A DNA stretch of 42,607 nucleotides from a virus: IMG/VR virus record IMGVR_UViG_3300031692_000120, positions 1 through 42,607 of that record. One strand, written 5' to 3'. The notes under the pieces are model-generated. The model did no database searches, was not told where the DNA came from, and was given only the letters and a program-made list of their open reading frames with translations. Of the stretch, positions 1 to 42,607 are shown piece after piece. The position numbers and the translations under genes are program-made. How positions within the stretch are numbered: position 1 is the first letter of the stretch; each line of letters opens with the position of its first letter.

Positions 1-675
1 CATATCCTAATGGTAAAATATACAGGAGCGTTGATTATGGTGCAACCTGGACCGATCTGGGTCAGCAGGGTTCGGAAACATATATTTATTCGCTGTCTTA
101 TCTAGGCAATGGTATTGTCCTGGCGGGTACAGCTCTTAATGGAAAAATATACAGGAGCGTTGATTATGGTGCAACCTGGACCGATCTGGGTCAGCAGGGT
201 TCGGAAACATATATTCGTTCGTTGTCTTATCTAGGCAATGGTATTGCCCTGGCGGGTACATATCCTAATGGTAAAATATACAGGAGCGTTGATTATGGTG
301 CAACCTGGACCGATCTGGGTCAGCAGGGTTCGGAAACATATATTTATTCGTTGTCTTATCTAGGCAATGGGATTGCCCTGGCCGGGACAGGTGCTAATGG
401 GAAAATATACAGAAGCACTGATTATGGTGCAACCTGGACCGATCTGGGTCAGCAGGGTTCGGAAACATATATTTTATCGCTGTCTTATCTAGGTAATGGT
501 ATTGCCCTGGCGGGTACATATCCTAATGGTAAAATATACAGGAGCGTTGATTATGGTGCAACCTGGACCGATCTGGGTCAGCAGGGTTCGGAAACATATA
601 TTTATTCGCTGTCTTATCTAGGCAATGGTATTGCCCTGGCGGGTACATCTCCTAATGGAAAAATATACAGGAGTA
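1..675 (+). repeat. Near-identical 129-bp tandem repeats
   Basis: The motif GCAACCTGGACCGATCTGGG recurs at about 42, 171, 300, 429 and 558, exactly 129 bp (43 codons) apart, and the copies differ at only a few bases. The unit length is a multiple of three, so copies can be gained or lost without breaking the frame. The true copy number cannot be read here because the window begins inside the array. Confidence 0.95.
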
Positions 676-683
676 GACCTTAA
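1..683 (+). CDS. Asp-box repeat protein, 5' truncated (tail fibre/propeller-like)
   Basis: The reading frame is open from base 3 to the TAA at 681-683, so the gene starts outside the window. It encodes about five 43-residue repeats, each holding SVDYGATW or STDYGATW, which fits the Asp-box pattern SxDxGxTW of BNR/sialidase-type beta-propellers, followed by TDLGQQGSET and a LGNGIALAGT strand. The last repeat breaks off at KIYRSRP. Asp-box propellers in phages usually sit in tail fibres or spikes that contact the host surface. The lysis genes directly downstream fit the end of a late operon. The sequence shows no catalytic residues, so enzyme activity is not implied. The repeat architecture is certain; the receptor-binding role is inferred. 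Confidence 0.8.
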   Translation, partial: YPNGKIYRSVDYGATWTDLGQQGSETYIYSLSYLGNGIVLAGTALNGKIYRSVDYGATWTDLGQQGSETYIRSLSYLGNGIALAGTYPNGKIYRSVDYGATWTDLGQQGSETYIYSLSYLGNGIALAGTGANGKIYRSTDYGATWTDLGQQGSETYILSLSYLGNGIALAGTYPNGKIYRSVDYGATWTDLGQQGSETYIYSLSYLGNGIALAGTSPNGKIYRSRP

Positions 684-748
684 ATAAATACATGATTAAA
701 TGGTTCATATATAACAAATTGATTTTATGTTTAAAGTGAGTTATGAAT

Positions 749-777
749 TTGAAAATATACTGTATCGACCTTATTTA
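749..777 (+). promoter_or_regulatory. Possible promoter before lysis genes
   Basis: TTGAAA (749-754), a 17-bp spacer and TATTTA (772-777) lie upstream of the first lysis-region gene, in the 110-bp gap after the repeat gene. The -10 match is modest, so this is only a candidate. Confidence 0.3.
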
Positions 778-794
778 TTTTCGGAGAATTATAT

Positions 795-1082
795 ATGAAC
801 CTAATAGAGAGTATAATTGGAGGAGTGTTAATCTTGGCAACTGGTGGAACATTTAAATGGCTTAATTATAAAGTGGACTGTAAATTGGATAAAGATGTAT
901 TCATGGCAGAACACAAAGCCGTTGTCAAAGACCTTGAAGAAGGCAAATTGCGTTTTGAAAAAATAGATCAAAAACTTGATCGTCAAACAGAATGTTTACA
1001 TAGCCTGGATACGACCGCCCAATTAATGCAGCAAACCTTAATCTCTATCAGAAATAAAATGAACAATGGAAATACGTTGTAA
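795..1082 (+). CDS. Small membrane protein, N-terminal TM plus coiled coil
   Basis: This 95-residue protein has one hydrophobic N-terminal segment (about residues 4-22, IESIIGGVLILATGG) followed by a charged, probably coiled-coil region. CGGAGAA lies upstream of the ATG. It resembles small XhlA-like or holin-accessory proteins often found beside phage endolysins, but no specific family can be named. It is the first gene of a tight cluster with another TM/coiled-coil protein and an endolysin, so a lysis-related or membrane-anchoring role is likely. Membrane topology is the supported part; function is inferred from position. Confidence 0.7.
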   Translation: MNLIESIIGGVLILATGGTFKWLNYKVDCKLDKDVFMAEHKAVVKDLEEGKLRFEKIDQKLDRQTECLHSLDTTAQLMQQTLISIRNKMNNGNTL

Positions 1083-1160
1083 AATAATTCGTTTAGAACA
1101 AACTGACCAGGGCGCAATTGGCGCTATGGTTTTATTTAACAGAGGATAATATAGTGATAA

Positions 1161-1463
1161 ATGGATACAGTGCCTTTACGTGACCACTTTAACGAAGTAA
1201 TTACGCTAAATATCAAAAATATTGAAACAAGACTAAACGCTATGGATAATGCGCTTACTCTTGCAGGGAAAGAAGCTGAAAAACAGTATGAATTATTAAA
1301 TAATACTCGAAGAGACATGGTACCAATAGAAGTATATAGAGTCGAACATGAAAATTTAAACAACAAAGTAGATAAAAACTCAAGATCAATTGCTATCGGT
1401 ATCGGAGTTGCACTTGCTGTGCAAGCTCTTATTGGAATTATTCTTTATCTTTTAAAATACTAG
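1161..1463 (+). CDS. Coiled-coil protein with C-terminal TM (holin/XhlA-like)
   Basis: The protein has 100 residues. The first ~75 are polar and helical with heptad-like spacing, and the C-terminus (IAIGIGVALAVQALIGIIL) is a single membrane span ending in a short KY tail. The layout matches phage haemolysin XhlA-like proteins that sit at the inner membrane and help holins or endolysins. AGAGGA lies some 13 bases upstream of the ATG. It mirrors the topology of its upstream neighbour, which has an N-terminal span, so the two may form a pair. The role is inferred from topology and from the endolysin gene just downstream. Confidence 0.7.
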   Translation: MDTVPLRDHFNEVITLNIKNIETRLNAMDNALTLAGKEAEKQYELLNNTRRDMVPIEVYRVEHENLNNKVDKNSRSIAIGIGVALAVQALIGIILYLLKY

Positions 1464-1473
1464 AGGTGTTTAT

Positions 1474-1524
1474 ATGAAATTTGTGAATGTTCAAAATATA
1501 ATTATACTATTAGTATTGAAATGA
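1474..1524 (+). CDS. Possible 16-residue leader peptide
   Basis: ATG at 1474 follows AGAGGTG at good spacing. The 16-codon frame (MKFVNVQNIIILLVLK) ends in a TGA that overlaps the start of the endolysin gene (ATGA). The peptide is hydrophobic. It could be a coupling leader for the endolysin or a tiny membrane peptide, but no homology can be claimed. Confidence 0.3.
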   Translation: MKFVNVQNIIILLVLK

Positions 1525-1826
1525 CCCTCAGAGAAAAGCAATCTAAATTTGTTTTATTGATCAGTAAATTAATTCAGTGGGCATACGATCAGGGATATGA
1601 ATTGACATTCGGGGATGCCTGGGCTTTAACTGGTCACATAAATAACTCTTTCCATAATAAAAGATTGGCAATTGATTTGAATTTATTTAAGGATGGTGAA
1701 TGGCTACCTGAAACTGAACAGCATAGACCTCTAGGAGAATATTGGAAAAGTCTTGATCCTGAGTGTTCATGGGGTGGGGATTTTAAGAAAAAAGATGGTA
1801 ATCATTATTCGTATTCTGAAAGATAA
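1521..1826 (+). CDS. M15-type L-alanyl-D-glutamate peptidase endolysin
   Basis: This 101-residue protein has the hallmarks of small phage VanY/M15 peptidases: a SFHNKRLAIDLNLF segment with the H and D metal ligands, then WGGDFKKKDGNHYS, where the DxxH region supplies the catalytic and second metal-binding residues. Such enzymes cut the peptide stem of peptidoglycan. The length fits single-domain endolysins without a cell-wall-binding domain. There is no signal peptide, so release would need a holin, and several small membrane proteins surround it. The start overlaps the end of a short leader frame, with no strong Shine-Dalgarno of its own, which suggests translational coupling. Confidence 0.85.
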   Translation: MTLREKQSKFVLLISKLIQWAYDQGYELTFGDAWALTGHINNSFHNKRLAIDLNLFKDGEWLPETEQHRPLGEYWKSLDPECSWGGDFKKKDGNHYSYSER

Positions 1827-1929
1827 TCATATTGAAACAATGTGAATGAGTTTAATATTGAGTTCGTAAACTTTTATTAGGAGATAATAAGTTTAAGGCA
1901 ATAAGGAAGAAAGATAGTGAGGTAGATAA

Positions 1930-2208
1930 ATGTTTGTAAAAGTAATGAAATGGAAAGTATCAAAAGGGAATGGAAAAGAAATTGTATATGATCGATGTTT
2001 AAATCAAATTTTATATGACTGTGAAAGCGCTGAATTAGACTCCTGTCTGCCGGATGCAAATATGAGAACAGGAAATATGAGATTATCACTTGATGTTGGC
2101 AACCCTGATCCCAAGGAAATTTATTTTCCTTGGGATCAGGATGATGAAATAACAGAAGTGTACTATATGAATAATGAAGGTAAAACAATAGAAAGATTCG
2201 TTTATTAA
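1930..2208 (+). CDS. Hypothetical protein, 92 aa
   Basis: I do not recognise this family. The protein is soluble and mixed in charge, beginning MFVKVMKWKV and ending in EGKTIERFVY. A GTGAGGT sequence lies upstream of the ATG. The stretch encoding PDPKEIYFPWDQ is a perfect 15-bp inverted repeat, which is unusual inside a gene. It sits between the endolysin and a lipoprotein gene in the lysis region, so it may be a late accessory gene. Confidence 0.55.
   Translation: MFVKVMKWKVSKGNGKEIVYDRCLNQILYDCESAELDSCLPDANMRTGNMRLSLDVGNPDPKEIYFPWDQDDEITEVYYMNNEGKTIERFVY
2105..2139 (+). repeat. Perfect 15-bp inverted repeat inside a gene
   Basis: CTGATCCCAAGGAAA (2105-2119) is exactly complementary to TTTCCTTGGGATCAG (2125-2139), with a 5-nt loop. 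It lies within the coding frame of the 92-residue protein. No T-run follows, so it is not a standard terminator. It could be an mRNA hairpin or a protein-binding palindrome. Confidence 0.85.
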
Positions 2209-2313
2209 CAATTTTATCCTTATTGTCTTAATTTTAGCCTCATGTACCATGAGTACAAGGAGATATCCTCCCCGAAAGGTGGGGATCAAATAACAATTTA
2301 AAGGAGAAACAAC

Positions 2314-2712
2314 ATGAAAAAAGCACTGAAGATTAATCTTGTTTTGCTGTTTGTGATTATGGTGATGATGGTGATTATGGCATGTGCAACCGTTGGGCCA
2401 TCCGGGCAACCTCTTTCTTTCGATGCAAAAATGTATCAAATCCTGGATAGATCACAGGTTACCTATAACCAGACCAAGGATACTATCGTGGATCTGAGAG
2501 ATAAGAAACTCATTTCGGAAGAGACTTATCAGAATCTAAAAAAGTATGGTGATATATATGCCGACACTCACAATGCTGCCAGTGAATCCATGGCTCAGTA
2601 TGTAGAAGGCAAAGCATCGAAGGATGTCGCTAATGCAAAAGTGCTTGCGATAACAAAGGCCCTGACTTCTTTTATCGAAGCAGCTACTCCCTATTTCGTA
2701 AAACTTGAATAA
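2314..2712 (+). CDS. Lipoprotein, possible spanin component
   Basis: The 132-residue protein starts with a K-rich n-region and a long hydrophobic stretch (LVLLFVIMVMMVIMAC). The final VIMAC fits a lipobox with the lipidated Cys at about position 24. The mature part is helical and rich in A, T and K. AAAGGAG gives a strong ribosome site. In phage lysis clusters a lipoprotein next to holin and endolysin often acts as outer-membrane spanin, but this one is longer than typical Rz1 and not proline-rich. A generic phage lipoprotein is equally possible. The export signal is well supported; the spanin role is a guess. Confidence 0.65.
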   Translation: MKKALKINLVLLFVIMVMMVIMACATVGPSGQPLSFDAKMYQILDRSQVTYNQTKDTIVDLRDKKLISEETYQNLKKYGDIYADTHNAASESMAQYVEGKASKDVANAKVLAITKALTSFIEAATPYFVKLE

Positions 2713-2730
2713 TTATAATGGAAAAAGGAC

Positions 2731-2883
2731 ATGAAACAATTGACGCTTAGACAATTTGCAACTAGCAAAAAAATAAAAAAAGAAATTCAGCGTAGACTTA
2801 AACTTGCTGAAGAATCAGTAAAAGTTTTAAAACATGCTCGCGAAATAGAGCAATGGATATTAACTAAACCAATAACAATTTAA
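2731..2883 (+). CDS. Small basic helical protein, 50 aa
   Basis: ATG at 2731 follows GGAAAAAGGAC. The frame encodes a lysine/arginine-rich, probably helical peptide (MKQLTLRQFATSKKIKKEIQ at its start) ending in KPITI. No family is recognised. It is evenly spaced between the lipoprotein and the next small gene, so it is probably a real member of the late cluster. Confidence 0.5.
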   Translation: MKQLTLRQFATSKKIKKEIQRRLKLAEESVKVLKHAREIEQWILTKPITI

Positions 2884-2914
2884 ATAAATGGTTATTATAT
2901 AAAGGAAGGTTGAT

Positions 2915-3070
2915 ATGGATAAGAAAACAATAGATTTAATTGTATCTTTGATTGGGGCAGTTGCCGAAAAAGGTGTACCGATCTTTATGAAATTCACTGA
3001 TGGAACAGTTCTTGAAAATCCAACTGCTGAAGATTTTCGGAAATTGAAAGTCGAAAAGATGCCTGTATAA
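2915..3070 (+). CDS. Small hypothetical protein, 51 aa
   Basis: AAGGAAGG precedes the ATG at 2915. The frame has an amphipathic N-terminal helix (IDLIVSLIGAVAEKG) followed by a polar tail ending KMPV. It stops 11 bases before the next gene. Its position beside the holin candidate suggests a lysis accessory, but nothing in the sequence fixes a function. Confidence 0.5.
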   Translation: MDKKTIDLIVSLIGAVAEKGVPIFMKFTDGTVLENPTAEDFRKLKVEKMPV

Positions 3071-3081
3071 AGGGGTGAAAT

Positions 3082-3285
3082 ATGAAATGGGTAACTAAAT
3101 TTTGGACTACTCACGGGGAAAGGCTTGTCTTTATGGGGATGGCTACAGTTTTTGGTCTTGCATTCTGGTTTTATTTTCCGGACATGAAGGGTGAAGCGAA
3201 GACGATATTGATTGGTATTGCTATGTTACTTTTTAACAAAGCCAGAGGCCCCATAGATAAAGAACCCGACCAGGAGAATAAATAA
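3082..3285 (+). CDS. Two-TM holin candidate
   Basis: This 67-residue protein has two predicted membrane spans (about residues 14-31, LVFMGMATVFGLAFWFYF, and 38-51, AKTILIGIAMLLF), separated by a short charged turn, and a hydrophilic C-terminal tail (KARGPIDKEPDQENK). That is the class II holin layout: small, two spans, charged tail. GGGGTGAAAT supplies the ribosome site. It is the last gene of the rightward late operon, directly before a strong bidirectional terminator. Holins form inner-membrane lesions that release the endolysin. Recognition rests on topology and context, since holins share little sequence. Confidence 0.65.
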   Translation: MKWVTKFWTTHGERLVFMGMATVFGLAFWFYFPDMKGEAKTILIGIAMLLFNKARGPIDKEPDQENK

Positions 3286-3290
3286 AAAAA

Positions 3291-3318
3291 TCCCCGGGCA
3301 CATCATACCGTCCGGGGG
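3291..3318. terminator. Bidirectional intrinsic terminator between converging operons
   Basis: CCCCGG at 3292-3297 pairs with CCGGGG at 3312-3317. On the minus strand the hairpin is followed by seven Ts (complement of the A-run before 3291), a strong terminator for the leftward early operon. On the plus strand it is followed by a T/C-rich stretch, giving weaker termination of the lysis operon. Confidence 0.85.
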
Positions 3319-3338
3319 CTTCCTTTCCCTAACAATTC

Positions 3339-3539
3339 TCATATTAAATGATTCTTAGAACAGTCAGGGCAAAAACGCATGTAATCCCAATCTGTTTTTC
3401 CCCTTAATCTTTTAAATCTCCATACCCATCCTTCGTTTATGAGCCGAATATTAAAACTGTCCTGTGACTCACCCGGCATAGGTGTAGCTGTAGTTTTACA
3501 TGCGTGATTAGGACATTTATATTTTTTTGATTTTACCAT
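3339..3539 (-). CDS. Small zinc-finger-like protein
   Basis: The 66-residue protein has two cysteine pairs, CPNHAC near the N-terminus and CPDC near the C-terminus, which could form one zinc-binding knuckle. GGAGG lies just upstream of the ATG at 3539. It is the last gene of the leftward early operon. Small zinc-ribbon proteins of this kind are common in phage early regions and mostly uncharacterised. An attC-like element immediately upstream places it just after a gene-cassette boundary. Confidence 0.6.
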   Translation of the reverse strand: MVKSKKYKCPNHACKTTATPMPGESQDSFNIRLINEGWVWRFKRLRGKTDWDYMRFCPDCSKNHLI

Positions 3540-3554
3540 ATTTCCTCCGAGATC

Positions 3555-3604
3555 CTAACATTAAGTTAACCGGCAGCTATGCTGTCCGGGTTGACGGGGA
3601 TTAT
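3555..3604 (-). repeat. attC-like element (copy A1), degenerate outer box
   Basis: Written on the plus strand, AAGTTAACCGG (3563-3573) and CAGC (3574-3577) pair with GCTG and the following CCGGGTTGAC (3581-3595), leaving T3585 and G3590 as unpaired bases on one arm. The outer end reads GTTAGGA on the minus strand, matching the GTTRRRY core of integron attC sites. The other outer box is weak (TAA/TTA only) and overlaps the stop codon of the upstream gene. A 37-bp core (3555-3591) recurs at 9753-9789 with one mismatch. Confidence 0.6.
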
Positions 3605-3882
3605 AAAGCAGCATATTCGTACTTGCTTCCTACTGTTTCAAATAAACATTCAAATGGTATTGAGCATTCTTCCTGTCTATTTGCTTCATGCCGGATATTA
3701 TAACAAATCATGCAGGTTTTAAATGTAAGCCATTCATCTTCCCAAAGCCCTTTTATTTTTTGATATATTTCTCCTGGATCAATATCCGATCCACACTCAC
3801 AGCATATATGTTTCTTGCGTGCTTTCGGGAAGGTTTCTTCCAATATTGATGGGAAATCTCCATCACAACTGCAATTACACAT
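3601..3882 (-). CDS. Cys-rich zinc-binding protein in an attC-bounded cassette
   Basis: The 93-residue protein is rich in cysteine: CNCSC at the start, CCECG at about 27-31 and CMIC at about 57-60, so it probably binds zinc. The core (HICCECGSDIDPGEIYQKI) resembles a small family frequent in phages, with no assigned function that I can state. The gene lies between two attC-type elements (3903-4027 upstream and 3555-3604 downstream), and its stop codon overlaps the downstream one, exactly as in an integron gene cassette. It is read leftward with the early operon. Confidence 0.7.
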   Translation of the reverse strand: MCNCSCDGDFPSILEETFPKARKKHICCECGSDIDPGEIYQKIKGLWEDEWLTFKTCMICYNIRHEANRQEECSIPFECLFETVGSKYEYAAL

Positions 3883-3902
3883 GAGTTATTCCTTTAGCCT
3901 CA

Positions 3903-4027
3903 TAACGCCCAAATAACCAGCCGGCGGTTAAAGCACCTTACCACAAGTTTGACAATAAGGCGCTCCTTTTAAATAATAAACTAAAGGATGCGTACATTCT
4001 GCCCGGTCTGCGTTTATTTGATGGTTA
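3903..4027 (-). repeat. Integron-type attC site (copy B1)
   Basis: On the plus strand TAAC (3903-3906) pairs with GTTA (4024-4027), leaving GCC and ATG as an unpaired spacer. CAAATAACCAGCCGG (3910-3924) then pairs over 15 bp with CCGGTCTGCGTTTATTTG and its flanking C (4003-4020), with T4007, C4011 and T4013 unpaired, all on one arm. This gives R, spacer, L with extrahelical bases and a variable centre: the layout of an attC site read in the same direction as the leftward genes. It includes the 3' end and stop of the 3928-4233 gene. Confidence 0.8.
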
Positions 4028-4233
4028 GAAAAAACGTAGTCTCTAAAATAACGGATGTAATCATAACATTTTTCCTGAAACTCAATGACGTCTTTATTAT
4101 ATTTAAATTCAATTTTACCGTCTGGGTGCAAAGTTATTTCAGGTATAGATGTCATCATAATTTGAGATAATGTTTTAAATACTGGTTCACATAATTTTTG
4201 AAATTCTATCTGTTTTTGTCTGAATTCTTCCAT
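3928..4233 (-). CDS. Hypothetical protein with C-terminal Cys/His motif, tail encoded by attC
   Basis: The 101-residue protein has a polar helical N-terminal part and a C-terminal CTHP...CQTCG motif that may bind zinc. The last ~33 residues, including NHQINADRAEC, are encoded within the attC-like element. The protein at 10115-10414 carries a matching NQQINSDQAPEC for the same reason, so the resemblance comes from the recombination site and not from shared ancestry of the whole proteins. The start overlaps the end of the upstream HNH gene by about 47 bases. No function is recognised. Confidence 0.6.
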   Translation of the reverse strand: MEEFRQKQIEFQKLCEPVFKTLSQIMMTSIPEITLHPDGKIEFKYNKDVIEFQEKCYDYIRYFRDYVFSNHQINADRAECTHPLVYYLKGAPYCQTCGKVL

Positions 4234-4654
4234 TTTTTCCTAATTTTACTTTTTCCCTTGCATTAAATGTCTCAAAATAAAATACTCCTGAAAATGGTTT
4301 ATCAGGCGTTATCCCGAAATATGAAGCAACTTTTAATAAATATTCTTTCCTTTTAATACTCTTTTCAGCCCTTGGATTCTTTGGTAAAGCTTTTAATTTT
4401 TTATGTAATATACTTATTCTATATCTAAAATTCCACCTTGTGTTATAGCAGTCGTCAATAAGCAATTGTCGCTTGTAATGGTTGATGATTCGCTGACATG
4501 GTATAAGGTTATTTATATTATCTATATCGTTTTTCAAAAAATGGCTCTTACTTTTTGGGATAACATGATCAATTTGCCAGTTATCCTCAAGTGGCGTGCC
4601 AGAGTATCCGCAAAGACCATTGAATTTATCATATACTTGCTGGCGATCGATCAT
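4187..4654 (-). CDS. HNH endonuclease-like protein
   Basis: The start is taken at ATG 4654, seven bases after GGAGG and one base past the stop of the ASCH gene. The ~155-residue protein has an HNH-type core near its N-terminus: LCGYSGTPLEDNWQIDHVIP (with the DH pair) followed by NNINNLIPCQRIINHYK. Such ββα-metal nucleases cut double-stranded DNA and occur in phages as homing or packaging-linked enzymes. The second zinc-knuckle cysteines are mostly absent (only C21 and C60 are evident). It is embedded in the early operon, so a free-standing homing or recombination-associated nuclease is most likely. Confidence 0.75.
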   Translation of the reverse strand: MIDRQQVYDKFNGLCGYSGTPLEDNWQIDHVIPKSKSHFLKNDIDNINNLIPCQRIINHYKRQLLIDDCYNTRWNFRYRISILHKKLKALPKNPRAEKSIKRKEYLLKVASYFGITPDKPFSGVFYFETFNAREKVKLGKNGRIQTKTDRISKIM

Positions 4655-4655
4655 T

Positions 4656-5102
4656 TTATCCCTCCATTGCATTCTTGCTAATTATTTCCTGCGGTATAAT
4701 TGAATCTGGCACATTGAAAAACCTCTGTTGTCCCTTATATGGAATGGGATTAATAGGTTCTATTCCATCAAGCATCCACATATAACGACCATGGTCATAG
4801 TTGCCGAATTGATATTCCAGGCTATATTCATCCGGGCAGTTATCATCTCCAATCTGTTGGCAATCTATTAGATTTGCTTTACATACTAAGGCACCTAATG
4901 GAAGGGATTGTATTTTGAATCTGCTTTTATGCAATGTTAGTATACCATTTACATGCATCCACTGAAAATCAAACATTGGTCTTTTTGCTGCGTGAATCAG
5001 AAGTGGGCCTCGGTAATTTGTTTTCCACCCTCTTGTCTCATTTTTTTTAAGGCCAAGAGCGATCAGTCCTGCGAATGGCTGGTATAATGTTATCGCCTTC
5101 AT
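4656..5102 (-). CDS. ASCH-domain protein
   Basis: The N-terminus, MKAITLYQPFAGLIALGLKK with NETRGWKT and GPLLIHAAK, is the typical ASCH fold signature: the QP(F/W)A motif, the conserved ETR, and the LLIHA strand. PLGALVCKANLIDC and the final GRYMWMLDGIEPI strand complete the domain. ASCH domains are PUA-like and bind RNA or modified nucleotides; some have hydrolase activity on N4-acetylcytidine. I choose ATG 5102 because AGGAGGAAT sits eight bases upstream of it. In phages ASCH proteins often sit among nucleotide-metabolism genes, as here beside an HD-domain gene. Confidence 0.85.
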   Translation of the reverse strand: MKAITLYQPFAGLIALGLKKNETRGWKTNYRGPLLIHAAKRPMFDFQWMHVNGILTLHKSRFKIQSLPLGALVCKANLIDCQQIGDDNCPDEYSLEYQFGNYDHGRYMWMLDGIEPINPIPYKGQQRFFNVPDSIIPQEIISKNAMEG

Positions 5103-5135
5103 ATCAATATTCCTCCTCATCTTTAATTGAGCTAA

Positions 5136-5693
5136 CTATTCTTCTTTTGCTTTTTCCTGAAACGTAGCAAGCTCATCACAGAAATACATTATCTTTACAA
5201 TAGGGTGATGATACCAGGCATTCGCCATTGATCCGCCTCGAAGGGAATATTCACCTTTTTTCTCATCAAATTCTATAAGGCCATAAATCCCCATATGATA
5301 ACGAATCATCTTTTCTTCCAACTCAGTAAGATCAATGAACTTTTTAACCCTTTCAATGGAGAGGGTGGCATGCCCTGATGGTTGCCTTCGGTTCCAGCTA
5401 TATGGTTTACATACGCCTATATATGCCCCAACCTTACAAATATCATGGAGTAAAGCAGCTATAACGATATTCTCTCTGTTGATATCCAATTTTAAAGAAT
5501 CGTTATACCCTGATAATAATTCGTAAACACCTAATGAATGATCAGCCAATCCTCCGGAATAGCAGCCATGAAACCGGGTGCTTGCAGGAGCTTCGAAAAA
5601 CCCTTCATCGACGAGATAGTTAATCAGATAACCTATTCCATCTCTTTTCGTTTCATTTAACAACGTGATAATTTTCTGTTTTGTTTCCGACAT
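5136..5693 (-). CDS. HD-domain phosphohydrolase
   Basis: The 185-residue protein contains the HD metal-binding set: LADHSLGVYELL (an early His), IVIAALLHDICK (the HD doublet) and later GHATLSIERV and MIRYHMG histidines. HD enzymes hydrolyse phosphate esters, including dNTPs, cyclic nucleotides or nucleotide monophosphates; the exact substrate cannot be read from sequence. GGAGAGATCA lies upstream of the ATG. The neighbours (ASCH, HNH, helicase, methyltransferase) fit an early nucleotide- and DNA-metabolism block. A role in nucleotide pool remodelling or in countering nucleotide-signal defences is possible but inferred. Confidence 0.85.
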   Translation of the reverse strand: MSETKQKIITLLNETKRDGIGYLINYLVDEGFFEAPASTRFHGCYSGGLADHSLGVYELLSGYNDSLKLDINRENIVIAALLHDICKVGAYIGVCKPYSWNRRQPSGHATLSIERVKKFIDLTELEEKMIRYHMGIYGLIEFDEKKGEYSLRGGSMANAWYHHPIVKIMYFCDELATFQEKAKEE

Positions 5694-5702
5694 TGATCTC
5701 TC

Positions 5703-5732
5703 CTTTTAAAATGTTAGCTTTTAAAATGTTAG
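5703..5732 (-). repeat. Two perfect 15-bp tandem repeats in a 170-bp intergenic gap
   Basis: CTTTTAAAATGTTAG occurs twice back to back (5703-5717 and 5718-5732), immediately upstream of the HD gene's ribosome site. The rest of the gap (5733-5863) holds no gene that I can support. Its GC-rich part near 5810-5835 contains short complementary pieces that could form a weak hairpin after the helicase gene. The tandem could be an operator or simply slippage. Confidence 0.7.
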
Positions 5733-5863
5733 GCTGTATCCCTCTTTCATAATTCAATCACGAATGATCCCGGATATACGAGAAGGACTTGGTTTACGAG
5801 GCGTCAGCCTATCACCCTTAGAGGCTCCGGGTGCTTTGAAATATCTCTTTATATGCATAAACA

Positions 5864-7504
5864 TCAATTTATCCATGGCACTGCCTTAGTAGGTATTAAT
5901 CTGGCTCTTTTCCTGACTTTCTTTTTTGGCCTCTCAACTAATGAATAGAAATCTTTGACATATTCATAGCAGCGCTCGAGTTCTGAAAGTTCCATTAGGT
6001 CCCGAGACTTTTTAAAAACAGTCTTTATCTCTCCATTCACTTTTTTATGCTCTGCCATATAAACGCGGCAGAAGCTTTTCACATGGTCATCTATCTGTTT
6101 TCTTAATGAGTGTTCCTGTTCGCTGATTGTAGGGGGCGGAGTATAGCCTGACGGGATCTCACCAAGTGATATTTCACGGGCGCCGGATATGGAGCCGTTT
6201 ATAAACGTGATGCCTGGCCCTCTTTCTCCTCTGCCATTTCTCTTTTTTTCTGGTAATTCGGATTTATCAGAATCATTTACAATGATATTTGATTGTTCCT
6301 TTTTTATTTTTTCTACTACTCTTCTGAAAGGAGGATCATCAGGAGCGAAGATATAAGCCACCTGACTTTCATAAGGTCCGGCCTTTTTATTAACCCGTAC
6401 AGCCCTGGATACAAGCTGTTCAATATATGCTTCGGTGCGAAAATGAGTGAGAACTATAATATGTGTCATTTCAGGAACATCGAGACCTTCTGAGCACATA
6501 CCACAAAAGACCATAGTATCACATGATCCAAATCGATATTCTTTTATTGCTTTTAGAGCTTCCAAAGAATCATCACTTGTTGCTATTAAAGGATTAAAAC
6601 CCCAATCCTTAAGGATTGATAGTAATGATTTGGCATGTTTAATATTTGCTGCGACAATCGCTATTTTTGATCCTGGATCATATTTTTTATATTCGATCCA
6701 ATGATCAAATCCATTTTTCATGATATGATTTCCAAATGTAGTATTTAAAGCCGTTTGTATTGCATCTCCGGAATGTTCATAAGCCTTTGACAGTTTTGTT
6801 TTAAATTCTTTTCCTTTCCTTTCCCATTCAACATCGCCGTCAAATAATGTAAATTTGATGGGGAGTATTGCTTTTTCTTTTAATGCATCACTCCGGGTAT
6901 AGCGTATAACACGGGTATAATCATTTTCACTAAGGTCAAGGCAAATATTATTACCTCTGTCTTCGTAATCCATGAAAGCGATTTTATCTTCATCGCCTCT
7001 ATTGAGTGTACCTGAAAGAAGTATTAATAAATTACATCTTTCTACTAAAGGGGATATCGATTTATGCCATTGACCATTATCTGCGGCTATATGATGATTT
7101 TCATCAAGGATGAGGATATATTTCCTTTGTTCAAATTCCCGAACGTTATAAAAATTAGAATCCTGTCCTATTGCCTGGTAGGTTGTTGTGTAGCCTGTAC
7201 AGTTCCGTCTTGGGTTATATTCGTTTGTTGCTGCCCTGATAATCATGCCATGATTGAGCTCTTTCTTAAAAAATGGATCAATCGCATTGAGTTCAGCCTG
7301 ATATGCTAGGGTTAATCGTGGGACTACCCAACATATTGAATTTGAGTGGCCATATTTTATTAACGGCCAGCATAATAGGGAAAATAAGGATTTTCCACCT
7401 CCAGGAACAACATAAGCTACAATTCTATTTATAGGCTTCCCGCTTCGGATTTCTTCTACTATTTGACCAAATTCAAATTGGTGTTTGCGTAAAATTAAGG
7501 ACAT
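5864..7504 (-). CDS. Superfamily 2 DNA helicase (UvsW/type III Res-like)
   Basis: The ~546-residue protein has an ordered SF2 motif set: Walker A PGGGKS at about residues 34-39, a DEAH-type Walker B as DENHH, motif III as SGTL, and motif VI as QLVSRAVRVNK. This is the layout of phage UvsW-like helicases and of the Res subunit of type III restriction enzymes; no nuclease domain is evident. Such helicases remodel recombination intermediates or D-loops at origins. ATG 7504 is preferred over the in-frame TTG one codon earlier. It is co-directional with the SbcCD-like recombination genes upstream, which supports a role in recombination-dependent replication. Confidence 0.88.
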   Translation of the reverse strand: MSLILRKHQFEFGQIVEEIRSGKPINRIVAYVVPGGGKSLFSLLCWPLIKYGHSNSICWVVPRLTLAYQAELNAIDPFFKKELNHGMIIRAATNEYNPRRNCTGYTTTYQAIGQDSNFYNVREFEQRKYILILDENHHIAADNGQWHKSISPLVERCNLLILLSGTLNRGDEDKIAFMDYEDRGNNICLDLSENDYTRVIRYTRSDALKEKAILPIKFTLFDGDVEWERKGKEFKTKLSKAYEHSGDAIQTALNTTFGNHIMKNGFDHWIEYKKYDPGSKIAIVAANIKHAKSLLSILKDWGFNPLIATSDDSLEALKAIKEYRFGSCDTMVFCGMCSEGLDVPEMTHIIVLTHFRTEAYIEQLVSRAVRVNKKAGPYESQVAYIFAPDDPPFRRVVEKIKKEQSNIIVNDSDKSELPEKKRNGRGERGPGITFINGSISGAREISLGEIPSGYTPPPTISEQEHSLRKQIDDHVKSFCRVYMAEHKKVNGEIKTVFKKSRDLMELSELERCYEYVKDFYSLVERPKKKVRKRARLIPTKAVPWIN

Positions 7505-7538
7505 CAACTATTCCCTTTTATTGCTTTTTCACTTGCAC

Positions 7539-7697
7539 TCATTCCATCCCCTCTTCTGGTGCAGGATTTGAAATTACAATGCTTTTTATCCAATTCACAT
7601 TAGAACCAAATTGCACACAAGAATCGGGTATTGGCGCATCATCAGATGTTTCAAGTTTACATTCATATTCACAATCATCACATCTATATCGTTTCAT
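7539..7697 (-). CDS. Small Cys-pair protein, 52 aa
   Basis: ATG 7697 follows GGGAGAAC. The peptide begins MKRYRCDDCEYECKLET, whose CxxC and following Cys look like half of a zinc ribbon, and ends PAPEEGME. It stops 35 bases before the helicase start. No function is known. The ribosome site, the spacing and a typical phage-like CxxC start support a real gene. Confidence 0.55.
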   Translation of the reverse strand: MKRYRCDDCEYECKLETSDDAPIPDSCVQFGSNVNWIKSIVISNPAPEEGME

Positions 7698-7736
7698 TGT
7701 TGTTCTCCCTCAAGGGTTTTAACTGATATCTCGATT

Positions 7737-8291
7737 TCATACTTCATTACCCCATACATCCCATCCTTCTGTTTTTTCCCTTGCGAAAAGCTCTATTCTC
7801 GGTAAATCGCCAAACAGTAATTCAATGTTTCTTCTTACTTGTTCTGGTTTTTTACTGTGCTTCGTTCTCTCAGCGGTAACTTTTTGATAAAGGTTATTAA
7901 CTTTCTTATATTTTAGCATCGCTCCCTTAGTTCCGAGCAGACATAATTCGTAGTTCTTCATAGTCCACGCACCTAGATTTGCCACAGTCTTACCAGTTGA
8001 AGTTAGCTTCTCCCAAACAAAAGCAACAGTAATATACTTAAACCCCCAACTTCCCATTGTCTCGATAGCCTCTCCTAAATGAGCGTCAGTTGACCACATG
8101 AATAAAGAACAATCAGACTTAGAAATTTTATTTACTGGCAAATCTTTTATCCAGTTTTTGCTCTGTGTTTGATAATGCTTATCCATGCTGGTGAATCTTA
8201 CACCGCCATATTTTTGTAATTCTTTACTTGAGAACGACCAAGGAGGGTCTGCATAAATAATATTATATTTCTTATCTGGGAATGGTATCAT
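7737..8291 (-). CDS. MT-A70 family adenine-N6 DNA methyltransferase
   Basis: The 184-residue protein shows the catalytic DPPW at residues 15-18 (NIIYADPPWSF) and the MT-A70 pattern downstream: SLFMWSTDAHL, an aromatic-rich FKYITVAFVWEK strand and YELCLLGTKG. This family transfers a methyl group from S-adenosylmethionine to N6 of adenine. In phages these enzymes are usually solitary and protect phage DNA or mark it. The length matches the compact phage type with no separate target-recognition domain. The start overlaps the end of an XRE regulator gene by a few bases. With the cytosine methyltransferase at 20278 this phage may modify two different bases. Confidence 0.9.
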   Translation of the reverse strand: MIPFPDKKYNIIYADPPWSFSSKELQKYGGVRFTSMDKHYQTQSKNWIKDLPVNKISKSDCSLFMWSTDAHLGEAIETMGSWGFKYITVAFVWEKLTSTGKTVANLGAWTMKNYELCLLGTKGAMLKYKKVNNLYQKVTAERTKHSKKPEQVRRNIELLFGDLPRIELFAREKTEGWDVWGNEV

Positions 8292-8292
8292 C

Positions 8293-8502
8293 TCACTCTC
8301 CCCTTAACTCTTCAATCGATATCCCGAGAACATCAGCTATGGTTTTTAAGGTAGATGGGTGAGGATATACTTGATTGCTTTCAATTCTAGAAATGGTCAG
8401 CGGAGATACTCCGGCCTTTTCAGCAAGATCATATTGATTTAATTTTAATTTCTTGCGAAGTAAAAATATCTTATCGCCTAAGCTTAGTATCCATTTTTCC
8501 AT
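8293..8502 (-). CDS. XRE-family HTH transcriptional regulator
   Basis: The 69-residue protein is a single lambda-repressor-like HTH domain: LRKKLKLNQYDLAEKAG for the first two helices, VSPLTISRIESNQVYP for the recognition helix and turn, and LKTIADVLGISIEEL for the closing helices. There is no C-terminal dimerisation or peptidase domain. It is embedded in the early operon directly upstream of the MT-A70 gene, a typical place for a controller of a methyltransferase or a phage regulator. Whether it acts at the divergent promoters near 16.07 kb is not known. Confidence 0.88.
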   Translation of the reverse strand: MEKWILSLGDKIFLLRKKLKLNQYDLAEKAGVSPLTISRIESNQVYPHPSTLKTIADVLGISIEELRGE

Positions 8503-8518
8503 GATTTCCTCTTGACTT

Positions 8519-8866
8519 TTAAATGATTATATTATATATTATGTTTATTTTCAAACAAATTCGTATTTTATTTTTACTCCTTCCCGGTCGAGTACTATCC
8601 GGCAGCGGGAAAGGCAGACAAAAGCTGGCTACTGAGGGAAGCATCGAAGCCGGCAACCTGGGCAGCACAGAGGGTGATGCAGAGTGGCAAGGTTCCGCAA
8701 ATAGTCTAGTGCTAAGTTTATCCAACTTGTGGTGATAAACTGCCGAATGTGACGAGCTGGCTCCGACAGACATAGGCATAAAAGCTGACTGCCAATTTAA
8801 TTTGGATAGGGCTTTCATGCCTTTTATTCTAAGCTTCACCAACAGACATATTATAAGAGAATACAT
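8519..8866 (-). CDS. Doubtful ORF over a compositionally odd segment
   Basis: ATG 8866 lies two bases beyond the stop of the upstream membrane-protein gene and follows GGGGA. It would encode 115 residues: a short hydrophobic N-terminus (MYSLIICLLVKLRIKG), then a serine/proline-rich part (CHSASPSVLPRLPASMLPS) unlike its neighbours. The segment 8580-8800 is richer in G and C and has unusual codon use. The frame could be real, or it could be an accidental reading of a structured RNA or imported piece. I give it low confidence. Confidence 0.3.
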   Translation of the reverse strand: MYSLIICLLVKLRIKGMKALSKLNWQSAFMPMSVGASSSHSAVYHHKLDKLSTRLFAEPCHSASPSVLPRLPASMLPSVASFCLPFPLPDSTRPGRSKNKIRICLKINIIYNIII

Positions 8867-8868
8867 AA

Positions 8869-9042
8869 CTATCCCCACAGCAACACCGCAGCCCAAAATA
8901 AAAAGGGCAGCACAATAAGAATGGAAATTGCTTCAGTGCTCCTTGCAGTTTCTCTCGGAAATTCGCCTATCCCCAACATAATCATTCTCAAAATCAGGCC
9001 AACACATGCAATATAAAACCAAACTTTAATAAATAGTTCCAT
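8869..9042 (-). CDS. Small two-TM membrane protein, 57 aa
   Basis: ATG 9042 follows GGGGGAGA. The peptide has two hydrophobic segments: MELFIKVWFYIACVGLILRM at the N-terminus and ISILIVLPFLFWAAVLLWG at the C-terminus, with a short charged linker (GEFPRETARSTE). It could be an early membrane protein, for example for superinfection exclusion, but no family is recognised. The strong ribosome site and clean topology support it as a real gene. Confidence 0.6.
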   Translation of the reverse strand: MELFIKVWFYIACVGLILRMIMLGIGEFPRETARSTEAISILIVLPFLFWAAVLLWG

Positions 9043-9077
9043 CTTCTCCCCCTATGCCTTTACTCTTGTATTCCAGG

Positions 9078-9299
9078 CTATCCACTAATTAAATAATATG
9101 GATGTCTATTTTGATTATGATATTCTTTAATTAAAGCAAGGGTATCAGCGTTCGCTCCGATTGAAAATTTAATACCATTAAAAGAAAACCTGATTTTAGC
9201 CACATTCAATCTTGATGCTAAATCTTTGGCTTGATCAATGACGTCTTTAATATCAATCCCGGCAAGAAATTCTATTTCTATTGATGCTGATATTTTCAT
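9078..9299 (-). CDS. Hypothetical protein, 73 aa
   Basis: This small soluble protein (start MKISASIEIEFLAGIDIKDV) looks like an alternating strand/helix fold, with IKDVIDQAKDLASRLNVAKI as a probable helix. Its ATG shares a base with the TAA of the preceding gene, so the two are translationally coupled. No known family is recognised. It is probably a small early host-interaction or DNA-metabolism protein. Confidence 0.6.
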   Translation of the reverse strand: MKISASIEIEFLAGIDIKDVIDQAKDLASRLNVAKIRFSFNGIKFSIGANADTLALIKEYHNQNRHPYYLISG

Positions 9300-9493
9300 T
9301 ATTCATCCCCCTCAGCGAGCTTTTGCATTAAATGATCTTTACCGCTTAGATACTTTTGTTCCCTTAATATTTTTGCTATTCCGGCCAGCCTGGACTCAAG
9401 AAAGTCTATGTAATTCAATAATATCCCCCTTGTTTCGTCTTGAATATATTTAGTGTAATCACTTTTGTATATTTCTATAGGAGGTCTTTTCAT
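9299..9493 (-). CDS. Hypothetical protein, 64 aa
   Basis: A small, probably helical protein starting MKRPPIEIYKSDYTKYIQDE and ending LMQKLAEGDE. TTGAGGAAATG provides a ribosome site, although the start also overlaps a 15-codon upstream frame in ATGA fashion. Its own stop overlaps the start of the next gene. No function can be assigned. Confidence 0.6.
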   Translation of the reverse strand: MKRPPIEIYKSDYTKYIQDETRGILLNYIDFLESRLAGIAKILREQKYLSGKDHLMQKLAEGDE

Positions 9494-9537
9494 TTCCTCA
9501 ATCCTTCCTCAACATGTTGGTCAATCTCCCGATGCAT
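9490..9537 (-). CDS. Possible 15-residue coupling peptide
   Basis: ATG 9537 follows GGGGGATAAG. The frame reads MHREIDQHVEEGLRK and ends in a TGA overlapping the ATG of the next gene. Such ATGA links often mark coupled genes, but a frame this short may also be chance. Confidence 0.25.
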   Translation of the reverse strand: MHREIDQHVEEGLRK

Positions 9538-9538
9538 C

Positions 9539-9736
9539 TTATCCCCCTGTAACCTGCCTGATAGTTCTAATCAGCCGGATAGCTTCTTCGCAATCCTTAC
9601 AAACCGCGCCGACCATTAAAACTATATTTTCACGTGAAACTATAGGGGCTTCATCTGTATGACTCTGTGCATAAAAATTTTTAACAATCGCTGTTATTTC
9701 ATCAACTACCTGTGTATCTTGTGATTTTTTTGGCAT
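9539..9736 (-). CDS. Hypothetical protein, 65 aa
   Basis: A small helical protein (start MPKKSQDTQVVDEITAIVKN) with a CKDCEEAI segment holding one CxxC. GGAAAGGAGA lies upstream of the ATG. It begins just after the attC-like element at 9753-9808, the same place that the 3339-3539 gene occupies relative to the other copy. No function is recognised. Confidence 0.6.
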   Translation of the reverse strand: MPKKSQDTQVVDEITAIVKNFYAQSHTDEAPIVSRENIVLMVGAVCKDCEEAIRLIRTIRQVTGG

Positions 9737-9752
9737 ATTCTCTCCTTTCCAA

Positions 9753-9808
9753 CTAACATTAAGTTAACCGTCAGCTATGCTGTCCGGGTGGTTGAATGAG
9801 TATTATGC
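9753..9808 (-). repeat. attC-like element (copy A2)
   Basis: A 37-bp core matches 3555-3591 with a single mismatch, including CTAACATTAAGTTAACCG and CAGCTATGCTGTCCGGGT. CAGC/GCTG close a 3-nt loop and AACC can pair with GGTT. The outer end reads GTTAGTT on the minus strand. Pairing of the far arm is poorer than in copy A1, so it may be an eroded attC. It follows the 9815-10072 gene in that gene's reading direction. Confidence 0.5.
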
Positions 9809-9814
9809 TTGAAA

Positions 9815-10072
9815 TTAACCACTGACTATCTCATGCCAGTTCTTATTAATAAGATCGATTATTTCTTTGCAAGTTCTTTTGCGCTCATAAGCTTTTTCCA
9901 TGGTTATTTTAGCTCTTTGTATATAGGTCTCATCGATAGGATCTTCATCCTTATTTAAAATAACTCCTAAATCAGGATATTCCTCAATAGCCCTGACTGA
10001 TGCATCAGAGACCGATTTGTCCAATGAATTTGATATTTTTGTTATTTCTTCAATTAATCGAATTCTATCCAT
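9815..10072 (-). CDS. Hypothetical helical protein in an attC-bounded cassette
   Basis: The 85-residue protein is charged and helical (start MDRIRLIEEITKISNSLDKS, later TMEKAYERKRTCKEIIDLIN). GGAGGGAAT lies upstream of the ATG. It is bounded by the attC-type site at 10089-10214 upstream and the attC-like element at 9753-9808 downstream, the same arrangement as the unrelated gene at 3601-3882. That fits an exchangeable gene cassette. No family is recognised and the product has no clear active site. Confidence 0.65.
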   Translation of the reverse strand: MDRIRLIEEITKISNSLDKSVSDASVRAIEEYPDLGVILNKDEDPIDETYIQRAKITMEKAYERKRTCKEIIDLINKNWHEIVSG

Positions 10073-10088
10073 ATTCCCTCCGAAGGCG

Positions 10089-10214
10089 TAACGCCCAAAT
10101 AACCAGCCGGGCGGTTAACGTTTTAAAGTATGAACTGGACAACTTTCATGCACTAAAGTATCTGGTTTAAAACAATTGCATTCAGGGGCCTGGTCTGAGT
10201 TTATTTGTTGGTTA
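10089..10214 (-). repeat. Integron-type attC site (copy B2)
   Basis: On the plus strand TAAC (10089-10092) pairs with GTTA (10211-10214), with GCC/TTG unpaired between the boxes. CAAATAACCAGCCGGGC (10096-10112) pairs over 17 bp with 10188-10207, leaving T10194, A10198 and T10200 unpaired on the same arm. The centre differs from copy B1, while the ends and the positions of the unpaired bases are conserved. This is what is expected of two attC sites, not of a simple duplicated gene. Confidence 0.82.
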
Positions 10215-10414
10215 TCTTTCTTCTCAAGTTTTAATTCAACTGGATCAATATAAAAAGCAGGTCCCCTAAAACCACAGGGGCACCATATTCTATATGCCTC
10301 CATGCTATTATTATCATCCCTAAATCCTTCAGGCCCGTGCAATTCGTGCCCACATTCTTTTTCAAGATGTTCAAAAGGGCACTTATACTTTGAATAATCT
10401 GCTTTATTTTTCAT
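10115..10414 (-). CDS. Cys-rich protein whose C-terminus is encoded by attC
   Basis: The 99-residue protein has several Cys/His positions (CPFEHLEKECGH, WCPCGF, CNCF, CPVH) that suggest zinc binding. The C-terminal ~33 residues, including NQQINSDQAPEC, come from the attC site at 10089-10214, which also supplies the stop codon. It begins 23 bases after the SbcC-like gene. Its N-terminal part does not resemble the other attC-ended protein. Function is unknown. Confidence 0.62.
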   Translation of the reverse strand: MKNKADYSKYKCPFEHLEKECGHELHGPEGFRDDNNSMEAYRIWCPCGFRGPAFYIDPVELKLEKKDNQQINSDQAPECNCFKPDTLVHESCPVHTLKR

Positions 10415-10437
10415 TTTTGCCTCTCACTAGATAGCAT

Positions 10438-12915
10438 TCACTCTACCGTGATCCCGCCATCAAAGATTATTCTATGATCAGCCATATCCACACACTCAGA
10501 CTTATGAGATATATAGAAACAGCTTTCAAAAGTTTTTATGCCTGTTTGTTTATCCGGGGACAACATGCCGCGATAAAGAGATACAAAATTTTTAGCATTT
10601 TCACTAGATAGGGCTCCATCTTCCTCATCCGAAAGTAAGGTTAAATAATTTTTCCCGGATTTCTCCTTATTGATGCGGGCCATTGCTAATTGTAGCGCCT
10701 TCAGGGGCCAAACCTGCTGCCCTCCGGATCTATTTCCCAGGGAAACCTCCTCACCGTCTTCGTCAATAATTCTTATGTCGAAAATCTCTTTACCGTTGTC
10801 ATCTTGAGTAACGATTTTTATAGTGGAAGAAGGGCCAAAAGAATTGACTATCAGGTCGTTCGCATAATGAGTGATAGTTGGTCTCACCGCATCTATTTCA
10901 AGCGCCCTGAGGCCGTCTTTTGAGCACATGGCCTGAATATATTTAAAGTCGGATATCGCATTCATGATGGCAATTTCATTTTTATTCTGGGTACCAATAT
11001 CCTTTTGTATCTTCTCTTTTTCCTGAGACTTGACTTTCAAATTTTCGATTTGGCTTTTCTCCTTAGAAATCTCTTCCTTCTCCTGAACGATCAGTTTTTC
11101 CGTTATTTTGAGATTATCTTTTTCGTATTGAAGTTTCTGATCAATGCTTTCAACGATATCCTTCTTTATTGTCTCAATTGAATCCTGATTCAATGATTTT
11201 CGGGCCAATAAATTATTGATTCGCTGATCCCATTTCTTTTTAAGTTCTGTGCCTTCCCGAGTTATATCTTCTCTCTGTTCTCTAAGAGACCCGAGAGTGC
11301 TTTCGGCTGTCTTTATTTTATCAATCATAGCTGCCTGAGGTCGCAGTAGATTTATTTTAAGGACCAAGTCTTCGAGATTTTTTATTTCAGCTGCTTTTGT
11401 TCTTTGATCCTTATCATAAAGGTCCCTTTCAACTTTTTGCCTATCAATATATCCAGTATCGGCTTCTTTATGTTTATTGGCCATTCTTTTTAATGCGATG
11501 CTTTCATCAGATATCTTAGAGTCAAGCTCCTTTATTTCCTTAACCGCATTTTCCCGAGCGAGCTCCAGCTCCTTTATTTTGTCTGATATATGGGTTTTTA
11601 CTAACGGAATCCTTGTGCTTGCCTCCATTGCTGTTTTTACAAAAATGCATGCCGCTGTATGGTCCGGACAAAAGGGATCTAGGTTCCTCTTTCCAAGTAT
11701 CTCGGATTGTTCCCGTAACGCTTTTAATTCAGCTTCGAGCGCAGCCGTAGCCGTAGGGTCAAGGGCTTTATCGAGTTTTGTCTTGGCCTCCCTACGCTGC
11801 TTCTCAAGATCGTCGATCCTGGTGGATATTTTAAGTTCATCGGCCTGGGCATTTTTATTTGCTTCGATGCGCGTGGTATGTAGTTTATTTATTTCTTCGG
11901 ACCTGGCGGCTATATTATCATTGCATTGACTGATTAAGGCTTGAATCCTAACTTGATCATTTTCTAATTTTGCAAGTTCTGATACTGCTAATTCAATTTT
12001 ATCCTTGCTTCCGATAATATTTTCATTCTCTTTTATAAGAGAAATAATCTTTGCGGCCTTTTCCCTGATAGTTGCCAGTTCAGATTCTGACTGCTTTTTA
12101 TCAGCTTGAATATCTAAATCGATCTGCTGAATTGATTTAACAATTTCGACCTTAGACGCTTTAAGTGTTTTGTTATTTTGTGCTATTTTTCCAAATGATT
12201 CGATTTGTTGAATAAATTTTTCCTGCCCTTCAGCAAGCATTTTAAGACTTGCCTCTCTATTCGCAATACTTATAGAAATGGCTGTTATTTCATCATTGAT
12301 ATTTTCGGGAATCTGGTCCGCATGGTCCTGAAGTATGAGTAATGATTTTTTTATACCTTCCGCCCTGCCATCAAGTATATAAGATGCTCTTTTCGCCATA
12401 TCTTCGTATTTTATATATCGATCCAGGCGCAGAAATTCAGCAAACAAATCTTTCAGTTGCGCGGGACGCAAATCTGATAATCTCTTACTGTTTTGGGCGT
12501 GCATAACAGAGTTAAAAAAAAGGTCAGAGGTGCCGAATATTTCATTGATGAGGCCTTTATATTCTGAGATTTTACCTGTAGTTTTTGGCTGATCATTGAT
12601 CCAGATATAGCCATCAGGTGTGTAATTTGTTCCGCCCCTAATATCGAGACGCGTTCTGATAAGATCCCCATTAAAAAGATATTCCTGTTCTCTGAAACTA
12701 TCCTGCAGGAAGTAATGATTCTGAATAGCTCCATCTTTACTTGCCATCATTGCGTATGGTGGTAAACTTTCAAGCACAGTGCTTTTCCCTTTACCATTCA
12801 CGCCGGCCAAAGCTATAAGTCCTGAAAGGTTTGAAAAGTCAAGATTAATTTCTTCAATTCCTATGCCTTTTTTAAGCCCGACTAATCCCTTTGCCTTTAA
12901 TGATAGTATCTTCAT
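10438..12915 (-). CDS. sbcC: SbcC/gp46-like recombination ATPase
   Basis: The 825-residue protein is an SMC-type ATPase: Walker A GVNGKGKST at about 38-46, a long coiled coil broken near its middle by CPDHTAAC (an unusual zinc-hook-like apex), then LGNRSGGQQVWPL as the ABC signature and LLSDEEDGALS as Walker B and D-loop. With the SbcD-like gene upstream it would form the nuclease complex equivalent to T4 gp46/gp47 or bacterial SbcCD, which resects double-strand ends for recombination. It overlaps a small zinc-protein gene by 44 bases. The gene symbol is by family; the phage type is closer to gp46. Confidence 0.9.
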   Translation of the reverse strand: MKILSLKAKGLVGLKKGIGIEEINLDFSNLSGLIALAGVNGKGKSTVLESLPPYAMMASKDGAIQNHYFLQDSFREQEYLFNGDLIRTRLDIRGGTNYTPDGYIWINDQPKTTGKISEYKGLINEIFGTSDLFFNSVMHAQNSKRLSDLRPAQLKDLFAEFLRLDRYIKYEDMAKRASYILDGRAEGIKKSLLILQDHADQIPENINDEITAISISIANREASLKMLAEGQEKFIQQIESFGKIAQNNKTLKASKVEIVKSIQQIDLDIQADKKQSESELATIREKAAKIISLIKENENIIGSKDKIELAVSELAKLENDQVRIQALISQCNDNIAARSEEINKLHTTRIEANKNAQADELKISTRIDDLEKQRREAKTKLDKALDPTATAALEAELKALREQSEILGKRNLDPFCPDHTAACIFVKTAMEASTRIPLVKTHISDKIKELELARENAVKEIKELDSKISDESIALKRMANKHKEADTGYIDRQKVERDLYDKDQRTKAAEIKNLEDLVLKINLLRPQAAMIDKIKTAESTLGSLREQREDITREGTELKKKWDQRINNLLARKSLNQDSIETIKKDIVESIDQKLQYEKDNLKITEKLIVQEKEEISKEKSQIENLKVKSQEKEKIQKDIGTQNKNEIAIMNAISDFKYIQAMCSKDGLRALEIDAVRPTITHYANDLIVNSFGPSSTIKIVTQDDNGKEIFDIRIIDEDGEEVSLGNRSGGQQVWPLKALQLAMARINKEKSGKNYLTLLSDEEDGALSSENAKNFVSLYRGMLSPDKQTGIKTFESCFYISHKSECVDMADHRIIFDGGITVE

Positions 12916-13159
12916 ATTCTTCCTCGTTTAAATTAAATAATGTTTTTCGTAACCATCGATTACATGTCCGTGACGGTGCAGGCTTATTATTGTTGTCGAA
13001 TTGATTCGGAAACCATTTTTGATAAAGCCTGCAATAGCTTTCTCCTATTTCCGGATTACCAGCTTTGTATATGAAATGTTGGCAATATCCACACGTTTCA
13101 TCAAGATGCGGATACCCCGGGACCTGGCCGGTCGTAATCTCCGCTTGTGACTTTTCCAT
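12872..13159 (-). CDS. Small Cys-rich protein between SbcD and SbcC
   Basis: I choose ATG 13159 (MEKSQAEITTG), preceded by AAAGGAAAT, giving 95 residues; the longer frame would run far into the upstream gene. ETCGYCQHFIYKAG, SYCRLYQKWF and TCNRWLR place four cysteines in a pattern suited to a zinc or Fe-S site. It overlaps the SbcD gene by 59 bases and the SbcC gene by 44, so all three are coupled. A link to the recombination complex is plausible but is only inferred from the overlap. Confidence 0.7.
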   Translation of the reverse strand: MEKSQAEITTGQVPGYPHLDETCGYCQHFIYKAGNPEIGESYCRLYQKWFPNQFDNNNKPAPSRTCNRWLRKTLFNLNEEEYEDTIIKGKGISRA

Positions 13160-14339
13160 ATATTTCCTTTTCTGGCAGCGTTTCAAAATCATGGGCGATA
13201 TCAAGGACTCCTTCCGGAATTGATTCCTCCTTTATCTTTGCCCCTTCTTCGATTTTATCAGGCAGAGTGGAAAGTTTCATAATCGATTCACTTCTCACAT
13301 TCTCACGCGGAATATGTGCCATTATCAATTTTACTTCTGTGGCGCCGGCATCAAGGTACTGTTTTTTAATCTCATCAAGGTTGATCGAAAACTTATCATC
13401 CTGGAACATGCTGAGTTCAATTTTTATTGAGGCTCCTTTAACGGATTCGTCGATGATAGGGTCAAAGTTTTCTTTTGTAAGATTTGCTTTCACTGTTACC
13501 AGTTTCTTGGCAGGAGTTTTTATAAACCTCGATTGGATATCCCACTTATTAAAGGATGGTTCGAGAGTTCCCCTAGGTTTATTTATATTGTGGATATAAA
13601 ATCCTTTATCCTCTTTTTCGCCAAAGTTATTTGCAAAGAGGGACCCAGCATAAAAAATATTATCGATCTGCTGCGCATTATGGATGTGCCCCAAGCAAAC
13701 AAGGTCAAAGTTACCTAAAGCAAGTTGGTCCTTACTGATTTCAATATCTCTCCCAACCATGATCTGGGTGTCCGAAATCGATGCTCCTCGAACTGAGAAA
13801 TGACCGATCAAGATGTGGGGGCATTTATATTCTGAGGCGGTGGCCCCGAATCCTGCGAATATAGGTGTTAATGCCTGAGCTATTTCATCATTTGTGCCCT
13901 GCATCCATTTCTTTGTTGGGGTAGGCATCATAGAAATGATGGCATCGGGAAAATGATCGATACAATCGGCTCCGAGGAAATCTAAAAGAGGATATAATTG
14001 GCCTTCCATTAGAGCAAGTTGTTCTGGTATTGAAGATACAATCACATTATGCTCAAAGGCCGAGGCATAGATAAGGGATTCCGTAGCAGTGCCCTCATGT
14101 GTCGGGGTCCCTGTGACTATACTGACAGGGGCAATTTCTGATAAGATATGAATCTTTTCAAAAACCAATTTACAGGTCTCAGATTCAAGCTTAATGTCAC
14201 GGCTGTTAAAGATATCGCCTGCAATAATGATCAGGTCTGGATTTTCTTCTTTTGCTGTGGCGAGGAGAAAGGTTGAGCATTTCTTGAATTCGTCCAAATT
14301 AGCGTCGGCATGCCAGTCTGAAGTTTGTAGACATTTCAT
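13101..14339 (-). CDS. sbcD: SbcD/gp47-like nuclease subunit
   Basis: The 412-residue protein has the Mre11-type metallophosphoesterase motifs in order: SDWHAD (about 7-12), IIIAGDIFN, a GTPTHEG version of the usual GNHD/E motif, HILIGHFSV and CLGHIHNA. It would bind two manganese ions and supply the exo/endonuclease activity of the SbcCD-like complex. The start codon directly abuts the stop of a small membrane-protein gene. The altered third motif (GTPTHE) keeps the catalytic His, as in other phage relatives. Confidence 0.9.
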   Translation of the reverse strand: MKCLQTSDWHADANLDEFKKCSTFLLATAKEENPDLIIIAGDIFNSRDIKLESETCKLVFEKIHILSEIAPVSIVTGTPTHEGTATESLIYASAFEHNVIVSSIPEQLALMEGQLYPLLDFLGADCIDHFPDAIISMMPTPTKKWMQGTNDEIAQALTPIFAGFGATASEYKCPHILIGHFSVRGASISDTQIMVGRDIEISKDQLALGNFDLVCLGHIHNAQQIDNIFYAGSLFANNFGEKEDKGFYIHNINKPRGTLEPSFNKWDIQSRFIKTPAKKLVTVKANLTKENFDPIIDESVKGASIKIELSMFQDDKFSINLDEIKKQYLDAGATEVKLIMAHIPRENVRSESIMKLSTLPDKIEEGAKIKEESIPEGVLDIAHDFETLPEKEIYGKVTSGDYDRPGPGVSAS

Positions 14340-14486
14340 TTATAAATCCTCCCATGGTTTAGTTTCTTCATTTTTATCAAAACTCTGATGCCCCCAATAG
14401 GCACAAATACCGACAATAATTAATAAAATAATTCCCATAAATAACTTCTGATGATGGCTGATAAAAATCATTATTTGATATATCAT
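14340..14486 (-). CDS. Small single-TM protein, 48 aa
   Basis: ATG 14486 follows AAGGAGGGTGAT. The peptide (start MIYQIMIFISHHQKLFMGII) has one clear membrane span (LFMGIILLIIVGICAYWG) and a charged tail ending KPWEDL. Its stop is immediately followed by the ATG of the SbcD-like gene, which is strong evidence of a translated, coupled gene. Function unknown; it could tether or regulate at the membrane. Confidence 0.65.
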   Translation of the reverse strand: MIYQIMIFISHHQKLFMGIILLIIVGICAYWGHQSFDKNEETKPWEDL

Positions 14487-14496
14487 ATCACCCTCC

Positions 14497-15522
14497 TTAA
14501 AATGGGATTTCATCGCTAATTAATTTTTTATTAAGCTGCCTGAACGCATAAAGCCTTTTATCGGTTATATTGTCAGGGAAAGTCATATCTTTCAAAGTAA
14601 CCTTAACTTTATCTGCAAGAGTTTTTAATGCGATATCCTGAGTTTCCTTATCAGCATTAATGAAATCAAATTCGGCACTGCTTAATTCTTCTTCCTGTTC
14701 GGGCATATCATCATCAACCGGTGTCAAATTTGGATCATTATCGGGGTCAAATGGTTCCATCGCTTTAGGTGCCGGGATAGAAAAGTTTTGTGGTGATGGA
14801 AGTGACGGAGTATTGTTCACCCCGTATACTCCCAGGGCTGCCTGGATCTTCATTCCCAGGACCATCTGTTTAACCATCGGATCTTTAAAATCCATGTAGA
14901 TGGTAAATTTGAGAACAAGGAAGGGTTTTTTGAGTTCCGCCAATGTGTATTCATTTTTGATATTGAATATTTTCCGGATGACTCTATTTTTTGCCCCAGT
15001 CTCTGTAAGCTTCAAAAGATGTTGGCGTTTGGCTCGATAATCTCTATTAACACAATAATCAATGTAACTCTGATCTTTTCCATCCTTTTTTGCCTTTTCA
15101 GTGTATTGGTCGATGAGATCATCTTTTATATCTGCAAGATTCAATGGATAATATCCTGATTCCTGGTGAATATTTCCTGCTGAATTAACCACTCCGCCCA
15201 CCGCCCTAAATATCTGTGTGCCGTCCTGATCCTTTGCGTATCCAGTGAAATCATTATTCCATTTTAATTCGCCGGCAATAGCGATTCGGTTCAGAGCTGC
15301 GGCATGAAGACGAAACTTAGTACTTCCTGCACCTTTATAAATATCTTTTGAGCCGTCTGCTGTATCAATTTCAACTTTTTCCAGGCAAGGGACAAATAGA
15401 CTTTCAGGCGTTGGCGAGATAGGAAAAGATGGTAATAATAAATTCCATCCATCTTTTTTTGCGGTTTCAATTTGAGTATGAACCGCATCAAAAATATTTT
15501 GCTGTTCTGTCTTTTCAAACAT
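14497..15522 (-). CDS. Recombination-associated protein, possible annealing protein
   Basis: ATG 15522 has GGAGG five bases upstream and gives 341 residues. The middle contains KFRLHAAALNRIAIAGELKW and KLTETGAKNRVIRKIFNIK, a basic helical block like that of phage single-strand annealing and RecT-like proteins, followed by an acidic C-terminal tail (DPDNDPNLTPVDDDMPEQEE) typical of proteins that contact partner replication factors. It is the first protein-coding gene of size in the early operon and sits beside SbcCD-like genes, the usual neighbourhood for an annealase. I cannot name the family with certainty; the RecT-like role is inferred. Confidence 0.6.
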   Translation of the reverse strand: MFEKTEQQNIFDAVHTQIETAKKDGWNLLLPSFPISPTPESLFVPCLEKVEIDTADGSKDIYKGAGSTKFRLHAAALNRIAIAGELKWNNDFTGYAKDQDGTQIFRAVGGVVNSAGNIHQESGYYPLNLADIKDDLIDQYTEKAKKDGKDQSYIDYCVNRDYRAKRQHLLKLTETGAKNRVIRKIFNIKNEYTLAELKKPFLVLKFTIYMDFKDPMVKQMVLGMKIQAALGVYGVNNTPSLPSPQNFSIPAPKAMEPFDPDNDPNLTPVDDDMPEQEEELSSAEFDFINADKETQDIALKTLADKVKVTLKDMTFPDNITDKRLYAFRQLNKKLISDEIPF

Positions 15523-15550
15523 AATTGCCTCCATAAAATTTAAGGTGAAA

Positions 15551-15581
15551 GGTGGGATAATCCCTCCCGAATTATCCCACC
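15551..15581 (-). promoter_or_regulatory. 11-bp perfect hairpin in the early operon leader
   Basis: GGTGGGATAAT (15551-15561) is exactly complementary to ATTATCCCACC (15571-15581) with a 9-nt loop. On the minus strand it lies about 30 bases upstream of the recombination gene and is followed by only a short T-run. It could be a weak attenuator, an mRNA-stabilising stem or a protein-binding site. Confidence 0.6.
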
Positions 15582-15666
15582 CATTGAACTTGTTCCAAAA
15601 CGAGATAACCGCTCATCGGGGAATCGATCTTTATTGCGAGCCTAAACGTCGGGAACAAGTATAATT

Positions 15667-15747
15667 TTAGATGTAACTGAGAACATAAATCATTGCGATC
15701 AAGAAACCGATTGTAAACCAGATTTGATTTTTAATTCGTTTATCCAT
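15667..15747 (-). CDS. Small membrane peptide, 26 aa
   Basis: ATG 15747 follows GGAGGTTTC. The frame encodes a basic start (MDKRIKNQIW) and one hydrophobic segment (FTIGFLIAMIYVLSYI) up to the stop. It sits in the 330-bp leader between the tRNA and the recombination gene. The ribosome site is excellent, so a real mini-protein is likely; function unknown. Confidence 0.5.
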   Translation of the reverse strand: MDKRIKNQIWFTIGFLIAMIYVLSYI

Positions 15748-15867
15748 GAAACCTCCATTTCGTAGGGCGGGCGCCGTACTCACTCAAACGCCCGTCCTGG
15801 TGCCAGCGAACCCCGATGTTATCAGATTCGACAATTGGTCAGGCATTACACGCTGACGTACTAATTG

Positions 15868-15943
15868 TGGTTGCGGGAACCGGATTCGAACCGGTGATGT
15901 CGAGATATGAGCCCGATGCCTTTGACCGCTAGGCGATCCCGCG
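15868..15943 (-). tRNA. tRNA-Met(CAT), initiator-like
   Basis: The 76-nt minus-strand sequence folds as a complete cloverleaf with encoded CCA. Acceptor CGCGGGA/TCCCGCA has six pairs and a C1-A72 mismatch, the key mark of bacterial initiator tRNA. D arm is GCCT/AGGC. The anticodon arm TCGGG-CTCATAT-CTCGA carries CAT. The T arm ACCGG-TTCGAAT-CCGGT is perfect. The three G-C pairs of the initiator anticodon stem are nearly kept (GGG against CTC, one G-T), while the usual A11-U24 is replaced by C11-G24. It is probably an initiator tRNA variant; tRNA-Ile2 is less likely because of C1-A72. It is the first gene of the leftward early operon. Confidence 0.95.
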
Positions 15944-15953
15944 TTAAGCCTCC

Positions 15954-15977
15954 CTTACCGGTCCCGGCGCCGGTAAG
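15954..15977 (-). promoter_or_regulatory. GC-rich hairpin just upstream of the tRNA
   Basis: CTTACCGG (15954-15961) pairs with CCGGTAAG (15970-15977) around an 8-nt loop. On the minus strand it lies ten bases before the tRNA 5' end, with no T-run. It may help tRNA processing or pause early transcription. Confidence 0.5.
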
Positions 15978-16041
15978 AGTGGTAAGACAATAAACTAGTT
16001 ATTATTACTTCGCCTTTACCATCCGGGAATGATGGTTAAGA

Positions 16042-16070
16042 ATTATTTCATACCTGATATCTGTTGTCAA
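16042..16070 (-). promoter_or_regulatory. Leftward early promoter
   Basis: On the minus strand TTGACA (complement of 16065-16070), a 17-bp spacer and AATAAT (complement of 16042-16047) form a good sigma-70-type promoter. It would drive the tRNA and the whole early operon. Its -35 box lies in the inverted repeat shared with the rightward promoter. Confidence 0.65.
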
Positions 16071-16091
16071 GATAAAATTTCATACTTGACA
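16065..16091. promoter_or_regulatory. Operator: TGTCAAG inverted repeat between divergent promoters
   Basis: TGTCAAG (16065-16071) and CTTGACA (16085-16091) are perfect inverted half-sites 13 bp apart, and each contains one of the two divergent -35 boxes. A repressor bound here would shut both promoters. The adjacent Cro-like protein or the XRE protein at 8293 are the natural candidates. A partial third TGTCA lies at 16116. Confidence 0.6.
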
Positions 16092-16115
16092 TATTTTTTT
16101 TTATATGCAAATATT
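16086..16115 (+). promoter_or_regulatory. Rightward promoter giving a leaderless regulator mRNA
   Basis: TTGACA at 16086-16091 is a consensus -35; 18 bp on, AATATT (16110-16115) could serve as -10. Transcription would then start at or beside the ATG at 16123. No ribosome site precedes that ATG, which is consistent with a leaderless message. Confidence 0.5.
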
Positions 16116-16122
16116 TGTCACC

Positions 16123-16305
16123 ATGAAATTTAAAAAATACCTACATCTAATAAAAAAGAAGCCTACGGCCTGGGCGAGAGAAAAGAAATTATCTCCGGCT
16201 ACTATCTGGAGAGCATATAAAGAAAAAGGTTTTCCAGATCCTAGCACTATTCGGGCAATTGAGGAAGCGAGCGCCGGTGCTGTTAAGCCAGAAGACTGGT
16301 ATTAA
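16123..16305 (+). CDS. Cro-like HTH regulator
   Basis: The 60-residue protein (start MKFKKYLHLIKKKPTAWARE) has a short HTH: a first helix with TAWAREKKLS, then PATIWRAYKEKGFPDPSTI as turn and recognition helix, and a closing IRAIEEAS helix. It resembles small phage Cro-type repressors. I choose ATG 16123 over 16105 because the protein then starts at the domain and the start matches the predicted transcription start. It stands beside divergent promoters with an inverted-repeat operator, so it probably represses one or both. Neither possible start has a Shine-Dalgarno. Confidence 0.7.
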   Translation: MKFKKYLHLIKKKPTAWAREKKLSPATIWRAYKEKGFPDPSTIRAIEEASAGAVKPEDWY

Positions 16306-16384
16306 GCTTTCCCTGTATTCCGGTAGTCCATTCAATCCTCCTGGGTTATACGACCCCGGGCAGAAGTTTGTTAAGGAATAGCAA

Positions 16385-16726
16385 ATGTCGCATGAATCAA
16401 AGGTTATAAAAAATTTATACAGGAAAATACCGACTTTTAAATGTAAGCCCGGTTGTCACGGCTGTTGCGGTCCTATACCGTTTTCTCAGTGGGAATGGAA
16501 TAGAATAAAGGATAAACGGGAACATAGATCTCTTCTACATTGCCCTTATGAGTCAGAACAAGGCTGCGATATATATGAAACCAGGCCTTATATGTGCAGA
16601 CTATTTGGAACTGTTAACGATCCAAAGTTAATATGTCCCCACGGATGCGGGCCGGCAGTAAAACTTACAGCACAGCAGGCTGATAAAATGACTAGGGAAT
16701 ATATCTCGGTGATGCAGAATGAATAA
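16385..16726 (+). CDS. YkgJ-family cysteine cluster protein
   Basis: The 113-residue protein has the YkgJ pattern: CKPGCHGCCGPIP near residues 19-31, then CPYESEQGCDIYETRPYMCR and a final CPHGCGP. The eight conserved cysteines are thought to bind zinc or an iron-sulphur cluster. Such proteins are frequent in phage early regions and have no firm function. AAGGAATAG precedes the ATG. It is the first gene after the Cro-like regulator and likely shares its transcript. Confidence 0.85.
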   Translation: MSHESKVIKNLYRKIPTFKCKPGCHGCCGPIPFSQWEWNRIKDKREHRSLLHCPYESEQGCDIYETRPYMCRLFGTVNDPKLICPHGCGPAVKLTAQQADKMTREYISVMQNE

Positions 16727-16758
16727 TATTTATAAAATAATCAAATAATATTTTTTTA

Positions 16759-16787
16759 TTGACGCATGGTAGAAATTATAATAAAAT
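16759..16787 (+). promoter_or_regulatory. Promoter for the replication operon
   Basis: TTGACG (16759-16764), a 17-bp spacer and TAAAAT (16782-16787) form a sigma-70-type promoter in the gap after the YkgJ gene. The transcript would start about 16795, precisely at the beginning of a long interleaved pairing element. Confidence 0.6.
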
Positions 16788-16794
16788 ACGCAAA

Positions 16795-16907
16795 TGCAAG
16801 AATACAAATATCATTATAATTTCAAAAATAGATTACTGGCTTCCAGGGGCACACCTTGGTATTTGTGTTCTTGCAGACCTTTTCCCTTGGCCTTGGAAGT
16901 CAGTAAT
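16795..16907 (+). ncRNA. Structured leader: two long interleaved helices
   Basis: TGCAAGAATACAAATA (16795-16810) can pair over 16 bp (one G-U) with 16860-16875. A second segment, ATTACTGGCTTCCAGGG (16832-16848), can pair over 17 bp (two G-U) with 16891-16907. The order is A5'-B5'-A3'-B3', so the helices cross: they form either a large pseudoknot or two mutually exclusive folds. No T-run follows. The element fills the 130-base gap between a promoter and the first replication gene. It may be a regulatory RNA switch or, at DNA level, part of an origin. It matches no riboswitch class that I know. Confidence 0.65.
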
Positions 16908-16926
16908 GTGTATTTGAGGTGCTATT

Positions 16927-17064
16927 ATGAAGCCTATCCAAGAAATTAAAAGAAAAATAGAACTACTTGAACAAGCAATAAAATTATCGAAGGATGCTTA
17001 TCAAAAAGCCATGTGGAGAATTATGATTCAGGATCTTGAGTGGAACCTTGAAAATGAAAACTGA
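16927..17064 (+). CDS. Small helical protein before DnaB, 45 aa
   Basis: ATG 16927 follows GAGGTGC. The charged helical peptide (start MKPIQEIKRKIELLEQAIKL) ends ENEN, and its TGA overlaps the DnaB start region by 11 bases. It could be a coupling gene or a small helicase partner. It has the best ribosome site in the operon head, whereas DnaB has a weak one, so DnaB translation may depend on it. Confidence 0.6.
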   Translation: MKPIQEIKRKIELLEQAIKLSKDAYQKAMWRIMIQDLEWNLENEN

Positions 17065-18388
17065 TTCAATAAGGATACCTCCTCACAATATAGAAGCTGA
17101 ACAGTCAATTCTTGGAGGAATTTTTGTCAATAACCATGCCATGGATCAGGTTATGGATATTCTCACGCCTGAATGTTTTTATCGTGAAAGTCATAACATA
17201 ATTTTTCAAGGTATGATTGATTTATATAAAAAGAATGAAATTATTGATCTTATTACCTTACCCGCATACTTAATGCAAAAAAACTTGATTGAAAAAACGG
17301 GCGGCCAAGAATATATGATTTCGCTTACTGAGGCAGTTTCTACCTCTGCAGGTATTGAATATCATGCTGAAATAGTCAGGGATAAATATGTAAGGCGTGA
17401 ATTATTAGGAAACTGTTCAACTATATGCGAATCTTGTTTGCAAAATTGGCAAAGTACAGAGGAATTACTTGAAGTTGCTGAAAATGCAATATTTAATCTT
17501 GCTGAAAAAAAAATAAAAACTGATTTTATACATATTTTAGAATGCGTTAATGATAGATATAAACACTTAGAATCAATATCTGTGTCGGACAGTAAGATTA
17601 CTGGGGTGACTACAGGCTTTATTGATTTAGATCAATATACGGCTGGATTTCAACCTTCAGATTTAATTATTATTGCTGGCCGGCCAAGTATGGGCAAGAC
17701 GGCCTTTGCCCTTAATATCGGATATAATGCAGCACGAAGGACAAAAAAGGGTATTGCTGTATTTTCTCTTGAGATGTCAAAGGATAAACTAACCGACCGA
17801 ACACTGGCAAACTTTGCAAAAATTGACTCCAACGAACTAAGAACTGGAAATTTGAGTGATCAGGACTGGACAACATTAAAAAATGCTGCAGGTGAAATAT
17901 CAGACCTTAATATTTTTATTGATGACTCAAGCACATTAAGCGTTTTAGATATGAAGGCAAAATGTAGAAGATTATTTAAAAAGCATGATATCTGCATGAT
18001 AATTATTGACTATCTCCAACTTATACAAGGCAGAAAAAATGCAGAAAGTAGACAAGTTCAGGTTTCAGAGATTTCTCGGGGATTAAAAGGACTTGCTAAA
18101 GACTTAAATGTGCCAGTGGTTGCATTGGCACAACTTAATCGTAAAGTCGAAGATAGAAACGATAAGAGGCCAAATTTAGCGGATTTAAAAGAATCAGGAG
18201 CAATTGAACAGGATGCCGATGTTGTAGCCTTTATTTATAGGGATGAAGTTTATAATCCGATAACAGATGAAAATAGAAATATAGCTGAAATAATCATTTC
18301 TAAGAATAGAGATGGTGCAACCGGGTTTATTAGACTTACATTCCAAAAAAAATATTCTCTATTTTTAAACTATATCAAGATGAGATGA
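17054..18388 (+). CDS. dnaB: Replicative DNA helicase DnaB
   Basis: I choose ATG 17054 (MKTDSIRIPPHNIEAEQSIL), whose start matches DnaB proteins; the upstream TTG frame has no support. The 444-residue protein has the N-terminal primase-contact domain (about 1-150) and a RecA-like core: Walker A AGRPSMGKTAF at about 207-217, Walker B IIIDYLQLI, AQLNRKVEDR and a final arginine-rich KNRDGATG region. It would unwind the phage replication fork as a hexamer. The downstream O/DnaD-like protein may load it. No DnaC-like loader is evident. Confidence 0.95.
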   Translation: MKTDSIRIPPHNIEAEQSILGGIFVNNHAMDQVMDILTPECFYRESHNIIFQGMIDLYKKNEIIDLITLPAYLMQKNLIEKTGGQEYMISLTEAVSTSAGIEYHAEIVRDKYVRRELLGNCSTICESCLQNWQSTEELLEVAENAIFNLAEKKIKTDFIHILECVNDRYKHLESISVSDSKITGVTTGFIDLDQYTAGFQPSDLIIIAGRPSMGKTAFALNIGYNAARRTKKGIAVFSLEMSKDKLTDRTLANFAKIDSNELRTGNLSDQDWTTLKNAAGEISDLNIFIDDSSTLSVLDMKAKCRRLFKKHDICMIIIDYLQLIQGRKNAESRQVQVSEISRGLKGLAKDLNVPVVALAQLNRKVEDRNDKRPNLADLKESGAIEQDADVVAFIYRDEVYNPITDENRNIAEIIISKNRDGATGFIRLTFQKKYSLFLNYIKMR

Positions 18389-18392
18389 TGTC

Positions 18393-18791
18393 GTGAAAGA
18401 ATACAATCCTGGAGCTGTAGATAATTATTTTTATACTTGTGATATGTGTGAAATTAATGATGGAAGACCGAGTATTGTATTTAAATCTCTTCCCAAAAGA
18501 AAAGGCCATTTTGCTATTTGTTTATCCTGCCTTTCAAGTTTATATATTCAATATCTTTCTCCAATAGATAAAGCAGATGAAAAAATATTTATTAAAAGGC
18601 ATACGATATCTGAACGACAAAGAAATAATATATTTAAAAGAGATAAATATAAATGTGTGAAATGTGGAAATTCTAAAAATTTAACAATAGATCACATTAT
18701 CCCTTTTTGTAGAGGAGGAAAAACAGAAAATAAAAATCTTCAAACTTTGTGTCAAAAATGTAATTCAAAAAAAGGTGCAAAAATTGAATGA
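18393..18791 (+). CDS. McrA-type HNH endonuclease
   Basis: The 132-residue protein begins at GTG 18393, since the nearby ATGs run into a stop. Its C-terminal half is a complete HNH domain: KYKCVKCG, then LTIDHIIPFCRGGKTENKN and TLCQKCNSKKG, with both zinc-knuckle pairs and the catalytic DH. The N-terminal half has a separate CDMC...CLSC knuckle. It is inserted between DnaB and the replication initiator, a common spot for free-standing homing nucleases. Its end overlaps the next gene's start region. Confidence 0.88.
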   Translation: MKEYNPGAVDNYFYTCDMCEINDGRPSIVFKSLPKRKGHFAICLSCLSSLYIQYLSPIDKADEKIFIKRHTISERQRNNIFKRDKYKCVKCGNSKNLTIDHIIPFCRGGKTENKNLQTLCQKCNSKKGAKIE

Positions 18792-19575
18792 TAGAATTTT
18801 TTATGGAGCCACGATCTGGGCACGCCAAACTATTACGTCAGCGATTTTTTTTTATAAACCTGATAAATGGTTCAAAATATGGTTCTTCATCGTTAATAGA
18901 GTAAACCATTCAGATACAAAGCTCTTTCCGAGAGGTTCTAACTTAATGACATATGCTGAAATTTCCGAACATACAAAAGCTACAAAACACCAAATTGATA
19001 TGTTTATGCGTTGGGCAAAAAAAGAGCAAATGTTAACGACACAAAAAACGACACGAGGAATGATAGTAACTATTTGTAATTATAATTATTTTCAAGATTT
19101 AGATAATTATAAAAACGGTACAGAAAACGAATTGCGACCGAAACGCAACCGAAATGGAAACGACACTATAAACAAGAATGATAATAATGGTAAGAATGAA
19201 AAGAAAGACACTATTACAAAAGAAAGAGTTTATTCTGATGATTTTGAATCTTTTTGGAAAAAATGTAATTGGAATTCTAAAGGAAGTAAATCGTCTGCAT
19301 ATGATCAATGGAAAAAATATAAAAAAGAAATACCTCCAATTCTTGATCTACTCAACATAGTTCAATGTCAGATAAATAATAAAATTAAAAAAGATAGAAA
19401 CAAAGAATTTTGTCCTGAATTTCCTCATGTAGAAAGATGGATAAAAAAGAAAAGATGGGAAGATGAAATAGATAACACATTTAAAAGTAATAATGGGATT
19501 GGCCGGTGTCCTAAATGCAAAAGGAATAATATTGAATTGTTAGAAAACGGATTTTGTAAAGATTGCAGTAAATAA
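18784..19575 (+). CDS. Replication initiator, DnaD/O-like
   Basis: No ATG is available. TTG 18784 lies eight bases after AAAAAGG, although GTG 18775 is possible. The ~263-residue protein has an N-terminal winged-helix region (MTYAEISEHTKATKHQIDMF), a polar asparagine/lysine linker, a C-terminal helical region with FESFWKKCNWNSKGSKSSAY typical of phage replisome-organiser proteins, and a final zinc ribbon (CPKCKRNN...CKDC). Such proteins bind the phage origin and recruit DnaB. The position right after DnaB supports this. Lysine/asparagine use is much higher than in neighbours. Confidence 0.75.
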   Translation: MNDRIFYGATIWARQTITSAIFFYKPDKWFKIWFFIVNRVNHSDTKLFPRGSNLMTYAEISEHTKATKHQIDMFMRWAKKEQMLTTQKTTRGMIVTICNYNYFQDLDNYKNGTENELRPKRNRNGNDTINKNDNNGKNEKKDTITKERVYSDDFESFWKKCNWNSKGSKSSAYDQWKKYKKEIPPILDLLNIVQCQINNKIKKDRNKEFCPEFPHVERWIKKKRWEDEIDNTFKSNNGIGRCPKCKRNNIELLENGFCKDCSK

Positions 19576-19591
19576 TTACATCTGGGGAGCT

Positions 19592-20074
19592 ATGCTAAAA
19601 TTTAACACAGAAGAAGAGGCCCTGGCTTGGGCAGACAGGTTCGCTCACAAGCCAGGTATAAAATCGCATATTAAAAAATCAGTGTCGAAACAATTAATTC
19701 CATCAGAAGCTGAAGAGCAGCGCTCCCTTATTTATTGGTGTGAGGTAATGAAATATCAATATCCTGATCTTGATTTAATATTCGCGGTGCCTAACGGGGA
19801 TCTTAGAGATAAAAAGACAGCCGCGCTCCTCTCTTCAGAAGGAGTTAAAAGTGGAGTTCCGGACCTGATATTACCAGTTCCCCGTGGAACATATCACGGC
19901 TTATACATAGAAATGAAACGAAGTGATGGAGGCTCCGGAACTTCTAAAAACCAGGACAAATGGATCGAACGGTTACAGAAACATATATACTGTGTAAAAG
20001 TATGCTGGGGTTTTGAAAAGGCTAAGACTGTCATTACCTGGTATTATTCATTAGGTGAATATCATGCGGATTGA
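19592..20074 (+). CDS. VRR-NUC domain nuclease
   Basis: The 160-residue protein has the VRR-NUC layout: an early EAEEQRSLIYWCE with the catalytic Glu, AVPNGDLRDKKTAALLSSEG, GVKSGVPDLILP with the catalytic Asp, and LYIEMKRSDGG with the ExK pair. Stand-alone VRR-NUC proteins of phages are thought to act as structure-specific nucleases, for example Holliday-junction resolvases. A replication/recombination role fits its place in the operon. CTGGGGAGC precedes the ATG. Confidence 0.9.
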   Translation: MLKFNTEEEALAWADRFAHKPGIKSHIKKSVSKQLIPSEAEEQRSLIYWCEVMKYQYPDLDLIFAVPNGDLRDKKTAALLSSEGVKSGVPDLILPVPRGTYHGLYIEMKRSDGGSGTSKNQDKWIERLQKHIYCVKVCWGFEKAKTVITWYYSLGEYHAD

Positions 20075-20291
20075 CAATGATATATTAACAAAACTGTTTA
20101 ACATCGTGCAACCATATCTCAGGGTTTGTGCTTCAGACGATTGTAAAACTATATACCTTCAATTTTCCAAGAGAAAAAGGAAATATTGTTGTAATAGATG
20201 CGCATCAAAAGATATCCATGATCGACGCAGACAAAAGCAAAAAATAGAAAAATATGTCAATGATGTTTGGGGTAAAGATGGACGGGTTTAA
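20064..20291 (+). CDS. Small zinc-finger protein (CGNR-like)
   Basis: ATG 20064 (MRIDNDILTKLFN), with TAGGTGAAT upstream, gives 75 residues. The centre reads VCASDDCKTIYLQFSKRKRK then CCNRCASKD and a basic RRRQKQK tail, which resembles the zinc finger of CGNR proteins: two Cys pairs with an intervening basic stretch and a following basic helix. DNA binding is therefore likely. It overlaps the end of the VRR-NUC gene and the start of the methyltransferase gene, so the three are coupled. Confidence 0.7.
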   Translation: MRIDNDILTKLFNIVQPYLRVCASDDCKTIYLQFSKRKRKYCCNRCASKDIHDRRRQKQKIEKYVNDVWGKDGRV

Positions 20292-21870
20292 ACATTTGGA
20301 TGCCTTCGCGGGTCTCGGTCTTTTCACCTTGGCAGCTAAATATGTGTGGAGACAATCACATCAAAACCATTGTTTCATTGAGATAGATAAATTTTGCCAG
20401 AAATGGCTTAAAGCAAATTTCCCGGGAGTACCAATACATGACGATGCAAAAACTTACAGACACGATGGAACAACAATTGACCTTTTTACGGCAGGCATTC
20501 CCTGTCCACCAGTCTCCATCGCAGGTAAAAGAAAGGGCGATAAAGACGACCGCTGGAAGTGGCCGGAAACTCTTGGAATCATACAGAATGCTCAACCCGA
20601 AAATATCATCCTGGAAAATGTCTATGGTCTCCTCAATCTTGACGGCGGACTACTTCTCGACCGAATCTACACTGACCTGGAAAATGAAAACTACGAAGTC
20701 CTCCCGCCGATTGTTCTTCCAGCTTGCTCCCAAAATGCGCCCCACAGGAGAGATAGAGTATTCATTATGGGCCACGCCGACAGTCAATGGCAATCACAAT
20801 CGAAAAGGAGCATCAAAAACGAGTCAGGACGGATTGTCAACACAAACGAAAATGGCAATGTGGAATACACCTTCAAGCAGGGATTGGAAGGATACTCCGG
20901 GGATGGAGAAGGAAGGGAAGAATCCAGATGGCAGCAGTCGGCAGAGGATAGATCAGCTCCCGCGGCAAGTCTTTGCGATGTGGCCGACACCTTCAACGGA
21001 AGATCACAAAACCGATGGATTAAAAGTGAAGGAACGCTATCAAAGCCAAACTTTAAAGACTTGCGACCAGAGGTTAAGAAACTTTGTTCAATTTGGGATG
21101 AATACGACTGGGTCACAGGATACGACGGAAAACAAAGGCGAATCCCTCCGGCTTTCTCCGAGTTTTGTTGCATATTTGATGGGTATTCCGCTTTCAATGA
21201 TAGAGAAAACTATGAATTATTTAAAGGAGGACAAATAGATGGCGCCGAGAATCAAACAAGACCCTATAAAATACTGCGAATTTTGCGGAAAGCAATTAAT
21301 CAGGAAAAGAATGAACGGGAGATTGGAAGATCGTGGGGTGTTCCTGCGGAGGAAATATTGCAATCGTATTTGTGGAAATTCGAGAAAAGTCGTGAAAGAG
21401 AATCAATATCACAAAAGAGCCAGGCAATATCTGAAACCTTATTGCCAGAAATGTGGAGCGGAGAAAGACCTTCATGTTCATCACAAGGATTTTCAGCCTA
21501 TCAACAACGACCCGCAGAATTTAGAGACTTTATGCAGCTCATGTCATCTGAAATATCATTGGAAAGAATATCGGAAGAGACCAAAGGTAAAGCTTTATTG
21601 CAAATTTTGTGGAGTGGAATCATCGAAATTATCAGTGGGTTATTGCGAAAAACATTACCTGAGATTCAAGAAGTATGGACAACCATATCTGACGAAAGTA
21701 AAAAAAGGATCTGGGATGGTATTGGTGGAATGTTTTACGTGAAATATATTCCAGTCCTGGCTCATGGGTATCCCCATAGAAATGATCTCCTGCGCGCGTT
21801 TGGAAATGGAATAGTATGGCAGGTAGTAGTGCCAATAATGAACGCTATAAAAGAAAACCAACTTATTTGA
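20278..21870 (+). CDS. DNA cytosine-5 methyltransferase, very long with overlapping genes
   Basis: I choose ATG 20278 (MDGFKHLDAFAG); the frame then encodes 530 residues. Motif I is DAFAGLGLF (about 8-16), motif IV is GIPCPPVSIAG with catalytic Cys76, motif VI is ENVYGL, motif VIII is NAPHRRDRVFIMGHA, and the C-terminal motif X is RAFGNGIVWQVV. The enzyme would methylate C5 of cytosine, either in self-protection or as marking. Between motif VIII and motif X there are some 320 residues, far more than usual. This same DNA encodes two other plausible products in another frame (20438-21238 and 21239-21742), yet this frame has no stop. Confidence 0.85.
   Translation: MDGFKHLDAFAGLGLFTLAAKYVWRQSHQNHCFIEIDKFCQKWLKANFPGVPIHDDAKTYRHDGTTIDLFTAGIPCPPVSIAGKRKGDKDDRWKWPETLGIIQNAQPENIILENVYGLLNLDGGLLLDRIYTDLENENYEVLPPIVLPACSQNAPHRRDRVFIMGHADSQWQSQSKRSIKNESGRIVNTNENGNVEYTFKQGLEGYSGDGEGREESRWQQSAEDRSAPAASLCDVADTFNGRSQNRWIKSEGTLSKPNFKDLRPEVKKLCSIWDEYDWVTGYDGKQRRIPPAFSEFCCIFDGYSAFNDRENYELFKGGQIDGAENQTRPYKILRILRKAINQEKNEREIGRSWGVPAEEILQSYLWKFEKSRERESISQKSQAISETLLPEMWSGERPSCSSQGFSAYQQRPAEFRDFMQLMSSEISLERISEETKGKALLQILWSGIIEIISGLLRKTLPEIQEVWTTISDESKKRIWDGIGGMFYVKYIPVLAHGYPHRNDLLRAFGNGIVWQVVVPIMNAIKENQLI
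20438..21238 (+). CDS. Overlapping ORF with repeated W-x-TP motifs
   Basis: In the frame +1 relative to the methyltransferase, ATG 20438 opens 266 codons. It contains TLTWKMKTTKSSRRLFFQLA, then LWATPTVNG, MWNTPSSRDWKDTPGM, MWPTPSTEDHK and a final LSPSFVAYLMGIP. This W-P-T-P series with an LxPxFVxxLMGxP end is familiar from phage cytosine-methyltransferase-associated sequences. The methyltransferase frame over the same bases also has family signatures, so both frames seem constrained. No strong ribosome site precedes this start. It may be expressed by coupling or frameshift, or be a conserved shadow. Confidence 0.5.
   Translation: MTMQKLTDTMEQQLTFLRQAFPVHQSPSQVKERAIKTTAGSGRKLLESYRMLNPKISSWKMSMVSSILTADYFSTESTLTWKMKTTKSSRRLFFQLAPKMRPTGEIEYSLWATPTVNGNHNRKGASKTSQDGLSTQTKMAMWNTPSSRDWKDTPGMEKEGKNPDGSSRQRIDQLPRQVFAMWPTPSTEDHKTDGLKVKERYQSQTLKTCDQRLRNFVQFGMNTTGSQDTTENKGESLRLSPSFVAYLMGIPLSMIEKTMNYLKEDK
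21239..21742 (+). CDS. HNH endonuclease nested in the methyltransferase gene
   Basis: ATG 21239 directly follows the TAG of the overlapping WxTP frame and has AAAGGAGG seven bases upstream, the best ribosome site in this area. The 167-residue protein has an N-terminal Cys region (YCEFCGKQL, YCNRICG), a full HNH core (YCQKCGAEKDLHVHHKDF then NLETLCSSCHLKYHW) and a further CKFCG. It would cut DNA as a homing-type nuclease. All of it lies in another frame inside the methyltransferase gene, which stays open throughout. That suggests insertion of a homing nuclease gene under selection to keep the outer frame readable. Confidence 0.82.
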   Translation: MAPRIKQDPIKYCEFCGKQLIRKRMNGRLEDRGVFLRRKYCNRICGNSRKVVKENQYHKRARQYLKPYCQKCGAEKDLHVHHKDFQPINNDPQNLETLCSSCHLKYHWKEYRKRPKVKLYCKFCGVESSKLSVGYCEKHYLRFKKYGQPYLTKVKKGSGMVLVECFT

Positions 21871-21877
21871 GAAAAAA

Positions 21878-22336
21878 ATGCAAAAAAGAGTGTTAATGAT
21901 TAGAAAAGATACATGGGCGAACCGGCAATTTAAGCCAAGGAAGCGCATAGAGTGCATTGAACGCCCGCGCCCCTGCCCTTTTATCAGTTGCTATTATCAC
22001 ATAGCCTCGATGCTGATGGAAAAAAAAGTAAAAAAAGCTTTGAATACAGTCACAATTGTCTGGGAAAAATTACAGCATAGATCTGGGGCCTGGTTTCCTG
22101 ACGAGGACCTGGATGAATATTTTATAGACATGATCTTTTCCCTTCCGGAAACATGTGTGCTTGATATTGCTGATAAAGGAGATGGTACTCTGGAAGAAAT
22201 CGGCGATTCAATGATGATGACCCGAGAGCGGGTCAGACAAATTGAGGGATTAGGAAGGGTAAAAAAAGGGGGGGCGATGAGAAAATTACGGCATCCGATA
22301 AAGGCCCGGCTATTAAGGGAATATTATGAGAATTAA
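21878..22336 (+). CDS. Sigma-70 region 4-like transcription factor
   Basis: The 152-residue protein ends with TLEEIGDSMMMTRERVRQIE and later AMRKLRHPIKARLL, an unmistakable match to the helix-turn-helix region 4.2 of RpoD-type sigma factors (TLEEIG...TRERVRQIE..ALRKLRHP). Regions 2 and 3 are absent; the N-terminal part is Cys-containing (CIERPRPCPFISC) and unrelated. A lone region 4 would bind -35 boxes or the RNA polymerase beta flap, as T4-type late regulators do. Its place just before the late promoter at 22890 suggests a role in late gene control; this is inference. Confidence 0.85.
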   Translation: MQKRVLMIRKDTWANRQFKPRKRIECIERPRPCPFISCYYHIASMLMEKKVKKALNTVTIVWEKLQHRSGAWFPDEDLDEYFIDMIFSLPETCVLDIADKGDGTLEEIGDSMMMTRERVRQIEGLGRVKKGGAMRKLRHPIKARLLREYYEN

Positions 22337-22427
22337 AGCGAAATGGCCGAAGATCTGGGGTATGGAATTATAGAAAAGAAACCGATTTTAAATAATTTCT
22401 AAATAATTGGTATGAAAGTAGATAAAT

Positions 22428-22769
22428 ATGACGAATATTAATTTTTTATTCGATTTAGAGTTGCAGCGACGCATTTATAAAAGCTGTACCCAGTGTAAAA
22501 GTTTCCAGTGTAGTATCAATGATAATCCTTGTAATATTTGCCTTCATACAGAGCCTGCAGGCCGTGACAGGCCGCTATGGCGATGGATTGGTGGTTGTAA
22601 TAGTTTGGACGATGTTAAACGATGGATGTTGGATTCATTCGAAAAGGGTAAACTGAAACTATTGGATACAGCGATACCCGCGTTAAGAGAATATGTGCAG
22701 CAGGAAAACAATATCTTGATGGGGATTAATCACAAAGTTGAGGCCGGCGGTCAGATGAAATTATTTTAA
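22428..22769 (+). CDS. Cys-rich hypothetical protein, 113 aa
   Basis: The N-terminal half has CTQCKSFQC and CNICLH, likely one zinc site, followed by a tryptophan-bearing GRDRPLWRWIGGC. The C-terminal half is helical (DDVKRWMLDSFEKGKLKLLD). It is the last gene of the replication operon. A 19-codon frame at 22343-22402 precedes it but lacks a good ribosome site. No family is recognised. Confidence 0.6.
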   Translation: MTNINFLFDLELQRRIYKSCTQCKSFQCSINDNPCNICLHTEPAGRDRPLWRWIGGCNSLDDVKRWMLDSFEKGKLKLLDTAIPALREYVQQENNILMGINHKVEAGGQMKLF

Positions 22770-22889
22770 TACGCTACGGTCGCGCTTTCAGCGGCTCCCA
22801 CCTTCTTATATGTTTTTAAAAAGTGGGTCGCGCGTTCGTACCTCCGAAAATAGCATGGAATTTTAAATCTGTAAAGTTATGTTTAAAAA

Positions 22890-22919
22890 TTGACAAAAAT
22901 TCACAATCATGGCTACACT
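22890..22919 (+). promoter_or_regulatory. Late promoter candidate before terminase genes
   Basis: TTGACA (22890-22895), an 18-bp spacer and TACACT (22914-22919) lie 35 bases before the small terminase gene. The consensus -35 and weak -10 would suit assisted late transcription. The 120 bases before it hold GC-rich short repeats (GGTCGCGC twice) and no gene. Confidence 0.65.
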
Positions 22920-22953
22920 TTTCCAGACGTTAACTTAAGATATAAGGGAAAAT

Positions 22954-23607
22954 ATGGCTAATAAAGATAAATTAAGTATAAATGAAGAGATATATTGCCA
23001 GGAAAGAATCAATCCATTAAATTATAATGTTAAATCCACTGCCTTCCGGAAAGCTTTTCCAAAATCAGAAAAATGGAAACAAAAAACGATACATGAAAAA
23101 GCCTGTCGCCTTGATAAGCTCGACAAGATTAAGGCAAGGATAAAAATCCTCAGAAAACAATTGAATGAAGAAAAAATCGCCTCTATTGAGGAAATATTGG
23201 TTGGGTTAACCATGGAATCTCGCTTTGATCCTCGAAAGCTTATGGACGAGGATGGAAATTATAAAAGAATCAATGATTTAGATGCCGAGACAGCACTTTG
23301 CTTAATGGGGTATGAAGAATATGAAACTACCACTATTTCTGAAAAAGGAAATGAAACAGTTAATAGACGCTTAAAATATAAATTTCCTGAAAAAAATAAA
23401 TCCAGAGATATGATGGCTCGATACCATGGTTTATTTGAAAAAGACAACAAACAAAAAGGACAGGCGCTAACAGAACTTACCGAAGAGATCCGGAAAGAAT
23501 TACTGATCCCCAGGACAGCGGAGCGCGTCGCAGATATAAATCGGATCCATGACATTATGCTGCTGAAAGACATAAAGGCGGTTGAAGGCATAGATGATGG
23601 GGATTGA
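22954..23607 (+). CDS. terS: Terminase small subunit
   Basis: The 217-residue protein has a helical N-terminal DNA-binding-type region (NVKSTAFRKAFPKSEKWKQK, like the Terminase_2 homeodomain), a basic coiled helix (KIKARIKILRKQLNEEKIAS) and a central segment RFDPRKLMDEDGNYKRINDL typical of phage small terminases. It would recognise the packaging start on concatemeric DNA. It directly precedes and overlaps the large terminase by 14 bases, and stands first in the late operon. Confidence 0.85.
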   Translation: MANKDKLSINEEIYCQERINPLNYNVKSTAFRKAFPKSEKWKQKTIHEKACRLDKLDKIKARIKILRKQLNEEKIASIEEILVGLTMESRFDPRKLMDEDGNYKRINDLDAETALCLMGYEEYETTTISEKGNETVNRRLKYKFPEKNKSRDMMARYHGLFEKDNKQKGQALTELTEEIRKELLIPRTAERVADINRIHDIMLLKDIKAVEGIDDGD

Positions 23608-25264
23608 ACTTAGCGAATTTCAGCGTTATAAGCTCGTTTTAAGAGAGCAGGGGAAAGAATACAGTCCGGAAGCGGAGGAAGCTCTTAAAATAACAAATGC
23701 CTGGTATTGGGCTTTCTCGAATGAGATTAAACTTGTTGCTGCAAAATTCTCATGGAGCGGGCATGAATTCCAGCAGCGCCCCATGAGCGTCAGGCCCCCA
23801 GAAAAAGTAATCAGGAAGTCTACCCAGGGAACATTCACGGAGGGTGAAGTATTAAACACTCTTCAGGGGATGATAACCGGCTACTACAAGAAAGGCGTTT
23901 ATTACCTTTTCCCCTCAAAAGATAAAGTTTCAGATTTTTCCAAATCAAGGTTCAAACCCCTTATCGACGATAACCCGGATATTATAGGCCAGTTTGTTAA
24001 AGGTACAGATTCAGCGACTTTAAAACGTATCAGGGATGCTTTTCTTTATTTTAGATCGGGTAGACTCGGACAGGATATTGGCGGCCGAGGTGATATGAAA
24101 TCGAGCGCAAACCTGAAAGGAGACCCCGCGGACCATGCCGTTTTTGATGAGTATGACGAAATGGATATGAAGTCGGAGGAGTTTGTTGACGGGCGCCTTG
24201 CTAAATCTGAGATAGGAACAAAATCTTTTCTCGCAAATCCGACTATCCCGGATTATGCATCAGATACTAAGTTTCAGAAATCAAGCCAAGAGTATTGGCA
24301 TTGTAAATGTATACATTGCGGCTGGTATACGTGCCTGGATCTCGAAGAGTACTGGCCCGAGGATGGATCTCCGTGCCTGGCGATTCGCTGGCGAAAAGAC
24401 GGAACGGCGTATCGCGCCTGCAGGCACTGTGGAAAAGAACTCTATCCTCAATTGGGTCAATGGGTTGCAAAAAAACCTGATATCAAGGACATTCTTGGAT
24501 TTACTATCGGTCATGCCTCTTATCCCTGGATTAATGTTACAAAATTGCTCAAAGTATGGGAAAGCCCGGATGTAGACCGTGGGAATTTTATCCGGTTAAG
24601 ACTTGGGCGCCCATATATCGAAGCAGAGAACAGGCTGACACATCAGCAGATATATGATTGCTGTGGTAAACAGGGTATGTATGATAGCGATGCAGGCTCC
24701 TGCAGTATGGGGGTTGACCAGGGCGGCGGTGAAGGGGACCTGTTTCATGTCGTTGTAGGCAAAAAGATTACGATTCACTCAACAATAAAGGCCCAGATCT
24801 TGAAATTATCGATTCTGAAAGGGTGGGATGAGCTTGATAAATACATGAAACGTTTCAACATTTATCGGTGTGTAATCGATGGATTACCAAACCAGAAAGA
24901 CGCCTATAAATTCGCAAATCGTCACAAGGGAAAAGTTTTCCTCTCATTCTTTTCAGAGCATCAATCCGGTCCGTATAAATGGGATGAAAAAGATTTCAAA
25001 GTAAACAGTTACAGAACCGACGCCATGGACGAGAGCCACGAGGAGCTGGCGGCCGGCGCGCTTCTTCTGCCTCATCGTTCCAAATTGGTAGATAAGTATG
25101 CTGATCATTGCCACGCCACAGCAAAAAAACTTGAGACAGATGAGAAAACCGGCACGAAAAGATACATTTATATCCCTAAATTGGGAGGCCCTGATCATTT
25201 TAGACTTGCACAAGCATACGAAACTATGGCAAGAATGGGTAAATCTAAACAACGATATCAATGA
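23594..25264 (+). CDS. terL: Terminase large subunit, GpA type
   Basis: The 556-residue protein follows the lambda GpA pattern. It has an ATPase domain with a deviant Walker A region (RKSTQGTFTEGEVL), Walker B as HAVFDEYDEMD, a mid-protein zinc finger (CKCIHCGWY then CRHCGKEL) characteristic of GpA proteins, and the nuclease acid in GVDQGGGEGDLFHVVV. It would cut and pump DNA into the procapsid through the portal. It may start at 23594 or at the ATG one codon later. Confidence 0.93.
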   Translation: MMGIELSEFQRYKLVLREQGKEYSPEAEEALKITNAWYWAFSNEIKLVAAKFSWSGHEFQQRPMSVRPPEKVIRKSTQGTFTEGEVLNTLQGMITGYYKKGVYYLFPSKDKVSDFSKSRFKPLIDDNPDIIGQFVKGTDSATLKRIRDAFLYFRSGRLGQDIGGRGDMKSSANLKGDPADHAVFDEYDEMDMKSEEFVDGRLAKSEIGTKSFLANPTIPDYASDTKFQKSSQEYWHCKCIHCGWYTCLDLEEYWPEDGSPCLAIRWRKDGTAYRACRHCGKELYPQLGQWVAKKPDIKDILGFTIGHASYPWINVTKLLKVWESPDVDRGNFIRLRLGRPYIEAENRLTHQQIYDCCGKQGMYDSDAGSCSMGVDQGGGEGDLFHVVVGKKITIHSTIKAQILKLSILKGWDELDKYMKRFNIYRCVIDGLPNQKDAYKFANRHKGKVFLSFFSEHQSGPYKWDEKDFKVNSYRTDAMDESHEELAAGALLLPHRSKLVDKYADHCHATAKKLETDEKTGTKRYIYIPKLGGPDHFRLAQAYETMARMGKSKQRYQ

Positions 25265-25303
25265 AAAAGATAAACATGGTGCAACCACGAAAGGATTGAA
25301 ACA

Positions 25304-25474
25304 ATGGACATGATAAAAATTAAAGCGATACGGAAAAAGGCTAACATTCTTCGAGCAGAGACTGTAAAGAAATGCAAGCTTGACAGTTTACCCCCTAGAT
25401 TACCTCAGTCCCTTTTAGACACTCAGGACCTTATCATAGAATTGATCGATCTTGTGGACCCGTTGGAGTCATGA
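25304..25474 (+). CDS. Small basic protein after terminase, 56 aa
   Basis: ATG 25304 follows AAAGGATTG. The peptide (start MDMIKIKAIRKKANILRAET) is basic and helical at first and acidic at the end (DTQDLIIELIDLVDPLES). It sits in the 320-bp gap between terminase and the next gene; the remaining 110 bases hold a CGAGGCCTCG palindrome and nothing else I can support. Function unknown. Confidence 0.5.
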   Translation: MDMIKIKAIRKKANILRAETVKKCKLDSLPPRLPQSLLDTQDLIIELIDLVDPLES

Positions 25475-25587
25475 CCGGAATGGTCGATTTCGTCAGGTTT
25501 CACCAGCTGCAATCTGTCCATTTTTGAGCAGCGATTGGCGATAAAAATTGTTTGCGAGGCCTCGAAAATGGCCAAAAAGGTTTTAAC

Positions 25588-26295
25588 ATGAAAGAAATAT
25601 ATTTCATACAGCGATACGGTACCGGATTCTTGGCAAAAGGAATGTCGGACAATGGACAGAATGTCGATATTCAGTTGATAGAGATCCGAGCCGCTGTAAT
25701 CCCACCCCAAGATGTTTATCCAGGCTATTATTTGTTTTTGGGGATGCTCAAAAAGCCTAATACCTATTTAAAATATCCGCTCCTTTTTCTTCATGAGAAA
25801 ACAGTTGAAACATTTCATGGCATCCTCGAAGATATCAGTGATGATGCAAGCCGGCTCAAAGCTTCAATAATTTATACACCTATCCCTACTGAAAAAAGAG
25901 CTGTTCAGGGTTTTTATAAAGATTTATGGGATTATAGATATAGAAATAATCTGCCATACCGCGTTAAACCTGCGATATCTGTAAAAGATTATCGATATGG
26001 GGATGCTTTGATCAGGGAATGGAGAAAAGAAAAGGCATTGATTTTACCAATTTTCGTTGATACTATTCTAAAAAATCAGTTATTTACAGATCATGGCATG
26101 GATATTGACAGCAACTTGAAAGATCCGAAATGGTTTTGTTTCCATGCGTTAAGAATTCTACTGGCGGGATTTGTAAAAGAACCACCAAAGACTATTATGC
26201 AGCAATCAAGTACCGGATGGGGAGATAGATACGATTCTGAAAACATCCTTTCATACCAAAAATCGAATAACAGGAGCCTGAAAGCATGGACATGA
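25588..26295 (+). CDS. Hypothetical protein, 235 aa, next to portal
   Basis: ATG 25588 (MKEIYFIQRYGTGFLAKGMS), with AAAAAGG upstream, is preferred over the longer frame. The protein is mixed alpha/beta with a central LKYPLLFLHEKTVETFHGIL and no clear motif. It overlaps the portal gene by 10 bases, so it is translationally coupled with it. This points to a packaging or virion role, but I recognise no family. Confidence 0.6.
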   Translation: MKEIYFIQRYGTGFLAKGMSDNGQNVDIQLIEIRAAVIPPQDVYPGYYLFLGMLKKPNTYLKYPLLFLHEKTVETFHGILEDISDDASRLKASIIYTPIPTEKRAVQGFYKDLWDYRYRNNLPYRVKPAISVKDYRYGDALIREWRKEKALILPIFVDTILKNQLFTDHGMDIDSNLKDPKWFCFHALRILLAGFVKEPPKTIMQQSSTGWGDRYDSENILSYQKSNNRSLKAWT

Positions 26296-28451
26296 CAAAT
26301 AAATCCGGAGGGATGCCACTTGGCCTGGGGATCAGGGTCACGGAAAGCATGCTGCAAAAAAGAGAAAGAGCCCAACAAGATGAAATCGATAACGCGTCGA
26401 AAGAAAACAATAAGCCATATCTCTTAAACCTGCATTCATATGTTAGAACTTCTTTTGATGCTGCGTTAAGGGCTAAGACATCAAACCAGATTGATCAGAG
26501 AATGCTTGATTGCGCCAGGCGCAGGAAAGGTATCTATAATCCGGATAAACTGGCTGAAATCCGACAAACCGGGGGGTCCGAAATTTATATGCAACTCAGC
26601 TCGGTAAAATGCCGGGCTCTTGAAAGCTGGGTCCGAGATGTTGAACTTCCTCCCGGAGATAAGCCCTGGTCGTTATGTCCTACCCCAGTCCCCACCCTTC
26701 CCGAAGCGATAGAACTTGATATTGCGAATCAGGTCATATTGGAAGCAAGTACCGTTATTCAAAATCAAGGCATACAATCAATTACTACTCAAAATATTCG
26801 AGATCGTATACAGGAAATCAAAGATAAAACAATGAAGGAAAAGAGAAAACGGGCCAAGAAAGAAGTGAAACGAATGGAATTGCATCTTGATGACCAGCTC
26901 GTCGAAGGAAATTATTATGGAGCTCTATCTGAATTTATTACAGATCTTGCCACTTTTCCCACTGCATTTTTAAAGGGACCTGTTGTTAAAAGAAAGCCAA
27001 AATTGAGTTGGTACGAAGATCCTTCCGGCGATTGGCTGCCTAAAGTTGAATTTAAAGCGGTCAGGGAATGGCAACGGGTATCCGGCTACGATATTTTTCC
27101 CAGTCCAGGAGCTAAAAATCTTCAGGATGGCTCTTTATGTGAGAGGGCACGGCTTAGAATAAATGATTTGGATGAAATGATCGGAGTTTCCGGGTTTAAA
27201 GATTCTGCCATCAAGGCTGTTATCAAAGAATATCAAGGAGGTGGTATCCGGCAATGGTTAACGGTTGACCAGGAAAGGGCAGTTATTGAAGACAGGGGAA
27301 ATGAATATGAAGACCCTAATCCGCTAATCGATACAATAATTTTCTGGGGATCGGTCCGCGGCCAGATGCTGCTCGACTGGGGAATACCTGAAGAAAAGAT
27401 TGACGACCCTACAAAATCATATCAAGTCTGTTGCTGGTTAATTGATAACTGGGTAATAATGGCCAGGCTCAACCCTAATCCTTTGGGGAAAAGAGATTAT
27501 TTTTCAGCCTCTTTCGAATCTGTGAATGACAGTATATGGGGTAAGGCTCCGGTTGAATTATTTTCAGACTGTCAGGACATATGCAATGCCGTTGCCCGTG
27601 CACTCTGCAATAATGTTGGAATATCATCAGGACCGCTGGTTGAATATTATAAAAATCGACTTGCACCAGGCTTCGATTTTCAAACTCTCTACCCATGGAT
27701 GATTATCCCGACTGAAGATGACGGGATGGGTTCGAATAATCCGGCAATAAATTTCTATCAGCCTGACGATAGATCCGCTATGTTATTGCAGGTTTTTAAA
27801 TTTTTCTTTCAGCAAGCTTCGGAACAATCCGGGATTCCAGCTTATATTTATGGGAATGAAAATGTCGGGGGCGCCGGCAAAACAGCTTCAGGACTCGGCA
27901 TGCTGATGAATGCCGCAAATAAAAACCTTAAAGGAGTTATTACTCATATCGATGAAAAAGTAATATCCCCGAGTATTAAAGCTCTTTGGATACATGTTAT
28001 GCTTTATGACGATGATATCGAAAAGAGTGGTGATATCAATGTTGTGGCCCGGGCCAGCCAGCACTTAATAATAGAGGAGCAACTACAGCTCAGACGCACC
28101 GAAATGCTTCAAGCCACAAATAACGACTGGGATCGAAAAATTATTGGAGATCGTGGGCGGGCGAAAATGCTCGAAGAAGCTTTTGAATCACTCCATCTTG
28201 ATACTGATGGCATCATTCCTGATGAGGATAAAATGGATCAGATGGAAGAATATAATCAAATGATGGCAGAGGCTCAACAGAATGCGGCGGCTGAATTGGG
28301 AATCAATCCGGAGGACATGCAACCTGGGCCCGGTGGACAACAGCCAAATACTCCTCACCCAGCCGTGTTAGATGCGGCGGGAGGTCGGGCAGGATCTCCT
28401 CCCGGGAGGACCATGACACCGATCAATAGACGTGCCGGCATGAATTATTAA
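26286..28451 (+). CDS. Portal protein
   Basis: The 721-residue size and order (directly after terminase, before capsid genes) fit podovirus-type portals. Recognisable parts are an N-terminal helical region, LSEFITDLATFPTAFLKGPV, the wing/stem region with FWGSVRGQMLLDWG and the conserved ARALCNNVGISSGPLVEYY, and KTASGLGMLMNAANKNLKGV near the crown helix. The C-terminus is acidic and then proline/glycine-rich. The portal forms the dodecameric channel for DNA entry and tail attachment. CAGGAGCC precedes the ATG. Confidence 0.88.
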   Translation: MDMTNKSGGMPLGLGIRVTESMLQKRERAQQDEIDNASKENNKPYLLNLHSYVRTSFDAALRAKTSNQIDQRMLDCARRRKGIYNPDKLAEIRQTGGSEIYMQLSSVKCRALESWVRDVELPPGDKPWSLCPTPVPTLPEAIELDIANQVILEASTVIQNQGIQSITTQNIRDRIQEIKDKTMKEKRKRAKKEVKRMELHLDDQLVEGNYYGALSEFITDLATFPTAFLKGPVVKRKPKLSWYEDPSGDWLPKVEFKAVREWQRVSGYDIFPSPGAKNLQDGSLCERARLRINDLDEMIGVSGFKDSAIKAVIKEYQGGGIRQWLTVDQERAVIEDRGNEYEDPNPLIDTIIFWGSVRGQMLLDWGIPEEKIDDPTKSYQVCCWLIDNWVIMARLNPNPLGKRDYFSASFESVNDSIWGKAPVELFSDCQDICNAVARALCNNVGISSGPLVEYYKNRLAPGFDFQTLYPWMIIPTEDDGMGSNNPAINFYQPDDRSAMLLQVFKFFFQQASEQSGIPAYIYGNENVGGAGKTASGLGMLMNAANKNLKGVITHIDEKVISPSIKALWIHVMLYDDDIEKSGDINVVARASQHLIIEEQLQLRRTEMLQATNNDWDRKIIGDRGRAKMLEEAFESLHLDTDGIIPDEDKMDQMEEYNQMMAEAQQNAAAELGINPEDMQPGPGGQQPNTPHPAVLDAAGGRAGSPPGRTMTPINRRAGMNY

Positions 28452-28462
28452 AAAGGAGAGTC

Positions 28463-28714
28463 ATGATAAAAACGGTTAAACTTCCTGAGAATGATCGGGA
28501 AATATTTGAAATTTCCAGGATACAAGAAAATGATGATTTCATTTCGTTGCAAGCAATGATAAAACGGGCTGAAATCCAGGCAAAAAATTATTGTGTCACA
28601 TATGACGGGGCACCCCTTTATCGAGCCCAGGGGGCGGCAACAGTACTTAAAGAACTTTTGGATGCCTTAGACGATGCAAGAAGAATAAATGTTTCACCTT
28701 TTAAACCAGAATAG
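28463..28714 (+). CDS. Hypothetical protein, 83 aa
   Basis: A small acidic helical protein (start MIKTVKLPENDREIFEISRI) with AAAAAGGAGAG upstream. It follows the portal gene by 11 bases. Homologues of this size next to portals are often unassigned virion or assembly proteins. Nothing in the sequence fixes a role. Confidence 0.6.
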   Translation: MIKTVKLPENDREIFEISRIQENDDFISLQAMIKRAEIQAKNYCVTYDGAPLYRAQGAATVLKELLDALDDARRINVSPFKPE

Positions 28715-28788
28715 GTACGCTCCGCAATTTCTCATCGGGAGAAAATGGCAGGCGTTGGGCGATAAACTTTTAATCGGAGGGTTTTAAA

Positions 28789-29793
28789 ATGGCAAGAATT
28801 GAAGAGCTTAGTACTGGACAAATTTTTAAGGAAGGAATAGGAAACGCGGCACTCCATGTAACTGAAATTGACAGAAATGGAAATATCAAGGAATGCTCAG
28901 GTACATCTATTCCGGCTGATGGTGTAACCTATTTGCCAAATAAAGGCTTTGCGCCTGGTTGTGTATTTGAAAAAACAGACGCTGCCTATGGGCAATATCC
29001 CAGATGGATCAATCTCGGATCATCCACTTCATGCAAATTCAGACCATTCGGCCCGGTTATGGGGTATGGATTTTTAACTGGCGGAGGTCCCGTCACAAGT
29101 TTGGGTTCAGATACTGCTGAATCAATCTCTCTGCAGGGCATTATCATGGATAGTGATATCGCGGTTGTAGGTCATGAAGTATCCAATGATAGCGATACTA
29201 TTGTTGCAGCTATTGCAAATGAAGGATCGATCGACCTCACTCTGTCAGTTGATCCAAGCACAGCTCACGGATATGTTTATGGAGTAATGCGCGATAAATG
29301 CTTACCTGCTTTCGATATTGTCGCGGCTGGCACGCATGTAACTACGGGAGGGGCTGCCGCTGAAGCAATTACAGTTACCGGAGTCCTGGCCACTGATATC
29401 GCGTTTGCATCCTATAGCGTAACCGATGATTCCGATGTAATCGCGAAAGTAGTCTGCACAGCAGATACTGTAACTGTCACTTGTTCAGTAGATCCCGGCG
29501 CGACGCATTCAATCGATTACATGGTATTGCGTCCGAAAGGAGATTTTCAGCCCTCTCATTATATCGTGGGCGCGGCAGTTCATACGACAACGACCGCGGT
29601 CGGAGCCACAAACGATATTACTATTACCGGAGCAACATCGGGGGATGTTGTCCTGGCCGGTTATGCAGGAACAAATGATACAGATACAATAGTTTCGGCA
29701 GCGGTAAGCGCGGCAAATACTGTTACAGTAACAATGTCGGCTGATCCAAGTACGGCGCATAAGATCTGGTGTGTAGTTCTCAGGGCTTATTAA
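28789..29793 (+). CDS. Repeat-built virion decoration-like protein
   Basis: The 334-residue protein has three copies of a ~75-residue beta-rich unit, each with an ITVTG or ISLQG strand, a DSDTIV or DSDVIA turn and a SVDPSTAHGY or SVDPGATHSI end. Thr, Val, Ala and Asp dominate and Cys is rare. Such tandem immunoglobulin-like or beta-sandwich repeats are usual in capsid decoration proteins and fibres. The N-terminal ~100 residues are different and may attach to the capsid. CGGAGGG lies upstream. The structural assignment is inferred from repeats and context. Confidence 0.7.
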   Translation: MARIEELSTGQIFKEGIGNAALHVTEIDRNGNIKECSGTSIPADGVTYLPNKGFAPGCVFEKTDAAYGQYPRWINLGSSTSCKFRPFGPVMGYGFLTGGGPVTSLGSDTAESISLQGIIMDSDIAVVGHEVSNDSDTIVAAIANEGSIDLTLSVDPSTAHGYVYGVMRDKCLPAFDIVAAGTHVTTGGAAAEAITVTGVLATDIAFASYSVTDDSDVIAKVVCTADTVTVTCSVDPGATHSIDYMVLRPKGDFQPSHYIVGAAVHTTTTAVGATNDITITGATSGDVVLAGYAGTNDTDTIVSAAVSAANTVTVTMSADPSTAHKIWCVVLRAY

Positions 29794-29799
29794 AAAATA

Positions 29800-29880
29800 G
29801 GGTCGCGGCCCTCTCCTCTCCTAGATCGCGCGACCCTTCCCCGGGGATTTTTCCTACGGTAGCGTCCCGTACTTTTTCCC
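29800..29880 (+). terminator. GC-rich hairpin cluster, possible terminator
   Basis: GGGTCGCG (29800-29807) pairs exactly with CGCGACCC (29829-29836). It is followed by CCCCGGGG, a T-run, a TACGG/CCGTA stem, another T-run and a second CCCCGGGG. Several folds with T-runs are possible. It lies between the decoration-like gene and the next block. Confidence 0.5.
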
Positions 29881-29909
29881 CGGGGACCCCTATAAAAATG
29901 GAGGAGTAA

Positions 29910-30023
29910 TTGGAAAAAATTTTGAATACTGATACAAAAATATTAGTGAACGCATTTATCAGAATTTTTAAATACGCTATTCATATATTGGAAAAAGTAA
30001 AAAAAGGAGAACCAGTAACATGA
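29910..30023 (+). CDS. Small basic protein with TTG start, 37 aa
   Basis: TTG 29910 follows GGAGGAG. The frame (MEKILNTDTKILVNAFIRIF at its start) is a basic amphipathic helix and ends in ATGA overlapping the next gene's start. The overlap and the strong ribosome site support translation. Function unknown. Confidence 0.5.
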   Translation: MEKILNTDTKILVNAFIRIFKYAIHILEKVKKGEPVT

Positions 30024-30556
30024 ATAAACCAGAATTAGAAAATGAAATCCTTGTAGTATCAGATGATGAAGAAGCAAAAAGGGCTGCCGCAGAAATATGC
30101 TCTAAGGCCAAAGCTATTCTTGATTCTAAGGAAGAAGAGCCAGAGACCTTTTCTTCTGATCGAAAACCGGTTAAAATTCCGCGCAGAATTATAAAGATTA
30201 GACCAGGCTATGAAGACCCTTTAGCTGTAAAAGACATGATTTTTGGTGTTAATGGGTTTGGGTATAAAGTATCTCAGGTCTTAGGACGCATGAGACGCAG
30301 GATTGAATTGCTTGGCTTAATCGTTCCCAATCCTCAATCTGGGCAACCAGAACTCAGAAAAATACCGGATGGAGTCCGTGATCCACTCGTCGAACATAAT
30401 TTTGTTTTTAGTATAGCGGCCCATACCGCTGATCCCGATCGGGGAGTTCAAATTGGTGACAATGTTGCATACAGGATAAATAATTCTAATGGTAGGTATC
30501 GAACCATTAAATTTATGGGCAAACTTATTTATGATGTTGATATGGGAGAAGCATAA
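30020..30556 (+). CDS. Hypothetical virion-region protein, 178 aa
   Basis: The N-terminal third is acidic (DDEEAKRAAAEICSKAKAIL); the rest is basic and beta-rich (KPVKIPRRIIKIRPGYEDPL and VGRMRRRIELLGLIV-like segments). AAAAGGAG precedes the ATG, and both ends overlap neighbours by a few bases. No family is recognised; it belongs to an unassigned block between the decoration-like and scaffold genes. Confidence 0.6.
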   Translation: MNKPELENEILVVSDDEEAKRAAAEICSKAKAILDSKEEEPETFSSDRKPVKIPRRIIKIRPGYEDPLAVKDMIFGVNGFGYKVSQVLGRMRRRIELLGLIVPNPQSGQPELRKIPDGVRDPLVEHNFVFSIAAHTADPDRGVQIGDNVAYRINNSNGRYRTIKFMGKLIYDVDMGEA

Positions 30557-31014
30557 TGGCTGAAGACTTCCGGCGCGACGCAACCGAACATATGTACCTG
30601 GAAGACATTAAAGCCAGGGATATTGACAACCTGAAACTTGTTCACCAGAAACTTAAAGAGAAATGGTTCGATCATGAAAAAGTTGCTATGTTTTTTATGG
30701 GAGCTTTAACAAATGCATGCCTTTCAAAGCTTGGGATCGATCAGCTTTCAATGATGAAAAAATATCCAAATCGGCACCAGAGAGCATTTCTTGAAAAACT
30801 TATCGATAAAGAAATGAAAAAAGCTGATGTGAAAGTGGAGCGACGACGATATCCTGGAGAAAATTTCTGGAAGTCCGGAATCTATTTCTATCATCATAAT
30901 GAAATAGCATATTGGATCTCCGAACCCCTTAGAATTAAAGGGGGTAAGAAAAAATCTTCAGGCCTTATTATTCCGACCAATATTCAATATTTGGTTCGTC
31001 ATAATTATCAGTAG
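30556..31014 (+). CDS. Hypothetical virion-region protein, 152 aa
   Basis: A charged, largely helical protein (start MAEDFRRDATEHMYLEDIKA) with LIDKEMKKADVKVERRRYPG in the middle and a GGKKKSSGLI segment near the end. Its ATG shares one base with the stop of the preceding gene. No recognised motif. It was probably produced with the structural genes. Confidence 0.6.
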   Translation: MAEDFRRDATEHMYLEDIKARDIDNLKLVHQKLKEKWFDHEKVAMFFMGALTNACLSKLGIDQLSMMKKYPNRHQRAFLEKLIDKEMKKADVKVERRRYPGENFWKSGIYFYHHNEIAYWISEPLRIKGGKKKSSGLIIPTNIQYLVRHNYQ

Positions 31015-31023
31015 GAGACGCGT

Positions 31024-31638
31024 ATGATTTTTAAACGAAAAAAAAATAAGTATGATGATGACCAGGAGAAAAAAAGAAGAGGGATTGAAGTTAAAACCGG
31101 TACGAGTCGGCGTGGATTCTTGAAGTTTCTTGGCATCGGGTCAATTTCCGCTTCTTCAGCTTTGATATCTAGCGCTATTCCAATATCAGCAAAAACAAAG
31201 CTCATTATTGAAACAGAAGATAAAAAATTATTAGATTCAGAATATTCTGAATTACCCGCACTTTATAGAGAAGGCAAAGGCTATTTATATCAGGAGGAAA
31301 CTGGACGTTTCTATGTCTACAATGATAAACTCGCGAAACGATCCGATATGAAAATATTAGCTCCTGAATTATGTGAAAAGATTCATTCAGATATCAGGGT
31401 TGTCCAGGAATTTGAACGTAATTTCGAAAATAATCTGAAAAGATCCATTGAAAAAAGAGTAGAAAGAGAAATTGCTGGACCAGATGCAACAAGAAGCATG
31501 CTTAATAAAGAAGGTGATACCATATTATCATCTTCAATTCAGCGGCTTCCACTCAAGCATTCTTCAGGTCCTGTTAAGTGGGCAAAGCCTGAGGAGCTTA
31601 TCGAATCCGATATTATGAGGAAACCATATAAATCATGA
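31024..31638 (+). CDS. Protein with twin-arginine (Tat) type signal
   Basis: Residues 28-34 read SRRGFLK, an exact match to the Tat consensus S/T-R-R-x-F-L-K, followed by a moderately hydrophobic stretch FLGIGSISASSALISSAI and a PISAK end that could be a cleavage site. The 27 residues before it are highly charged (MIFKRKKNKYDDDQEKKRRG). The remaining ~145 residues are charged and helical and show no recognised enzyme domain. A Tat-exported protein encoded amid virion genes is unusual. It may instead be a membrane-interacting virion component. GGAGACGCGT lies upstream. Confidence 0.7.
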   Translation: MIFKRKKNKYDDDQEKKRRGIEVKTGTSRRGFLKFLGIGSISASSALISSAIPISAKTKLIIETEDKKLLDSEYSELPALYREGKGYLYQEETGRFYVYNDKLAKRSDMKILAPELCEKIHSDIRVVQEFERNFENNLKRSIEKRVEREIAGPDATRSMLNKEGDTILSSSIQRLPLKHSSGPVKWAKPEELIESDIMRKPYKS

Positions 31639-31681
31639 AGCGGCATAAATTTTTCAAAATATCATTTTATAGATAAAGCAA

Positions 31682-31906
31682 ATGATTAATATATGTCCTC
31701 AATGTGGAGTAAACGAAAAACATCCTAGGATTGATATTTGTTTGGATTGTCACGAACAGAATGTCAATGGTTTGAAAGAGATTCTTAGTCTTATTGAAAA
31801 AGGCCATTCCGATCACTGTGCTAAAAGGCAGGTATGGGGAGACGGTGAATGCGAATGTGATTTATACAAGAAAGGATATGATCCTTATGCTTGGCAAAAC
31901 CTATAA
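31682..31906 (+). CDS. Small zinc-ribbon protein, 74 aa
   Basis: CPQCGVNEKH and CLDCHEQ at the N-terminus form a CxxC-CxxC zinc ribbon; a CECD follows near the end. The first helix region (LKEILSLIEKGHSDHCAKR) is like small phage proteins of unknown function. No strong ribosome site is present. It ends the block before a promoter/terminator module. Confidence 0.55.
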   Translation: MINICPQCGVNEKHPRIDICLDCHEQNVNGLKEILSLIEKGHSDHCAKRQVWGDGECECDLYKKGYDPYAWQNL

Positions 31907-32010
31907 CCCACGCATCAACTCGGACCTGGCTAAAGACTGCCAGACCGGTTATGCGTAATATTTTCCTTTTCAGTGGTAGCAATAGAATCTTTCGGATTTA
32001 TAAAAAATAG

Positions 32011-32040
32011 TTGATAAAACTTAAAATATTTGCTTATCAT
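32011..32040 (+). promoter_or_regulatory. Promoter before the capsid block
   Basis: TTGATA (32011-32016), an 18-bp spacer and TATCAT (32035-32040) lie in the AT-rich gap after the zinc-ribbon gene. The predicted transcript starts about 32047 and meets a strong terminator about 120 bases later. Confidence 0.6.
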
Positions 32041-32046
32041 ATGCAA

Positions 32047-32176
32047 AATTAATGATTTAATACATACCCCTTAATTCCAAGCTATAAAGCCTCGAATAAG
32101 GGAAGCAGACCCCGCTCACAAAGCCAAGTCTGGAAATATGAGTAATATCATGTTTTCGGCTTGGCTTTTTATTTTT
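32047..32176 (+). ncRNA. Candidate small RNA ending at an intrinsic terminator
   Basis: Between the promoter and 32176 the transcript would have a 5' stem (CCCTTA 32068-32073 with TAAGGG 32097-32102, extended by TTC/GAA). It would also have a 3' terminator: AAAGCCAAG (32120-32128) with CTTGGCTTT (32160-32168), an inner GGAAA/TTTTC and ATGA/TCAT stem, and then T-runs to 32176. No ORF with a ribosome site lies inside. It could be a phage sRNA or an attenuator for the scaffold and capsid genes that start at 32263. Confidence 0.55.
32120..32176 (+). terminator. Intrinsic terminator upstream of the scaffold gene
   Basis: A 9-bp outer stem with an inner stem is followed by TTTTTATTTTT. It lies about 90 bases before the scaffold start codon, so capsid genes need readthrough, antitermination or another promoter. 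Confidence 0.8.
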
Positions 32177-32262
32177 GTCACCTGGAAACAACCGGCTATG
32201 AGCAGGATTCCGGGGATAAGACAGCGAATACCCGGGAGGGATCGCACAAAGGAGGTTACCAC

Positions 32263-33282
32263 ATGGAAGGTAACGTAATGGAAAGGAACAATTTATCAGG
32301 GATACCAACAGCAGTATTGATGCAAGGCAATCTTGCCAAGACAAGGCAGAAAGAGTTTGCCGAGGGAAAACCGGAAGATATTCAGGATCCGGAGAAAAAA
32401 GAGATTATTGATAGGCCCGAAAGTGATGATACTGATGATCTGGACATCGAAGCCATTCTTGCTGAAGATGAGCCGGTCAAAGAACCTGATAAGCCAACAG
32501 AAACAAAAAAACCGGATGAACAGAGAGAATCTGTTTTACAGGGCATGTTTGACAAGCACAAACGTGAGGCCCAGGCAAGGGAAGATGAACTACTTGGAGA
32601 AATAAAAAGTCTTAGAAAAGTTATCGATAATTTGAATATGATAATTGAACGAGGCGCATTTAAGGCAAGCCAGGAAGAAGACGACCCAGGAGCATCGACC
32701 CAGAAAGGAAAGGTAAACAGATTAGACCCTGAAAAGTTTACTGATTATGGCGATGAGATCGTCGATATTGCAAATATGGTCAATAGCCTTGTAGACGAGA
32801 ATGAAAAGCTCAGAGCAGATCAGGTATCAACCAGTTCTAAGCTTGAGGAAGATTCGAATAATATTAGATTAAGAGATTTCAAATCTGATATGTCGAGATT
32901 GGTAAATCCTGCATGGGAACAAATCAATCTAGATCCCCTTTTCAAAAACTGGTTACTTGAAAATCCTGACCTAAATGACGATATATTCCATTATGGTATG
33001 AACCTGGATGCGGTCAGGGCAGCAAGAATTTTCAATCTGTTCATTAAAACTACCGGGTACAAAGTACCAACGCCTCTTTCCAAACCCAGGATGGAAGATG
33101 AGATTTTACCCGACCTAAGCGGAACGGGAGAGGAAAAGATTGAAACCAAAGATACCCCAATTGTGACCCGAACGCAATATGCCACGGCATGTAAAAAAAT
33201 GGCACTCGGGAAAATCACAAAAAAACAATTCGATAAGATTCAGAAATATTTCAACGAAACAGTAAGGAAAGGACTGGCATGA
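32263..33282 (+). CDS. Scaffold protein
   Basis: ATG 32263 (MEGNVMERNNLSGIP) has GGAGG eight bases upstream; the longer frame begins inside the terminator and is rejected. The 339-residue protein is very acidic (DDTDDLDIEAILAEDEPVKE), with a central coiled coil (DKHKREAQAREDELLGEIKS) and a basic C-terminus. Such composition, and the position immediately before the major capsid gene, fit a phage scaffolding protein that guides procapsid assembly and then leaves. Confidence 0.78.
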   Translation: MEGNVMERNNLSGIPTAVLMQGNLAKTRQKEFAEGKPEDIQDPEKKEIIDRPESDDTDDLDIEAILAEDEPVKEPDKPTETKKPDEQRESVLQGMFDKHKREAQAREDELLGEIKSLRKVIDNLNMIIERGAFKASQEEDDPGASTQKGKVNRLDPEKFTDYGDEIVDIANMVNSLVDENEKLRADQVSTSSKLEEDSNNIRLRDFKSDMSRLVNPAWEQINLDPLFKNWLLENPDLNDDIFHYGMNLDAVRAARIFNLFIKTTGYKVPTPLSKPRMEDEILPDLSGTGEEKIETKDTPIVTRTQYATACKKMALGKITKKQFDKIQKYFNETVRKGLA

Positions 33283-33332
33283 TGAAAATTGACCTGTCTC
33301 CCTTGCTGATAAAATTATAAGGAGGATTGCAT

Positions 33333-34572
33333 ATGGCAGTTCAAGTAGCGGCAGGGACCCCTCAGTATAGCGGAAATTTTATCCCCGAAATATGGTCAGG
33401 TAATATGCTGATCAAATTTTATGCCACGACAGTGCTCGCGGCTATTTCCAATACCGAGTATGAGGGTTAACTTTTGATCTGGCCCTCACTAAACGCCTCT
33501 AATTGCTGGAACACCCTAAAACCTGTGTGCCACAGCGGAACTGGTAACAGTAAACGTAACGGCTCGAAAAGTCACAGGATGGAACAATGGGCAATCAGCA
33601 GCGAAGTGACCGGAAAACCGGTTAAACGTTCATCGACTAGGAAAAGTAGCCTAAACGAAAGCATGGCAAAATTCCCACGAACGGGGCGGATAATTTTCTC
33701 ATTTTACAAGAAAATTATCATGATATAGTCATTTCTACAGTGAAAGCTGTAGGGTTAGGATAAAGAGCCTAACTGTAAAACCAAAGGAGATTAAAACCAA
33801 GGGTGATAAGGTCAATATCCGGACCGTTCCTGATATTACTATCAGGAAGTATAAAAAGAATCTGGATCTTGAAATAGAGCATCCTGATAGTCCAATGGTA
33901 GAACTTAACATTGACCAGGCAAACTATTTTAACTTTATCTGTGATGACATTGATAAACATCAATCCGATCTTCCCCTGATGGATAAATTTTCGGATGATG
34001 CAGGTCAGCAAATGGGTATTTTTATTGATACCGAAATCCTGGCTGATATTTATGCCGACGCAGATACCTATAATGCGGGTATTACAGCTGGCAAAATAAG
34101 CAAAGACCTTAACTTTGGAATAACTGGGACACCTCTTCCAGTTACCAAGGCAGCTGTACTTGAGATTCTGGTTGATTGCAGAATTGCTCTTTCTGAACAG
34201 AATGTTGCGAAACAGAATAGATGGGGTGTTATACCTGAATGGATGGCGGGTATGATCATGAAATCAGACCTGAAAGATGCATCCCTGGCCGGTGACGGGA
34301 CCAGTATTATGCGTAATGGTCGGTTAGGTATGATAGCAGATTTAACTCTTTATGAGTCGAATCTTCTGTATTATGTCACTGATGGCAGTTACAGGGCTTA
34401 TCATGCGCTTGTGGGCCATAAATCGGCTCTGAGTTTTGCATCTCAGATGACAAATATGGAAACCCTGCGTACATCCCGAACCTTCGGAACCCTTGTAAGA
34501 GGACTCAACGTTTATGGTTATCAGGTCCTTAAAGGCGAATCTCTGATTGATCTTTATATCAGAAAAGGTTAA
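33333..34572 (+). CDS. Major capsid protein, gene split by a group I intron
   Basis: Exon 1 (33333-33467, 45 codons from ATG after AAGGAGG) ends NTEYEG, and an in-frame TAA follows at once. Exon 2 starts at 33787 with EIKTKGDKVNIRTVPDI and runs to 34572. Spliced, they give 306 residues with FIPEIWSGNMLIKFYATTV, the DITIRKYKK segment, WGVIPEWMAGMIMKSDLKDA, LAGDGTSIMRNGRLGM and a LVRGLNVYGYQV end, which matches the coat protein common in N4-gp56-like podoviruses. The coding frame is restored exactly at the codon boundary. Without splicing only a 45-residue fragment would form. Confidence 0.9.
33468..33786 (+). ncRNA. Group I self-splicing intron in the capsid gene
   Basis: The 319-nt insert has the group I core: P element AATTGCTGGAACACCCTAAA, Q element GGGCAATCAGCAGCGAAG, R element CGTTCATCGACTAGG and S element GATATAGTC. 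P7 pairs GACTA with TAGTC. P1 pairs exon end TGAGGGT with GCCCTCA, leaving the hallmark U-G at the 5' splice site. P8, P9 and P9.1 are clear hairpins. The intron ends in G before GAGATT. It contains no homing endonuclease gene, so it may rely on HNH genes elsewhere in the genome. Confidence 0.93.
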
Positions 34573-34605
34573 GGGAACCTTAATACCGGTTGATTAACAC
34601 ATTTT

Positions 34606-34627
34606 ATGGAGGCTTTCGGGCCTCCAT
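34606..34627 (+). terminator. Hairpin after the capsid gene
   Basis: ATGGAGGC (34606-34613) pairs with GCCTCCAT (34620-34627) around a 6-nt loop. No T-run follows, so it may act as mRNA 3'-end protection more than as a terminator. It ends 14 bases before the next ribosome site. Confidence 0.4.
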
Positions 34628-34644
34628 CCTCGAAAGGAGGACAA

Positions 34645-35166
34645 ATGGCAGATACATATAAATTTTACCAGGAAGGAGCCGGCATACCATACAAAGGTTC
34701 TGACGCTCCTCCATTTAAAAGAAGGCTCAACGTTCCGGACCTGATCGCGAATAAAAAGCTTGCAAATACAACTGACGAAACCACTGCAGTAAAGCTTGCC
34801 TCAACAGGATTTGGTGCAGCCGATAAGCTGGAACTTTTTCAAATCCCAAAAGGTTTTATCGTTTATGGCGTAGAATATTATGTCGTAACCGGTGAAGGGG
34901 CTACCTGTACCATTGATATCGGTCTAAATTCAGCCACTTCAACGCACGGTCTTTCAGCCGATGATGATTTATGGGAAGCGGCGGGATCTATAGAAACTGC
35001 GGGCGTCCTGCTTGGAACCGGTGACGCGGATGCGGGTGGAACCGATAACAAGATCGGAGAACTTTTCATAACTGATGGGAATATTTGCGTTCTCTTTAAT
35101 CATGCCACTGATACAGCCGTGGTAGATTTCTGGGTTCGTGGAGCGATGGTTTCCGCAATATCATAA
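34645..35166 (+). CDS. Virion protein, beta-rich, 173 aa
   Basis: ATG 34645 follows GAAAGGAGG. The protein (start MADTYKFYQEGAGIPYKGSD) has a Thr/Ala/Gly-rich beta pattern (TTDETTAVKLASTGFGAADK, GEGATCTIDIGLNSATSTHG) and ends in FWVRGAMVSAIS. It follows the coat protein directly, where decoration or minor capsid proteins are usually encoded. No catalytic motif. The structural role is likely by context. Confidence 0.7.
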   Translation: MADTYKFYQEGAGIPYKGSDAPPFKRRLNVPDLIANKKLANTTDETTAVKLASTGFGAADKLELFQIPKGFIVYGVEYYVVTGEGATCTIDIGLNSATSTHGLSADDDLWEAAGSIETAGVLLGTGDADAGGTDNKIGELFITDGNICVLFNHATDTAVVDFWVRGAMVSAIS

Positions 35167-35182
35167 TATAAATACAAATTAA

Positions 35183-35206
35183 AAAGGCGGGTGAGATCCC
35201 GCCTTT
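35183..35206 (+). terminator. Intrinsic terminator
   Basis: AAAGGCGGG (35183-35191) pairs perfectly with CCCGCCTTT (35198-35206) around a 6-nt loop. It lies between the post-capsid gene and the adaptor block and could reduce downstream transcription relative to coat protein. Confidence 0.7.
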
Positions 35207-35218
35207 CAGGAGAGTAAA

Positions 35219-35743
35219 ATGGAACAATTTGTAAGACAGGCAAAAACTGGCCGAATCTATATAGTTAATCCCAGGCATCCCGGAACAGAATCAATGCTTA
35301 ATCGCAAAGATTTTATAAAACATAATCCTGATGAGGCCCAGATTCGAATAAAAGCCCTTCAGCGTAGACTTAAAGAACTTGAGGAAACTTCCCCGCAGCC
35401 TATCGATAAAAAAATCAGCGTCGAGGCTGCTGAGATAGCCAGTCTTGAAGCCGAGATCGAGGCAAAGGAAAAGAAGAATCTTGATGAAGCTTTGAAGGAA
35501 GAAGGGGTAGATATCAAGAAAGAGGATAAAACTGAGGAAGAACTGGCTCAGGAAGAAAAGAAGCGTATCATAAACGAAGATCCGGATATCAAAAAGTTAG
35601 AGGCAATGACAGATCCAAAAGATATCATTGATTATATTGCAATAGAGTTTGGGAAAGAAATAAAGCTTGATAACCGGAAATCCCCCGAAACTTATAGAAA
35701 TGAAGCAATTTCTTTGCGGATAAACAGATTATTTGAAGCTTAA
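35219..35743 (+). CDS. Hypothetical head-region protein, 174 aa
   Basis: The N-terminus (MEQFVRQAKTGRIYIVNPRH) is beta-like; the rest is a long charged helix with DEAQIRIKALQRRLKELEET and repeated E/K runs (EAEIEAKEKKNLDEALKEEG). CAGGAGAG precedes the ATG. Similar proteins often follow coat genes in podoviruses without assigned function. It may help head completion. Confidence 0.62.
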   Translation: MEQFVRQAKTGRIYIVNPRHPGTESMLNRKDFIKHNPDEAQIRIKALQRRLKELEETSPQPIDKKISVEAAEIASLEAEIEAKEKKNLDEALKEEGVDIKKEDKTEEELAQEEKKRIINEDPDIKKLEAMTDPKDIIDYIAIEFGKEIKLDNRKSPETYRNEAISLRINRLFEA

Positions 35744-35746
35744 GCC

Positions 35747-36382
35747 ATGGCATCAATAACGGTAAAAAAATTAATTGATACAGTAATAGATATTCTTCAG
35801 GATCTGGACTATGATCAGTGGAGCCTTGATCAGCTTATCACTAATTATAATCTGGCAACCAAAGAAATCATATCTATGAACGATTCCGCGAACGCTGTTG
35901 AAGAATCGATTAAACTTGCATCTGGTTCAAAACAATCTATGCCCGCATATGCGTTTAAAGCTCTTGATATTATTTGTAATATGGGGACGGATGGTGAAAC
36001 CGAAGGGGATACGATATCCCAGGCTGATCTTATGTCCATAAAAGCATTTGATCGGAGTTGGCGCACAGCCGACGCGGATAATGTCATTATTAACTGGATA
36101 TCCGATCCAAATGACAAAAAAACATTCTATGTTTATCCCCCCTCCGATGGAACAACATATGTTCTGGCAAGATTCCCTAAAATACCTGATGACATCGTTT
36201 ATGATGATGAAGGTGATTGGGAAAATGCATTAGTTGGCATTATAGATGATTTTGTTTTGACTCTGCAGGAAAAAATCATAGAGCTTTCATACAAGAAAGA
36301 TTCTGATATTCCTGGAAATAAAGTCAGAGAAGATGATGCAAATAAAGAGTTTATGTCAGGTCTTGCAGCCCGCGCAACTTAG
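35747..36382 (+). CDS. Head-tail adaptor-like protein (211 aa)
   Basis: The protein starts MASITVKKLIDTVIDILQDL and has the helical bundle and YVYPPSDGTTYVLARFPKIP strand region common in phage head-completion proteins, with DFVLTLQEKIIELSYKKDSD in the C-terminal helix. Two such proteins in a row, here and next, match the paired adaptor genes of podoviruses. It has no good Shine-Dalgarno and starts three bases after the previous stop, so it may be coupled. Confidence 0.7.
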   Translation: MASITVKKLIDTVIDILQDLDYDQWSLDQLITNYNLATKEIISMNDSANAVEESIKLASGSKQSMPAYAFKALDIICNMGTDGETEGDTISQADLMSIKAFDRSWRTADADNVIINWISDPNDKKTFYVYPPSDGTTYVLARFPKIPDDIVYDDEGDWENALVGIIDDFVLTLQEKIIELSYKKDSDIPGNKVREDDANKEFMSGLAARAT

Positions 36383-36393
36383 GAGCGCGTGTA

Positions 36394-37074
36394 ATGTCAA
36401 AAACATTTACTTTATGGTATCCGGAAATAGAGCCGGATATTTCTAATGTGCCATTTACCGGGCTTCGAGAAGCAGTTCGAAGCGCCGCGATAAAGTTTTG
36501 TGAAAAAACCCATCTTTGGAAAGTCGATCTTGCCCGTATCACCACGAATATAAATGATAGAGATTATTCATTGACAGTGGATGCCTCTCTGCAGGCGGAG
36601 ATAATTGTTATTGATGATGTCCAATATAAATCTGATGGAGAGGATGACGATCAATTCAGGACCGTTTATCCCGTCTCAGAGGTTCAGCAAAATAGAAACA
36701 GCGGAGGCGGCTGGAAGTATTCTGATATTGAATCTCCATACAATTTTTATGTTGACCCAGTAGATAAAACCACTCTTTATTTTGTGGGTAATCCTACGGA
36801 ATCAAGTACTGAGGGGCTGCTAGTCACAGTTATTTTAAAACCTTTAAAAACAGCCACCTCTTTACCGGATTTTCTTTATAATGAGTATAGAGAGGAAATA
36901 GGCCATGGGGCACTCGCGAATCTATACATGAAAAAAAATATGCCATGGTTTGATCCCAATATGGCTGCATATCATAATGTACCTTTTATGGCTGCGTGTA
37001 ATAATGGTAAAAGCAGGAGAATAACCGGTGCTACAAATATGAATCTACAAATCAAAATGAGGCCTTTGGCATGA
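36394..37074 (+). CDS. Tail adaptor/tubular protein A-like (226 aa)
   Basis: The protein starts MSKTFTLWYPEIEPDISNVP and has GLREAVRSAAIKFCEKTHLW, TTLYFVGNPTESSTEGLLV and SLPDFLYNEYREEIGHGALA, the recurring helix-strand pattern of podovirus tail adaptor proteins that sit under the portal. AGGAGCG precedes the ATG. It ends in a 4-bp ATGA overlap with the next gene. Confidence 0.75.
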   Translation: MSKTFTLWYPEIEPDISNVPFTGLREAVRSAAIKFCEKTHLWKVDLARITTNINDRDYSLTVDASLQAEIIVIDDVQYKSDGEDDDQFRTVYPVSEVQQNRNSGGGWKYSDIESPYNFYVDPVDKTTLYFVGNPTESSTEGLLVTVILKPLKTATSLPDFLYNEYREEIGHGALANLYMKKNMPWFDPNMAAYHNVPFMAACNNGKSRRITGATNMNLQIKMRPLA

Positions 37075-37502
37075 CAGAATATATTTTTTCAAATAATGCT
37101 TCTGGAACGCTACTCTCCGCCATGGGTGGATCAGATACCACATTGACATTAAATAGTGGTGAGAGGGTAAACTTTCCTGATCCAGGTGCAGACGAGCAAT
37201 TTGAAATATATGTAAAAAATGGCAATACTGGCTCCTGGATGATATGCACTGGAAGAAGTTCGGATACATTAACAGTTTCCAGAACAGATTCAAATTCATT
37301 TCCAAAAGGCTCGACTGTTATTCACGCGATAAGTGCCACTGTTTTAAATCTCCTCCTTCAAAAAGGAGTTTATAGAGAGGTTGATGGAAGCCCAGACGGT
37401 ACCCTTGCTGCAGAGTATACTGGCGAGGAGGTTCTGGATACCACAAACAGCCTTTGGTATAAGCATATTACAGGAACTTCCTGGAAGCTTATGAGTTCAT
37501 AA
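37071..37502 (+). CDS. Small tail-region protein, 143 aa
   Basis: A beta-rich protein (start MTEYIFSNNASGTLLSAMGG) with DTLTVSRTDSNSFPKGSTVI, typical of short tail or tail-spike anchoring proteins in which a strand-rich domain ends in an FPKG(S/T)VIHAIS-like piece. The start overlaps the previous stop by four bases. Tail role by context. Confidence 0.65.
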   Translation: MTEYIFSNNASGTLLSAMGGSDTTLTLNSGERVNFPDPGADEQFEIYVKNGNTGSWMICTGRSSDTLTVSRTDSNSFPKGSTVIHAISATVLNLLLQKGVYREVDGSPDGTLAAEYTGEEVLDTTNSLWYKHITGTSWKLMSS

Positions 37503-37523
37503 TTTAATGAAAGGAATTGAAGA

Positions 37524-37730
37524 ATGTCTAAAGTAATACACTCACAGAATCATTTTGGCGCTCATCCCGGATTCAGTAAGGTTCAATCAAGCATAGCAAA
37601 AGAGATAAATCCTAAAACCGGAAAGCCTTATGGAGAAGAGGTGGCCGGCGCCATACTTGCATCAAAAACCAGGGGCGCGAGTGCTAAGGCAAAGAAAGCA
37701 AATCCGAGACTAAACCGGGTAAAAGGGTAA
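37524..37730 (+). CDS. Small basic protein, 68 aa
   Basis: Start MSKVIHSQNHFGAHPGFSKV, then GAILASKTRGASAKAKKANP and LNRVKG. The basic, alanine/lysine-rich C-terminus suggests DNA or phosphate binding. Sequences with this AHPGFxKVQxxIAK...GAILAS pattern recur in phage tail regions without assigned function. AAAGGAATTG lies before the ATG. Confidence 0.65.
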   Translation: MSKVIHSQNHFGAHPGFSKVQSSIAKEINPKTGKPYGEEVAGAILASKTRGASAKAKKANPRLNRVKG

Positions 37731-37744
37731 AAGGAAATTTCGTT

Positions 37745-38014
37745 TTGATTGAAAATATTAATGATTATAAGTATGATCCTCATCTTTCAGGAGAAACGAT
37801 TTGCCTTCAATGTGGCCATGAAGGTATTTCTATAGCGCCAATAGGAATAACTTTCTTAGAATGCGAAAAATGCCATTGCTTTAAAATGGTATTTAAAAAT
37901 CAAGTAGAAAGAGAAGGATTACATTGGACTTGTAATTGTGGAAATTCACTTTTTCGCATATCCCCGGAAGGAATTTATTGCCCAATGTGTGGCGAATCGC
38001 AGGAAGGGTTTTGA
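37745..38014 (+). CDS. Zinc-ribbon protein with TTG start, 89 aa
   Basis: TTG 37745 follows AAAAGGAAAT; no ATG is suitable. CLQCGHEG and CEKCHCF form one zinc knuckle, and CNCGNSLF with CPMCGES a second. Zinc-ribbon proteins amid tail genes are unusual but not rare. It ends four bases before the next start. Function unknown. Confidence 0.6.
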   Translation: MIENINDYKYDPHLSGETICLQCGHEGISIAPIGITFLECEKCHCFKMVFKNQVEREGLHWTCNCGNSLFRISPEGIYCPMCGESQEGF

Positions 38015-38018
38015 TTAT

Positions 38019-39467
38019 ATGACAGAACTTAGGTTTAATACAAAGGCTTATGGCAGGATTAAGGGCGGCATAACCGATATCGATACTTCGATTGAACTTT
38101 ATCCAGGCTATATTCATACATTGGCAACGAATTGGGTCACGGCAAAATCATTACACGCTACCATTGTGGATCGTCTGGGTAACAGGGAAGTTATCACTAT
38201 TACAGATATCGATTTCAAAAATAATAAGCTGACCGCTTCACGCGGAGTGAGCGCCAGGTCCTGGGCAGATGGTTGTATAATTTCACAACGAATCACTGAA
38301 GATGATGCGGGCCAATTTATTCAACGTCAAAATTTTCGACAAATAATTTACAATCCGAACACTGTATTAACAGCAGATTACCCTGGTGAAAAAATTCTTC
38401 AAATAGGAACTTATAGTTGTGAAAAAAGATGGTGGAAAAATGTATCTGGAACCGAATGGCAATTAATCGCCGGCGATAAATGTGATTGGGAGTCATATTC
38501 AGGAGGATTTATCGTTTCTCCTTCCAGTGATATCACTTACAGCACAGATCAGTTAATGCAGGATGAATTAACAGCAGCCTCTATTTATGGTGTCTGCTGG
38601 AGCCCGGAACTCGGAATTTTTTGTATTGTGGGGAATGAAATCATTTTTACAAGCCCAGATGGAGCGATATGGACAAAACAGTCGCCTCCTACTCATACTG
38701 GATCATCAAATACATGGGAAAAAGTTTGCTGGAGCCCATCATTAGGCCTTTTTTGCGCTGTAGCAAGTAGTGGAACACAACATGTAATGACAAGTCCAGA
38801 TGGAGTAAGTTGGACATTGCATAATATTCAATCTACCTCATTTTATGATGTCTGCTGGAGTCCGGAACTTGGATTATTTTGCGCTGTCGGGACAAATTAT
38901 ATATGCACAAGCCCAGATGGAATAAACTGGACTACTCAAACCGCACCATCCGAACATTGGTTATCAGTCATATGGAGTCCGGAGCTTAATTTATTCTGCG
39001 CCTGCAATATAAGCACTTCAGTGGGAGGCATAGCGATTAGCGCTAATGGTGAAACATGGACACAATATCAAATTGATAGTACAAATCAAGGTGGTTATGG
39101 GATAGCGTGGAGCCCGGCACTCGGACTTTTTTGTGTTGCGGGATACAATACCGGAAATTATAATATTGCATATTCAAATAATGGCTCTTCATGGGCTAGA
39201 ATGATATACGCAAATAGATTATCGTCAATTTGTTGGAGTCCGGGAACCGGCTATTTTGTAGCAGCATGCGGATATTATAGTTCAAGCAAATTACTTGTCA
39301 GTGATGATGCGCTCACATGGACAGAGGTTGATATAATTGATCCATATTCTTCGGGAGGATGGAGAGATATTTGTTGGAGTCCTGATCTTTTTAAATTTTG
39401 CCTTGTTGGAAACGTAAACAATGCAATCAATACCGCAACTGTTTTAATCGTTCCAGGGGCAATATAA
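38019..39467 (+). CDS. Beta-propeller tail protein with Asp-box-like repeats
   Basis: ATG 38019 (MTELRFNTKAYGRIKGGITD), with AGGAAGG upstream, gives 482 residues. About 180 N-terminal residues differ and may attach to the tail. Then some seven repeats follow, each with CWSPELGIFC or IWSPELNLFC and a SPDGxxWT turn related to Asp boxes. This is a propeller-type domain distinct in sequence from the 129-bp repeat protein at 1-683, so the phage has two propeller-like tail proteins. A host-contact role is likely, but no enzyme residues are evident. Confidence 0.75.
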   Translation: MTELRFNTKAYGRIKGGITDIDTSIELYPGYIHTLATNWVTAKSLHATIVDRLGNREVITITDIDFKNNKLTASRGVSARSWADGCIISQRITEDDAGQFIQRQNFRQIIYNPNTVLTADYPGEKILQIGTYSCEKRWWKNVSGTEWQLIAGDKCDWESYSGGFIVSPSSDITYSTDQLMQDELTAASIYGVCWSPELGIFCIVGNEIIFTSPDGAIWTKQSPPTHTGSSNTWEKVCWSPSLGLFCAVASSGTQHVMTSPDGVSWTLHNIQSTSFYDVCWSPELGLFCAVGTNYICTSPDGINWTTQTAPSEHWLSVIWSPELNLFCACNISTSVGGIAISANGETWTQYQIDSTNQGGYGIAWSPALGLFCVAGYNTGNYNIAYSNNGSSWARMIYANRLSSICWSPGTGYFVAACGYYSSSKLLVSDDALTWTEVDIIDPYSSGGWRDICWSPDLFKFCLVGNVNNAINTATVLIVPGAI

Positions 39468-41497
39468 TGACAAAAATATCAATACCATTCTTTCAGGGCA
39501 TCCGCCCAAGCGTTTCGCCTGACAATATCGGAAATAATGAGGCTCAAATAGCTCAGAATTGTAAGCTATGGAATGGGAATTTGAGGTCATGGGATAATTA
39601 TCTGATAGCCGATACTCTTGATAATATAGGGATTGTGAAAAAGATTTATCTCTATCAGGATGAGTATTGGCTCGAATGGGAGGCAGAGGTTGATTTGATA
39701 GAGGCTCCCGTTTCCGGGGATACCGAAGGGAAAATATTCTGGACCGGATCAGGTATACCAAAAAAATCAAAACGAGACATGATAATTACCGGTACCGGGG
39801 CTATGCCCAGGGATGCTTATCCACTTTCGATTCCGACACCCTTACTGTCTCCAACCGCATCGGCAAGTTCTCCTCCTGCGGGCTCAGGCGATGACAGGTA
39901 TATAAATTATATCTGGACTGTTGTAAGCGAATGGGGAGAAGAGGGCTATCCTTCAAATGCAAGTAGCCAGGTCACGGCTAAGAATGGGCAACTGGTCAAT
40001 TTATCTGACATGTCTATGATATGGCAGTCCGCCACTGAAGTAAAAACCTCAAATTCAGTATATAAGACTACAGATGAAGGCGGAACTTATCTTTTTAAAT
40101 GTGTTCAGCCCGGAACAACCGGTTCAAGCGAACCAACCTGGAATGAAACTGTGAATGGATATACTTATGATGGTTCTGCGGTATGGCAATGTTTTAATAA
40201 TAATTTATCTTATAAAAGAATTTATCGAATAATTATAGGGAATGAGACCGCTACATATCAATTTGTAACTCAAATCGCTATTTCAACCACAACGTATGCT
40301 GATAGCAAAGAAGATGCTGATCTTAGTAATTCATGTCCTACCATCAGTATTTCCCGGGGAGGGGCGGGAATAGCTGATTATGATCCTGCTGACGATGATT
40401 TGCTTGGACTTTGCTATATCGGAAATGGGATAGCAGTAACATTTAAAGGGAAAGATATATATTTTTCAATCCCATATAAAATGTGGGCTTTCCCTATTGA
40501 ATTTAGCCAGGCAGTACCGGAATCAATAGTATCCATTACCTCTATCGGTGAAGGTGCAGCCATAATTTGCACAACAAAAAAAGCCTATATTTTACAGGGC
40601 ACTTCTCCTGCAGCCATAACTATTGATCCTCTTGAACACACCAAACCGAACTTATCCAAAAGAGGCGCGGTTCCATATGAAAATGGCGTAATATATCCAG
40701 CCGCTGATGGGCTTAGGTATGTAGGAAATGGTGCCAATAATATCATAACTAAGGCCCATTATACTGTGGAGGAATGGAAAAATCTTTACCCATCAACAAT
40801 GCATGGAGCTATTCATAATAATAAATATTATGGATTCTATTCCGGGGACAGTGAAGGGGGATTTGTATTTGACCTTTTATCAAATTCAGAACCGACCACA
40901 CTGGATTTTTATTGTTTTTCCACATATGTAGGACCCAACGACAAACTTTATTTTATCAGGAGCACATCGATGTCTCAGTTTAAAGAATCTTTACTAAATC
41001 CAGATGCCAGGGCAACTTCAGGGAAAGCCACCCAATATGATTTGAGCGGAGGAGCCGGAGTGATGGCCAGCATTTCACAACCAGATTATCCCAGAAATGT
41101 TGTCCTTACTATTACTGATGGTGATACTTCAATTTCCGCCATAGATATTACCATTGCTGGAACACTAGCGGATGGGTCTGCAGGCTCTGAAAATAAAACA
41201 TTGACCGATCTTATAATAGGATCAAACGACCTGAACGTAGCTTTTTCACATATTGATTCTATCACTATAAACTCAGTAACAGGAGCTGGTGCCGGTGATA
41301 CCTTAGATCTGGGATATGGTAAAAAATTTGGTCTCGGGAATAGTATTGAGGTAGAATCAGATATCCTTAAAGTTAATATAAATGATGATGATTCGCCGGT
41401 CGCTTCACAAACAATAAGTACAACTTATGGAACGGTTCAATTTGCAACAGATCCTGATGGCTCAAATGATTACCAGGTAATGTATCAAACCACTTAA
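39467..41497 (+). CDS. Large podovirus tail protein (676 aa)
   Basis: The ATG shares one base with the previous stop. The N-terminus MTKISIPFFQGIRPSVSPDN, NNEAQIAQNCKLWNGNLRSW and GDTEGKIFWTGSGIPKKSKR match a widespread podoviral tail protein that often follows the adaptor genes and is proposed to form the tail tube or hub. Central PTASASSPPAGSGDDRYINY and later ITIAGTLADGSAGSENKTLT form beta-rich domains. It lacks catalytic motifs. Confidence 0.8.
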   Translation: MTKISIPFFQGIRPSVSPDNIGNNEAQIAQNCKLWNGNLRSWDNYLIADTLDNIGIVKKIYLYQDEYWLEWEAEVDLIEAPVSGDTEGKIFWTGSGIPKKSKRDMIITGTGAMPRDAYPLSIPTPLLSPTASASSPPAGSGDDRYINYIWTVVSEWGEEGYPSNASSQVTAKNGQLVNLSDMSMIWQSATEVKTSNSVYKTTDEGGTYLFKCVQPGTTGSSEPTWNETVNGYTYDGSAVWQCFNNNLSYKRIYRIIIGNETATYQFVTQIAISTTTYADSKEDADLSNSCPTISISRGGAGIADYDPADDDLLGLCYIGNGIAVTFKGKDIYFSIPYKMWAFPIEFSQAVPESIVSITSIGEGAAIICTTKKAYILQGTSPAAITIDPLEHTKPNLSKRGAVPYENGVIYPAADGLRYVGNGANNIITKAHYTVEEWKNLYPSTMHGAIHNNKYYGFYSGDSEGGFVFDLLSNSEPTTLDFYCFSTYVGPNDKLYFIRSTSMSQFKESLLNPDARATSGKATQYDLSGGAGVMASISQPDYPRNVVLTITDGDTSISAIDITIAGTLADGSAGSENKTLTDLIIGSNDLNVAFSHIDSITINSVTGAGAGDTLDLGYGKKFGLGNSIEVESDILKVNINDDDSPVASQTISTTYGTVQFATDPDGSNDYQVMYQTT

Positions 41498-41561
41498 TTT
41501 TTTCCTCAATTTAAGTGTAAAAACGAGAAATGTTAATTTTGATATAACAATTAAGGTCAAT

Positions 41562-42068
41562 ATGAATTATCGAAACCGAATATATCAATGGCAGGGAGAC
41601 AGTTCTCAGCCCTATCCAAATAATTATATTTGGAAAAGTCGAAAGTGGATATTCCCTTTTAAATTGAGCTTTACCCGGGCTCGGGTAATCGCCGATACCG
41701 GAGATAGGCAGGATTATTATGATTCGATCATTGCCAGAAATGAAGCCATTGAAAGAAACGTGAGCCGAATATCAGGACTTGCTATTCATGGCGCCGTTGG
41801 TGAAGATGTGATTGGAAAATTTTCAATTAACGGGGACCTACTCGAAACAGTGCCCACGGTTGCTGATTATTCAGGAGATTTTAATCTTTCTGTAAAATTT
41901 TATGTAGATGGATCCTTATATTTTACAAAAGAAGTCTATGCAACTGATATCCCTTTTGCTATTAAAGAAAAATATAGAGGAAGGATATTTGAAGTTCAGC
42001 TAGAGGGTAATGTTCCGGTTAAAAGATTTGTTATGGCGACATCTGTAGAAGAACTAATGGGAGGATAA
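41562..42068 (+). CDS. Tail-associated protein, 168 aa
   Basis: The protein (start MNYRNRIYQWQGDSSQPYPN) has YIWKSRKWIFPFKLSFTRAR, a beta pattern, and ends in GRIFEVQLEGNVPVKRFVMA and TSVEELMGG, which is typical of proteins that form the last part of podovirus tail hubs. A 64-base gap precedes it, with a weak ribosome site (AAGGTC). It may have been separated from the preceding protein during evolution. Confidence 0.65.
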   Translation: MNYRNRIYQWQGDSSQPYPNNYIWKSRKWIFPFKLSFTRARVIADTGDRQDYYDSIIARNEAIERNVSRISGLAIHGAVGEDVIGKFSINGDLLETVPTVADYSGDFNLSVKFYVDGSLYFTKEVYATDIPFAIKEKYRGRIFEVQLEGNVPVKRFVMATSVEELMGG

Positions 42069-42069
42069 A

Positions 42070-42607
42070 ATGAATGTAATAACATCTCATAATGGTGCAT
42101 GGGGACCTCAATCTACTATATATGGAAAAGATGGTAGAACATACCCAACTATTGAAGCAGCTCAGGCCGCAGACCATGCCTATAATCTTCAGATGGGAAA
42201 TAGAACTAGCACCTCAATGACAGTAGGTGGAAAGTCATCGGGGGGAGCCGGAAGCGGAAATTATACGCAGGAATTTCTCAAAAAATGGGGCGATATCAAT
42301 GATCAGGTCTTAAGTACATTAAATGGAGCCATTAATGATATCGGAAGCGGAAAATCAATGTATCCGGGAAGTGAGCAACTTCAAGGGTTAATCTCAGACA
42401 TAGGCCAACAATCGAAAGATTTTAGCCAGAAATATGGCGGAGTAGAAACTTCATCAATAAATTCAGCAATGAATGATATCAATGCCAGAAATGACCTAAC
42501 AAACCAATTCATGGATCTTTCTAAACCAGATTATGCCGGTGTGGCTGGTAGAGCATCTGCAGATGTACGGGCATCCACTGATAAAGCTTTGGCCGAAAAT
42601 ACAAGGC
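42070..42607 (+). CDS. Virion protein, 3' truncated by window edge
   Basis: ATG 42070 (MNVITSHNGAWGPQSTIYGK) opens a frame that runs off the end (179 codons seen). It is rich in Gly, Ser, Asn and Gln (GGKSSGGAGSGNYTQEFLKK, GGVETSSINSAMNDINARND), the composition of internal virion or ejection proteins. GGGAGGATAAA supplies a ribosome site. Function cannot be fixed from this part. Confidence 0.65.
   Translation, partial: MNVITSHNGAWGPQSTIYGKDGRTYPTIEAAQAADHAYNLQMGNRTSTSMTVGGKSSGGAGSGNYTQEFLKKWGDINDQVLSTLNGAINDIGSGKSMYPGSEQLQGLISDIGQQSKDFSQKYGGVETSSINSAMNDINARNDLTNQFMDLSKPDYAGVAGRASADVRASTDKALAENTR

Follow-up and report, generated by a model that had tools for sequence, protein, structure and literature searches.

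Why does a small gene in what is presumed to be the early region of a phage lie between two elements that resemble the attC sites of bacterial integrons? The question is posed by a 42.6-kb phage contig (the window, meaning the whole stretch analysed), recognised as such from its virus record and from PHROGs matches to terminase, head-tail/portal, major head protein and DnaB-like helicase. The first-pass annotation had taken the gene at 3601-3882 for an integron-style cassette, bounded by an attC-type site and an attC-like element. From the window and its relatives it appears that the phage uses the bacterial cassette format for gene swapping. All of the sequences come from metagenome assemblies, and the same features recur in independent assemblies.

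Layout of the two loci

Two loci on the minus strand of the presumed early region share a common layout of element B, small gene and element A. Locus 1 consists of B1 (3903-4027), the 93-aa gene of the earlier annotation (3601-3882) and A1 (3555-3604), and the order of attC, gene and attC-derived element along the reading direction described there is confirmed. Locus 2 consists of B2 (10089-10214), an 85-aa gene (9815-10072) and A2 (9753-9789). The two central genes are unrelated, and the similarity between the B elements is confined to their ends. The 93-aa gene is related to PHROG 7314 / 19515, of unknown function, and has phage relatives at <60% identity. The 85-aa gene and a 66-aa minus-strand gene downstream of A1 (3339-3539) are both common to the close relative G2 described below, the latter marking the collinear backbone after locus 1.

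B1 and B2 have the structure of attC sites

On the minus strand B1 reads TTCTAAC-CAT-CAAAT[A]AAC[G]CAG[A]CCGG ... CCGG-CTG-GTT-ATTTG-GGC-GTTATGA. Its R'' side comprises R'' (4024-4030), a spacer (4021-4023) and L'' (4007-4020, with extra bases at 4015, 4011 and 4007), and its R' side comprises L' (3910-3920), a spacer (3907-3909) and R' (3900-3906, GTTATGA). The paired TAAC/GTTA boxes, the 3-nt spacer on each side, the 15-bp inner helix (5+3+3+4) and its three single unpaired bases, which are confined to the R'' arm, are thus as first reported, and the stop codons of both genes do lie inside the elements. In gene direction B1 and B2 alike run YAAC, 3-nt spacer, 5 bp-X-3 bp-X-3 bp-A and loop, followed by an uninterrupted 3' arm, a 3-nt spacer and GTTA. 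Both have inverted boxes (TTCTAAC/GTTATGA in B1, AGATAAC/GTTACGC in B2), with GTTRRRY matches of 5/7 and 6/7 respectively, like many of the control Vibrio sites. The unpaired central spacers, CAT/GGC in B1 and CAA/GGC in B2, are A-rich on the R'' arm and GC-rich on the R' arm, in agreement with the published asymmetry of the Vibrio cholerae VCR (PMC2727003). Extrahelical bases stand at set positions on the R''-L'' arm only, and their 4-nt spacing is that of G16, T20 and T24 in the VCR (PMC2727003). On the bottom strand, T stands as the first extra base; in the VCR this substitution lowered excision 68-fold (PMC2727003), which counts against the explanation favoured below. For the B1 bottom strand the attC structure is the minimum-energy fold; in overall fold energy the B sites are unremarkable (z -0.81 for B1), and an Rfam search at the site returned nothing convincing.

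A script for strict geometry (3/3 spacers, 11/11 Watson-Crick pairs, third extra base A) was run on control phages, where it recovers most of the Vibrio attCs (14 with 3-nt spacers) and several of those from Shewanella. Across the window the exact geometry is found at B1 and B2 only, both 11/11 paired and gene-oriented, and in none of 400 first-order Markov shuffles of the window. A covariance model (R2), home-made and roughly calibrated, was built solely from 13 Vibrio and Shewanella attCs with the loop masked. It places B2 first in the window (22.4 bits, E 0.0027) and B1 second (21.8 bits, E 0.0036), the next match having E 0.078, and so B1 stands above background in a covariance test of the kind that the first-pass annotation had proposed. 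The scores are somewhat lower than those of Shewanella attCs held outside the training set (about 25-38 bits), which counts against the explanation favoured below; the site in phage contig G6 reaches 36.9 bits. An earlier, loop-less covariance model was unable to span the 125-nt sites, matched the window only at short, AT-rich places and was replaced. A looser attC finder also ranked B1 and B2 top, and was not relied on, a score of 18.5 being reached in 4 of 100 shuffles.

Among six phage sites from the window, G2 and G6, double compensatory changes occur at 5 of the 15 pairs, a count that leans towards structure as all six sites were chosen for their attC look and one (G6_s1) was picked by eye. 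In the alignment of these six, 96.7% of cells are paired, and none of 500 column shuffles reached the covariation score. That the elements are instead terminators, regulatory hairpins or conserved protein tails would suit their position at gene ends and the similar QINxD-like peptide that the 5' arm encodes in several genes. However, the 3' arm and the 5' arm covary although the former is non-coding, the extra bases occupy the three positions known from the VCR and a model of known attCs detects B1 and B2, so that this reading is very improbable. Covariance model, geometry, polarity and compensatory change support B1 as an attC site.

A1 and A2 are eroded sites

A1 (3555-3604, minus strand) retains R' (GTTAGGA), L' and an intact inner hairpin, whereas its R'' and outer L'' are eroded. 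Its L'-R' side (GCCGGTTAACTTAATGTTAG) is identical, in register, to a canonical attC of phage contig G3, whose attC array is similar to that of phage TJE1. A2 (9753-9789, minus strand) is a second copy, a 37-nt direct repeat 97% identical to A1, and is also present in G2. In neither do R'' and outer L'' pair, and A1 was missed by the strict-geometry script. A1 and A2 are eroded attC sites. The claim of an attC-like element at A1 therefore stands for its presence, its R'/L' half and its inner hairpin, and fails for the unpaired R'' and outer L''. Since A1 is eroded, the gene at 3601-3882, although a cassette by its layout, is probably no longer an excisable one. Matches to an A1 pattern in three other phage contigs (L003, L006, L007) were dismissed as chance, lying within one coding region of these phages.

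Separately, a 38.8-kb phage contig (IMGVR_UViG_3300028857_000015; L020, 16897-18198) carries four canonical attCs in tandem, and one of the four almost matches an attC from Tetrasphaera phage TJE1 in sequence.

A close relative carries other gene and attC units at the same places

The relative G2 (IMGVR_UViG_3300031552_000006, 55.9 kb) has a 127-bp terminal repeat and is therefore taken as complete; it is about 97% identical to the window over most of the latter's length. At locus 1 its gene (109 aa), the attC that goes with it (33384-33444) and the gene upstream all differ from those of the window, the downstream gene being the same. At locus 2 the 85-aa gene and A2 are kept, and upstream of them stand three other gene and attC units against one in the window. 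Gene and attC units at the same places thus differ between the two genomes, a comparison of gene content that covered only these two close genomes, and the joins are compatible with IntI or with homologous recombination. At locus 2 the two sequences pass from unrelated to about 99% identical where the attC 3' arm starts, a switch that fits IntI action at G|TT, the arm being conserved, and equally homologous recombination within the arm. At locus 1 collinearity begins about 9 nt past GTT. A relative that differs at the attC sites thus exists, since G2 has a different gene and attC in the same place, and neither of the outcomes that the first-pass annotation had named as refuting its reading was obtained; the locus-1 join, however, is not clean at G|TT.

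The inexact locus-1 join, the locus-2 switch where the 3' arm starts and the SbcC/SbcD-like genes that adjoin locus 2 would all sit well with another view, in which the elements are true attCs by descent and now serve as passive repeats, with the phage's own homologous recombination or annealing between the arms and no IntI acting. Passive repeats, however, would not need compensatory changes that keep pairing and extra-base positions across differing sites, and entire gene and attC units differ between close relatives; all considered, we regard this alternative as real though rather unlikely.

Beyond these loci the two genomes differ elsewhere. Positions 1-802 of the window hold 129-bp tandem repeats encoding a 43-aa repeat (SLSYLGNGIALAGTxPNGKIYRSVDYGATWTDLGQQGSETYI), the copy number of which differs in G2. 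A segment of about 950 bp (31021-31971), with a single 204-aa gene (31024-31638, no PHROG match), is cleanly missing from G2. A group I intron (33371-33752; Rfam RF00028, 72.5 bits) lies beside the major head protein gene, and G2 is without about 317 bp there (window 33470-33787), making an intron presence/absence pair. Conversely G2 has a 1.05-kb insert after the portal gene (L013, 6086-7142) that is missing from the window; it terminates in a hairpin of attC-like form, the R' side of which meets the backbone exactly at |TTAATAATTC. Since its other end is not clean, the insert is not taken to prove insertion by IntI.

Genes read through their attC sites

In B-type sites the open reading frame of the gene crosses R'', L'' and loop without a change of frame and in most cases encodes a QINxD-like stretch and a Cys-rich end, whereas the Vibrio and Shewanella control genes stop at or near R''. 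The 101-aa gene that owns B1 (3928-4233, minus strand) crosses R'', L'' and loop and has its stop just before the 3' arm, with a C-terminal end of NHQINADRAECTHP...CQTCGKVL; it has no Pfam or PHROG match and no relative in viral_contigs. At B2 the 99-aa gene N1 (10115-10414, minus strand) is fused in frame to the tail (DNQQINSDQAPECNCFKPDTLVHESCPVHTLKR). It reads ...LKLEKK-DNQQINSD... and then on through the attC, and its tail-less relatives in G2 (30883-31068) and in two further contigs (L030, L031) end at or soon after this point with no attC. A second gene, N2, of about 49-55 aa, is tail-less in four IMG/VR phage contigs (L033-L036), has an attC tail in G2 and another attC tail in G6.

The tail of N2 in G2 is the loop and 3' arm of window B2, identical over about 78 nt, with 6 differences in about 22 nt of the 5' arm. 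It follows that attC modules have become attached to more than one phage gene, and that some of the switches fall within the 5' arm. Recombination between passive repeats would account for this long identity beside a differing 5' arm, and the switch inside the 5' arm, like the locus-1 join off G|TT, is not what IntI predicts and counts against the explanation favoured here.

Relatives of N1, N2 and the 93-aa gene occur in phages, and apart from those in G2 and G6 none was observed to carry such a site; a search of the named phage collection for the B-type arm, N1, N2 and the 85-aa gene yielded no relatives. From the tail-less relatives in several phages we infer that the tail was gained rather than lost, and the pattern looks like cassette genesis in phages. 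It is quite possible, although we put it forward tentatively, that phages make integron cassettes, in that ordinary small phage genes such as N1 and N2 gain a 3' attC, the loop of which encodes a Cys-rich read-through tail, and the arms let genes and tails swap between phages.

Tails of the same read-through, Cys-rich kind also occur in a 64-kb phage contig (IMGVR_UViG_3300031354_000002; L008 / L018, 2300-3300) with at least three tandem attC-like sites, yet with no backbone similarity to the window.

Integrase and source of the cassettes

A search with PF00589 and TIGR02249 that did detect the integron integrases of control phages gave no match in the window or in G2, G3 and G6, and no tyrosine recombinase was recognised in any of the four. 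The statement that no integrase is visible accordingly holds, for the window and for the complete G2, and neither of the two qualifies as a complete integron, which has an intI gene and an attI site. Any IntI must then come from the host; the missing integrase is also what passive repeats would lead one to expect. With attC sites and no integrase the set is CALIN-like, a CALIN being defined by two or more attC sites that lack an integron integrase, although B1 and B2, about 6.2 kb apart, are a scattered pair and not one cluster, while G2 has an array of several.

The first-pass annotation had suggested that the cassettes may come from a host integron. Their capture from a bacterial chromosomal integron has in its favour that Vibrio phages carry pieces of host integron (PMC9892861) and that the site type is that of bacterial chromosomal attCs. 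Against it, no host integron with such sites was found, and the sole match to the site pattern in genome_contigs is a chance one, in an acidobacterial phosphatase-like coding gene; the traceable tail-less relatives are phage genes, and N1, N2 and the 93-aa gene look like phage genes having gained an attC. The suggestion is thus not supported, and we consider host capture improbable.

The explanation that we favour, and think on balance probable, is that VCR-type attCs sit on small early phage genes in CALIN-like arrays at two loci, where a host IntI acts at G|TT and homologous recombination probably acts as well. The arrays are short, of one to a few genes each, and lie in the early operon. 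During infection a host-supplied integron integrase would bind the folded bottom strand and join cassettes at G|TT. Genes and tails are probably shifted by homologous recombination too, between attC arms that are almost identical, which would explain the joins away from G|TT, and the eroded A1 and A2 probably fix their cassettes in place.

Comparison with known systems

To our knowledge cassette genesis, that is how genes acquire an attC, is not settled. With the same gene found with and without an attC, and one attC found on different genes, it becomes directly testable, and some of these comparisons are between phages only a few per cent apart. If cassettes do arise in this way, phages can be a source and a carrier of them, beyond being occasional hosts of passengers. 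A literature search, in which few subscription papers were covered, found no description of gene replacement at attC between close phages, of natural attCs read through as C-terminal tails or of the same attC on different phage genes.

Integrase-less attC clusters (CALINs) in the lytic phages TJE1, P12002L and PH101 were reported in 2023 by Qi et al. (PMC9892861), and 5 of the 6 phage attCs tested there worked as IntI1 substrates. The loci described here are like these in having attCs after small phage genes, no integrase and a lytic type of phage, and unlike them in their VCR geometry, their two loci, the genes that read through the sites and a relative of about 97% identity with different cassettes at the same sites. 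With the VCR-type attCs of Vibrio (chromosomal integrons; control phage MK672802) B1 and B2 share boxes, spacers, extra-base positions and a similar loop length. They differ in that the first extra base is not the canonical G and that the loops are coding, whereas in Vibrio the genes have their stop at R''. The synthetic attC sites that Nivina et al. placed within coding genes (described in PMC8618304) resemble the present sites in having an attC inside an open reading frame; those of the phages are natural, always C-terminal, and have the stop between the loop and the 3' arm.
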